Virus record (IMG/VR): IMGVR_UViG_3300007559_000008
Coordinates: 1 to 40,854 of that record
From: a virus
Length of the DNA stretch: 40,854 bases
Direction: 5' to 3' (one strand)
How positions within the stretch are numbered: the stretch's first letter is position 1; each line of letters opens with the position of its first letter. Below are positions 1 through 40,854 of this stretch, piece by piece. The translations under genes were made by a program, and so were the position numbers. The notes below the pieces were generated by a model. The model was not told the origin of the DNA and did not search any database. It saw nothing but the letters and a program-made list of their open reading frames with translations.

Positions 1-1246
1 TGACTTGTCTCACTTTCATTAATTTACTGAACTGTACGGTTAATGACGAAGACTCATCCGTTTTGTTTTCGTACCAATTATAGTAATCACCCATAAGACC
101 TTCATATAATCTTGATTTCAGTCTTAGGTACACGGGTGAAATAATCTTATCAGGTAAATCCAACACTTCTGTTTTCAACCTTCTTAATACTTGTCTTGAT
201 GTTCTATCTCTTAATTCTTCTAAATTCGACGCTCCCGATACGTTCCATACTTTTCTTTTACCTGCATTAAACTGATAACCCTGACAATAACGAATAGCGT
301 AAGCCATCCAATTTTGAGCCACAGGACTATCAATTAGTTGTAGTAGATTAAAATAATTCATTGGTCGTGATGTCATAGGTGTTCCCGTTAACAACCACAA
401 CCTTTTAACATTCTTAACAAAACTATTAACTAACTTTGTTCTTTGTGCTTGACCATTTTGTATATAGTGTGCCTCATCAATAACCACTAACCCAAAGTTG
501 GCTAAAGTTATTGGTGATTTATCTTTGTTTTTAACGTCGTAAAAGTTTTTTAGGATATCATAATTAACAATTACAAAATCATGTTCCGTTGAAAAGTTTT
601 TACCCTCTGAGATATAAACACTTCTGTCTGTGTAGTTTCTAATTTCTCGTTCCCAGTTAATCTTTAACGACGCGGGGCAAATAATCAAAATCTTTTGTTC
701 CCCTGTTTCTAAAGCGGCAATAATGGTTGAGGTTGTTTTACCAAGACCCATATCATCAGCTAAAATGAACCTTTTGGTCCCAACCAATTTCTCAATCGCA
801 ATCTTTTGATGTTCAAGAGGAGGTCGGTGAGAATACTTTGAATAATCAATCTCAACTTGTTCAGTTTTGTGAGTCTTGATAATAGCACCTTTAGGTAACC
901 AAAAGTCATGTAATTCTTGAGATTCTAAAATCTTACCCCAAATATGGTATGATTTATCTTTTTCAACCAACAATTTTTCAATCCAAATTTGTTCAGGAAT
1001 TTCTGTCAATAATTTTTCGTCAGCAATTTTCTTTGCGAAGTAAGGGTCTAAGTCAACCCACTTTTTAGCGACCTTTGGTTGTACCTCAATAAAAGAGGTT
1101 ATGTAATCGGCTTGTGCTCGAGTAGGGTAGAACTTTTTGTTGTTATTCTTTTGTTTCTTTAACCTAATCAAATAGTTATTACCCCCCTCGTATTTATCAA
1201 GGAGGTTAAGGGCTTTTTGTTCTATCGTTAAGTTTATATTTTCCAA
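1..1246 (-). CDS. SNF2-family DNA helicase/translocase, 3' end outside the window
   Basis: The minus strand is open from 1246 to the window edge, giving about 415 N-terminal residues. Superfamily 2 motifs are clear: motif I DDMGLGKT (residues 164-171), motif Ia-like ICPASLKINWERE, motif II DEAH (257-260) and motif III TGTPM (about 286). The GLGKT/DEAH pair with the later RQVLRRLKTEVL segment is typical of SNF2/SMARCAL1-like ATPases that move along duplex DNA and remodel forks or joints. The first about 150 residues are a helical region I do not recognise. Motifs IV-VI lie beyond the window. An in-frame TAG stands 15 bases upstream and no ATG occurs before motif I, so TTG at 1246 is the likely start. 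The gene diverges from the tail genes and has its own sigma70-like promoter, which suits an early DNA-metabolism gene. T4 UvsW is a functional parallel, but I cannot say it is the orthologue. Confidence 0.88.
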   Translation of the reverse strand, partial: MENINLTIEQKALNLLDKYEGGNNYLIRLKKQKNNNKKFYPTRAQADYITSFIEVQPKVAKKWVDLDPYFAKKIADEKLLTEIPEQIWIEKLLVEKDKSYHIWGKILESQELHDFWLPKGAIIKTHKTEQVEIDYSKYSHRPPLEHQKIAIEKLVGTKRFILADDMGLGKTTSTIIAALETGEQKILIICPASLKINWEREIRNYTDRSVYISEGKNFSTEHDFVIVNYDILKNFYDVKNKDKSPITLANFGLVVIDEAHYIQNGQAQRTKLVNSFVKNVKRLWLLTGTPMTSRPMNYFNLLQLIDSPVAQNWMAYAIRYCQGYQFNAGKRKVWNVSGASNLEELRDRTSRQVLRRLKTEVLDLPDKIISPVYLRLKSRLYEGLMGDYYNWYENKTDESSSLTVQFSKLMKVRQV

Positions 1247-1264
1247 AACACAATCGTTCTATTA

Positions 1265-1293
1265 ATTATAATAAAAAACTGAATATTTATCAA
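1265..1293 (-). promoter_or_regulatory. sigma70-like promoter for the helicase gene
   Basis: Read on the minus strand, TTGATA (1293-1288), a 17-base spacer and TATAAT (1270-1265) give a near-consensus -35/-10 pair. Transcription would start near 1258, about a dozen bases before the TTG start codon. The -35 box overlaps the TATTTAT element read on the plus strand for the next gene, so the two directions could compete. Confidence 0.5.
1284..1290 (+). promoter_or_regulatory. TATTTAT element, candidate late promoter
   Basis: AATATTTATC lies only 4 bases before the ATG at 1295. It matches the element found before the other structural genes. If it acts as a -10 box, the transcript would be almost leaderless. 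Function is inferred from recurrence only. Confidence 0.4.
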
Positions 1294-1294
1294 T

Positions 1295-1810
1295 ATGTCA
1301 GAGAATAAAGTACCTATTACACGTATCGGAAAGTTTTTTGGTTCCGAAGATTTCAACCTTGATATATCAATGGGTGAGGAATGGTTGTATGGTGATATGA
1401 ATTTCACTTTAGTTCTTTATCGTGTTGACAAACAGAAGACTAAGACAGATGATGTTTATGGTGAAACACTAACTGACGGTATTAAATTCTTACCACCCGT
1501 AGAGTTTAAAGGGTATGTTCAAGTTACTGCACCTGAGAATAAATATTTGGGTAACTCTAAAATACAACAATCTGAACCTGGTAATGTTAGAATATCGGTT
1601 TATCAAAGACAATTAGATGAATTAGAAATTGACATTAATTATGGTGATTACATTGGGTATTATGAAACCGAAAGCCGTGTTAGATACTACGTCGTTAATG
1701 ATGACGGAAGGGTTGTATCTGATAATAAACATACTTATGCTGGTTACAAACCATTTTATAGAACAATCAATGCTTCTCCTGTAACCAATAACGAATTTAG
1801 AGGATTATAA
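1295..1810 (+). CDS. Virion protein, possibly gp14-like neck protein
   Basis: A 171-aa acidic, beta-rich protein with no signal peptide or membrane segment. It heads a tight three-gene group whose third member looks like the gp15 tail terminator, and the sheath follows, so by position it fits a head-tail connector or neck protein. The segment GDYIGYYETESRVRYYVV followed by PFY resembles the layout of T4 gp14 (a GDxIYF segment, then PFYQLG), but the match is weak and the protein is shorter than gp14 (256 aa). The stop overlaps the next start (TAATG), implying translational coupling. There is no Shine-Dalgarno sequence. The assignment as a virion protein is reasonable; the gp14 identity is a guess. 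Confidence 0.5.
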   Translation: MSENKVPITRIGKFFGSEDFNLDISMGEEWLYGDMNFTLVLYRVDKQKTKTDDVYGETLTDGIKFLPPVEFKGYVQVTAPENKYLGNSKIQQSEPGNVRISVYQRQLDELEIDINYGDYIGYYETESRVRYYVVNDDGRVVSDNKHTYAGYKPFYRTINASPVTNNEFRGL

Positions 1811-3288
1811 TGAAATTTAGGATAACGGAACAACAAGCCAAAAGATTATTCGATAAGGTCGATGATAAAATCAAATGCTCAGAATGTGGGTGGAAATGGA
1901 GTTTATCTGATGGTGGTGATGACCCTTATGTTTGTCATGAATGTGGTCACGACAATGCCAAAAATGAATTTATCGGTAAACGAGTGATGGTTTATTATAA
2001 CCTACACAAACACACCTTCTCTGTAACATATAAGAGTAAGGTTATTTTACATGCCGACTATGTTAAACTTGGTGATGTTGAGTTCAGAGTTAGAAAAGGA
2101 GGTAAAGAACGTGTTAGAACAGAAATGGCTAAAAATGTTCACGCATTTGTTATTGGTAAATTATTAGATTATTGTCAGTATCCATGTGAAGATATTCCAC
2201 AAGAACCAAACAGTAATATCGTAACGTATAATCCTTACAAATATGATTCGTTTGTTTATAAGGATAGTGAACAACCTGTGCATAAAGCCAAAGAAGTTGA
2301 TATGGTTAACCTAAGAAATAAATTGTTTGTTATTTCTGAAGTTAGAAAGATTGACATTACAGAACAAGTTTCTGAAAGAGCAAATAGTTTTACTTATACC
2401 ACAATTGGTAAGTACGAAAAGTTTAACACGAGAAGATATTATTTTAATAACCCATTACCAGTACCAAGTAGTGACACCCCACAAGGTTTAGTTAGTATTA
2501 AAGGTGGTAACGGTAATTTTGTTTTTAATGAAGGTGACGTTAATTACGACCCCATTAAAAACAAGTTAAGTGTGGACATTTCAAAGTTTGACGAGAAATA
2601 CCCAAAATCAACTAAAACATCTGAACCTTCTAAAGTAGGGATAAATTCAACAAACATTAAAAAAGCGTTAGAATTAGCCTTCCCTGAAAATTGGCATCAA
2701 GAAGACGAAATATTCACACCTGGATTAAGAGATGTGTATACCATTGGTGAAAAACTTGGTGATGATGAATCTTGGTCGGTTCTAAATTATTTTGATACCA
2801 AAGACGAAATTCATTCGTTAATTTATTTGAAATATGCCGAGGAAAACACTGATAAAGATATTGTTGAGTGGATGGCGGATTTATTTAAAAATAATAAAGA
2901 ATACACAAAACTATTGGTTGATAGACAGTGGCAATCAATCGCCAACGGATTAAAACTTGAGAGGGATTCAGTAAACAACTTCTTAAAAAATATTGATACA
3001 GCAGATATTACATATTACCCACACGGGTCAAAGATGGATAGATGGGCGGGTGTCGATGTGACTATCAATGGTATTAACTACCAAATCAAACCACTCAAAT
3101 CTTATAACACTGAAGAGGGTATTACCATAGTTGATACTTATGGAATGAGAGATTACTCTAAGAAACCTAAAGTTGATAAGATAGCTTTCGCAAATCCAAA
3201 CAAAGTAATTGAGTTTGATAATAAAGATTACGATGTTATTAGTAAGAGTCGTGCCGTATTTAAACAAGAACCAAAAATAACGAAATAA
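1810..3288 (+). CDS. Zinc-ribbon protein with PD-(D/E)XK-like C-terminal domain
   Basis: A 492-aa protein of unknown function. It opens with MKFRITEQQAKRLF, a basic amphipathic start like those of head-targeted proteins in T4-type phages. A treble-clef or zinc-ribbon module follows, with cysteines 23, 26, 42 and 45 in two CxxC knuckles. The middle (about 55-270) is beta-rich and unrecognised. Near the C terminus, GVDV (D416) is followed nine residues later by QIK (Q425, K427). This spacing looks like the D...(E/Q)xK core of PD-(D/E)XK nucleases, though the first acidic partner is not obvious. It is coupled to the upstream gene (TAATG), and the next gene starts directly after its stop, so it is probably made with the neck and tail-completion proteins. 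It could be a packaged nuclease or a purely structural protein. Confidence 0.5.
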   Translation: MKFRITEQQAKRLFDKVDDKIKCSECGWKWSLSDGGDDPYVCHECGHDNAKNEFIGKRVMVYYNLHKHTFSVTYKSKVILHADYVKLGDVEFRVRKGGKERVRTEMAKNVHAFVIGKLLDYCQYPCEDIPQEPNSNIVTYNPYKYDSFVYKDSEQPVHKAKEVDMVNLRNKLFVISEVRKIDITEQVSERANSFTYTTIGKYEKFNTRRYYFNNPLPVPSSDTPQGLVSIKGGNGNFVFNEGDVNYDPIKNKLSVDISKFDEKYPKSTKTSEPSKVGINSTNIKKALELAFPENWHQEDEIFTPGLRDVYTIGEKLGDDESWSVLNYFDTKDEIHSLIYLKYAEENTDKDIVEWMADLFKNNKEYTKLLVDRQWQSIANGLKLERDSVNNFLKNIDTADITYYPHGSKMDRWAGVDVTINGINYQIKPLKSYNTEEGITIVDTYGMRDYSKKPKVDKIAFANPNKVIEFDNKDYDVISKSRAVFKQEPKITK

Positions 3289-4329
3289 ATGCCGATACCT
3301 AAAAAAAGTATAAAGAAGAATATACCTTTAACATTCCCAAAGACTTTATACCCAAGAAGAGAGGAATTGTTAGAGAAGATTAATAAGGATGGTACCTACC
3401 TTCCTAAGTCAATTCTTCATGCGGATTTAGATGGTGGGTTTTTGGATTTTGTTAAGAATGATTTAAAGACTGTCGTTGATGGTAAAGTAATACCAATGGT
3501 GGATATTATCATCACAACACAAAACTGGTCACAATTTGCAGAAACATGGAATATTCAGAATATTGATAAGAACGTTGAGCCTCCTTTTATAACTGTAGTT
3601 AGAATACCTGAAGTTAAATTCGGTACTAACCCCGCGTTACTATACAACATACCAAATAGAAGACAATACTTTTATGCTCAAGTACCTACATGGGATGGAC
3701 AAAGACATGGTGCTGACGTTTATAAAATACCACAACCTGTTCCTGTTGATATTAGTTATCAGGTTAAGATTGTGTGTAACAGAATGAGAGAATTAAACCA
3801 ATTCAACAAAAACATTCTTGAGATGTTCGCATCAAGACAAGCCTACGCAGTAATTAAAGGACATTATATTCCAATCGTAATGGGTAATATTTCTGACGAA
3901 TCAGTAATGGATATTGCCAAAAGAAAATATTATGTCCAATCATATGAATTCACAATGTTAGGGTTTTTAATTGATGAAAATGAATTTGAGGTTTCACCTG
4001 CGGTATCAAGAATATTACAGGTTGTTGAGTTTGATACTCAATCAAGACAAAAACAAAAAAGAATTGTTGCGGATAATAAATCTGTTGATATGGATATATT
4101 ATTTGTAACAGGTAATAACACCATCACAGAAGTTTTTGAATATACCACCGACTCTTTTATTAGTGGGACCGAGAATGTCGATAGTTATGATGTATTCATC
4201 AATAATGATTATTACGGTTCAGACATCAATGAAATTCAAATCAACACTAATGATGTTGTTAGGTTTGTAGTCACTAAAACTGATAGTAATTTAGATTCAA
4301 TAATTAAGTTAAGAAACTCACTTATTTAA
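3289..4329 (+). CDS. gp15: Tail terminator / sheath-stabilising protein, gp15-like
   Basis: A 346-aa protein. The region PVPVDISYQVKIVCNRMREL, then an EMFASRQAY helix, IPIVMG and finally KRKYYVQSYEFTMLGFLIDE, follows the pattern I recall for T4 gp15 (PIKMIYELSIFTRYEDD, an ILPYF helix, then RRRIEWSLTFEVNGWMYP). In T4, gp15 caps the tube and sheath and joins the tail to the head; it has 272 residues, so this version has an N-terminal extension and a longer C-terminal beta domain. Its place just before the sheath gene agrees with T4 order (13-14-15...18). The start follows the previous stop with no gap. The last 4 bases overlap the convergent small gene on the other strand. Confidence 0.6.
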   Translation: MPIPKKSIKKNIPLTFPKTLYPRREELLEKINKDGTYLPKSILHADLDGGFLDFVKNDLKTVVDGKVIPMVDIIITTQNWSQFAETWNIQNIDKNVEPPFITVVRIPEVKFGTNPALLYNIPNRRQYFYAQVPTWDGQRHGADVYKIPQPVPVDISYQVKIVCNRMRELNQFNKNILEMFASRQAYAVIKGHYIPIVMGNISDESVMDIAKRKYYVQSYEFTMLGFLIDENEFEVSPAVSRILQVVEFDTQSRQKQKRIVADNKSVDMDILFVTGNNTITEVFEYTTDSFISGTENVDSYDVFINNDYYGSDINEIQINTNDVVRFVVTKTDSNLDSIIKLRNSLI

Positions 4330-4490
4330 TCCTCCCCGTAGATATCGGGTTTACCCTTACATTTATCAATAATTAGTTTTTCTAAAAATCGATACATTTT
4401 AATTCCCCTCTTTTCACAGTAGGTTTTAAGGACATCATGTACCTCAACGGATATCTTTAAATTCTTTATCTTTTTGTTGTCATTACTCAT
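4326..4490 (-). CDS. Small ribbon-helix-helix-like protein, antisense to the tail genes
   Basis: A 54-aa protein, starting MSNDNKKIKNLKISVEVHDV and ending KPDIYGED. A basic tail is followed by a short strand (LKISV) and two helices (EVHDVLKTYCEKRG and KMYRFLEKLIIDKC), the plan of Arc/MetJ-type ribbon-helix-helix DNA-binding proteins. It is the only complete minus-strand gene in the window and sits between the gp15-like gene and the sheath. The stop codons of the two convergent genes overlap (TTAA). Upstream on its own strand lie a TATTTAT element and then a hairpin with a U-run ending 5 bases before the ATG, so its leader may be attenuated. No target site is known. The coding frame is well supported by composition and fold; the regulator role is inferred. 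Confidence 0.7.
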   Translation of the reverse strand: MSNDNKKIKNLKISVEVHDVLKTYCEKRGIKMYRFLEKLIIDKCKGKPDIYGED

Positions 4491-4495
4491 GGTAG

Positions 4496-4520
4496 AAAAA
4501 AGGCAGAAAATAGTCTGCCT
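4496..4520 (-). terminator. Hairpin plus U-run in the leader of the small minus-strand gene
   Basis: On the minus strand, AGGCAGA, a 6-base loop and TCTGCCT (4520-4501) are followed by six Ts (4501-4496), the form of an intrinsic terminator. It ends 5 bases before the ATG at 4490. It could be an attenuator, a stop for antisense transcripts from the sheath region, or a 5'-end stabilising hairpin. The plus-strand reading has no T-run. Confidence 0.6.
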
Positions 4521-4525
4521 ATATA

Positions 4526-4532
4526 ATAAATA
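4526..4532 (-). promoter_or_regulatory. TATTTAT element on the minus strand
   Basis: AACTATTTATTATAT reads on the minus strand just upstream of the leader hairpin. The AACTATTTAT core is identical to the sites at 33839 and 36231. It is the natural candidate promoter for the small minus-strand gene, with 35 bases between motif and ATG. Confidence 0.4.
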
Positions 4533-4569
4533 GTTGGTCTAAAGTAAAGTACTTTGGGTTTTTTGATAA

Positions 4570-4576
4570 TATTTAT
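4570..4576 (+). promoter_or_regulatory. TATTTAT element before the sheath gene
   Basis: ATAATATTTATAATAAAAT lies 33 bases before the sheath ATG. The leader that follows is almost pure A/T with no Shine-Dalgarno sequence. Its reverse complement reads TATAAATA, the T4 late-promoter octamer, but in the wrong direction for the sheath. Confidence 0.45.
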
Positions 4577-4609
4577 AATAAAATAAAATTTTAAGAAACA
4601 AAAAGACTA

Positions 4610-7600
4610 ATGGCAACAAACAGTAAAGTATTCGTATCACCTGGAGTGTATACATCAGAAGTTGACTTAAGTTTCGTAGCTCAGAGTGTTGGTGTAACAA
4701 CGTTGGGTATTGTTGGTGAAACCTTGATGGGTCCAGCATTTGAACCAATCTTTATCACTAATTTCGATGAGTTTTCGACTTACTTTGGAGGAACTTCACC
4801 TGAAAAATTCATTAACACACAAATACCTAAATATGAAGCCGCTTATATTGCAAAGGCTTACTTACAACAATCTAACCAATTGTTCGTAACAAGAATCTTA
4901 GGTTTATCAGGTTATGACGCGGGACCATCTTGGTCAATTAGCATTAAGGCTAACGTAGACCCTTCAACAATTGATTTTTATTGTGAAGACCCTACGGTAG
5001 TTGATTGTCAACCAGCGTGTAATGACTTTTTAACTATAGACTTCGCAATTGATTTCTCAGGTTGTACAAATAGTCTTAACTCTATTGAGTTTTTAGACCC
5101 AAGTCAAATTCCTACGGAAATTGCTAGCAGAATTGATTTACCTTATGAATTGTTTAATGGTAGTACTAGTACGTTAAGAACTAACATGAATAATCAAATT
5201 TTTGATATCATGAACACACCATCAACTGAAGACACTTCAATCTATTACTACGGAGCGATTTCAGGAGATACTTATGAGGCTTTTGCACCAATATTCACAG
5301 CTGAAACTAACGTAATGGGTGTTGAGTCTATTGACGCATCACTTATTAATTACGCAGCACCACAAAACGACCCTTGGTACTACGCATTATTTGATAACTT
5401 AGGTAACGCGGCTTACACAGGTTATTCATTCTGGTCAATTGTTACAGGGTTAACTATGACACCTGTAACTACGACAACTACAGTAGCACCTGTTACTACA
5501 ACAACAACTACTGACCCTTGTGTAACACCTGGCCCAACAACTACTACAACTACAACAACTGCGGCACCTGTTAATTGTTATACAGGTACTTTAATTGGTA
5601 GGATTTATGTTTATTCAGGTACGGCTTACACCGACTACGATGACGTAGTTATTGCAACACTTCGTTCAAGAGGTTTGGCAACTTACGGTACTGACAATGG
5701 TGCTGTTTACGAAGTTTCAGGTTTAACCGATGTAACTATGGACTGTGTAGGTCAATACTCAGGTGTGACTAAAAACCCATATTCAACATTCGGATTAAAT
5801 GTGACTAATAAAGAAGGTAAACAATTCTTCTTTGAAACATCTTTCCAAAATTCAGATACACAATATCTACCTAAAGTATTTGGTTCATCAAACTTTGCAA
5901 AACCAAGAACAGTTGTTCCGTTATTTGTAGAAGAGAGATTCCAAGCAATGTTAAACTACGGATGGAGAAAAGGTTATGTTAGAGGTTTAAGTTGTGACTT
6001 AACCGCTCTACCTGACGCAAGACAAGGTAGTGACCCAACATCAATTGCATTCTACTTAGAACAATACCAATCACCGGAGACTCCATGGATTGTTTCTGAA
6101 TTACGTGGTAATAAAGTTTATAACTTATTTAAGTTTAGATTAATTTCTGATGGTGACGCGGCAAATACATTAGTTAAAATATCAATGGCTAACATGTCGT
6201 TCAATAACGGAACATTTGATATCTTAGTTCGTGACTTCTTTGATACAGACGCTAACCCTGTTGTTTTAGAGAAATTCACTAACTGTACTATGAACCCGAT
6301 GGAAAATTCATTCATCGCACAAAAAATTGGTACTGTTGATGGTGAGTACTTATTGAACTCTAAATACATTATGGTTGAGATGAACGAAGACGCTCCGATT
6401 GACGCACTACCTTGTGGTTTCGACGGATTCAACTTCAGAGAGTACGCAGGTGTTAAACCTCCGTTCCCAATCATTAAAAATAAATACGACTATCCTGGTG
6501 AAGTTGTTTACAACCCACCATTCGGTTTAGCTTCAGGTGCGGACGACGCAACTAGAAGTAACGGTGATAATGTACGTAGAACTTACTTAGGTATTTCCGA
6601 CACTATTGGTATTGACGTTGATTACTACTCTTATAAAGGTAAACAATTACCATTAGATATCTGTACAGATACTACAGGTGAACCTTGGAATTGGAGAAGT
6701 AAAGGTTTCCACATGGACGTTAACGCATCGGCAATTACAATTCCTGATGTATTTGTAACAAGTGGTACACCGGCATTCGTTTGTGGTGACGCACCATTTA
6801 TTCAAGACCCTGACAACTCTGAAAACCCATACTACAGAATTTACGCTCGTAAGTTCTCAGTATTAGCACAAGGTGGTTTCGACGGATGGGATATCTATAG
6901 AGAATATAGAACTAACACTGATAGATTTGCAGTTGGTAGAGCAGGTTACTTAAAAGGTGCATGTCCTTCAATTAAATACCCAACAGCAACAGGATGGGGA
7001 GCGTTCAAACAAATCACTGTTGGTGACGCAACTCAAACATTTGCAAATACTGACTACTACGCATACTTATTAGGTCAACAAACATTTGCTAACCCTGAAG
7101 CGGTTAACATCAACGTGTTTGTAACACCAGGTATTGACTACGTAAACAACTCAAACTTAGTTGAGGAAGCAATCGACATGATTGAAACTCAAAGAGCTGA
7201 CTCACTTTATGTGTGTACTACACCTGACTACAATATGTATGTACCTTCAAGTACTAACCCTCAAGATTTCATATATCCTCAAGAGGCGGTAGACAACTTA
7301 GATAACACTGGTATTGACTCTAACTATACCGCGACTTATTACCCTTGGGTATTGACTCGTGATAGTGTAAATAATACACAACTTTACTTACCAGCAACGG
7401 CTGAGGTTACAAGAAACTTAGCATTAACCGATAATATTGCTTACCCATGGTTCGCAACGGCAGGTTACACTCGTGGTATTGTAAACGCGGTTAAAGCACG
7501 TAAGAAGTTGACTCAAGAAGATAGAGACGTATTGTATCAAGGTAGAATTAACCCAATCGCAACCTTCTCTGATGTAGGTACTGTAATTTGGGGTAATAAA

Positions 7601-7939
7601 ACTCTACAAATTAGACAATCTGCTCTTGACAGAATTAACGTAAGAAGATTATTACTACAAGCTCGTAAGTTGATTTCAGCGGTTTCAGTTAGATTATTGT
7701 TTGAACAAAACGATGCTAAAGTAAGACAAGACTTCTTAGACGCGGTGAACCCTATCTTAGACGCAATTAGAAGAGACCGTGGTTTATACGACTTCCGTGT
7801 AACCGTATCTTCAGACACTGCTGACTTAGATAGAAACCAAATGACAGGTAAGATTTACATCAAACCAACTCGTTCACTTGAGTTTATCGACATCACGTTC
7901 TACATCACTCCGACAGGAGCATCTTTCGAGAACATCTAA
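4610..7939 (+). CDS. gp18: Tail sheath protein, gp18-like, with Thr-rich insert
   Basis: An 1109-aa contractile sheath subunit; T4 gp18 has 659. The N terminus (SPGVYTSEVDLSF, GIVGETLMGPAFEP, FGG) and the C terminus (YPWFATAGYTRGIV, RINPIATFSDVGTVIWGNKT, NVRRLLLQARKLIS, ending in FIDITFYITPTGASF) are the standard sheath signatures that form the conserved inner domains. The extra length is in the outward-facing middle. Residues 284-320 are two Thr-rich linkers, after which a beta-rich, Cys-containing insert (about 322-385) precedes the return to sheath sequence. The insert probably decorates the outer tail surface. A strong terminator follows the gene, and the leader is A-rich, as expected for a major virion protein. 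Confidence in the sheath identity is high; the insert's role is unknown. Confidence 0.95.
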   Translation: MATNSKVFVSPGVYTSEVDLSFVAQSVGVTTLGIVGETLMGPAFEPIFITNFDEFSTYFGGTSPEKFINTQIPKYEAAYIAKAYLQQSNQLFVTRILGLSGYDAGPSWSISIKANVDPSTIDFYCEDPTVVDCQPACNDFLTIDFAIDFSGCTNSLNSIEFLDPSQIPTEIASRIDLPYELFNGSTSTLRTNMNNQIFDIMNTPSTEDTSIYYYGAISGDTYEAFAPIFTAETNVMGVESIDASLINYAAPQNDPWYYALFDNLGNAAYTGYSFWSIVTGLTMTPVTTTTTVAPVTTTTTTDPCVTPGPTTTTTTTTAAPVNCYTGTLIGRIYVYSGTAYTDYDDVVIATLRSRGLATYGTDNGAVYEVSGLTDVTMDCVGQYSGVTKNPYSTFGLNVTNKEGKQFFFETSFQNSDTQYLPKVFGSSNFAKPRTVVPLFVEERFQAMLNYGWRKGYVRGLSCDLTALPDARQGSDPTSIAFYLEQYQSPETPWIVSELRGNKVYNLFKFRLISDGDAANTLVKISMANMSFNNGTFDILVRDFFDTDANPVVLEKFTNCTMNPMENSFIAQKIGTVDGEYLLNSKYIMVEMNEDAPIDALPCGFDGFNFREYAGVKPPFPIIKNKYDYPGEVVYNPPFGLASGADDATRSNGDNVRRTYLGISDTIGIDVDYYSYKGKQLPLDICTDTTGEPWNWRSKGFHMDVNASAITIPDVFVTSGTPAFVCGDAPFIQDPDNSENPYYRIYARKFSVLAQGGFDGWDIYREYRTNTDRFAVGRAGYLKGACPSIKYPTATGWGAFKQITVGDATQTFANTDYYAYLLGQQTFANPEAVNINVFVTPGIDYVNNSNLVEEAIDMIETQRADSLYVCTTPDYNMYVPSSTNPQDFIYPQEAVDNLDNTGIDSNYTATYYPWVLTRDSVNNTQLYLPATAEVTRNLALTDNIAYPWFATAGYTRGIVNAVKARKKLTQEDRDVLYQGRINPIATFSDVGTVIWGNKTLQIRQSALDRINVRRLLLQARKLISAVSVRLLFEQNDAKVRQDFLDAVNPILDAIRRDRGLYDFRVTVSSDTADLDRNQMTGKIYIKPTRSLEFIDITFYITPTGASFENI
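5459..5569 (+). repeat. Thr-codon repeat encoding two mucin-like linkers in the sheath
   Basis: Runs of ACN codons encode PVTTTTTVAPVTTTTTT, a short DPCVTPGP spacer and a second run of eight threonines before AAP. Codons are mixed (ACT, ACA, ACG), so the tract is only a partial DNA repeat, but it can change length in whole codons without breaking the frame. Such linkers are flexible, exposed segments. Confidence 0.8.
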
Positions 7940-7951
7940 TAATTATAAAAC

Positions 7952-7978
7952 AAAGTGGGGTCACAAGCCCCACTTTTT
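7952..7978 (+). terminator. Intrinsic terminator after the sheath gene
   Basis: AAAGTGGGG, a 7-base loop and CCCCACTTT form a perfect 9-bp stem followed by Ts, 12 bases after the sheath stop. It would limit read-through into the HAD gene, which starts 17 bases later. Confidence 0.9.
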
Positions 7979-7994
7979 AGCCTAAATTAAAAAA

Positions 7995-8822
7995 ATGAAA
8001 ATAAGAAAAATTCTTAAAGAAGGGTTTGACGAAGAAGGAACACCCGACATGAAATATTATTCTTTTGACTGGGATGACAATATTGCGGTTATGCCAACAA
8101 AAATTGTTTTATTAGACGAAGAAGGTAATGAAGTTGGTATGTCAACAGAAGACTTCGCCGAGTATAGAACAGAGATTGGTAAAGAACCATTCGAATATGA
8201 AGGACATACTATAACAGGTTTTGCAGAAGATGCGTTTAGATACTTCCGAACATTAGGAGACAAACAGTTTATTGTCGATTCTATGACGGCTAAACCAGGT
8301 CCTGCATGGGACGACTTCGTAGAAGCAATCAACAACGGTTCAATCTTTTCAATCGTCACCGCAAGAGGTCACCACCCAAACACTTTAAAAGAAGCATGTT
8401 ATAATTATATTGTATCTAATCACAATGGTATTGATTCAAACGAGTTGGTTAAAAATTTAGAGAAATATAGAGACCTTGCTGACGAAGAACAACTTTCAAA
8501 GAAAGATATGATTCGTGAGTATTTAGATATGTGCAGATTTTACCCTGTAAGTTATGGTGAAGGTTCTGCAACAAACCCTGAAGAAGGTAAAATTAAAGCT
8601 TTAAAGGAATTTATCCAATATGTTAGAGACTTATCTCAACACATTCATAAGAAAGCATTCTTAAAGAATAAAGTTTCTAATAATTTTGTAATACCTAGTA
8701 TTGGTTTTTCTGATGATGACCCTAGAAACGTAGAGAAAGTTAAATCTCATTTTGACCAGGAACCAGATAATATTTTAAAGACTTATTCTACAGCAGGAGG
8801 AGTTAAAAAATTACAAAACTAG
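7995..8822 (+). CDS. HAD-superfamily phosphatase-like protein with head-targeting-like N terminus
   Basis: A 275-aa protein with haloacid dehalogenase motifs: motif I FDWDDN (nucleophile D25 and D27), motif II IVTAR (T122) and motif IV GFSDDD (237-242) followed by PRNVEKV. A lysine candidate for motif III lies in KKAFLKNKV just before it. It most resembles phosphatases that act on small molecules or nucleic-acid ends; the substrate is unknown. Residues 1-10, MKIRKILKEG, match the short targeting peptides of T4 head-packaged proteins, with a possible prohead-protease site LKE|G. The gene stands between sheath and tube, where T4 has no such enzyme, and follows a terminator without a recognisable promoter, so expression may depend on read-through. 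It ends in TAG, unlike almost all its neighbours. Confidence 0.75.
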   Translation: MKIRKILKEGFDEEGTPDMKYYSFDWDDNIAVMPTKIVLLDEEGNEVGMSTEDFAEYRTEIGKEPFEYEGHTITGFAEDAFRYFRTLGDKQFIVDSMTAKPGPAWDDFVEAINNGSIFSIVTARGHHPNTLKEACYNYIVSNHNGIDSNELVKNLEKYRDLADEEQLSKKDMIREYLDMCRFYPVSYGEGSATNPEEGKIKALKEFIQYVRDLSQHIHKKAFLKNKVSNNFVIPSIGFSDDDPRNVEKVKSHFDQEPDNILKTYSTAGGVKKLQN

Positions 8823-8894
8823 AAAACTAGATACTTATATGCAAATGATAATTTTTTAAAATCTAAAAGTAAATACAAAAAATTTATTTGGAGA

Positions 8895-8901
8895 TATTTA
8901 T
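8895..8901 (+). promoter_or_regulatory. TATTTAT element before the tail tube gene
   Basis: GAGATATTTATAAACAAAC lies 44 bases before the tube ATG. The leader in between is made almost wholly of A and C and should be unstructured, fitting strong translation of a major virion protein without a Shine-Dalgarno sequence. Confidence 0.45.
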
Positions 8902-8945
8902 AAACAAACATAAACAAAAAATAAGAAAAACAAAAAACAACTGAA

Positions 8946-9434
8946 ATGGCTGATTTATTAATGAAAATGCCGATACCTTATGAACCTAAAAGACAGAACA
9001 GGTTCATTCTTCGTTTCCCAACTACATTGGGGATTAACGAGTGGTTCGTAGAATCAACGGCAAGACCAAATATTACTGTTAACCCTGTGGAGATTCCATT
9101 CTTAAACACATCAACTTATGTTGCAGGTAGATTTACTTGGGCAACAATCCCTGTTAAATTCCGTGACCCTATCGGACCTTCAGCATCACAAGCCTTGATG
9201 GAGTGGGTACGTTTATGTGCGGAGTCTGTGACAGGTCGTATGGGTTACGCTGCGGGTTACAAAAAGAACGTTGACCTTGAGATGTTAGACCCAACGGGTG
9301 TTGTTGTTGAGAAATGGATTTTAGAAGGTACTTGGTTGACAGGTGTTAACTTCGATTCATTGGCTTACAACACTGACGCTTTAGCGAGTATTTCAGCGAC
9401 ACTTCGTATGGATAGATGTGTACTTGTATACTAA
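8946..9434 (+). CDS. gp19: Tail tube protein, gp19-like
   Basis: A 162-aa protein, almost the same length as T4 gp19 (163). The start MKMPIPYEPKRQNRFILRFP, the middle VESTARPNITVNPVEIPFLN and the end ATLRMDRCVLVY are typical of the gp19/Hcp-like beta-barrel that stacks in hexamers to form the inner tail tube. It follows the sheath, as in T4, with only the HAD gene inserted. It has its own TATTTAT element, a long A/C-rich leader and its own terminator, so it is probably transcribed as a single-gene unit at high level. Confidence 0.95.
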   Translation: MADLLMKMPIPYEPKRQNRFILRFPTTLGINEWFVESTARPNITVNPVEIPFLNTSTYVAGRFTWATIPVKFRDPIGPSASQALMEWVRLCAESVTGRMGYAAGYKKNVDLEMLDPTGVVVEKWILEGTWLTGVNFDSLAYNTDALASISATLRMDRCVLVY

Positions 9435-9464
9435 TCAAATAAAATTTCAGTTAAATATATTAAG

Positions 9465-9491
9465 AATCCACGTCTTTGGCGTGGATTTTTT
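9465..9491 (+). terminator. Intrinsic terminator after the tail tube gene
   Basis: AATCCACG, a 7-base loop and CGTGGATT form a perfect 8-bp stem running into a tract of seven Ts, 30 bases after the stop. Confidence 0.92.
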
Positions 9492-9549
9492 TGTTTAGTG
9501 TTTATAAAAAACCTTTGATTCGTATATTTTCTTATAAAAGAGAAATTAT

Positions 9550-10308
9550 ATGGAACCAAATATCATTGACGCAGGAACTCAAAATTTTAACTTACCCCAC
9601 GATGTAGTATCACTACCTTCAAAGGGTTTGTTTTACAAATCAAAAAAGAAATCTATTAAGGTTGGTTATCTAACCGCAAATGACGAGAACAATTTAATTG
9701 GTTCCGTTAATAATGGTAATGACAGTATTATCATGACATTACTTAGAAATAAAATTTACGAACACGATTTACGTCCTGAAGAATTAATTGATGGTGACAT
9801 TGAAGCTATCTTAATTTATTTAAGAAACACATCATTTGGCCCTGAATATAAGGTAACATTAAATGACCCACAAACAGGTAAATCATTTGAACACACCCTT
9901 ATTTTAGATGAGTTAAATATTAGAAGAAGCGAACATCAACCTGATGAATACGGTTTATTTACTACGACATTACCAAAAACAGGCGCAACCGTTAAATTAA
10001 AAGTATTAAGTTTCGGTGAAAACATTGAACTTGGTAAAATGGCTGAACAATACCCAACAGGTAGAGTCGCTCCTACTGTAACTTGGAGATTGATGAAACA
10101 GATTGTTGAGGTTAATGGTGACCAATCAAAAGAAAAAATCGCTGAGTTCGTTAACGTATTACCTATTATGGACTCTAAGTATATCCGACAATTTATTCGT
10201 GATAACGCCCCTTCATTAGACTTAACCCAAACAGTAAAAGCCCCGTCAGGAGAAATGGTGAACTTTGATATCACCTTTGGGGTTGAGTTTTTTCGGCCTT
10301 TCTTCTAA
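9550..10308 (+). CDS. gp26: gp26-like baseplate/tail-assembly chaperone, short form
   Basis: A 252-aa protein. LPSKGLFY (22-29), the LTANDEN segment, and GDIEAILIYLRNTSFGPEYKV are hallmarks of the T4 gp26 family (T4 baseplate protein family), which acts in assembly of the central hub and tail. The gene ends with TTT TTT CGG CCT TTC TTC TAA. The overlapping frame continues with a conserved-looking sequence, so a frameshift would give a longer form of about 300 residues. The gene lies immediately before the tape-measure gene, where tailed phages keep their frameshifted assembly chaperones. The start ATG at 9550 has a weak AGAG upstream and no TATTTAT; GTGTTTATAA at 9498 is the nearest resemblance. 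Confidence 0.8.
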   Translation: MEPNIIDAGTQNFNLPHDVVSLPSKGLFYKSKKKSIKVGYLTANDENNLIGSVNNGNDSIIMTLLRNKIYEHDLRPEELIDGDIEAILIYLRNTSFGPEYKVTLNDPQTGKSFEHTLILDELNIRRSEHQPDEYGLFTTTLPKTGATVKLKVLSFGENIELGKMAEQYPTGRVAPTVTWRLMKQIVEVNGDQSKEKIAEFVNVLPIMDSKYIRQFIRDNAPSLDLTQTVKAPSGEMVNFDITFGVEFFRPFF

Positions 10309-10453
10309 TTACCGACAAGTTTTAATTGAGGAATACTACATCCTCTCAAGGTTTATTAGGTTGTCCTATTCTGACTTCCATATAATGCCAACCTACGTGA
10401 GAAAATATCTTATTGATAGGATAGTGGAAGATAACACCCCTAAAAACCAATAA
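10265..10453 (+). CDS. Frameshift extension of the tail-assembly chaperone
   Basis: Frame +1 relative to the gp26-like gene is open from 10262 to the TAA at 10451. It has no ATG at its head, only a TTG at 10265; the first ATG is far downstream. It encodes YRQVLIEEYYILSRF, then SYSDFHIMPTYVRKYLIDRI and an acidic end. The pattern (E-E-x-x-x-L-x-R, then Y-S-D and M-P-T-Y-x-R-K) is characteristic of the C-terminal half of tail-assembly chaperones. The lack of a start makes independent translation unlikely, so it is best read as the tail of a fusion of about 300 residues made by +1 (or -2) frameshifting at TTT TTT CGG. Confidence 0.75.
   Translation: MISPLGLSFFGLSSNYRQVLIEEYYILSRFIRLSYSDFHIMPTYVRKYLIDRIVEDNTPKNQ
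10288..10296 (+). other. Candidate programmed frameshift site
   Basis: TTT TTT CGG in the gp26-like frame. A tRNA-Phe on the second TTT (10291-10293) can slip forward one base to TTC, which it also reads. The waiting CGG is a rarely used arginine codon in this AT-rich DNA, which would favour a pause. The zero frame ends four codons later at 10306. A -2 slip on the six Ts would reach the same frame. Confidence 0.55.
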
Positions 10454-10471
10454 TAAAAATAAGGTTGGGGG

Positions 10472-10478
10472 TATTTAT
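10472..10478 (+). promoter_or_regulatory. TATTTAT element before the tape-measure gene
   Basis: GGGTATTTATTATAAAAT lies 17 bases before the ATG at 10496, in a 42-base gap after the chaperone extension. Confidence 0.42.
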
Positions 10479-10495
10479 TATAAAATACTTTATAT

Positions 10496-12412
10496 ATGGC
10501 TGGAGAAGATTTTAAACCTGATGATATTTTTAGTAAACTTAATAGTGCTTTTGAAGCCGCGTTAAGTAAAGTTGGTAAGGCAATTAGTGATAATCTTGAT
10601 ACCACAGTAATTGCTAAAACTATCTTAGATTTGGATGATGCTGCAGTAGGTGTTGCTAAAGCGTTTGGTCAAGGTCGTGAAAACGTACAAGGTATTAAAG
10701 CCGCCATGGCTGATGCTTACATGAGTGTGGTTGCTTTAGGTGGTGATTTAGATAAAATTCAAAAAATCCAAGTACAGGCTGGTGAGGCCTTAGGTCGAAA
10801 TTTAGTATTATCTTCAGATTCTTATGCCAAATTATATGCAACTGCAGAAGTAACGGGTAAATCCGCGAAAGAAGTTATTAGTGGTTTTAAAGACGCAGGA
10901 TTCTCGGCTTACCAAGCGGGTTCACAAATGGAAAAAGTTGTTAACCAAGCGAGAGCCGTGGGTGTTAGTGCTCAGGCGGTTAGTGGTAAAGTATTAGAGA
11001 ACATGTCAGCACTTAACAAATTTAATTTTCAGGGGGGTGTTGAAGGTATGGCTAAAATGGCGGCACAAGCGACAGCTTTAAGAATTGACATGAAAACCGC
11101 GTTAGATTTTGCTGACAAAGTATTTGACCCTGAAGGTGCGATTGAGATGGCAGCAGCAATGCAGAGATTAGGTGTTGCGAATACCGAATTATTGGACCCA
11201 TTAAGATTAATGGATATGGCTCAGAATGACCCTGCTGAATTACAAAATCAGTTGGCTGAGATGTCTAAGAAATTCGTCCAATTAGGTAAAGATGGTAATT
11301 TTGAAATTGCTCCTGGTGCAAAACGAGAACTTAGAGAACTTGAAAAACAATTACAATTACCTGCCGGTCAATTATCTAAAATGGCGTTAGGTGCCGCAGA
11401 ACTTGATAAAAAATTAACAAGCATTAAATTCCCTGATACTTTTACTGAAGACCAAAAACAGTTATTCGCCAACATGTCTGAAATGGGTGAGGATGGTGAA
11501 TTTAAAATTACTGTTGATGGTACCGCAATGAATTTAAGTGAAGCAATGGCTAAAGCGGGTAGTGAAAACGGGGCTGAGTTTATTAAAAAACTTGAAGAAA
11601 CTAGTAAGCCTAAGTCAATGGAGGAGTTAGCTAAGGGTCAGTTAGATATTTTGACAACAATCAATTCAAATATTAAAACACTAACTAAATTACCAATGGG
11701 AATTGCTCGTGGTAAAACCGCAACCCAAGCCTTAGAATTACCTGCCGAATTAACGACATTGTTATCTAAAACTTTTGATACACAAGAATTAAGTATTAAA
11801 AATTTAGGTAAAGGGTTTGATGAAGGTGCTCAAGATATCTTAGGTTCGTTAACAAAACTTGCTTCTGGTGAAGGTTCTTTAACAGAGGTATTTACTAAAT
11901 TAGCTGAAAATGGTGAAAAATTAAATAATTTTGCTCAAGACGCATTCGTATCATCGGCAGAGAAATATAAAGAATCATTAGGAGAGTTAACAAAAAGTAA
12001 CAACATGTTCTTCAAGTTGACAGAGGAGATTTTTAAATCTATAGGTAAAAGCGGTACTGACTTCATCCAAGGAAAAGACCAAAATTATAACACTCTAAAC
12101 ACACCTCAAGTTGTACCACAAACAGTTAATAGTACTGTACCAAATACTCAAAATTTACAGACACCATCAAGTCAGTCATCAACACCTATAAAAACAGAAA
12201 ACACTTCAACAGTAAATGTTAACCTAAATGTTAACTCAACTAACCCTAATATTGACCCTAATCAATTAGCAATTGCAATACAAAGTACTGATTTAAAAGA
12301 AACTATTGTTAAAACAATTAAAGACGGTATGGCGAATAATGGATTAACAGGTAACCCAAATAATGCCCAAGCTATGAGAAACCAAGCTGAAATGAGTGGT
12401 AATTTATCATAA
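10496..12412 (+). CDS. Tail tape-measure protein (gp29-like role)
   Basis: A 638-aa, largely helical protein rich in Ala, Lys, Glu and Gly. Alternating stretches such as VIAKTILDLDDAAVGVAKAF and the MEKVVNQARAVGVSAQAVSG region are typical of tape-measure proteins. The C-terminal about 90 residues are low-complexity (Asn, Thr, Gln, Ser-rich, NVNLNVNST). Tape-measure proteins set tail length at about 0.15 nm per residue, which would predict a tail near 95 nm, close to T4, whose gp29 has 590 residues. Position supports the call: directly after the frameshifted chaperone and before the baseplate hub genes. Sequence similarity to T4 gp29 itself cannot be judged by eye. Confidence 0.8.
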   Translation: MAGEDFKPDDIFSKLNSAFEAALSKVGKAISDNLDTTVIAKTILDLDDAAVGVAKAFGQGRENVQGIKAAMADAYMSVVALGGDLDKIQKIQVQAGEALGRNLVLSSDSYAKLYATAEVTGKSAKEVISGFKDAGFSAYQAGSQMEKVVNQARAVGVSAQAVSGKVLENMSALNKFNFQGGVEGMAKMAAQATALRIDMKTALDFADKVFDPEGAIEMAAAMQRLGVANTELLDPLRLMDMAQNDPAELQNQLAEMSKKFVQLGKDGNFEIAPGAKRELRELEKQLQLPAGQLSKMALGAAELDKKLTSIKFPDTFTEDQKQLFANMSEMGEDGEFKITVDGTAMNLSEAMAKAGSENGAEFIKKLEETSKPKSMEELAKGQLDILTTINSNIKTLTKLPMGIARGKTATQALELPAELTTLLSKTFDTQELSIKNLGKGFDEGAQDILGSLTKLASGEGSLTEVFTKLAENGEKLNNFAQDAFVSSAEKYKESLGELTKSNNMFFKLTEEIFKSIGKSGTDFIQGKDQNYNTLNTPQVVPQTVNSTVPNTQNLQTPSSQSSTPIKTENTSTVNVNLNVNSTNPNIDPNQLAIAIQSTDLKETIVKTIKDGMANNGLTGNPNNAQAMRNQAEMSGNLS

Positions 12413-12429
12413 AAAAATAAGTTAATATC

Positions 12430-12436
12430 TATTTAT
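12430..12436 (+). promoter_or_regulatory. TATTTAT element before the 1750-aa baseplate gene
   Basis: ATCTATTTATAATTAAAA lies 15 bases before the ATG at 12452. Confidence 0.42.
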
Positions 12437-12451
12437 AATTAAAATAATAAG

Positions 12452-15400
12452 ATGTCAGATAGTACGTTATCATTTGTTAATAGTTCCACATTCAGAAACT
12501 CTCTATTAGCCAAAAATTTGGAACCTTACGATGTGCCGGGTGTGTATACTCCACCAGGTGGTCCACAAGCATATGAAACTACACTATCATCGTTAACCGT
12601 TGTTGATTCACCTGATAATTTAATTACTGACGGAGTATTTGCTAACAATTTATATCCTTTAAATGAATTCGGTCCTAACGGTGGTTATAATACTAACATC
12701 ACATTCAACGGACCACCAATTCCTGTAAACTCAAATCAGGGGGAATACGACCCAACAGATACTGTACTTGATTTAGTAAACGAGTTTTATATTGATGCCG
12801 CTTACATTGAAAACAGATACGGTCCTGATGGTGGGTTTAATGATATGGTTATCATTACGGACATTCAGAATAATAATAAAATTTATCAGCCATATTGGAA
12901 TCCACCTTCTTACAATCCTTCATCTTATAGTCCTTACACTATATTAACAAGTCCTGACCCTGTCGGTTCAAACGGACCTTTGTCTCAGGATTCATATATT
13001 GCAAAAATAGGTGCCGAACAATTAAATAAGGCTTTCCAAGCTCGAGTTGACGCTGAGATTTTTCAAGCAACAATCGGAGCTGTTAATATTGATTCATTAA
13101 GTGACCCGTTTGAAGCAAGTTTAATTGCCACAGGACAAGAACCTTTAGTTTATAGAAATTGGAGAATTACGGTTCCTGAAAACCCTATTATTGCTGCAGC
13201 CGACTTTGCAACACGATTGGCGAGTGCTTATTGGCCTGTTTCACCAATTCCTGGTGATTATTTTGATGATAGTAAAGGTCAAAGTCAATCACCACAAACA
13301 TCATTAGCCTTAAACGTCACCAATCAATTAACGGGTGGATTCTTAGGACCAATTTTAAATTTCAGAAGGAATCCTTCAGAAATATTCATTGCCAACTCAG
13401 GTAACGGTCAAAGGTCGGCTCTATTCCGTAACATTAATTATAATAGATATCAACCTGGTTATGAATCTGTATTAGGTGGCGCTGCAGGTATCGTACAAGG
13501 TTTATCGTCACTCGCAACATCTATTATTAATCCTAATGGAACTTTAAATGGTGGTTATTATGTAGGTAGTAGAAATGCTGACCCATCAACAATTACCTCA
13601 CCACCAAACCAAATTCCTGTAAACCCTTATGGACAACAAGTTGAATCACCTGTTTATGGTCCATCTGAATTAGGTATTTTATATGAAGGAAACCAAGATA
13701 ATTTAAACTTTGGTTTAGCCGCCAAACCACTTTCTGATGGTGGTGGTATTGATGGTCAATTTGTTTGGACTTCGCCTAAATATAAAGGTAATGCAGGATT
13801 TAAAGCAACACCTGGTGGAGGAACAGGCTCACTAGACCAAGAATTTAATTTAATTAGTTCACAATACAGTCGTGACGAATCAACCAACTTCACATTCAAA
13901 GAAAACTCAATCTTAGACCAAACTCAAAGGTTAATTGATTCTGCCGACAATGTGACAGGTTTATCTCGTTTAAAACACGTAGGTAACGCAATGAACCAAG
14001 TTAGTAAAGTATTCCACGATGGTTACAAAGAAATGACTAAAGGTTCTCAAGTTGTGTCATATAAAGACGATTCAACGGGACAAGAGGCGGGTATTGAGTA
14101 TTGTCGTGTGTTCACTAAAGATACTCCTTACTATACTTATGCTGACTTACAAAAGACAGACGGTATTACTAATTCAGGACGTAGATTTGCTTGGTCTGTT
14201 TTTGATAATACATTTAACTTAAATATTGCCCCATTAAAGAACCCGGGTTCAACCAACATCATTCCAAATAATGATATGGGTCAAGGCGGTTATGCTAAAA
14301 AGTACATGTTCTCAATTGAAAATTTAGCTTGGAGAACATCAAGTAGACCTGGATTTACTTATGATGAATTACCTGTATGTGAAAAAGGTCCAAATGGTGG
14401 ACGTGTAATGTGGTTCCCACCATACGATATTAAATTCAGTGATTCTAGTTCAGCAAACTGGAATCAACAATCATTCTTAGGTCGACCTGAACCAATTTAT
14501 ACTTACAAAGACACTAGTAGAACAGGTAGTTTAAGTTGGAAAATGATTGTTGACCACCCGTCAATACTTAATGTGATTGTTGACAAACAGTTGAAGGGTA
14601 TTAATCGTGAGAAGTTAAATTCAATGATAGATTCATTCTTTGCGGGGTGTTTAAAATACGATATCTACCAATTAGCCCTTAAGTTTAACACAATACCTAC
14701 AAAAGATTTATATACCTATCAAGAGATATTAAATAACCCTAATCTAACCCCTGAAGAGGCTAAAGGTGTACAGGAAAATATTCCTAAACAAAATACTGGC
14801 GGTTTAACAGGACCTGGTTCAGACACTGGTGGTGATGGTAAAACTGATGTTAAGACAACTGAAGATACTTCAGGTAATGATGTTTTAAATAAGTTTAATG
14901 ATTTGGCATTTTATTTCCACAACGATAGACCTAACCCTCATACAGACAGGCCAACATCAACGATTGATTTTGTAACAAGTTTTAATTATTACAAAGATGT
15001 TGAGTACCCTAAGTATCAATCAAACGCTGACTCAATATTTAAACCCGACTCAACATATTGTAAGAAAAATCCGGCGTATTGTGCGGACAACAAGCCCGTT
15101 AATGAGTTTTGGAATAACGTTATTTTGGATAACTGGACATTTATCGACAACCCAACTGAGGGTTTGATTGAAGAAATACACAAACTTGTAACAACTAAGG
15201 ATGCTACGGTTGCTATAACACTTATAGGTTCCGCCTCAGCTCCCGCAGAAAAAAAATATAACGTAAATCTATCGTCAAGAAGGGTTGACTCGGTTAGACA
15301 ATATCTATTGACGGGTAAAGGGGGTAAACTTAAAGACTATACGAGTAAAATAACCATTAATGGTAAACCTCTTAACGAATCTTCAGGTCCAAGTTCTAAT

Positions 15401-17704
15401 ACCCTAGGTGAAGAAACTACGGTTGTACCCGTATCAGCAAAAACCAAAACATCTGGAAGAAGCGTTAATTGTACAACAGATATTATTGACGGCAGTACAG
15501 GTAAAGTAACATCTAATTCGCAGATTTATTCAATCGATGCGATGGCTTGTCGTAGAGTTAAATTTAGTGCTACAGTTACTATACCACCAAAACCTGTTAA
15601 TCCCACAGACCAAACAAATTCGGATAAACCTGAACAAACAAAAACTATTGAAACAACACTAATCACACCAACTAAACCAAAACCAACGGTTAGTATCGAG
15701 AAAAAACTTAAAGAAGGTATTGGTAAAAAGATTTTAAGACAATTATTATCTGAGTGTGATTACTTTGAGGTTATTAAGGAAGAGGTTCCGATGTTATACG
15801 ACTCTATTAGAGAGAAGATAAAGTACTTTAATCCCGCTTTCCACTCAATGACACCTGAAGGGTTAAACGCTCGTCTAACGTTCTTAAATCAGTGTGTTAG
15901 ACCTGGTGAAACCATTCCTGTAATTGACCCTGACGGTAAACCAAAATACGATAATGCGGTTAATACTTCGTTTGGAGCTCCACCAGTCTTAATCTTAAGA
16001 ATCGGTGACTTCTATAATGGTAAAATTATCCCTAAGAGTGTTGGTTTTACTTATGAACCATTAGTGTTTGATATGAACCCTGAAGGTATTGGTATCCAAC
16101 CTATGATTGCCAACGTTACCCTATCATTTGACTTTATTGGTGGTCACGGACTTGCCAAACCTGTTGAACAATTGCAAAACGCACTATCGTTCAACTACTA
16201 CGCAAACACTGAAATCTACGATGAAAGGTCAGTATGGACAGACGACTCATTCCAAAAAATTGACCAAGCTTTAATAAAAGAGTTGGTTCAAGATGTACCT
16301 CAAACAGGTTTAAGTGCTGTTGACAATCAAACACAAAATGCGTTTGGTGATACAATTGGTACTATTAAGAGTTATGATAATGTGACTGGTGGTCAGACAG
16401 GAGAAACATCTTATAATAAAATTATGGATGATATGTTAGGTGTTGTACCAGAATATACCGTATCCATTTTAAATAAATTGGAAAGTATTGTTAAACAAAC
16501 TAACTATGGTATTTTACAATTAGTTAATTATGAAAGAAATTATATAAATGGTCAAGTTGCGGGAAACGTTAATTTTAATCCTGTAAATACTTACGAAACA
16601 TTTCTTTATGGTAAACCAAAATTAGACGCTCCTAAATCATCAACCAATGGTTCCGACAGCAATTTATTTAAATCATTATTCAATCAATGTATTAAAGATG
16701 TTGAAATTAATGAAAACCCTATTGTAAAAGAATTATTAATTAATTACTATAACAACGAAGTTACTGATGAACTTAAAGTTATTAAAAAGAATATTAATAA
16801 TTTTTATGTTAAAATTAATGACACATTATCAAACGACATCCAAACAATCATTAGTGAAATTTGTGGTATTGAACAAACATTAATATTAAATATTAAGAAA
16901 TTAGAGTTATTAAATGGTACTACAACATTAGCCAATGCAAAACCAATTGATGGTAAAAAAACTGAGGAGGGAACGCCTTTAGTATACAACTTAAAAGGTA
17001 CCAATAAAGTTAGTAAAACTACTAAGGATTCTGATGTAACCAACACTTTACATGAATTACAAAGAGATATTTATAAAATATACACCTACTTAAGACGTGT
17101 TAATGTCTTATATACCGCAAAACCAGAAACAGGTACTGATTACGCGTCGACAGGTGCCCCATTAATGCCAGGGTCTATCCTGCCTTTTGCCGTGATAACA
17201 GATGGAACTGGTTCATCAGGGTCTAATTATTATTTAACTAATAATGAACAGTTTAGACCAATAGATAAAAGTTATTTAAATACTGAATATAGACAGAGAA
17301 TGTTTATGTTATTAGCTCGAACATTTGCCGATAAAAATAAATTAACCGAATTCAATAATTATGTTTTAACCAATAATTTAAAAGCTAGTAATAAGTTAAA
17401 AAATAAGTTTGAAAAAATTACTAAAGACATTGCAAATAATTTTGAAAAAGAACTTGAAAAAGAAGAAAAGTTATTTGAAAAATATCGAGACAGTAAAGTA
17501 TATAAAGATTTAACAGAAGGCTCCGAGGAAAAATTATACCCTTCAGGTAAAGAAAGAATTTTAGAATATTCAACAGTACCTGACGAGTCAACACAAGAAG
17601 ATTCTAAATCAAGATTAAAAGATTTATTTTCTGAAATAAACACGATAACGGATAATAAATATTTTATTCAGTCACCAACACAACACGCGGTAAAATTAAA
17701 TTAA
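12452..17704 (+). CDS. Giant baseplate/tail-tube junction protein with internal OmpA-like domain
   Basis: A 1750-aa protein. Residues 1-500 are low in charge and rich in Asn, Pro, Gly and Ser (repeated GPNGG/GPDGG). About 600-750 holds the block VMWFPPYDIKFSDSS, NWNQQSFLGRPEPIYTYKD and RTGSLSWKMIVDHPS, which recalls gp48/gp54-like tube-initiator proteins. Residues about 818-1010 form an OmpA-like domain: the first strand LAFYFHNDRPNP, then ITLIGSASAPAEKKYNVNLS followed by SRRVDSVRQYL, with the NxxLSxxR core intact. About 1080-1240 returns to a baseplate fold (ILRIGDFYNGKIIPKSV, then VTLSFDFIGGHG). The C terminus is charged and helical. I infer a baseplate component with a peptidoglycan-binding module. 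The next gene starts 1 base after its stop. Confidence 0.75.
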   Translation: MSDSTLSFVNSSTFRNSLLAKNLEPYDVPGVYTPPGGPQAYETTLSSLTVVDSPDNLITDGVFANNLYPLNEFGPNGGYNTNITFNGPPIPVNSNQGEYDPTDTVLDLVNEFYIDAAYIENRYGPDGGFNDMVIITDIQNNNKIYQPYWNPPSYNPSSYSPYTILTSPDPVGSNGPLSQDSYIAKIGAEQLNKAFQARVDAEIFQATIGAVNIDSLSDPFEASLIATGQEPLVYRNWRITVPENPIIAAADFATRLASAYWPVSPIPGDYFDDSKGQSQSPQTSLALNVTNQLTGGFLGPILNFRRNPSEIFIANSGNGQRSALFRNINYNRYQPGYESVLGGAAGIVQGLSSLATSIINPNGTLNGGYYVGSRNADPSTITSPPNQIPVNPYGQQVESPVYGPSELGILYEGNQDNLNFGLAAKPLSDGGGIDGQFVWTSPKYKGNAGFKATPGGGTGSLDQEFNLISSQYSRDESTNFTFKENSILDQTQRLIDSADNVTGLSRLKHVGNAMNQVSKVFHDGYKEMTKGSQVVSYKDDSTGQEAGIEYCRVFTKDTPYYTYADLQKTDGITNSGRRFAWSVFDNTFNLNIAPLKNPGSTNIIPNNDMGQGGYAKKYMFSIENLAWRTSSRPGFTYDELPVCEKGPNGGRVMWFPPYDIKFSDSSSANWNQQSFLGRPEPIYTYKDTSRTGSLSWKMIVDHPSILNVIVDKQLKGINREKLNSMIDSFFAGCLKYDIYQLALKFNTIPTKDLYTYQEILNNPNLTPEEAKGVQENIPKQNTGGLTGPGSDTGGDGKTDVKTTEDTSGNDVLNKFNDLAFYFHNDRPNPHTDRPTSTIDFVTSFNYYKDVEYPKYQSNADSIFKPDSTYCKKNPAYCADNKPVNEFWNNVILDNWTFIDNPTEGLIEEIHKLVTTKDATVAITLIGSASAPAEKKYNVNLSSRRVDSVRQYLLTGKGGKLKDYTSKITINGKPLNESSGPSSNTLGEETTVVPVSAKTKTSGRSVNCTTDIIDGSTGKVTSNSQIYSIDAMACRRVKFSATVTIPPKPVNPTDQTNSDKPEQTKTIETTLITPTKPKPTVSIEKKLKEGIGKKILRQLLSECDYFEVIKEEVPMLYDSIREKIKYFNPAFHSMTPEGLNARLTFLNQCVRPGETIPVIDPDGKPKYDNAVNTSFGAPPVLILRIGDFYNGKIIPKSVGFTYEPLVFDMNPEGIGIQPMIANVTLSFDFIGGHGLAKPVEQLQNALSFNYYANTEIYDERSVWTDDSFQKIDQALIKELVQDVPQTGLSAVDNQTQNAFGDTIGTIKSYDNVTGGQTGETSYNKIMDDMLGVVPEYTVSILNKLESIVKQTNYGILQLVNYERNYINGQVAGNVNFNPVNTYETFLYGKPKLDAPKSSTNGSDSNLFKSLFNQCIKDVEINENPIVKELLINYYNNEVTDELKVIKKNINNFYVKINDTLSNDIQTIISEICGIEQTLILNIKKLELLNGTTTLANAKPIDGKKTEEGTPLVYNLKGTNKVSKTTKDSDVTNTLHELQRDIYKIYTYLRRVNVLYTAKPETGTDYASTGAPLMPGSILPFAVITDGTGSSGSNYYLTNNEQFRPIDKSYLNTEYRQRMFMLLARTFADKNKLTEFNNYVLTNNLKASNKLKNKFEKITKDIANNFEKELEKEEKLFEKYRDSKVYKDLTEGSEEKLYPSGKERILEYSTVPDESTQEDSKSRLKDLFSEINTITDNKYFIQSPTQHAVKLN

Positions 17705-17705
17705 T

Positions 17706-18032
17706 ATGAGAGCAAAACAATATTATAACAGATATAATAACTTCATTATCAATGGAGAGCAAACTGTTGTGCCTTATGTTACATTACCAAATAAAAGTAC
17801 TGATAAAAGATACATCTATAAAATAGGTCAAACTAGATTAGATAAAGTTTCACAACAATATTATGGTACACCATATTTTGGTTGGTTAATTTTATTAGCT
17901 AATCCAATAAGTGGTGGTTTAGAATGGAATATAAATGACGGTACTATATTGACAATTCCATTTCCTTTAATAGCTTCTTTACAAGACTATAAAAATGCTT
18001 TAGACAACCACTTCTTCTATTATGGTAGGTAA
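17706..18032 (+). CDS. gp53: gp53-like / LysM-like baseplate protein
   Basis: A 108-aa protein. The region YKIGQTRLDKVSQQYYGTPY followed by FGWLILLANPI, GLEWNINDGTILTIP and FPL has the shape of a small LysM-like fold and of the T4 gp53 wedge-protein family (196 residues in T4), here reduced to the core. In T4, gp53 joins neighbouring wedges around the hub; LysM-type proteins in other myophages connect hub and tube. It lies between two giant baseplate genes, 1 base after the first, and the next gene starts inside its last codons (11-base overlap), so the three are clearly co-translated. Confidence 0.7.
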   Translation: MRAKQYYNRYNNFIINGEQTVVPYVTLPNKSTDKRYIYKIGQTRLDKVSQQYYGTPYFGWLILLANPISGGLEWNINDGTILTIPFPLIASLQDYKNALDNHFFYYGR

Positions 18033-21000
18033 CAATGAAAATATATACGTAGATTTTGATTATAATAACATTACAATCGTTGACCCAAACAAAGTGGTTG
18101 GTGATAATGGTATTGTTAAAGAACGATACGTAAATCAAGAAGACTTGGTTTTTTATGCCAATTTGGAGTGTAAAGTTATTCCAAGAACTAAGTTGGCTGT
18201 TGGTGTTGCAAGTAATGATGCAATCCAAACAGTATCTGTTGCGTCTATAAATTTTCTTAAACCTGGAGGTAAAGAATTTTTGGATAATTTATATACCGAT
18301 GAAATAACCGGAAGAGGTAGTTTAGTTGGTGAAGGTATAAACCAAACAGAACTAAAAGAAGTCCCAAACCCAAAAGACAGTACTGATAAATTTATAAGAC
18401 AAATAACAAATAGTGGAGGTAAAGCGGGTGCCACCGATAACGGATTATTAGGTATTACACAAATAAATGTTAGACAAGGATTAGATTTCCTACCTGTAAT
18501 ATCAGTCCAATTAGAGGACGTTAAAGGAAGAGCGTTATTTGAGGGTGGTGATAATTCACCATATGCTGCGTTTTTTAATCTTCCATACCCACTATTTTCT
18601 TTAACACTTAAAGGTTATTACGGTAGGGCGATAAAACTTAGTCTAATGTTACAAAGTTTTAGTGCTAGATTTGACACTTATAGTGGTAATTTTAAAGTAG
18701 ACTTAAAATTTTACACATACAAATATACCGTATTAAATGAGATAACTATGGGATACGCACTTGCGGTTCCTCACATGTATAAATCTAGAATTAAGATTAC
18801 ACCCATCCAAGACCCACAGTCATCAAACAAAACAGTTGTTGATACTACAACTAGTATTGGTTTTATGAAGATTAAGGAGATGTATAGTGAATACAAATCT
18901 AAGGGATTGATTCCTGACAATTTTCCTGAAATTACAATTGTTCAAATGAGTGAAAGAATTGATAACTTTGTTAAAAATGAATTAGATAAATTTACTAAAC
19001 AAAATTTACAACCTTTACAAAATGTTAAATCATTTGAGGATTCACTTACTGATTTAGAAGGTGAGGTTTTAACTTACACCACTGTTGCTAGTGGTACCGA
19101 AAAGGCTTGGTTTAAAACTTACATGGATGAAACGACGGCCATTATTTTAAATAATGGTTTAACTGTTTACACCTTTAAACCTGACTATAAGGAAACTCAA
19201 AAGAAAAAAGACGCCGAATCTAAATTACAAGCCATTATTGACAAATATAAAGGTGTTTTAGAGAGTAATGTGACTTTAGGTTTAAATGGTTCTTATACTA
19301 TTAGTGGTAAAAAACCCGTACAATGCAATGTCCCTTACAATATTAAATTCTCAACATTTAAGTTGACCAATGGGTTTAAAGTTGAAGATATCGACCTCCA
19401 AAAAACATATAATTTACGTAAAAAAAATAAAGAAGTTTTAGCGACGGATAAAATACCCGAATATAGAGCTGAATTAGAGTCAGAAATTCAAAAAAATTCG
19501 GGTATAAACGCAAAAACTTTAGAGGTTGAAAAAGTTGATTATTTTTATTTTAGTTCACCAACTAGTACTACTGTTCAGTCGGTAGTTAATTCACTACCAG
19601 TTATTGGTAATAAATCATTTACCGATTCAATATCGGAAATGAGGAAAAAGACTAAAACATTTAAAGAACAGATTGAATCTGCACTAACGGAAGCTTTAGG
19701 TGAATTATTACAGAGTAGTAATAATGGTATTGGGTTTGTCCCAAATATCAGAAATGTTCTTGCGGTTATTTTTGCAAGTGCTGAGGCGTTCTTACGAATT
19801 ATGGATGACACCCACACCAAAGCGTGGAATGTTAGGGATGAAAAAATTAGACGTGATGCGGTTTTAAAACCACAAACAATTGGTGCATCACAAGATGCTG
19901 TGGACGGCAATTTACAGGACCAACCAATTTATCCTTGGCCTCAGGTTTTAAAAGAAACAACAGGAACTGATGGTCATGAAATTTTTGAAATAACATACCC
20001 TGGTGACCAAAGTATTATTGACCAAACCAAAGGTTATTTGCCAGGTATGTGGCCTGAAGTTGAATTTGTTGAAGAATTTATTAATGGTTTCACCGATAGA
20101 AGTCAAACTTTGGCACCTGACCCAATATCACAAAATGAATTAACCGAGACACAAAGAGTTTCATTAAATGCTATTGAGTTCCCCGTTAGTAATGAAGTAT
20201 ATGCTAACAAGGAAGAGATTAAGTATTTTTATGAAATATATGAAAGAGCCTTATTTGTGACTTACTACTCAAGATTAAATAGAGGTGGTGAGTTAACAAC
20301 TAATAACGATTTGGTTTATAACATTATTGCGGAAGCCGAAAGAAACAATATCCTTAAAAGTCTGTCAAATGATAATCCGTTCCTTATTGCTAAATTAAAA
20401 GAATACAATTATAACGGAACTAACTTTGAAATATTCTTAAGAAACATCTCAAACTCAGGAACTGGTGAGTCATGGCAAAATTTCATCAGAGGTATTTTTA
20501 ATACCCGATACATTAATAATAAAATTAATAACTCAAATTTTCAGTTCATACCTCAGGAGGTAATTAACAATTCAATTGCACAACCTGAAACATCTTTACC
20601 AACTGAAAAAGAGTTTTCAGACTATATTAATCAAAGTACGACAACTAATGTTAATGACTTTGTTGATACATATCCATTTACTGATGTAGATTGGGTTAAT
20701 GATAAATTGGCAAATGGTTTAGCAAACACAACACCGGACAACGCTTTAGAAACTAAAGGTCTTTTAAGTTATAATCCTGTTAATAAGATTATATCAAACT
20801 TGGCGGCGTTTGAAAAAGAAAAACCTATCAGACCTTTTAGTAATTTTGTTGTTGTTAATAACGAGAACAGACCAGAAGGTGATATATCCCAAGCCGATTT
20901 CGAATTAAAAAAGTTTTATACTAACCGAACTTTAGATTATACAAAACAAGCATTCACTGAAGGTAATTTGACTTATAAAGATTATAAAGGTCATGTTAAC

Positions 21001-24000
21001 GCATCACAAACCGTCTCAATGTTGAACACACCTTACTTTGTAAATGCTATACAACAGGGTATTAAGAATTTTAGAAACTACGATGAACACCCATTTAAAG
21101 AAGCGGCATATCTATTTGTTAATTCACTACCTTTAGCAACACTACGTGAAAAGTATAAGATAAAGGATGAACCAAATGAGTTAGGTTACATATTTGCAAC
21201 ATTAAAGAAATTTGGTGGGGTTCACAAAATACCTTACGCTTGGATTTTAAAGTATGGGTCAATTTGGAATCGTTATAAAACTTTTGTTGAAACGGGTACC
21301 GACTATATTGATACCGCTTGGTCAGGATATAACTATACTTTAAACTTTAATCCCGATGTTAACACAACGGGAGCAACTTATACATTTAGTGCGGGCACAA
21401 ATTTGGGAACCGTTGAAATTCCCTTGGAAAAAAACGTTACTATCGGGACTGAAACATCTTCAACAATCAATACAGGATTTTACCCAAAAACAATTAATGA
21501 CTTTAGTGTTTTCTATAAAGGTTATGAGATATTTTCCGCTTATACCAATAACGGAATACAAAGTGCTATTAATAGTTCGGGTTTCACCTTAGATTATTCA
21601 CCAAGTGGCACTATTAGTTTAGGTAAAGGATTTGATTTAAATAGTCCTAAACGAGACCTTAAAATCTTTTCGTGGACAACGTATATCAACACCTTAGATG
21701 GTGAGCATAGTTTTATATTACCATCACAAGGTTCTAGATTAAATCAAACTAAATTTGAATGTTTTAAAACAATTGAGGGTCAGTCAGTTTTAGAGACCGA
21801 AGTCTTCAACAACCAAGCAATGTTTAACGGTTCGGTTAGAACATTTTGGACGGCACCAAACTACGGTTATTTTGACAGTAGTAAGGTTGTTAAACCAAAT
21901 CCTGAACAATACCTTAAGACTATTTTTAGCGGTAAATCACAGCAACAAAATTTCTCAATTAATAGTGGTACAACAGAATATACCCCTATAAGTGAAATGT
22001 TCTCAGTTTTCGAGAAAGAGGTTTTAGACTTATTTGAAAACGAGTTTTTAAATTTCTCAAAATCAAAATATAACTATGAAACCACTAATGTTATACCTAG
22101 TGGTTTATCTTCATATCAAGATATGAAGAATTTTCAGTTATTAATGACTGATTTAATGAAGATACCTAAAATAACGGGTGATACTGGTGATGATAGAATC
22201 TTAAATGCCCAAAAAGCTCAGTATGATAAAATGTCGACCTACTTAACTAGTTTTGTTAACGACATCAACGTGATTGTTAAATTTGGTAACCCATCACAAT
22301 TTAACAAAAGGTTATTCTATAGTTTCTCTAATTTAGATATTGTTGACCCATATACTTGGGGGAGATATACTATTGATACACCTAACGCACTTCCTGGTTC
22401 AGGTGGTCAGACACTCGCAAACTCAATTACCCAATACCCTGACGCTTGGAAAGCGTTAAGAACTTATGTTGGATTTTCAGAAATACCTAAGTTGGTTTAT
22501 GATAATAACGGTTCGTATATTACAGACTTCTTTATTGATTTGAATATCGCGTTTACCGAAGAAAATATTATTAATTTCGCACCAATAATTAAGATTTATG
22601 CAACACAAAAATTAGAAAACAATGGGTTAACAAAAACCACGTTCTTCAATTTAATGGATGATTACCTTAATTCGTTGATTGATTTTAAAACCAATGTTAT
22701 TAATGACTTAATGCCAAAAATACAAAAGGAGTTACCAACAACCACAATCCAAGGGAATAATAAGATACAATCAAAACTTGATGGTGACCAAACCAAAGTT
22801 GAATTATGGGAATCATTTAAAGCATTAAATGATAAATGGATATCGGGTTCCGATTTTAAAACTAAAACATTGTTTGAGGATGTGTTATTACTTGACAGGG
22901 CGAGTCGAAATGTTGGTGATAAAATACTTGTTGATATTAATAAATTACAATATAGTTTAACAACCGCAACAACACCCAAAACATCCAATGACAAGATGAG
23001 TGTTAAAACATTTATTGAAGGTATCTTGGTTAACAATAACTTCGTAGTTATGAATTTACCATCATATGTCAATTTCTATAATGTTCAGGATGTTGTTAGA
23101 GATGCGGCGCCTAAACCTGAACCCACTTCAGATTTTGCCAACACCTTATTTGGTACATTTATGAATGTTGACTATAGACAATCAAGTGCTAAGATGGTTT
23201 GTTTCTATGGTGGTAAACCAAGTGAACAATTAGACTTAAAAAATAATGTCGATTATCGTTATAGAAATGATGCTTTTGAAATAACTAGAAGTTCTAACAA
23301 TCCGCTTGTTGAGGATTTAACCCGCAAGAATGACCACGCATTATCAAATAAAGTTGTAGGTTTTAACGTAGATATTGGACCTCAAAACCAGTCGATATTC
23401 CACGGGTTTAGTGTTGGACAAGACGCGGGTAAGGCGACCGCGGAGTCTCTTGAGATGTTAAACCAAATGGCGAATCAAAGTCGAAACAGAGCTGGTGCGT
23501 CACAAAGTGCATCATTGTATAATTTATATAAAAACAGAAGTTATACTTGTTCTGTTAGTATGATGGGTAACGCTCTAATACAACCAACTATGTTCTTTAA
23601 CCTTAGATATGTACCAATGTTTAGTGGTCCGTATATGATTACTAGTGTTAACCACAGTATATCACCAGGTAAATTTGAAACTACTTTTGAAGGGTATAGA
23701 CAAGCAACCGCTTCATTACCTAAAATTGATAATTACTTACAATCACTTAAAATAAATTTACTTGAGTCAATCAAGAATCAATTAAATTCTGGTTCACAAC
23801 CAAGTCAGAAAAAACCTAAGGTTGTTAACCAAAGTGCTAATGTAATCGAACAAGCCAATGGTGTTGTTGACCAATTAACCAACCATGATGCTAATAAACC
23901 AAATAACGGTAGTAGTGAATTATGTGAGGTGTTATCTAAATATAGTGGGTTTACTGCGGTTGAATCACCTGTTGTTAAACAACATAACTACCAGGAAATT

Positions 24001-24471
24001 GTTGGTAAAATAACTTCATCAACACCTAATAATGATTTATTACGAACCATTATTTTCTGTTCTATATATATGAATTCTAAAACACCTAATAGTACTGATA
24101 CATTATCATCGGTTGAAAATAACATCATTGGTGTGTCCATTTCACCGGCACAACAGACTTCAGATTGGGGACAAGCAGGTGATGTGGCATTTAAAGATAA
24201 AAAGTACTATTGCTCAACAAGTAACGTATCGTATCCGATATTTGATAGTATTGAATCTTCTATTAAATTTATTAGTGAAAGATGGAAAACTCGTTTAAAT
24301 GGTTACTCTAAAACAAAAGAAAGTATTACTAAATTCTTGGTAATAAATAATAACGCCGCACAATTTAGAAAAGATGAGGTTTATAATAAATTAAGTCAAG
24401 TTGAAAAAGATAAACTTGAAAAAATCGTACAAGACGCTATCGATTATTATAACCAAACACTACAGCAATAA
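18022..24471 (+). CDS. Giant baseplate hub protein (gp27/gpD-like ends) with glucosaminidase-like tail domain
   Basis: A 2149-aa protein. About residues 150-250 (LDFLPVISVQLEDVKGRALF, LKGYYGRAIKLSLML, GNFKVDLKFYTYKY) look like the first ring domain of a tail hub. About 1835-1895 (SYTCSVSMMGNALIQP, FSGPYMITSVNHSISPGKFE, TTFEGYRQ) look like the closing hub domain seen in gp27/gpD-type proteins. Over 1500 residues, rich in Asn, Tyr and Lys, lie between them and are unrecognised. The last about 150 residues (LLRTIIFCSIYMNS, SSVENNIIGVSISP, YPIFDSIESSIKFISERW) follow the layout of glucosaminidase-like lysozymes (helix, NNxFGI, then S-x-x-eSi), but the expected catalytic Glu in the first helix is not visible. 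No other tail lysozyme is present in the window. It starts at ATG 18022, overlapping the gp53-like gene. Confidence 0.7.
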   Translation: MVGNNENIYVDFDYNNITIVDPNKVVGDNGIVKERYVNQEDLVFYANLECKVIPRTKLAVGVASNDAIQTVSVASINFLKPGGKEFLDNLYTDEITGRGSLVGEGINQTELKEVPNPKDSTDKFIRQITNSGGKAGATDNGLLGITQINVRQGLDFLPVISVQLEDVKGRALFEGGDNSPYAAFFNLPYPLFSLTLKGYYGRAIKLSLMLQSFSARFDTYSGNFKVDLKFYTYKYTVLNEITMGYALAVPHMYKSRIKITPIQDPQSSNKTVVDTTTSIGFMKIKEMYSEYKSKGLIPDNFPEITIVQMSERIDNFVKNELDKFTKQNLQPLQNVKSFEDSLTDLEGEVLTYTTVASGTEKAWFKTYMDETTAIILNNGLTVYTFKPDYKETQKKKDAESKLQAIIDKYKGVLESNVTLGLNGSYTISGKKPVQCNVPYNIKFSTFKLTNGFKVEDIDLQKTYNLRKKNKEVLATDKIPEYRAELESEIQKNSGINAKTLEVEKVDYFYFSSPTSTTVQSVVNSLPVIGNKSFTDSISEMRKKTKTFKEQIESALTEALGELLQSSNNGIGFVPNIRNVLAVIFASAEAFLRIMDDTHTKAWNVRDEKIRRDAVLKPQTIGASQDAVDGNLQDQPIYPWPQVLKETTGTDGHEIFEITYPGDQSIIDQTKGYLPGMWPEVEFVEEFINGFTDRSQTLAPDPISQNELTETQRVSLNAIEFPVSNEVYANKEEIKYFYEIYERALFVTYYSRLNRGGELTTNNDLVYNIIAEAERNNILKSLSNDNPFLIAKLKEYNYNGTNFEIFLRNISNSGTGESWQNFIRGIFNTRYINNKINNSNFQFIPQEVINNSIAQPETSLPTEKEFSDYINQSTTTNVNDFVDTYPFTDVDWVNDKLANGLANTTPDNALETKGLLSYNPVNKIISNLAAFEKEKPIRPFSNFVVVNNENRPEGDISQADFELKKFYTNRTLDYTKQAFTEGNLTYKDYKGHVNASQTVSMLNTPYFVNAIQQGIKNFRNYDEHPFKEAAYLFVNSLPLATLREKYKIKDEPNELGYIFATLKKFGGVHKIPYAWILKYGSIWNRYKTFVETGTDYIDTAWSGYNYTLNFNPDVNTTGATYTFSAGTNLGTVEIPLEKNVTIGTETSSTINTGFYPKTINDFSVFYKGYEIFSAYTNNGIQSAINSSGFTLDYSPSGTISLGKGFDLNSPKRDLKIFSWTTYINTLDGEHSFILPSQGSRLNQTKFECFKTIEGQSVLETEVFNNQAMFNGSVRTFWTAPNYGYFDSSKVVKPNPEQYLKTIFSGKSQQQNFSINSGTTEYTPISEMFSVFEKEVLDLFENEFLNFSKSKYNYETTNVIPSGLSSYQDMKNFQLLMTDLMKIPKITGDTGDDRILNAQKAQYDKMSTYLTSFVNDINVIVKFGNPSQFNKRLFYSFSNLDIVDPYTWGRYTIDTPNALPGSGGQTLANSITQYPDAWKALRTYVGFSEIPKLVYDNNGSYITDFFIDLNIAFTEENIINFAPIIKIYATQKLENNGLTKTTFFNLMDDYLNSLIDFKTNVINDLMPKIQKELPTTTIQGNNKIQSKLDGDQTKVELWESFKALNDKWISGSDFKTKTLFEDVLLLDRASRNVGDKILVDINKLQYSLTTATTPKTSNDKMSVKTFIEGILVNNNFVVMNLPSYVNFYNVQDVVRDAAPKPEPTSDFANTLFGTFMNVDYRQSSAKMVCFYGGKPSEQLDLKNNVDYRYRNDAFEITRSSNNPLVEDLTRKNDHALSNKVVGFNVDIGPQNQSIFHGFSVGQDAGKATAESLEMLNQMANQSRNRAGASQSASLYNLYKNRSYTCSVSMMGNALIQPTMFFNLRYVPMFSGPYMITSVNHSISPGKFETTFEGYRQATASLPKIDNYLQSLKINLLESIKNQLNSGSQPSQKKPKVVNQSANVIEQANGVVDQLTNHDANKPNNGSSELCEVLSKYSGFTAVESPVVKQHNYQEIVGKITSSTPNNDLLRTIIFCSIYMNSKTPNSTDTLSSVENNIIGVSISPAQQTSDWGQAGDVAFKDKKYYCSTSNVSYPIFDSIESSIKFISERWKTRLNGYSKTKESITKFLVINNNAAQFRKDEVYNKLSQVEKDKLEKIVQDAIDYYNQTLQQ

Positions 24472-24489
24472 TTTTTACATATATTAAGA

Positions 24490-24496
24490 TATTTAT
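24490..24496 (+). promoter_or_regulatory. TATTTAT element before the 74-aa gene
   Basis: AAGATATTTATTAAGAAAC lies 15 bases before the ATG at 24512, in a 40-base gap. Confidence 0.42.
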
Positions 24497-24511
24497 TAAG
24501 AAACATTAGTT

Positions 24512-24736
24512 ATGAACGTAAAATTAATATTAGACAACTATTTAGGTAAAAATACCAGACATACTGAAAAAGATTTGGGTGATGGTACTAAACAAGTTTG
24601 TGATTTAGACACAGGTGACTGTTATACAGTTAGAATGAGAGACGGACTTATTGAGCGTGTTGATAACACGATGACAAAAAATAAAAGAATCCAAGTTGAA
24701 ACACTACAAGGTGTAAAACAACTTTTAAATGGGTAA
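24512..24736 (+). CDS. Small protein of unknown function
   Basis: A 74-aa mixed-charge protein (MNVKLILDNYLGKN..., GDGTKQVCDLDTGDCYTVRM, VETLQGVKQLLNG) with two cysteines seven residues apart. I do not recognise it. It has its own TATTTAT element, and its last 8 bases overlap the next gene, so the two are probably co-translated as late proteins. Confidence 0.65.
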   Translation: MNVKLILDNYLGKNTRHTEKDLGDGTKQVCDLDTGDCYTVRMRDGLIERVDNTMTKNKRIQVETLQGVKQLLNG

Positions 24737-25439
24737 AGAAATGAGAAGAGTTGACGATAGAATACTTTCTGAAATCTCTAGATATAGAGAAATAAATACA
24801 TATATTAATGAGCAAGAGGTGGAGTTACCTCCACCACCTGCAGACCCCGCAATGGCGGCACCTGCAGACCCAATGGCGATGCCACCCGCAGACCCAATGG
24901 CCACTCCACCTACTGACCCTGCGATGGGTTCGGTTCCACCACCCGCAGAACCCGCGGCCGCAACCCCACAACCTGTGGATGTTGCCAATGACCCTGATGT
25001 TGAAAAGGTTGGTGATGAGAAAGATAAAACTGAGGAAATTGATATCACAGATTTAGTAAAGTCTCAGAAGAATGTTGAGAAAAAACAAGAAGAGTATTTT
25101 GACAACCTATTCAAACACCTAACTGATTTAGAGTCTAGACTTGGTGACATGGATAACATCATGAACAAACTTAACGACCTTGAAATGAAGGTTGAGAAGT
25201 ATAGAACTAAGACACCTCAAGAAAAACTTGAACTAAGAACATTAGATTCAGGACCATACAACCAAAAACTTTCAGATTTCTTCCAAGATAAAGAAGAAGA
25301 GATGGAAAAAACGGGAAAAAATGAATATGTTTTAACTCAAGGTGAAGTTGAAGACTATTCAAATTCGGATATCAAAAAATCATTTAGAGATTTTGGTGAC
25401 GAGAGACCCGACGATGACAAGATTATTAATGTTAGATAA
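24729..25439 (+). CDS. Pro/Ala-repeat and coiled-coil protein, possible core or virion protein
   Basis: A 236-aa protein in three parts. A helical N terminus (VDDRILSEISRYREINTYIN) is followed by a Pro/Ala/Asp/Met linker (about residues 34-82) built from near-repeats of ADPMA and PPADP. A very acidic and charged helical half (about 95-170) has the heptad-like run NLFKHLTDLESRLGDMDNIM and is probably a coiled coil. The C terminus is acidic. The layout fits a scaffold, chaperone or connector protein rather than an enzyme, but I do not know the family. ATG at 24741 (MRRVDD) is an alternative start; 24729 is chosen because it overlaps the upstream gene in coupled fashion. A tetraloop terminator follows and closes the late block. 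Confidence 0.6.
   Translation: MGKEMRRVDDRILSEISRYREINTYINEQEVELPPPPADPAMAAPADPMAMPPADPMATPPTDPAMGSVPPPAEPAAATPQPVDVANDPDVEKVGDEKDKTEEIDITDLVKSQKNVEKKQEEYFDNLFKHLTDLESRLGDMDNIMNKLNDLEMKVEKYRTKTPQEKLELRTLDSGPYNQKLSDFFQDKEEEMEKTGKNEYVLTQGEVEDYSNSDIKKSFRDFGDERPDDDKIINVR
24828..24974 (+). repeat. GC-rich imperfect repeat encoding the Pro/Ala linker
   Basis: Imperfect units around GCAGACCCAATGGC followed by CCACC-type codons recur about four to five times. The tract is far richer in G and C than its surroundings because it is built from Pro, Ala and Asp codons. It can vary in length in frame. Confidence 0.65.
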
Positions 25440-25441
25440 AT

Positions 25442-25464
25442 AAAACGGTCTTCGGACCGTTTTT
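25442..25464 (+). terminator. UUCG-tetraloop terminator
   Basis: AAAACGGTC, the tetraloop TTCG and GACCGTTTT form a perfect 9-bp stem with the very stable C(UUCG)G cap and a T-run. It lies 2 bases after the stop of the 236-aa gene and separates the late block from the replication genes. Confidence 0.95.
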
Positions 25465-25468
25465 AGAT

Positions 25469-25497
25469 TTGACAAACCCACGGCTGACACTTATACT
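25469..25497 (+). promoter_or_regulatory. sigma70-like promoter for the replication operon
   Basis: TTGACA (25469-25474), a 17-base spacer and TATACT (25492-25497) match the -35/-10 consensus closely. Transcription would start near 25504, about 20 bases before the gp32 ATG. The same stretch also partly fits the Bacteroidota form (TTTG at 25468 and TACTTTAG near the -7 region), so the exact recognition is open. No TATTTAT element is present. Confidence 0.6.
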
Positions 25498-25525
25498 TTA
25501 GTAAACAATTTAAAATCTATATATT

Positions 25526-26374
25526 ATGGCGACAAATTCATTAGACGCAGTACTTGCACAGTACGAACAATCAAAACAAGGTAGTTCTAGTTCATCCTCA
25601 AAGATGTCCCAAGACGAGAGAATGAAGAAGTACTTTGCGGCAATCCTTAAGGATACCGAAAAACAGGGACAAAGAAGGTTGAGGATTCTCCCAACCCCGG
25701 ATGGTTCTTCACCATTCAAAGAAGTTTGGTACCACGAGATTCAAGTGGACGGTAAATGGCAAAAATTTTATGACCCAGGAAAGAACGACAGCGAGCGTTC
25801 ACCATTGAACGAGGTTTATGAAGAACTACGTTCAACAGGTAAAGATTCTGACAAAGAACTTGCTAAACAATACCTTTCTCGTAAGTTTTACATCGTTAAA
25901 GTAATCGACCGTGATGCGGAAGATGAAGGTGTTAAATTCTGGCGTTTCAAACACAACTACAAAAATGAGGGTATCCTCGACAAAATCATTCCTATTTGGA
26001 GAGCTAAAGGTGATATTACCGACCCTGATAAAGGTCGTGACATTATCCTTGAGTTGACTAAGGCTAAGACACCTAAAGGTGCTACCTACACAGTTATTCA
26101 GACTATTATGTATGATGACCCGGCTCCTGTACACGAAGATAAAGAACTTGCTGACTCTTGGATTAAAGATGAGTTAACTTGGGAAGACGTATACTCTAAG
26201 AAACCTGTCGAGTATCTTGAAGCAATTGCTCGCGGAGAAACTCCACGTTGGGATTCTGAAAAGGGAGGTTACGTTTACGGAAACTCTACTTCGGGTGAAA
26301 TTATGTTAGGTGGTGAGGAAACTTACGTTGACCCACAAGCTAACGCAGAAGTTGACGAAGATTTACCATTCTAA
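25526..26374 (+). CDS. gp32: Single-stranded DNA-binding protein, gp32-like
   Basis: A 282-aa protein in the T4 gp32 pattern (301 residues in T4). The N-terminal cooperative segment ends in a Ser-rich linker. The core carries RRLRILPTPDG, FKEVWYHEIQVDGKW, KFYIVKVIDRDAEDEGVKFW and KTPKGATYTVIQTI, with the aromatic and basic pattern of an OB-fold. An acidic C-terminal tail follows. Two things are odd. There is no cysteine in the whole protein, and the T4 zinc site is replaced by SERSPLNE. The last six residues, DEDLPF, match the tip of bacterial SSB (DDDIPF), not T4 gp32. It leads the replication operon behind a strong promoter and is followed by a strong terminator, fitting a protein needed in large amounts. 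Confidence 0.88.
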   Translation: MATNSLDAVLAQYEQSKQGSSSSSSKMSQDERMKKYFAAILKDTEKQGQRRLRILPTPDGSSPFKEVWYHEIQVDGKWQKFYDPGKNDSERSPLNEVYEELRSTGKDSDKELAKQYLSRKFYIVKVIDRDAEDEGVKFWRFKHNYKNEGILDKIIPIWRAKGDITDPDKGRDIILELTKAKTPKGATYTVIQTIMYDDPAPVHEDKELADSWIKDELTWEDVYSKKPVEYLEAIARGETPRWDSEKGGYVYGNSTSGEIMLGGEETYVDPQANAEVDEDLPF

Positions 26375-26385
26375 ATTTAATTATA

Positions 26386-26433
26386 AAAGCATGGACACTA
26401 TCATATACAATGTGTCCATGCTTTCTTATTTTT
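26386..26433 (+). terminator. Terminator after gp32
   Basis: AAAGCATGGACAC (26386-26398) and GTGTCCATGCTTT (26412-26424) form a perfect 13-bp stem with a 13-base loop, followed by CTTATTTTT. It likely produces a separate gp32 message and reduces transcription of uvsX and the genes beyond. Confidence 0.88.
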
Positions 26434-26460
26434 AGGTAATAACAATATTATACATAGACA

Positions 26461-27465
26461 ATGGCAATTAAGAAAAATGATTTTAGTACGTTGAAGAAGA
26501 AGTTTTCTACTTCAGCGAAGTACAAACCCCAACGTTTTTTTGACTTGGGTAGTGAGTTTTTGGATGCTGTTGGTTTACCTGGACCTGCTATCGGACATTT
26601 GAATATGTTCTTAGGACACTCAGACACTGGTAAGACAACTGCGTTAGTTAAGACTGCGGTAGATGCTCAGAAAAAAGGAATTCTACCCGTATTCATAATT
26701 ACGGAACAAAAATGGTCTTTTGAACACGCAAAACTTATGGGTTTTGAGTGTGAAGAGGTTGTGGATGAAAATACTGGTGAGTTGGATTGGGACGGTTTTT
26801 ACATCTTCAATAACAACTTTGATTATATCGAGCAAATTACAGACTACATCAATAGTTTGTTAGATGCTCAAGAAAAAGGTGAGTTGGATTATAGTTTATT
26901 GTTCTTGTGGGATTCTGTTGGTTCAGTTCCTTGTAAGATGACTTACGAAGGTAAGGGTGGTAAACAACACAACGCATCGACTTTGGCCGACAAAATTGGT
27001 ATGGGTATCAACCAACGTATTTCAGGTTCACGTAAAGCGGATTCTAAATATGAAAACACTTTGGTTATTGTTAACCAACCGTGGGTTGAATTACCTGACA
27101 ATCCATTTGGTCAACCTAAGATTAAAGCTAAAGGTGGTGAAGCAATTTGGTTGAACTCATCATTGGTATTCCTATTCGGTAACCAAAAAGGTGCGGGAAC
27201 GACTAAGATTACTGCGACCAAAGATAAAAGAACAATTAAATTCGCATCAAGAACTAAAGTTTCCGTAATGAAAAACCACATTAATGGTTTGGGTTATGAG
27301 GATGGTAAAATAATTGTTACACCACACGGATTTATCGCGGGCAAAGAAACCGCCGAGGAAAAAGCTTCAATTGAGGCGTACAAAAAAGAGTATGCTGATT
27401 ATTGGAAAGAGATTATTGGAACCGATGGTGACTTTGATTTAAGAGAAGAAAAAGAGTATGTATAA
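26461..27465 (+). CDS. uvsX: UvsX / RecA-like recombinase
   Basis: A 334-aa RecA-fold protein. Walker A GHSDTGKTT is at 52-60; FIITEQKWSFEHA carries the usual Glu after strand 2; Walker B LLFLWDSVG has D151; NQRISGSRK and LVIVNQPW correspond to the loop 1 and motif 4 regions; KAKGGEAIWLNSS precedes a disordered loop 2 region. Length and order match phage UvsX (T4 391 aa), which forms filaments on gp32-coated DNA for strand exchange and recombination-dependent replication. Neighbours gp32, exonuclease and helicase agree. It starts 86 bases after gp32, beyond a terminator. TATTATACAT at 26446 resembles a -10 box, but I see no good -35. Confidence 0.93.
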   Translation: MAIKKNDFSTLKKKFSTSAKYKPQRFFDLGSEFLDAVGLPGPAIGHLNMFLGHSDTGKTTALVKTAVDAQKKGILPVFIITEQKWSFEHAKLMGFECEEVVDENTGELDWDGFYIFNNNFDYIEQITDYINSLLDAQEKGELDYSLLFLWDSVGSVPCKMTYEGKGGKQHNASTLADKIGMGINQRISGSRKADSKYENTLVIVNQPWVELPDNPFGQPKIKAKGGEAIWLNSSLVFLFGNQKGAGTTKITATKDKRTIKFASRTKVSVMKNHINGLGYEDGKIIVTPHGFIAGKETAEEKASIEAYKKEYADYWKEIIGTDGDFDLREEKEYV

Positions 27466-27481
27466 CTTTAAATAAACTGTA

Positions 27482-28489
27482 GTGATTAAAACGTTAATAA
27501 TTGACGGAAACAATCTTTTTAAAATTGGGTTTCATGGTGTAAGAGATTACTTCCATAATGGAAAACATATTGGAGGTACTTGGCACTTCATAAACACAAT
27601 TAGACGGTTTATTGAAGAATACAATTACGATAAGGTCGTAGTATTTTGGGATGGTGACAGTAATTCTTCTGCGAGGAAGCTGATATACCCCCAATACAAA
27701 GAACATCGTAGAAACGACATGAATGAGTTTAAAATGGACTCATTTCAAGAACAAAAGGAGAGGGTGAAACAATACCTCGAAGAGATGTTCGTAAGACAAG
27801 TTCTCATTGACAATAACGAAGCCGATGACCTCATCGCTTACTACTGTCAAATTTCTGAGAACGAACACAAAACAATTTTTTCAGGTGATAAAGATTTGAC
27901 ACAACTTATTTCAGATAAGGTGTCAATCTATTCACCGAATTCAAAAAAATTCTATAAGAAGGGGGATAACATTAAGTTACATGACATTGAAGTTCCTCAC
28001 GATAACATCAAGACCTGCAAGGTTTTAATGGGGGACAAGTCAGATAATATAGATGGTATCTACTTCTTGGGGGAGAAGACATTTGCGAAATTGTTCCCTG
28101 AGGTACTTGACGAAACGGTAACTGTTACCGATATTTTATCAAAGGCTGAAAACCTTTTGAAAGAAGACAAGGAAAACAAAGTATTACAAAATTTGTTAAG
28201 TGGTAAAACCAAAACAGGAATATATGGAGATGAATTTTTTGAGATTAATGAAAAAATTGTCGATTTGTCAAACCCCCTTATTACAGACGATGCTAAGGAA
28301 TTAGTGGAACTTTATTACCGTGAGAGTCTTGACCCAGACGGTAGAGGTTATAAGAACCTAATCAAAATGATGATGGAAGATGGGTTCTTCAAGTACCTAC
28401 CAAAAGGTGATGACGCTTGGGTATATTTTTTGAAACCCTTTTTAAAATTAACAAGAAAAGAAAAACGTAAATTCAAACAAGTAAAATAA
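27482..28489 (+). CDS. rnh: 5'-3' exonuclease, FEN/T4 RNase H family
   Basis: A 335-aa protein with a PIN/FEN-type fold: LIIDGNNLF at the N terminus, VVVFWDGDSNSSARK, the acidic pair in NNEADDLIAYY, the FSGDKDLTQLI motif and LMGDKSDNIDGI from the helix-hairpin-helix region. These place the two-metal acidic residues of flap endonucleases. T4 RNase H (305 aa) removes RNA primers from Okazaki fragments and works with gp32. GTG at 27482 is the best start: it gives the usual MIKTLIIDGNN N terminus and has no upstream competitor in frame. It follows uvsX by 16 bases and is clearly in the same operon. Confidence 0.9.
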   Translation: MIKTLIIDGNNLFKIGFHGVRDYFHNGKHIGGTWHFINTIRRFIEEYNYDKVVVFWDGDSNSSARKLIYPQYKEHRRNDMNEFKMDSFQEQKERVKQYLEEMFVRQVLIDNNEADDLIAYYCQISENEHKTIFSGDKDLTQLISDKVSIYSPNSKKFYKKGDNIKLHDIEVPHDNIKTCKVLMGDKSDNIDGIYFLGEKTFAKLFPEVLDETVTVTDILSKAENLLKEDKENKVLQNLLSGKTKTGIYGDEFFEINEKIVDLSNPLITDDAKELVELYYRESLDPDGRGYKNLIKMMMEDGFFKYLPKGDDAWVYFLKPFLKLTRKEKRKFKQVK

Positions 28490-28501
28490 AAAAAAATAAT
28501 T

Positions 28502-28957
28502 ATGAAAGAGCAAAACGACGCAATGAAACTTGAGTTTCTGATGATGGTTAATGACAACATCATTGTACAACGATTCTTTAACGTTAGGGATTTTAACCCT
28601 AAGGCAAAGTTTTCGATGGATTTGTACCATTTAATCAGACAATTCTCAAATGACATCGAGTACCAACTTAAAATGAAAACGGTTGTCTATATGATGGATA
28701 ACATGGATGAAATCGAGACGAATCCGGCTATGTTGGAGACATCTTATACTGATGGTCCTGAACATATTAACATCTTTGTTAAGCATGGGGACATGACAAT
28801 TTGTCACCGTCAGTTCAACGCCAAAGTATACCCTCCGAAGGTAAGATATACCGTAGACGTACGCCCACACTTGAAAAATTTGTTAATGTCTTTGACTGAC
28901 ATTTTTTCATCTAAAAATTTAACATTGGATTACATGGGTGTTCCACTAACTGTCTAA
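28502..28957 (+). CDS. Unknown protein in the replication operon
   Basis: A 151-aa protein I do not recognise. It looks like one compact alpha/beta domain: a strand-rich start (LEFLMMVNDNIIVQRFFNVR), a central helix (MDLYHLIRQFSNDIEYQLKM), then strands (TVVYMMDNM, HINIFVKHGDMTICHRQF) and a C-terminal helix (LKNLLMSLTDIF). It is 12 bases after the exonuclease and 30 before the helicase, so a role at the fork, for example as a loader or accessory factor, is possible. The place would suit a UvsY- or gp59-like helper, but its sequence does not resemble either as I remember them. Confidence 0.7.
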   Translation: MKEQNDAMKLEFLMMVNDNIIVQRFFNVRDFNPKAKFSMDLYHLIRQFSNDIEYQLKMKTVVYMMDNMDEIETNPAMLETSYTDGPEHINIFVKHGDMTICHRQFNAKVYPPKVRYTVDVRPHLKNLLMSLTDIFSSKNLTLDYMGVPLTV

Positions 28958-28964
28958 TATTTAT
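28958..28964 (+). promoter_or_regulatory. TATTTAT element before the helicase gene
   Basis: CTAATATTTATCTTTACAC begins right after the upstream stop and is 23 bases before the helicase ATG. It is the only such element inside the replication block, so it may be chance or may allow late helicase expression. Confidence 0.3.
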
Positions 28965-28987
28965 CTTTACACTAACAGAGAATTACT

Positions 28988-30385
28988 ATGGCGTCAAACA
29001 AAAATTTTGAATATCTTGGTAGCGGATTTCAGCTCCAACTACTAAACCAAATCATCGTTGATAAGGAGTTTGCAAGAACTATTATTGATGTTCTTGAGGT
29101 GAATTACTTCGAGAGCAAGTACTTCAAACTAATCGTTCAAATGGTGAAAGAGTACTACGCAAAGTACGAACACACACCTACGTTTGACACACTAGAACAA
29201 ATTACAAAATCAGAATTACAACAAGAATTAGCATCAAAAATTGTTATTGATACTATCAAGAAGATTAAAGATGTTAATGTCGAGGGAGGACAATTCGTTC
29301 AAGAGAAGGCACTTAAGTTCTGTAAACAACAAGAACTACAAAAAGTGATGAACAAAGCTCAAAAAATCATCGACGGTGGTGAATTTGAGAATTACGATAA
29401 GGTTGAACAACTTGTTAGAACTGCTCTACAAGTAGGACAACGAGAAGACGGACAGTCTGATGTTTTTGCTAATTTGGAAGAGGTGTTAAACGAAGATTAT
29501 CGACACCCAATCCCTATGGGTATCCCTGGTATCGATAGACTTTTAAAAGGTGGGTTAGCAAAAGGGGAAATCGGTGTTGTGTTAGCACCAACAGGTGTAG
29601 GTAAGTCTACACTACTAACAAAAATTTCAAACCACGCATTTAATTTGGGTTATAATGTCTTACAAATCTTTTTTGAGGACAACCCAAAAATTATCCAAAG
29701 AAAACATTTCACATTATGGACGAAAATCCATCCAGATGAACTATCTTTGAAGAAAGATGATGTTATGGCTAAGGTTCACGAGATTAAAACCACAATGCCA
29801 AACAAACTAATCTTGAAGAAACTACCATCTGATACTATGAGTATGTTACAAATCAAGAACCAAATCAGAAAGATGATTGCTGACGGTATCAGAATTGATA
29901 TGGTACTATTAGATTATATTGATTGTGTGGTTCCTGATAGAAACTTGGGTGATGAGTGGAAATCTGAAGGTTCTGTGATGAGAGCATTTGAAGCGATGTG
30001 TCATGAACTTGACCTCGTAGGATGGACCGCGACTCAAGGTAATCGTCAATCAATTTCATCAGATGTTGTAACAACAGACCAAATGGGTGGTTCTATTAAG
30101 AAGGCACAAGTTGGTCACGTAATCATCTCAGTGGCTAAGTCACTACAACAAAAAGAGATGAAGTTAGCAACAATCGCAATTACCAAATCACGTATCGGTG
30201 ATGATGGGGTTGTATTTGAAAACTGTAAGTTCGACAACGGAATGTTGGAGATTGACACTGAAAGTTCAGTAACATTCTTGGGTCTTGAAGAACAACAAGA
30301 AGAAAGAAACAGACAACGAATTAAAGATTTGTTGGATAGAAGAAAACAAAAAGAACAAACCAAAAAAGAAGAAAATAATAATTAA
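28988..30385 (+). CDS. Replicative DNA helicase, DnaB / gp41 type
   Basis: A 465-aa protein, close to T4 gp41 (475). The N-terminal helical domain is followed by a linker and the RecA-like motor: [20 protein letters not shown], Walker [10 protein letters not shown] (200-208), [12 protein letters not shown], Walker B region [10 protein letters not shown], then TATQGNRQS (H3-like) and the arginine-finger region [11 protein letters not shown]. The C terminus is highly charged ([12 protein letters not shown]), probably a disordered partner-binding tail. It would be the hexameric 5'-3' helicase of the phage fork. No primase or polymerase gene is present in the window. It is followed 4 bases later by nrdB. 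Confidence 0.92.
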
Positions 30386-30389
30386 GATT

Positions 30390-31337
30390 ATGGAAAACAT
30401 ATTAAAAGAAAACCCTAGCAGATTTGTCATCTTTCCTATCGAATATAACGATATTTGGGAGTACTACAAACAACACCAAGCGGCGTTTTGGACGGCTGAG
30501 GAAATTGACCTAACAGGTGATATTAGAGATTGGGAGAACCTATCGGATAACGAAAGATATTTTATTAAAAACATATTGTCGTTTTTCGCGGCTTCTGATG
30601 GTATTGTGAATGAAAACTTGGCGGAAAACTTCCTTAAAGAAGTCCAATACCCTGAGGCTAAGTTCTTTTATGGTTTTCAGTTAATGATGGAAAATATCCA
30701 CTCATTAATGTACTCTTTATTAATCGATACTTACGTATCAAATCCCCAAGAAAAAGACGAGTGTTTTAACGCTATCGACAGATTACCTGCGGTTCAGAAG
30801 AAAGCAAAATGGGCTTTGGATTGGATTGAAAACGCATCTTTCCAAGAAAGACTTGTCGCTTTCGCGGCTGTAGAAGGAATATTCTTCTCAGGCTCATTCT
30901 GTTCAATATTCTGGATGAAATCAAGAGGTGTTATGCAAGGTCTATGTAACGCCAATTCACTTATCTTTAAAGATGAGAACCTACACTGTGATTTCGCAAT
31001 TCACCTATTAAATAACCACATCCAAGACAGACCAAGTGAGAAACGAATCAGAGAGATTTTACTTTCCGCACTTGAGATTGAAAAAGAATTCATTACTGAG
31101 TCATTACCTGTTTCTTTAATTGGTATGAATTCAAACTTAATGAAACAATATTTGGAGTTTGTTGTTGACGGACTATTGGTTAAACTTGGTTGTAAAAAAG
31201 AATTCAACGTAGAACAACCATTTAAATTTATGGAACAAATTGCTGTTGAAACCAAAGGTAACTTCTTTGAATCAAGAACGGTTGAATACCAAAAAGCGAA
31301 GTTAAATGAAACACTTTCATTTACGGACGATTTCTAA
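30390..31337 (+). CDS. nrdB: Ribonucleotide reductase small subunit (class I, eukaryote-like)
   Basis: A 315-aa protein. All radical-site residues are visible: D40 in [10 protein letters not shown]101 and H104 in ENIHSLMYS with the radical tyrosine Y108, the later Glu in [13 protein letters not shown], and the Glu/His pair in DENLHCDFA. Much of the sequence closely follows animal R2 rather than the E. coli type, for example [17 protein letters not shown] and the FMEQI...NFFESR block, and the tail LSFTDDF matches the R1-docking peptide. The frame is open upstream into the helicase gene, but ATG 30390 is chosen because it is 4 bases after the helicase stop and gives the normal length. It works with NrdA to make dNTP precursors from ribonucleotides. 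Confidence 0.95.
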
Positions 31338-31355
31338 TTAATTAAACTATATAAT

Positions 31356-33782
31356 ATGTCATTAAAGATTAAAAAAAGAAGTGGGGAGGAGGTATCCTTC
31401 AACCCGCAGAAAATTTATAACAGAGTAAAAAGAGCGGCGAAAGGTTTGAGTGTGAACTCAGACGAGATTTTTATTAAGGTAATCACTTCAGTACCAACTG
31501 AGGGTTTAATTACCACAAAAGAACTTGATAAATTAGTGTATGAGATTGCCGCATCATATACAGGTAGTCATCACGATTACTCACGTTTAGCGTCTTCAGT
31601 TGCAATTTCTTCATACCATAAAGAAACCAATGAGAGTTTCTCTGAGACTATGAATTTGTTACACGGACACGGTATTATCAATGAGATTCTAATTGATACA
31701 ATCAATAAATACGGTGGTGAGAATATTGATAAAGTTATTAATCATGAGAATGATTATAACTTCGATTACTTCGCTTGGCGTTCATTACAAGAGATGTATC
31801 TTTTGAAAACACCGAGTGGGGTTGCGGTTGAAAGACCACAACATATGTACATGAGAGTTGCTCTTTGGGTTACTAAAACATTTGATGAGGCGGTTGCTTA
31901 TTACCAATCATTATCACAACAGTTAATCTCACCGGCAACGCCTATTATGATTAACGCTGGTACAAAGGTACCTCAGTTGGCATCATGTGTGTTACACTAC
32001 AATAACTCAGACTCTCGTGACGGACTTTTAGGTACCATGAGAGACATCTCAACATTCTCATCTGATGCCGCAGGTATTGGGTTAGCAATGTCTAACATTC
32101 GTAGTAAAGAAAGTCGTATTAGTACTTCAGGTGGTTACGCGGGTGGATTATTAAAGTACCTTAAAATTGTAAACGAATCATTAAGATTCTTTAATCAACA
32201 AGGTCGTCGTCCTGGTAGTGCCGCAATCTATTTGGAGCCATGGCACAAAGACATTTTTGACTTGTTGGATATTAAAAAGAACACAGGTGCTGAAGAACTT
32301 AGAGCTCGTGACCTATTCACCGCATTATGGTTACCTGACAACTTCATGAGAGCTGTCGAAACTAACGATGACTGGTACTTATTCTGTCCTAACGATATCA
32401 TCAAAGCGGGTATTAAACCACTTCAGGAATGTTACGGTCAAGAATATGAAAATAACTATAACAGAGCGGTACAGTTAGGTTTAGGTAAAAAAACCAAAGC
32501 ACAAGAGATTTGGAATAAGATTATTGAGTCCCAAGTTGAAACTGGTGTTCCTTATCTATTGGCTAAGGATAGTGTTAACTCTAAGAGTAACCACCAAAAC
32601 ATTGGTGTTGTAAAACAATCTAACCTTTGTGCAGAAATCGTTCAGTATACCGATGAGGAAACAACCGCTATTTGTACTTTATCTTCTATGGTTCTTAAGA
32701 ACTTTATTAAAGATGGTAAGTTTGACTTTAAATTACTTCACGATGAGACAAGAAAAGTTGTTAGAGCATTGAACAAAGTTGTTGATGTTAATAACTACTC
32801 AACTGAGAAAGGTCGTAAGGGTGGTATGGAACAAAGAGCAATTGCCATTGGAACACAAGGACTTGCTGACGTATTCTATTTAATGGATTACATATTCACA
32901 TCACCTGAAGCTCGTCAATTGAACAAAGATATTTTTGAAACTATCTATTTCGCGGCGGTAAGTGAAAGTAACGAATTATGTAAGACTGAAGAATACCAAC
33001 CATATAAGTTCTTTAAAGGTTCACCATTATCTAAAGGGGAATTCCAATTTGATATGTGGGGTCTTAAAGAAGATGAACTTTCAGGTTTTTGGGATTGGAA
33101 ATCTTTGAAAGAAGATGTCGCTAAATGGGGTGTTTGTAATTCATTATTCACCGCTCAGATGCCTGTCGCATCTTCCGCTAAGATTACAGGTTCTTACGAA
33201 ATGACTGAACCTGCTCACTCAGCTATCTTTAACCGAAGAGTAGTTGGGGGTGAGATTATGATTGTGAATAAGTATCTCATCCATGATTTCGAGAAGATTG
33301 GGATTTGGTGTGAAGATTTAAAAAACGAAATTATCATGAACGATGGTTCGGTTCAAAACATCAACTTCAACAATTACCTTGACCCTGAAGAGAAGACTTA
33401 CAACAAGAAAGTTAAAAGAATTGAACATTTAATTCCAAAATACAAAACTATTTGGGAGATTTCACAAAGAGAATTAATTGATATGGCGGCTGACAGAGCA
33501 CCATTCATTGACCAAACACAATCAATGAATATTTACATGTCAAACCCAACACTATCAAAAATTTCTTCATCACATTTCCACTCATGGAAAAGAGGTTTGA
33601 AAACTTTGTGTTATTATGTTAGAACTAAAGCGATTTCAACGGGAGCGAAACATTTAGCGGTCGATATATCTAAAGTTGGAAGAAACAATTCGGTTAAAAC
33701 GGAATCACCAACAGTAACATATACACAAGAAACTCAGAAACCTACTGACTCTCAATTTGAATGTTTTGGTTGTTCATCTTAA
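31356..33782 (+). CDS. nrdA: Ribonucleotide reductase large subunit (class I, eukaryote-like)
   Basis: An 808-aa protein. The first about 95 residues are an ATP-cone (KIKKRSGEEVSFNPQKIYNR), the allosteric activity site. Catalytic residues are in place: C211 and C440 form the active-site disulfide, and N423, C425 and E427 lie in NLCAE. The C terminus CFGCSS (C803, C806) is the redox-shuttle pair. Blocks such as ERPQHMYMRVALWV, RARDLFTALWLPDNFM and HSWKRGLKTLCYYVRT follow animal R1 more closely than E. coli NrdA. It lies 18 bases after nrdB (order B-A, the reverse of E. coli) and closes the replication operon before a strong terminator. No NrdC or NrdG gene is seen here. Confidence 0.95.
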   Translation: MSLKIKKRSGEEVSFNPQKIYNRVKRAAKGLSVNSDEIFIKVITSVPTEGLITTKELDKLVYEIAASYTGSHHDYSRLASSVAISSYHKETNESFSETMNLLHGHGIINEILIDTINKYGGENIDKVINHENDYNFDYFAWRSLQEMYLLKTPSGVAVERPQHMYMRVALWVTKTFDEAVAYYQSLSQQLISPATPIMINAGTKVPQLASCVLHYNNSDSRDGLLGTMRDISTFSSDAAGIGLAMSNIRSKESRISTSGGYAGGLLKYLKIVNESLRFFNQQGRRPGSAAIYLEPWHKDIFDLLDIKKNTGAEELRARDLFTALWLPDNFMRAVETNDDWYLFCPNDIIKAGIKPLQECYGQEYENNYNRAVQLGLGKKTKAQEIWNKIIESQVETGVPYLLAKDSVNSKSNHQNIGVVKQSNLCAEIVQYTDEETTAICTLSSMVLKNFIKDGKFDFKLLHDETRKVVRALNKVVDVNNYSTEKGRKGGMEQRAIAIGTQGLADVFYLMDYIFTSPEARQLNKDIFETIYFAAVSESNELCKTEEYQPYKFFKGSPLSKGEFQFDMWGLKEDELSGFWDWKSLKEDVAKWGVCNSLFTAQMPVASSAKITGSYEMTEPAHSAIFNRRVVGGEIMIVNKYLIHDFEKIGIWCEDLKNEIIMNDGSVQNINFNNYLDPEEKTYNKKVKRIEHLIPKYKTIWEISQRELIDMAADRAPFIDQTQSMNIYMSNPTLSKISSSHFHSWKRGLKTLCYYVRTKAISTGAKHLAVDISKVGRNNSVKTESPTVTYTQETQKPTDSQFECFGCSS

Positions 33783-33816
33783 TCGCGACATAAATCACGA
33801 CATTAATCCCGACACT
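33781..33816 (+). repeat. Three tandem 12-bp repeats at the nrdA stop
   Basis: AATCGCGACATA, AATCACGACATT and AATCCCGACACT follow each other without a gap, differing mainly at the fifth base and the end. The first begins inside the nrdA stop codon. The third is the left arm of the terminator hairpin, and the others could pair with the right arm with one mismatch in the core. Confidence 0.75.
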
Positions 33817-33832
33817 ATGTCGGGATTTTTTA
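33805..33832 (+). terminator. Terminator of the replication/nrd operon
   Basis: AATCCCGACA, loop CTA and TGTCGGGATT form a perfect 10-bp stem followed by a T-run and TATTTTAT. It separates nrdA from the baseplate wedge genes. Confidence 0.93.
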
Positions 33833-33841
33833 TTTTATAAC

Positions 33842-33848
33842 TATTTAT
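33842..33848 (+). promoter_or_regulatory. TATTTAT element (distal) before the gp25-like gene
   Basis: AACTATTTATCGAAAATA, 30 bases before the ATG at 33879. It shares AACTATTTATC with the site at 36231. Confidence 0.45.
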
Positions 33849-33867
33849 CGAAAATATCTAGACACTA

Positions 33868-33874
33868 TATTTAT
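33868..33874 (+). promoter_or_regulatory. TATTTAT element (proximal) before the gp25-like gene
   Basis: ACTATATTTATTGTTATGG, 4 bases before the ATG at 33879. Like the copy at 1284, it would give an almost leaderless transcript if used as a -10 box; it may simply be A/T-rich leader. Confidence 0.3.
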
Positions 33875-33878
33875 TGTT

Positions 33879-34337
33879 ATGGCAGATGGTTACACATATG
33901 GTATTAATTTTCCCTTCCGAGATTCTTTTGATGGAAAGTATTTAGATTTATCTGATTACACTGATGAAGAGATTAGGACTGATTTAGTTCACCTGATTCT
34001 TACAAGAAAAGGAAGTAGATATTTTTTACCTGATTTTGGGACTCGTTTATATGAATATATTTTCGAACCATTAGATGGACCAACATTTGCTGATATTTCA
34101 GCTGAAATTAGACAAGCCGTTGAGGATTATATGCCCAACTTAAAAATTACAAATATTAGTGTAACACCTGGTTCTGAGGGAGAAGAAAATAAGGGTACTT
34201 ATGTAAACGAAAATGACCAAAGAGAATTTAAGGTTACTAATATAAGTCAATTAGAACACACAGCAAAAATTAAAATTGATTATACAATAACTGATAGTGC
34301 TTTTAGTACGTCAGATTTTATAATCATCAATATTTAA
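33879..34337 (+). CDS. gp25: Baseplate wedge protein, gp25-like
   Basis: A 152-aa protein of the gpW/gp25 family (T4 gp25 132 aa). The core signature is clear: DLVHLILTRKGSRYFLPDFG, TRLYEYIFEPLD, then ISAEIRQAVEDYMPNLKITN with a closing beta section. In contractile tails this protein forms the first contact between the wedge ring and the sheath and tube, and is conserved even in type VI secretion (TssE). The EPR-like motif of the family appears here as IFEPLDG. It starts the second late block, 6 bases ahead of the gp6-like gene. Confidence 0.93.
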   Translation: MADGYTYGINFPFRDSFDGKYLDLSDYTDEEIRTDLVHLILTRKGSRYFLPDFGTRLYEYIFEPLDGPTFADISAEIRQAVEDYMPNLKITNISVTPGSEGEENKGTYVNENDQREFKVTNISQLEHTAKIKIDYTITDSAFSTSDFIIINI

Positions 34338-34343
34338 TAATAT

Positions 34344-36182
34344 ATGCCAAATAAGAAAATATCATATACAACTAGAGATTTCCAATCAATCAGGACTGAG
34401 TTGATTAATTTCACACGAACTTATTATCCTGAGACGGTTGACAACTTTAATGATGCGTCAGTATTCTCTGTGTTAATGGATTTGAATGCGGCGGTTACCG
34501 ATAACCTACATTATAATATTGATAGAAGTATTCAAGAAACGGTTCTCCAATATGCACAACAAAGGTCGTCAATATTTAACATTGCAAGAACCTACGGATT
34601 AAAAGTTCCTGGTATGAGACCATCGGTTGCGTTAGTCGATTTCTCAATCACAGTACCGGCTTTTGGTGATAAAGAAGATATTAGATATTGTGGTATTTTA
34701 AGAAGAGGTTCACAAATTAGTGGTGGTGGTCAAACATTTGAAACGGTTTATGATATTGATTTTGCGTCACCAATCAGTGGTGAGGGATACCCAAATAGAC
34801 TTAAGATTCCTAATTTTGATTCAAATAATAAGTTAATTAACTATACAATTGTAAAAAGAGAAACGGTAGTAAACGGGGTGACAAAAGTATTCAAAAGAGT
34901 AATTACACCTGTAGACGTTAGACCGTTTGTTGAGATATTCTTACCTGAAAAAAATGTTCTTGGGGTTACTAGTGTTTTATTGAAAGACGGAACACAATAT
35001 GCTAACGTACCGAGTACACAAGAGTTTTTAGGTTTAAATAATAGATGGTACGAAGTAAGTGCCTTAGCCGAAGATAGAGTCTTTATTGAAGACCCTACAA
35101 AGGTTTCTGACAGACCTGGTATTAAGGTTGGTCGTTACATTCAGGTTAATGATAAATTTATTACTGAATACACACCTGAGGGTTATATGAAAATGACTTT
35201 TGGTGGTGGTAGTCAATCGGCTGATGAACAATTAAGAGAATTTGCTAGAAATGGATATGTTTTAAACTTAAACAAATACTCAAATAACTTTGCTTTAGGT
35301 AGTGTTTTAAAGGCCAATACAACATTATTCGTCCAATACCGTGTTGGTGGAGGTACCGTAAGTAATTTGGGTGTAAATACAATTACTCAAATCGGAACAG
35401 TATCGTTTTTTGTTAACGGTCCATCAGAAAACGTAAACACAAGTGTCGTTAATTCATTACGTTGTACTAATGTAACCGCAGCTATCGGTGGGGCTAATTT
35501 CCCAACAACTGAAGAAGTTAGAAACTTAGTAGCGTTTAACTTCTCAGCACAAAACAGAGCGGTCACGATTAATGATTACAACTCATTAATCAGAACGATG
35601 CCATCACAATTCGGAGCACCTGCTAAAGTCGCGATTACCGAAGAGAATAATAAGATTAAGATTCAAATGTTATCTTATGACGAGAACGGTTCACTAACCG
35701 AGATTGTGTCAAACACACTTAAAAATAACGTGGCGAATTACCTATCAAATTACCGAATGATTAATGATTATGTTTCATTAGAAACTGCAAATGTTATTGA
35801 TTTGGGTATTAATATTGATGTTGTGTTAGATAATAGTCAAAATCAGGGTGCGGTTATATCACAATTGATTAATATAGTAACCGAGTTTTTTAGCCCATTG
35901 AATAGAGAAATGGGTGAGAACATTTTTGTCTCAGAACTAAGACGATTAATCCAAAGTGAAAACGGTGTTATTGCGGTATCTGATATGCAATTCTTCAACT
36001 TAGTTGGTGGTCAATATTCTTCATCACAAACATCACAGAAATATTTAGACCCCGTAACACGTCAAATTGAATTAATTGACGATACAATATTTGCACAACC
36101 AAACCAAATTTACCAAGTAAGATTCCCAAACAAAGATATTAATATCCGTGTTAAGAATCTTAAAACGGTTAATTTCTCTTGA
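34344..36182 (+). CDS. gp6: Baseplate wedge protein, gp6-like
   Basis: A 612-aa protein (T4 gp6 660). The start ISYTTRDFQSIRTELINFTR and the following DNFNDASVFSVLMDLNAAVT and DNLHYNIDRSIQETVL are the conserved N-terminal region of the gp6/gpJ wedge family. The middle holds the beta-rich arm (FGGGSQSADEQ, VQYRVGGGTVSN), and the region ITINDYNSLIRTMPSQFGAP is another family hallmark. In T4, gp6 forms the continuous ring of wedge dimers that opens during contraction. It follows gp25 as expected and ends in TGA, the only TGA among genes complete in this window. Confidence 0.93.
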   Translation: MPNKKISYTTRDFQSIRTELINFTRTYYPETVDNFNDASVFSVLMDLNAAVTDNLHYNIDRSIQETVLQYAQQRSSIFNIARTYGLKVPGMRPSVALVDFSITVPAFGDKEDIRYCGILRRGSQISGGGQTFETVYDIDFASPISGEGYPNRLKIPNFDSNNKLINYTIVKRETVVNGVTKVFKRVITPVDVRPFVEIFLPEKNVLGVTSVLLKDGTQYANVPSTQEFLGLNNRWYEVSALAEDRVFIEDPTKVSDRPGIKVGRYIQVNDKFITEYTPEGYMKMTFGGGSQSADEQLREFARNGYVLNLNKYSNNFALGSVLKANTTLFVQYRVGGGTVSNLGVNTITQIGTVSFFVNGPSENVNTSVVNSLRCTNVTAAIGGANFPTTEEVRNLVAFNFSAQNRAVTINDYNSLIRTMPSQFGAPAKVAITEENNKIKIQMLSYDENGSLTEIVSNTLKNNVANYLSNYRMINDYVSLETANVIDLGINIDVVLDNSQNQGAVISQLINIVTEFFSPLNREMGENIFVSELRRLIQSENGVIAVSDMQFFNLVGGQYSSSQTSQKYLDPVTRQIELIDDTIFAQPNQIYQVRFPNKDINIRVKNLKTVNFS

Positions 36183-36233
36183 TGATTTATTTTAGAAATT
36201 AATGGATTATCTTTTTGAAAATAGTATATAAAC

Positions 36234-36240
36234 TATTTAT
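36234..36240 (+). promoter_or_regulatory. TATTTAT element before the giant tail gene
   Basis: AACTATTTATCAAAAAAG lies 14 bases before the ATG at 36255 in a 72-base gap after the gp6-like gene. Confidence 0.45.
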
Positions 36241-36254
36241 CAAAAAAGATTAAT

Positions 36255-39200
36255 ATGTCAAATTCATACAGAATAAGAACAAAACCCGGTGTTGACAGCT
36301 CAGTTAGAGTACTAATTGACCAAGAGTTTGAGTATCTTGAAATTTTATCACTTAAAATATTACAAAATCAAATCTATACTCGTCAGTGTTCTGACTATGG
36401 TGTTATTGTAGGTCGTGTTAGTGTAAACAACGGTTTCGGTATACCAAATGCCAAGGTTTCCGTTTTTATTCCGTTAGAGGATGTTGATGAAAATGACCCT
36501 GTAATTTCAGACCTTTACCCCTACAAAACATTAACTGATTTAAATGAAGATGGGTATCGTTATAATCTATTACCATACAAACAACAACACGGAGGTCATA
36601 CTGCAACAGGAACTTTCTTTACTCGTGAAGACGTTTTAACAAACCCAACATTAATTGAGGTTTATGACAAATACTATAAGTACAATGCCGTAACCAACGA
36701 GAGTGGTGACTATATGATTTTTGGTGTTCCTACTGGTTCCCAAACAATTGTGGTTGATGTTGACTTATCTGATATTGGTGAGTTTTCATTGTCACCACAA
36801 GATTTAATTAGAATGGGTGCTGCAACAGAAAACCAAGTCGCAGGAACCAAATTTAAAGCCTCAACTAATTTAAGAGAATTACCTCAAATCCTAACTTTTA
36901 CTCGAATCATTGAAGTTGAACCTTTATGGGGTCAGCCTGATATTTGTAATTTAGGGATAACAAGAACTGACTTTGATGTTAGTGATGAAACTAATATCAA
37001 CATTACACCAACAGCAATATTCATGGGGTCGTTGGTATCAAGTAACGACGACACCTATATTAAGAAGAACTGTAAGTCAAAACCAAGTGCAGGTGATTTA
37101 TGTAATTTAGTTACAGGTCCTGGCGAAATACTAGCAATTAGACAAACAATCCAACAGGATATTGACGGTAGACCAATATTGGAGAGTTTTGACTTAGACC
37201 AAGGTGGTCAAGTTATTGACGACAATGGTACTTGGATGACCGACGTTCCAATGAATATGGACTATGTTACGACTAATGAGTTTGGTGAAAAAATAATATC
37301 TTCAGACCCTAAAATTGGTATACCAACAAAATCTAAATATCGTTTTAAAGTTAAGTGGAACCAATCACCATCATTAGGTGCTGACCCAATTAAAAGAGGT
37401 TATTATTTAGTACCAAATATTAAAGAATATGGTTGGGAAGTTGATGTTGACCCATTAAATGACGGTTCGGCTAGTACAACTAACAAAGAAGCTGCTCAAA
37501 AATCTTATGCGTTTAGTTTAGATTGGAGTGACTACGGTGATACAGGAACAACGGTTGGACAACAGATGATTCAAGAAGCAATTAATTGTGATGATAGGTT
37601 TTTTGAAATGTCATATAATAAAGTTTACACTGTTTCACAATTAATTTCACAATATAGAAAGGGTTACGGTAATTCTAGAATCATATCCGTTAAAGATATT
37701 TTAAATTCTGAATGTCAAAGTGATAATAATAAATTTCCAACCAATGATGCTGTAAGACAATTTGATATCATCTTCTTATTGTTTCAAATATTTTCATTCT
37801 TAATGCTACCCGTGATTTATTCTTTGGTAATATTATCACATGTTTTAGCGTTTTTGTTAATATTAATTTCACCAATATTAGCTATTTTAGCAATAATTGT
37901 ATTCCCGTTTGTTTTATTAGTTTGTGGTATTAATAACGTGTTGGCGGCCTTATTCCCAAATAAATTTGACCATAAAGACTGCCCTAATTTAAAAGATTTA
38001 GGTGATACAATTAAAAAGATTTTTAACCTATATAAATTATTTACTACTATTCAGGTTCCTAATTTAGCGTACCCTGATTGTGAAATGTGTGACTGTGAGG
38101 TTGGTGTACCTACTTCATCTGAAGATGAGACTATAGGTGCCACAGGATTAGAATCAACTTATGCTGAGGCGGTAAATAACGGTGCTAACGCTGTTTTAAC
38201 ACCATTAGAAGCGGCTGATAGTTATGTTGAGAACGACCCGTTATATATCACTGACGGTAATAGTTATGAGAAATTATTTGCGGGAGCTCTTATGGGTGTT
38301 CCAGGGTCAACAAATTACCCTCTAAAAGCTCAAACAAGGGCACCACAAGTTCAATTATTAACTACAGGAACTACGTTGACTTCTATATTCACATCAAGTT
38401 TACCAATTTACGAAAGAATCAACTTATTTAATACCAAAGCAAAATATTTTGATAGTTCACCAACAAATCCTGGTGGTGGTGTAAACAGAATTAAGGTTTC
38501 ATTTAACACGGCTAATAATGTTTATCACTATGATAATGTTATTATGTTAATGGTTAAACCTGATAATAGTAGTGTTTATCAGTCAGGTAATATCGTAACA
38601 TTCCAACAACCATCGTTAAGTAGTGACTCAAACATAACAGGATATACAACTATAAATCAATTTGGTACTACGAGTATTACTGGTACAACTATTAACAACT
38701 CTGGTGGTACTATAACGGTTCAGTATGCTGATTATAGCAACCCGAACAATCTATTGACCCAAACATATACAAGTCAACAAAACCCGAATGATTCTGTTTA
38801 CGCAAGATTCCCTATGGACATCGAGTATTTTCAAGTAGTTACGGGTATGACTTATTCTGAATTTAATTCACAATGTAGTGTAACCCCAAATACCAACTCA
38901 TTAAATGAAAGATTCTTAAAGAATACAATGAATGTTTATAAGTTTACAAGAACTGAAACGAATAATAGTTGTGGTTCAGGTATTTTAAATTCATTAAATT
39001 ACAATCAGCAAAATCAATTGGTGTCACCACTAACCGCATTGACTAACTACGAAAATCAAAAAATCGTTTTCTTAGTTAGAGGTGTTGACCCTAATACCAC
39101 AAGACAAACATGTTCATACGATTTAAGTTTATTGTTTGGTTACAATGCGTTTGATGAACCTGGTTACACAGTTACAGGTCAATATAAATTAAATCATCCT

Positions 39201-40854
39201 GTTAAACCAGGGTTTAAAAATACCCAACATAATATTGGTTCTAACACAACTTTAGACTCATATAGTAACAACTATCTATATCACGATTCATATCACTTTT
39301 TACCATCATCTGTGGGTAATGCGTCATTCAGTTCTTTTACTTCTAATATGGTGTCACATTATTCGTCGTTAGACTCTAATAACGTTGGATTTGTACCACA
39401 ATCGGGTATGCCGACAGTGTCATCAGGTTTTACAGCAACTGTTAATGGACTTAAGGTAAAACCAAACAATATGTATACTCGTGAATATACCAACTTAACA
39501 GGTGATACTTACACACAAAATACTACAAACAATCGTGGTTATTTTGATAATGAAGTTGTCGAGGGTGGTAGCGGATTGTATGGTAAGATGCCAACGTCAT
39601 TCCCAATCTGTGGAAGTGTTTTAACCGGGTTATTTCAGGGTAATCCATTCTTATCAATATATTATTCCCCTGCGTACCCAACATCAACATCATTAACATA
39701 CGGATTAGGTGGTTCTGGTAATCAAATAGTAATGAGGTCTGATAGATTACCAACCTCAAGTGTTAGACAGGATAATATTAACAATAGTTTTCCTTTACAA
39801 TCTAACCTATATTTTTCAGTATTCCAAATCAATGAGGACGGAACTTCAGTGTCTTATGTTAGTCAAAATCCCGTAATTGCGTCGACGGCTTCACAAGATA
39901 ACCAAGAAGACCAACCAAGTTCAGTTAGTTCTGAATTATTCAATAGTTTTAATTGTGGTAGTATGATACCACTTGGTTGTTATAAAGAAGCCCCTGATGG
40001 TACCATGTATATCGCACCTGAAGGTGATAATTGTTACAAAGCTTTAGGTGGTAAACCTAAAATGATTAATGGTTGTTACAATTTAGTTTCGTTTATTTTT
40101 GTATCATTACCTAGCGATATAATATCTATTACGGAATGGTTATCAAGATTAACAATTAATTTTGCGGCTTGTCGAAATGTGTTTGGTCACTTATTCACTA
40201 ATAACTGGATTAACGGTGTTTTATACTCGTTTAGTTTTAGAAATGATGCGGTATATTCATCACCCACATCAGCAAATCCCAACCAATTAATCTCAACAAA
40301 TTATTGTAAAGATGTTGTGACACTACACCCAACAACTAATTTCTATTATAGAAGTAGTCCGTATTTGGTGACTAATAACTCATTTATCGGCAAGAAGAAC
40401 CCAACGGGATTCTTCGGGTCGTTTAACGGTAATGAGTATAGCTTACAATTCCCGACTACAATGATGGATTTGGGTCCAAGAGCGGATTACTTACAAGATA
40501 TTATTTTATCTGATGGTTTTGACGGTTATGTTGCTAATAAATTAAATAACACGAGTTATTCTGATGTTAGTGATGTATTAAACTTATTTGTGATTACTCG
40601 TTTAGCAAACACTAACTTCTTAAGTCAGTTAGTTGGTGCTGGTAGTATTGGTAAGTTTTTTAGTCGACCTAATAATATGGTTGATGCGGATTATGCACAA
40701 TCAATATCTGTTAACTCTGAAATCGGTGTTGCACCTTTTGAATCGGGTAATTATACACAACCTAATCAAATTTATGTTAACTCACTTGCGGGTCCAAATA
40801 ACGAAGCTTTATTTGGTATTTTCTTTACAGGTGACACACAGGTTAGGGACTACA
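36255..40854 (+). CDS. Giant tail/baseplate protein with membrane-like segment, 3' end outside the window
   Basis: The frame is open from ATG 36255 to the window edge: 1533 complete codons and no stop. It takes the position of T4 gp7 (after gp6) but is already longer than gp7 (1032 aa). About residues 50-145 form a carboxypeptidase-regulatory-like beta sandwich (VIVGRVSVNNGFGIPNAKVS ... TNESGDYMIFGVPTG). Residues 503-566 are almost wholly hydrophobic, enough for about three membrane helices (IIFLLFQIFSFLMLPVIYSL and on), and are followed by a cysteine cluster (PDCEMCDCE, about 606-614). The rest is Asn/Thr/Ser-rich and beta-like; near the end, WINGVLYSFSFRNDAV, FPTTMMDLGPRADYL and DGYVANKLNNTSYSDVSD look like a conserved structural domain. 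It is probably a wedge or fibre-network protein; the membrane-like segment has no explanation in known wedge proteins. Confidence 0.8.
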   Translation, partial: MSNSYRIRTKPGVDSSVRVLIDQEFEYLEILSLKILQNQIYTRQCSDYGVIVGRVSVNNGFGIPNAKVSVFIPLEDVDENDPVISDLYPYKTLTDLNEDGYRYNLLPYKQQHGGHTATGTFFTREDVLTNPTLIEVYDKYYKYNAVTNESGDYMIFGVPTGSQTIVVDVDLSDIGEFSLSPQDLIRMGAATENQVAGTKFKASTNLRELPQILTFTRIIEVEPLWGQPDICNLGITRTDFDVSDETNINITPTAIFMGSLVSSNDDTYIKKNCKSKPSAGDLCNLVTGPGEILAIRQTIQQDIDGRPILESFDLDQGGQVIDDNGTWMTDVPMNMDYVTTNEFGEKIISSDPKIGIPTKSKYRFKVKWNQSPSLGADPIKRGYYLVPNIKEYGWEVDVDPLNDGSASTTNKEAAQKSYAFSLDWSDYGDTGTTVGQQMIQEAINCDDRFFEMSYNKVYTVSQLISQYRKGYGNSRIISVKDILNSECQSDNNKFPTNDAVRQFDIIFLLFQIFSFLMLPVIYSLVILSHVLAFLLILISPILAILAIIVFPFVLLVCGINNVLAALFPNKFDHKDCPNLKDLGDTIKKIFNLYKLFTTIQVPNLAYPDCEMCDCEVGVPTSSEDETIGATGLESTYAEAVNNGANAVLTPLEAADSYVENDPLYITDGNSYEKLFAGALMGVPGSTNYPLKAQTRAPQVQLLTTGTTLTSIFTSSLPIYERINLFNTKAKYFDSSPTNPGGGVNRIKVSFNTANNVYHYDNVIMLMVKPDNSSVYQSGNIVTFQQPSLSSDSNITGYTTINQFGTTSITGTTINNSGGTITVQYADYSNPNNLLTQTYTSQQNPNDSVYARFPMDIEYFQVVTGMTYSEFNSQCSVTPNTNSLNERFLKNTMNVYKFTRTETNNSCGSGILNSLNYNQQNQLVSPLTALTNYENQKIVFLVRGVDPNTTRQTCSYDLSLLFGYNAFDEPGYTVTGQYKLNHPVKPGFKNTQHNIGSNTTLDSYSNNYLYHDSYHFLPSSVGNASFSSFTSNMVSHYSSLDSNNVGFVPQSGMPTVSSGFTATVNGLKVKPNNMYTREYTNLTGDTYTQNTTNNRGYFDNEVVEGGSGLYGKMPTSFPICGSVLTGLFQGNPFLSIYYSPAYPTSTSLTYGLGGSGNQIVMRSDRLPTSSVRQDNINNSFPLQSNLYFSVFQINEDGTSVSYVSQNPVIASTASQDNQEDQPSSVSSELFNSFNCGSMIPLGCYKEAPDGTMYIAPEGDNCYKALGGKPKMINGCYNLVSFIFVSLPSDIISITEWLSRLTINFAACRNVFGHLFTNNWINGVLYSFSFRNDAVYSSPTSANPNQLISTNYCKDVVTLHPTTNFYYRSSPYLVTNNSFIGKKNPTGFFGSFNGNEYSLQFPTTMMDLGPRADYLQDIILSDGFDGYVANKLNNTSYSDVSDVLNLFVITRLANTNFLSQLVGAGSIGKFFSRPNNMVDADYAQSISVNSEIGVAPFESGNYTQPNQIYVNSLAGPNNEALFGIFFTGDTQVRDY

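Follow-up and report, generated by a model that had tools for sequence, protein, structure and literature searches.

A tube-initiator-like baseplate protein carrying an OmpA-type domain, a possible wall-docking module, in a group of uncultured phages

Introduction

Little is known of what keeps a contractile tail in the cell envelope from the moment of puncture until DNA enters, and we know of no phage component that fixes the tube in the wall at that stage. For T4, what happens at the membranes is still described as unknown (PMC7600766). The stretch of DNA studied here (IMG/VR record IMGVR_UViG_3300007559_000008, positions 1 to 40,854; hereafter "the window," 40,854 nucleotides) raises this question in a particular form, as it encodes a 1750-aa protein in which a first-pass annotation had noticed a peptidoglycan-binding OmpA/MotB-type fold lying between two halves of what looked like a gp48/gp54-type tube-junction region. 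What kind of baseplate protein is this, is the embedded domain truly of the OmpA type, and what might such a domain do at the base of a tail tube?

Results and Discussion

A contractile-tail module surrounds the 1750-aa protein

The 1750-aa ORF is set in a contractile-tail module (Table 1), in which the genes run in the order sheath, tube, hub, probable tape measure (judged from its position only), 1750-aa protein, 108-aa gp53-like protein and a 2149-aa protein, with gp25- and gp6-like wedge genes farther along. The gp53-like protein has a counterpart at the same position in Flavobacterium phage immuto (phrog_7145, E=1e-10) and in Microcystis phage Mel-JY01. The 2149-aa protein has a weak tail-protein match, and no peptidoglycan hydrolase was found in it by Pfam, NCBIfam or PDB sequence searches. 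For the 1750-aa protein itself, PHROGs gave no informative match; its N-terminal ~600 residues (window 12452–14251) show strong conservation among the relatives and have no match in any known family.

Table 1. Features of the tail module and of the 1750-aa protein, in window coordinates.
Feature	Position	Strand	Evidence
Tail sheath	4610..7939	+	phrog_23 E=1.6e-54; Pfam Phage_sheath
Tail tube	8946..9434	+	phrog_4542 E=1.1e-24
Baseplate hub protein	9550..10308	+	phrog_150 E=1.1e-16
Tube-initiator / baseplate protein, 1750 aa, with OmpA-like domain inserted	12452..17704	+	ORF translation
Tube-initiator (tail-tube-like) domain, first part, residues ~610-708	14279..14575	+	profile-profile match to uninterrupted homologues
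Mainly helical arm, residues 709-775	14576..14776	+	family conservation; low-confidence helices in model
Flexible linker 1, residues 776-805	14777..14866	+	2.77 bits/column; 20-52 residues long; 76% P/T/S/G/N/D/Q/E/K
OmpA/Pal/MotB-type domain, residues ~803-1045	14858..15586	+	PF00691, AlphaFold, structural matches
AFYFHNDRP, residues 819-827, strand 1 and following loop	14906..14932	+	N824, P827 invariant; D825 in 46/52
Putative ligand-site motif GSASAPAEKKYNVNLSSRRV, residues 926-945	15227..15286	+	AS(x)7NxxLSxRR instead of TD(x)7NxxLSxxRA
Last strand AMACRRV, residues 1030-1036, counterpart of OmpA NRRV strand	15539..15559	+	C1033 invariant
Flexible Pro/Thr-rich linker 2, residues 1046-1078	15587..15685	+	2.67 bits/column; 26-65 residues including a few flanking
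Tube-initiator domain, second part, residues ~1128-1245	15833..16186	+	collinear, conserved (0.59 bits), weak profile match
gp53/LysM-like small baseplate protein, 108 aa, directly downstream of the 1750-aa protein	17706..18032	+	phrog_7145 baseplate wedge subunit E=9e-6; LysM by eye only

An interrupted tube-initiator domain

Position-equivalent homologues of the 1750-aa protein occur in immuto (gp236, 716 aa) and Mel-JY01 (WWT39329, 2255 aa), which share its gene position and a homologous tube-initiator domain but, unlike it, are without the OmpA domain. A profile of the first half of the tube domain (residues 600–712) matched these homologues at E=1e-8 with 96% probability (E=1.7e-7 in another profile comparison), and the HMM matches between this half and the uninterrupted homologues were reciprocal. 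The second half lies in the right place and order, its match being weak, with a score equalled by 1 of 60 column shuffles. Where the homologues have one helix of ~22–26 residues, the 1750-aa protein has ~425 residues made up of helices, flexible linkers and the OmpA domain, the two linkers being its most variable segments.

Because an AlphaFold model of residues 470–1295 left the tube halves at low confidence, we modeled the domain of an uninterrupted homologue instead (mean pLDDT 63, ~75–84 in most of the core). This model matched the tube initiators of P1, T4 (chain 5iv5_BE, presumably gp48, which its numbering to 358 fits), AFP, PVC and A-1(L) with VIA Z of 9.8–10.8 and Foldseek E-values down to 8.7e-7; a PDB sequence search with the homologue's profile returned nothing. 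The tail-tube-like barrel is accordingly seen in the uninterrupted homologue and assigned to the 1750-aa protein by homology (first half E=1e-8, second half weak). The best explanation of these matches is that the 1750-aa protein is a tube initiator, forming the ring that joins tail tube to hub at the position that gp48/gp54 occupy in T4, and its gene order fits a tube-hub location. Profile matches and homologue fold thus support the proposed insertion of an OmpA domain into a gp48/gp54-type tube-junction domain, and the "two halves" are right in substance, though strictly a single tube-like domain has been opened up at the junction of a strand with a helix.

Compared with the tube initiators of T4 (gp48/gp54), extracellular contractile injection systems (eCIS), A-1(L) and P1, which share the fold of the uninterrupted homologues' domain and a similar gene order, the window protein is far larger (1750 aa) and carries its OmpA-type insertion between strand and helix; no such insertion was found in other tube initiators among solved structures or in the literature searched. 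The Mel-JY01 homologue (L084:22008-28775) has a feature of its own: upstream of the tube-initiator domain, repeats of ~50 residues that resemble one another (SSIFDWDGKREQAPSVDFFDI...) form a long array.

The inserted domain has the OmpA fold

Several lines of evidence bear out the OmpA fold. In the ORF translation, residue 818 is the start of LAFYFHNDRPNP and residue 926 that of GSASAPAEKKYNVNLSSRR, after which comes VDSVRQYL. The Pfam profile PF00691 matched residues 898–970 of the whole 1750-aa chain at E=4e-5 (24.3 bits, under the 27.2-bit cut-off) and the excised region at E=4.2e-6 (27.5–27.8 bits, above it), and the genome scan gave a score of 29.6 bits; taken singly, 31 of 37 diverse relatives matched (E<=0.01). 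Searching all PDB sequences with a profile of the family's domain ranked OmpA, Pal and PorE chains first (E down to 9.5e-5). In the AlphaFold model of residues 470–1295, pLDDT was ~77–96 across most of 813–1049, with a dip near 56, and mostly 30–50 outside the OmpA domain, so that the model is confident for the OmpA fold and not for the flanking tube halves. When the domain model was compared by VIA-align with 992 chains, all 50 matches listed were OmpA-like by title (OmpA, Pal, MotB, TagL, PorE, YfiB, ZorB and similar), with Z from 8.3 to 5.5 and rmsd from 2.6 to 7.8; a Z of ~8 is moderate alone and becomes persuasive because the matches listed all belong to one family. Membership in PF00691 follows from the score of the excised domain together with the alpha/beta sandwich fold. 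The first-pass annotation had bounded the domain at about residues 818–1010: its motifs lie where it placed them, but the domain ends near 1045, at the strand AMACRRV.

With the C-terminal domains of Pal, OmpA, MotB and PorE, the window domain has in common the fold, the profile and the site Asn, Leu and Arg; it differs in having Ser for Asp, larger insertions and two invariant cysteines, C1007 and C1033 (window 14858–15586; invariant across 52 representatives). No report of OmpA domains in phage baseplates was found in the open-access literature searched. Sharing a fold with Pal and OmpA could also mean mimicry, i.e., that the domain rivals these host proteins in binding the wall and so weakens the envelope where the phage enters. 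We consider this very improbable, as the few copies per particle are unlikely to outcompete abundant host proteins and the sequence gives no hint of it.

A conserved, Asp-less putative ligand site

OmpA-like domains bind diaminopimelate through the motif TD(x)7NxxLSxxRA (PMC5104382), which is not found in its standard form in the family because the Asp is replaced, by Ser in 112/112 distinct members, with Asn and Arg invariant; we accordingly class the domain by its OmpA fold and not as an established diaminopimelate binder. Among 52 representatives under 85% identity, A928, S929, N937, R943 and R944 are invariant, position 940 is Leu or Ile and position 941 is Ser or Ala. Two earlier observations on the site therefore hold: the Arg that grips diaminopimelate is conserved throughout our alignments, and the Asp of the usual motif is absent from every member. 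The first-pass annotation took GxAS for the Bacteroidota variant of the motif; PorE of Porphyromonas gingivalis, the one Bacteroidota domain compared, has the Asp.

The site evolves far more slowly than its surroundings. Its seven columns average 0.08 bits as against 2.07 for the remaining OmpA domain, ~0.6 bits for both tube halves and ~2.7 bits for the linkers; no set of seven columns among 200,000 drawn at random was as low, a figure that describes the contrast rather than testing function, the columns having been chosen before the count from the known motif only. Invariant residues also lie at the end of strand 1 (F/W-Y-F-x-N-D/N-x-P, 820–827) and in the last strand (MACRRV), and in TagL the loop after strand 1 lines the crevice (PMC8253398). 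As a guess, D825 (46/52) could stand in for the lost Asp; more broadly, the Asp's job may fall to the invariant Ser929 or, in the adjacent loop, to the conserved N824/D825.

Judged from these alignments, a slow pocket within a fast-varying domain argues for a ligand site over a packing surface, and the domain appears exposed rather than packed, because its surface evolves fast and its flexible linkers are variable. The main competing explanation is structural domestication, in which the domain would no longer bind the wall and would serve as a spacer or as a contact to wedge or hub, like the LysM-type domains of many baseplates. Such a fate has precedent in the LysM folds that are structural parts of the Mu, Milano, A-1(L) and T4 baseplates (PMC11915804, PMC10966104), and it would suit the loss of the ligand Asp throughout the family: domain 3 of Treponema pallidum Tp0624 has the OmpA fold with, as in the window domain, the Asp lost and the Arg kept, and, its Asp having been lost among other changes, it does not bind diaminopimelate (PMC5104382). 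Tp0624, however, has also lost the Asn, has an altered pocket and carries Ala at the Asp position, whereas in the window family the Asn is invariant and the Asp position is Ser. A constrained pocket on a varying surface is, moreover, the opposite of what is expected of a packing domain, long variable linkers lie on either side, and homologous baseplates manage without the domain. We therefore regard a purely structural role as rather unlikely.

Less probable again, in our estimate, is a changed specificity, with the pocket accepting, for instance, a stem peptide that is amidated or modified in some other way, a different envelope ligand, or a protein's free C-terminus, whether from host or phage. 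The invariant Ser for Asp points this way, as do the invariant R943, N824, Y936, M1031, C1007 and C1033, all outside the standard motif (PMC5104382); against it, the standard-site Asn, Leu and Arg are retained, and no ligand is known.

Spread within the phage family

A scan of IMG/VR found 550 contig stretches that encode relatives of the 1750-aa protein, and a tblastn search with the protein against the 50,697 phage records of a cultured-phage collection found none. Across 198 loci examined, the OmpA domain is present in 160/160 family ORFs and absent from 34 outgroup ORFs; the relatives form a large uncultured phage group with the OmpA domain as a fixed trait. Chance or a frame artefact behind the domain is rejected by its retention in all 160 related ORFs. 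Of nine large records (126–309 kb), eight have one PF00691 match each and one has none at that threshold, yet the family member at this last record's locus (L164) has the OmpA domain in the alignment. Searched with PF00691, the complete records of immuto, Mel-JY01 and LR756508 gave no match; the family profile picked up a single doubtful one in LR756508 (E=0.0017), which contains a stop. In one relative (L050:1446-6440), an in-frame stop falls within the OmpA domain and leaves two ORFs, of 822 and 842 aa, through either an error in sequencing or a genuine split. The GTDB genomes scanned for a cellular source of the domain yielded no relative sharing the family's signature.

OmpA-like sequences also occur in the 636-kb phage LR756504, which has four PF00691 matches. 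Its 502-aa protein with two OmpA-like domains (L218:15295-16803; LR756504.1 ~493294-494802) carries HTSSPAKPEYNIILAKRR, with Ser for Asp, in the first of them (family profile E=1.1e-5), and has a gp6-like wedge gene as well as a baseplate gene in its neighbourhood, which hints that OmpA-type domains entered baseplate regions more than once. A 719-aa protein of the same phage (L219:13026-15185, minus strand, LR756504.1), by eye VWA-type/metallopeptidase-like (HELFH, DTSGSMSG), has an OmpA-like stretch with the canonical HTD motif.

As to the host, the nearest cultured-phage relatives of the window's ribonucleotide reductase large subunit (31356–33782) are from Cellulophaga and Tenacibaculum phages (Flavobacteriia), and the window's gp6-like protein is closest to those of Mel-JY01 and immuto. 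A Bacteroidota host is likely on these sequence affinities.

A model of wall docking

On the evidence above, we propose that the OmpA domain is a flexible peptidoglycan-docking module on the tube-initiator ring, a reading to which we give an even chance. Six copies of the 1750-aa protein would sit around the tube base (position and copy number being taken from homologues). On contraction, the ring would follow the spike through the outer membrane, as in T4, where gp48/gp54 accompany the tube and enter the periplasm after gp5/gp27 (PMC7600766); the OmpA domains would then seize peptidoglycan stem peptides around the hole, and the tube tip would be held in the wall against recoil or turgor during DNA entry. 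The ligand would probably be the stem peptide, contacted without the usual Asp. Precedent for an OmpA-type domain that anchors a contractile machine to the wall exists in TagL of the type VI secretion system (PMC8253398), with the difference that TagL is a membrane protein of the attacker cell with the standard Asp, whereas the window domain is in a tube initiator and would act on the target's wall.

Several points speak against docking. The change from Asp to Ser is found in every member, while binding by Acinetobacter OmpA reportedly depends critically on D271 and R286 (D271 shown with D271A; PMC6572160), and the Asp-less Tp0624 is non-binding. The tube halves of the 1750-aa protein are not confidently folded, and the second is weak by sequence. 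Lastly, the invariant residues may also reflect folding or a protein partner. Our ordering, with docking ahead of a structural role and that ahead of another ligand, reflects the pocket and surface pattern—a conserved pocket with a drifting surface is more easily reconciled with ligand binding than with packing—set against the missing Asp and the structural LysM precedent. The fuller proposal, that large phages of a widespread clade use some six OmpA-type domains on each particle to dock on stem peptides via an Asp-less site and so hold the tube during DNA entry, we advance tentatively, as somewhat short of an even chance.

Implications

The finding that tube initiators tolerate large insertions helps in reading giant baseplate proteins left blank by annotation. 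With 550 contig stretches from a single scan, the family is a common one, and it is without a cultured member in the phage collection searched. A wall-binding fold on a ring that enters the periplasm would make the holding of a contractile tail in the envelope, from puncture to DNA entry, testable through one isolated domain and point mutants.

Follow-up and report, generated by a model that had tools for sequence, protein, structure and literature searches.

A constant membrane-like helix in a giant protein encoded beside the baseplate genes of uncultured T4-like phages

The window analysed here, i.e. the whole stretch of viral DNA of 40,854 nucleotides, carries genes for tail sheath and tail tube proteins and for a baseplate hub protein of the T4 type, and therefore belongs to a T4-like phage with a contractile tail. 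At its right-hand end two baseplate wedge genes are followed by a very long open reading frame, the product of which we refer to as the giant protein. The features of this region are listed below, with residues numbered along the giant protein and pLDDT values taken from the AlphaFold2 (AF2) model described later.

33879..34337, + strand: gp25-like baseplate wedge protein (Pfam GPW_gp25, 5.9e-13; phrog_261, 7e-17)
34344..36182, + strand: gp6/J-like baseplate wedge protein, adjoining the giant gene upstream (phrog_219, 5e-21; Baseplate_J, 6e-7)
36255..40853, + strand: giant protein ORF, with an ATG start and open to the window end; 1533 aa visible
36255..37649, + strand: strongly conserved beta-rich N-terminal region, residues 1-465 (column identity 0.62-0.83 to residue 400; AF2 pLDDT mostly 80-94)
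36678..36758, + strand: weak carboxypeptidase-regulatory-like match, residues 142-168 (PF13620, below the curated cut-off)
37650..37760, + strand: linker predicted to be flexible, residues 466-502 (pLDDT mostly below 50)
37761..37952, + strand: hydrophobic segment, residues 503-566 (hydropathy; AF2 helix 505-566, pLDDT 84-93)
37767..37868, + strand: constant core helix, residues 505-538 (gapless in 126 sequences; polar stripe 507/511/518/522/529/536)
37839..37841, + strand: His529 in the hydrophobic helix (invariant, 126/126 sequences)
38079..38096, + strand: CxxCxC cluster, residues 609-614 (Cys in 126, 125 and 123 of 126)
38352..40853, + strand: conserved C-terminal region, residue 700 to the visible end (family alignment)

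The window end cuts off the C-terminus of the giant protein. By comparison with a homologue that is 92% identical and 1688 aa long (L001), the full-length protein would be about 1690 aa, and the homologues that bear a stop codon are about 1555-1942 aa long. Hydropathy gave no hydrophobic signal sequence at the N-terminus. An earlier reading, made from the sequence alone, had proposed a carboxypeptidase-regulatory-like domain in this part of the protein. A PF13620 match does recur here, in 37/40 family members with a best E of 1e-4, but the window copy scores 19.2 bits against a cut-off of 32.3 and the domain is therefore weakly supported. The linker contains three residues that are invariant in the family alignment (C487, P495 and D498), and the Cys cluster that had been noticed after the hydrophobic segment is real (C609, C612 and C614) and nearly invariant in the family. 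From residue 700 onward the protein is without recognised relatives, with no PDB match and no general PHROG match. Outside the cluster many more cysteines are invariant or nearly so (C45, C231, C273, C283, C445, C487, C1234, C1242, C1260, C1274, C1306 and C1351), and such a high count is unusual for a phage tail protein.

The gene order around the giant protein is constant in related IMG/VR contigs: gp6 is encoded directly upstream in 195/195 loci with room for it, and the same protein of ~600 aa (p598) is encoded downstream in 166/166 loci; in both counts, a locus retrieved repeatedly was counted each time. From this gene order we infer that the giant protein is present in the virion. On one 272-kb contig a 308-aa ORF lies between gp6 and the giant gene (L070:7006-7929); it has one N-terminal hydrophobic segment and weak alpha/beta-hydrolase matches.

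The family set comprised 372 ORFs, collected by a first search and by four viral-contig searches with divergent members (contigs fetched again were counted again), and identity to the window copy over the N-terminal 480 residues was as low as 51%. A tblastn search of phage isolates, queried with the window protein as well as a distant homologue, returned no family member, and GTDB bacterial and archaeal genomes searched with the giant family and with gp6 returned no match. Profile searches did not find the family in Pfam, PHROGs (stray matches only) or the PDB. What has been defined is therefore a large protein family that is absent from these three collections and from the phage isolates searched. 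The only named homologue found, by Foldseek against BFVD, was A0A8S5LA66 of Myoviridae sp. ctPuP5 (E 1e-48, 33% identity, 622 columns); it is homologous to the giant protein, but is itself an uncharacterised metagenomic protein and gives no function.

The sequence-only reading had centred on a nearly unbroken hydrophobic stretch in the giant protein, judged to be long enough for about three membrane helices. The long stretch itself was borne out by a shuffle test, in which residues 502-568 were far more hydrophobic than chance: the best 64-residue window has a mean Kyte-Doolittle value of 2.42, compared with 0.73 +/- 0.17 in shuffled sequences (n=2000, shuffle maximum 1.35). Kyte-Doolittle windows of 19 aa with values of at least 1.6 cover residues 499-568 and reach a maximum of 3.16. 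Among the other 21 main ORFs in the window, only that of the ribonucleotide reductase small subunit reaches 1.6, and it does so marginally (1.77); by the same measure no other tail ORF of the window has a comparable segment. Hydrophobicity was measured with Kyte-Doolittle values and a biological insertion scale. Simple position-independent insertion-energy sums were unfavourable (0.4 to 3.3) for most 19-residue windows inside the conserved core; in the window copy, favourable values were confined to about residues 525-558.

The segment is present in 361/361 homologous ORFs from viral metagenomes that reach the region, i.e. the search for homologues lacking it returned none. Column identity within the segment is 0.20-0.43, as against 0.62-0.83 over the first 400 residues of the protein. 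As the segment is always present yet low in identity, it is hydrophobicity and not sequence that is kept. In an alignment of 126 non-redundant members, columns 505-538 form a gapless core of 34 residues with a median Kyte-Doolittle value of 2.4, in which 61 members have no charged residue and 35 have one (i.e. none or one in 96/126). Within this core Pro519 is found in 104/126 members, and position 518 is Thr, Arg or Lys in 88 of 126 (R or K in 48/126). Throughout the core the family-mean hydropathy follows a periodicity of 100 degrees per residue (p = 5e-5, position permutation), and one face has positions 511, 518, 529 and 536 no more than 10 degrees from its centre. The core is thus a helix that is hydrophobic on most faces and has one polar stripe with His529; judged from the alignment, the hydrophobicity of the other faces would be the pattern of a membrane bundle, not that of a soluble coiled coil.

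An FPTND motif precedes the segment and a VPxLxYPxCxxCxC motif follows it. Beyond residue 538 the clades diverge: in L282, L287, L260 and L350 the hydrophobic stretch stops almost at once and others add further hydrophobic stretches, with the result that the total hydrophobic length varies from about 40 to about 129 residues between clades. About three helices is therefore a description of the window copy rather than of the conserved unit, since only a single stretch of ~34 residues is constant and in the minimal members the hydrophobic part ends soon after it. The observation of a membrane-like segment is confirmed, in a form that is sharper and more general than first described.

We modeled the giant protein as a monomer with AlphaFold2, using the alignment of 126 sequences (mean pLDDT 78.7, pTM 0.64). 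In the model residues 1-465 are mostly confident and beta-rich, residues 466-502 are mostly below 50, residues 505-566 form one continuous helix at pLDDT 84-93, and a second short helix follows at 579-590. The hydrophobic segment is therefore predicted to be a separate helix behind a disordered linker, and not a core enclosed by a soluble domain, with the proviso that burial by other chains is outside the reach of a monomer model. Foldseek matches of this model in the PDB were to pilins, adhesins, teneurins and pneumolysin; their TM-scores were low, and we rejected them as homologues and read them only as an indication of a beta-rich, sandwich-like fold. An AlphaFold model from 40 sequences was of low quality (pLDDT 54), and its Foldseek output was disregarded except for the match to A0A8S5LA66, which was sequence-driven.

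From its position, the first guess for the giant protein was gp7. T4 gp7, a known wedge component (PMC3004832), is likewise large, encoded directly after gp6 and in possession of one hydrophobic stretch. This assignment was rejected, as hhalign against T4 gp7 gave a probability of at most 0.2% and a separate gp7-like gene lies downstream. The downstream gene was found with a gp7 core HMM built from gp6-proximal proteins of Flavobacterium phage immuto, Microcystis phage Mel-JY01 and the uncultured phage LR756508. These phages have the nearest relatives of the gp6 of the window and encode their large proteins a few genes after gp6; the large proteins have no hydrophobic segment, and are gp7 counterparts and not kin of the giant protein. 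In nine related contigs the HMM matched the fifth gene after the giant gene, with E down to 2e-12, whereas the giant protein scored E 1.2 or worse. Since the gp7 counterpart lies five genes downstream, the giant protein is an additional protein and not gp7.

The hydrophobic stretch of T4 gp7 is annotated as a predicted integral membrane domain (GenBank AF158101 gene 7), but it is shorter and weaker than that of the giant protein and unrelated to it in sequence. It does qualify the earlier statement that wedge proteins normally contain no such segments, which is not wholly so given that T4 gp7 has a conserved single hydrophobic stretch. At residues 877-909 of T4 gp7 (L082:7061-10159) the hydrophobic pattern HPVGFGF...LLT.FIN is conserved with four divergent homologues.

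Tape measure proteins, e.g. that of lactococcal phage TP901-1, resemble the giant protein in being large tail proteins with hydrophobic stretches sufficient for several membrane helices. TP901-1 no longer infects once the first of these hydrophobic regions has been deleted from its tape measure protein (PMC5099701), which is a precedent for the role proposed below. The membrane-like segment of the giant protein would fit this class, but its position and its beta-rich model do not: it is encoded after gp25 and gp6 (195/195), outside the tube/tape-measure block, and it is largely beta-rich (residues 1-465 as modelled) whereas tape measure proteins are mostly alpha-helical and elongated. It also has no sequence match to them. 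We consider the giant protein to be a probable membrane-active tail protein that is neither a tape measure protein nor gp7.

The passage of DNA across the cytoplasmic membrane is poorly understood for contractile-tail phages, and structures of T4 show its tape measure protein as disordered (PMC5099701, PMC3004832). For the giant protein, the sequence-only reading had envisaged a segment that stays concealed within the particle until contraction of the tail lets it insert into the host membrane. That interpretation is partly supported, in that neither the search for homologues without the segment nor the model of its surroundings counts against it. We tentatively propose, with confidence somewhat short of even, that the giant protein belongs to the tail and that its helix goes into a membrane of the host, probably the cytoplasmic one, while the genome is being delivered. 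The myovirus lineage in question is T4-like and uncultured, and the protein would be a large component of its tail, distinct from gp7, gp25 and gp6; the conserved beta-rich N-terminal region would probably attach it to the baseplate. Several copies of the hydrophobic helix may associate via the polar stripe that contains His529 and would be shielded in the virion. After sheath contraction the helices would insert into the host cytoplasmic membrane, where they could either anchor the tail tip or line the path of DNA entry. Counting against membrane entry are the length of the continuous helix, as 34-62 residues exceed one bilayer crossing (about 20 residues), and the mostly unfavourable insertion-energy sums within the core. 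We regard it as rather doubtful that a widespread lineage of T4-like phages penetrates the inner membrane by means of a dedicated protein from the baseplate locus, distinct from both gp7 and the tape measure protein, with a ring of long hydrophobic helices, each bearing the invariant His on its polar stripe, that inserts on contraction and forms or gates a DNA channel. The universally conserved membrane-like helix and its invariant His make the question of DNA delivery testable by mutation in any cultured member.

The same helix could have other uses. Baseplates are multi-chain assemblies and a monomer prediction is blind to burial between chains, so the helix might oligomerise into a hydrophobic core inside the baseplate or tail, without ever meeting lipid. 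The conserved hydrophobic stretch in T4 gp7, a wedge component, would be in keeping with this, though GenBank describes that stretch as a predicted membrane domain. We consider such burial rather unlikely, as across 126 homologues the core helix is hydrophobic on almost every face, the segment evolves fast in sequence, and a range of about 40 to about 129 hydrophobic residues between clades is hard to fit to a fixed core. The clade-to-clade variation in the number of extra hydrophobic helices would suit a generic anchor, i.e. a helix that ties nascent baseplates to the inner membrane of the producing cell while tails are being assembled and has no role in DNA delivery; this is the membrane that any hydrophobic segment synthesised in the cytoplasm would encounter by default. 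However, the particle would then need to be freed from the membrane before release, and anchoring does not call for a regular polar stripe that includes an invariant His, which leaves this explanation unlikely in our view.

It is more improbable still that the giant protein is not a virion part, but a phage membrane protein that acts in the infected cell (in lysis, superinfection exclusion or envelope remodelling) and merely happens to be encoded in the tail operon. The lack of a recognised tail domain in Pfam or PHROG searches would be consistent with such a role. Against it are the invariant place of the gene between gp6 and the downstream tail-locus genes, the large size, a beta-rich architecture of the kind usual in phage tail proteins, and the absence of an N-terminal hydrophobic signal sequence.

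Elsewhere in the window, the tail sheath protein (4610-7939, 1109 aa) has a very large N-terminal extension, as its best PHROG sheath match covers only about residues 815-1107. In the tail block a 1750-aa protein (12452-17704) has an OmpA-like match at residues 898-970 (E 4e-5, 24.3 bits against a cut-off of 27.2), which may mark a peptidoglycan-binding domain in a tail protein. A 492-aa protein encoded close to where the tail block begins (1810-3288) contains a domain that matches the mycobacteriophage L5 gp82 family (Pfam 1.3e-29).
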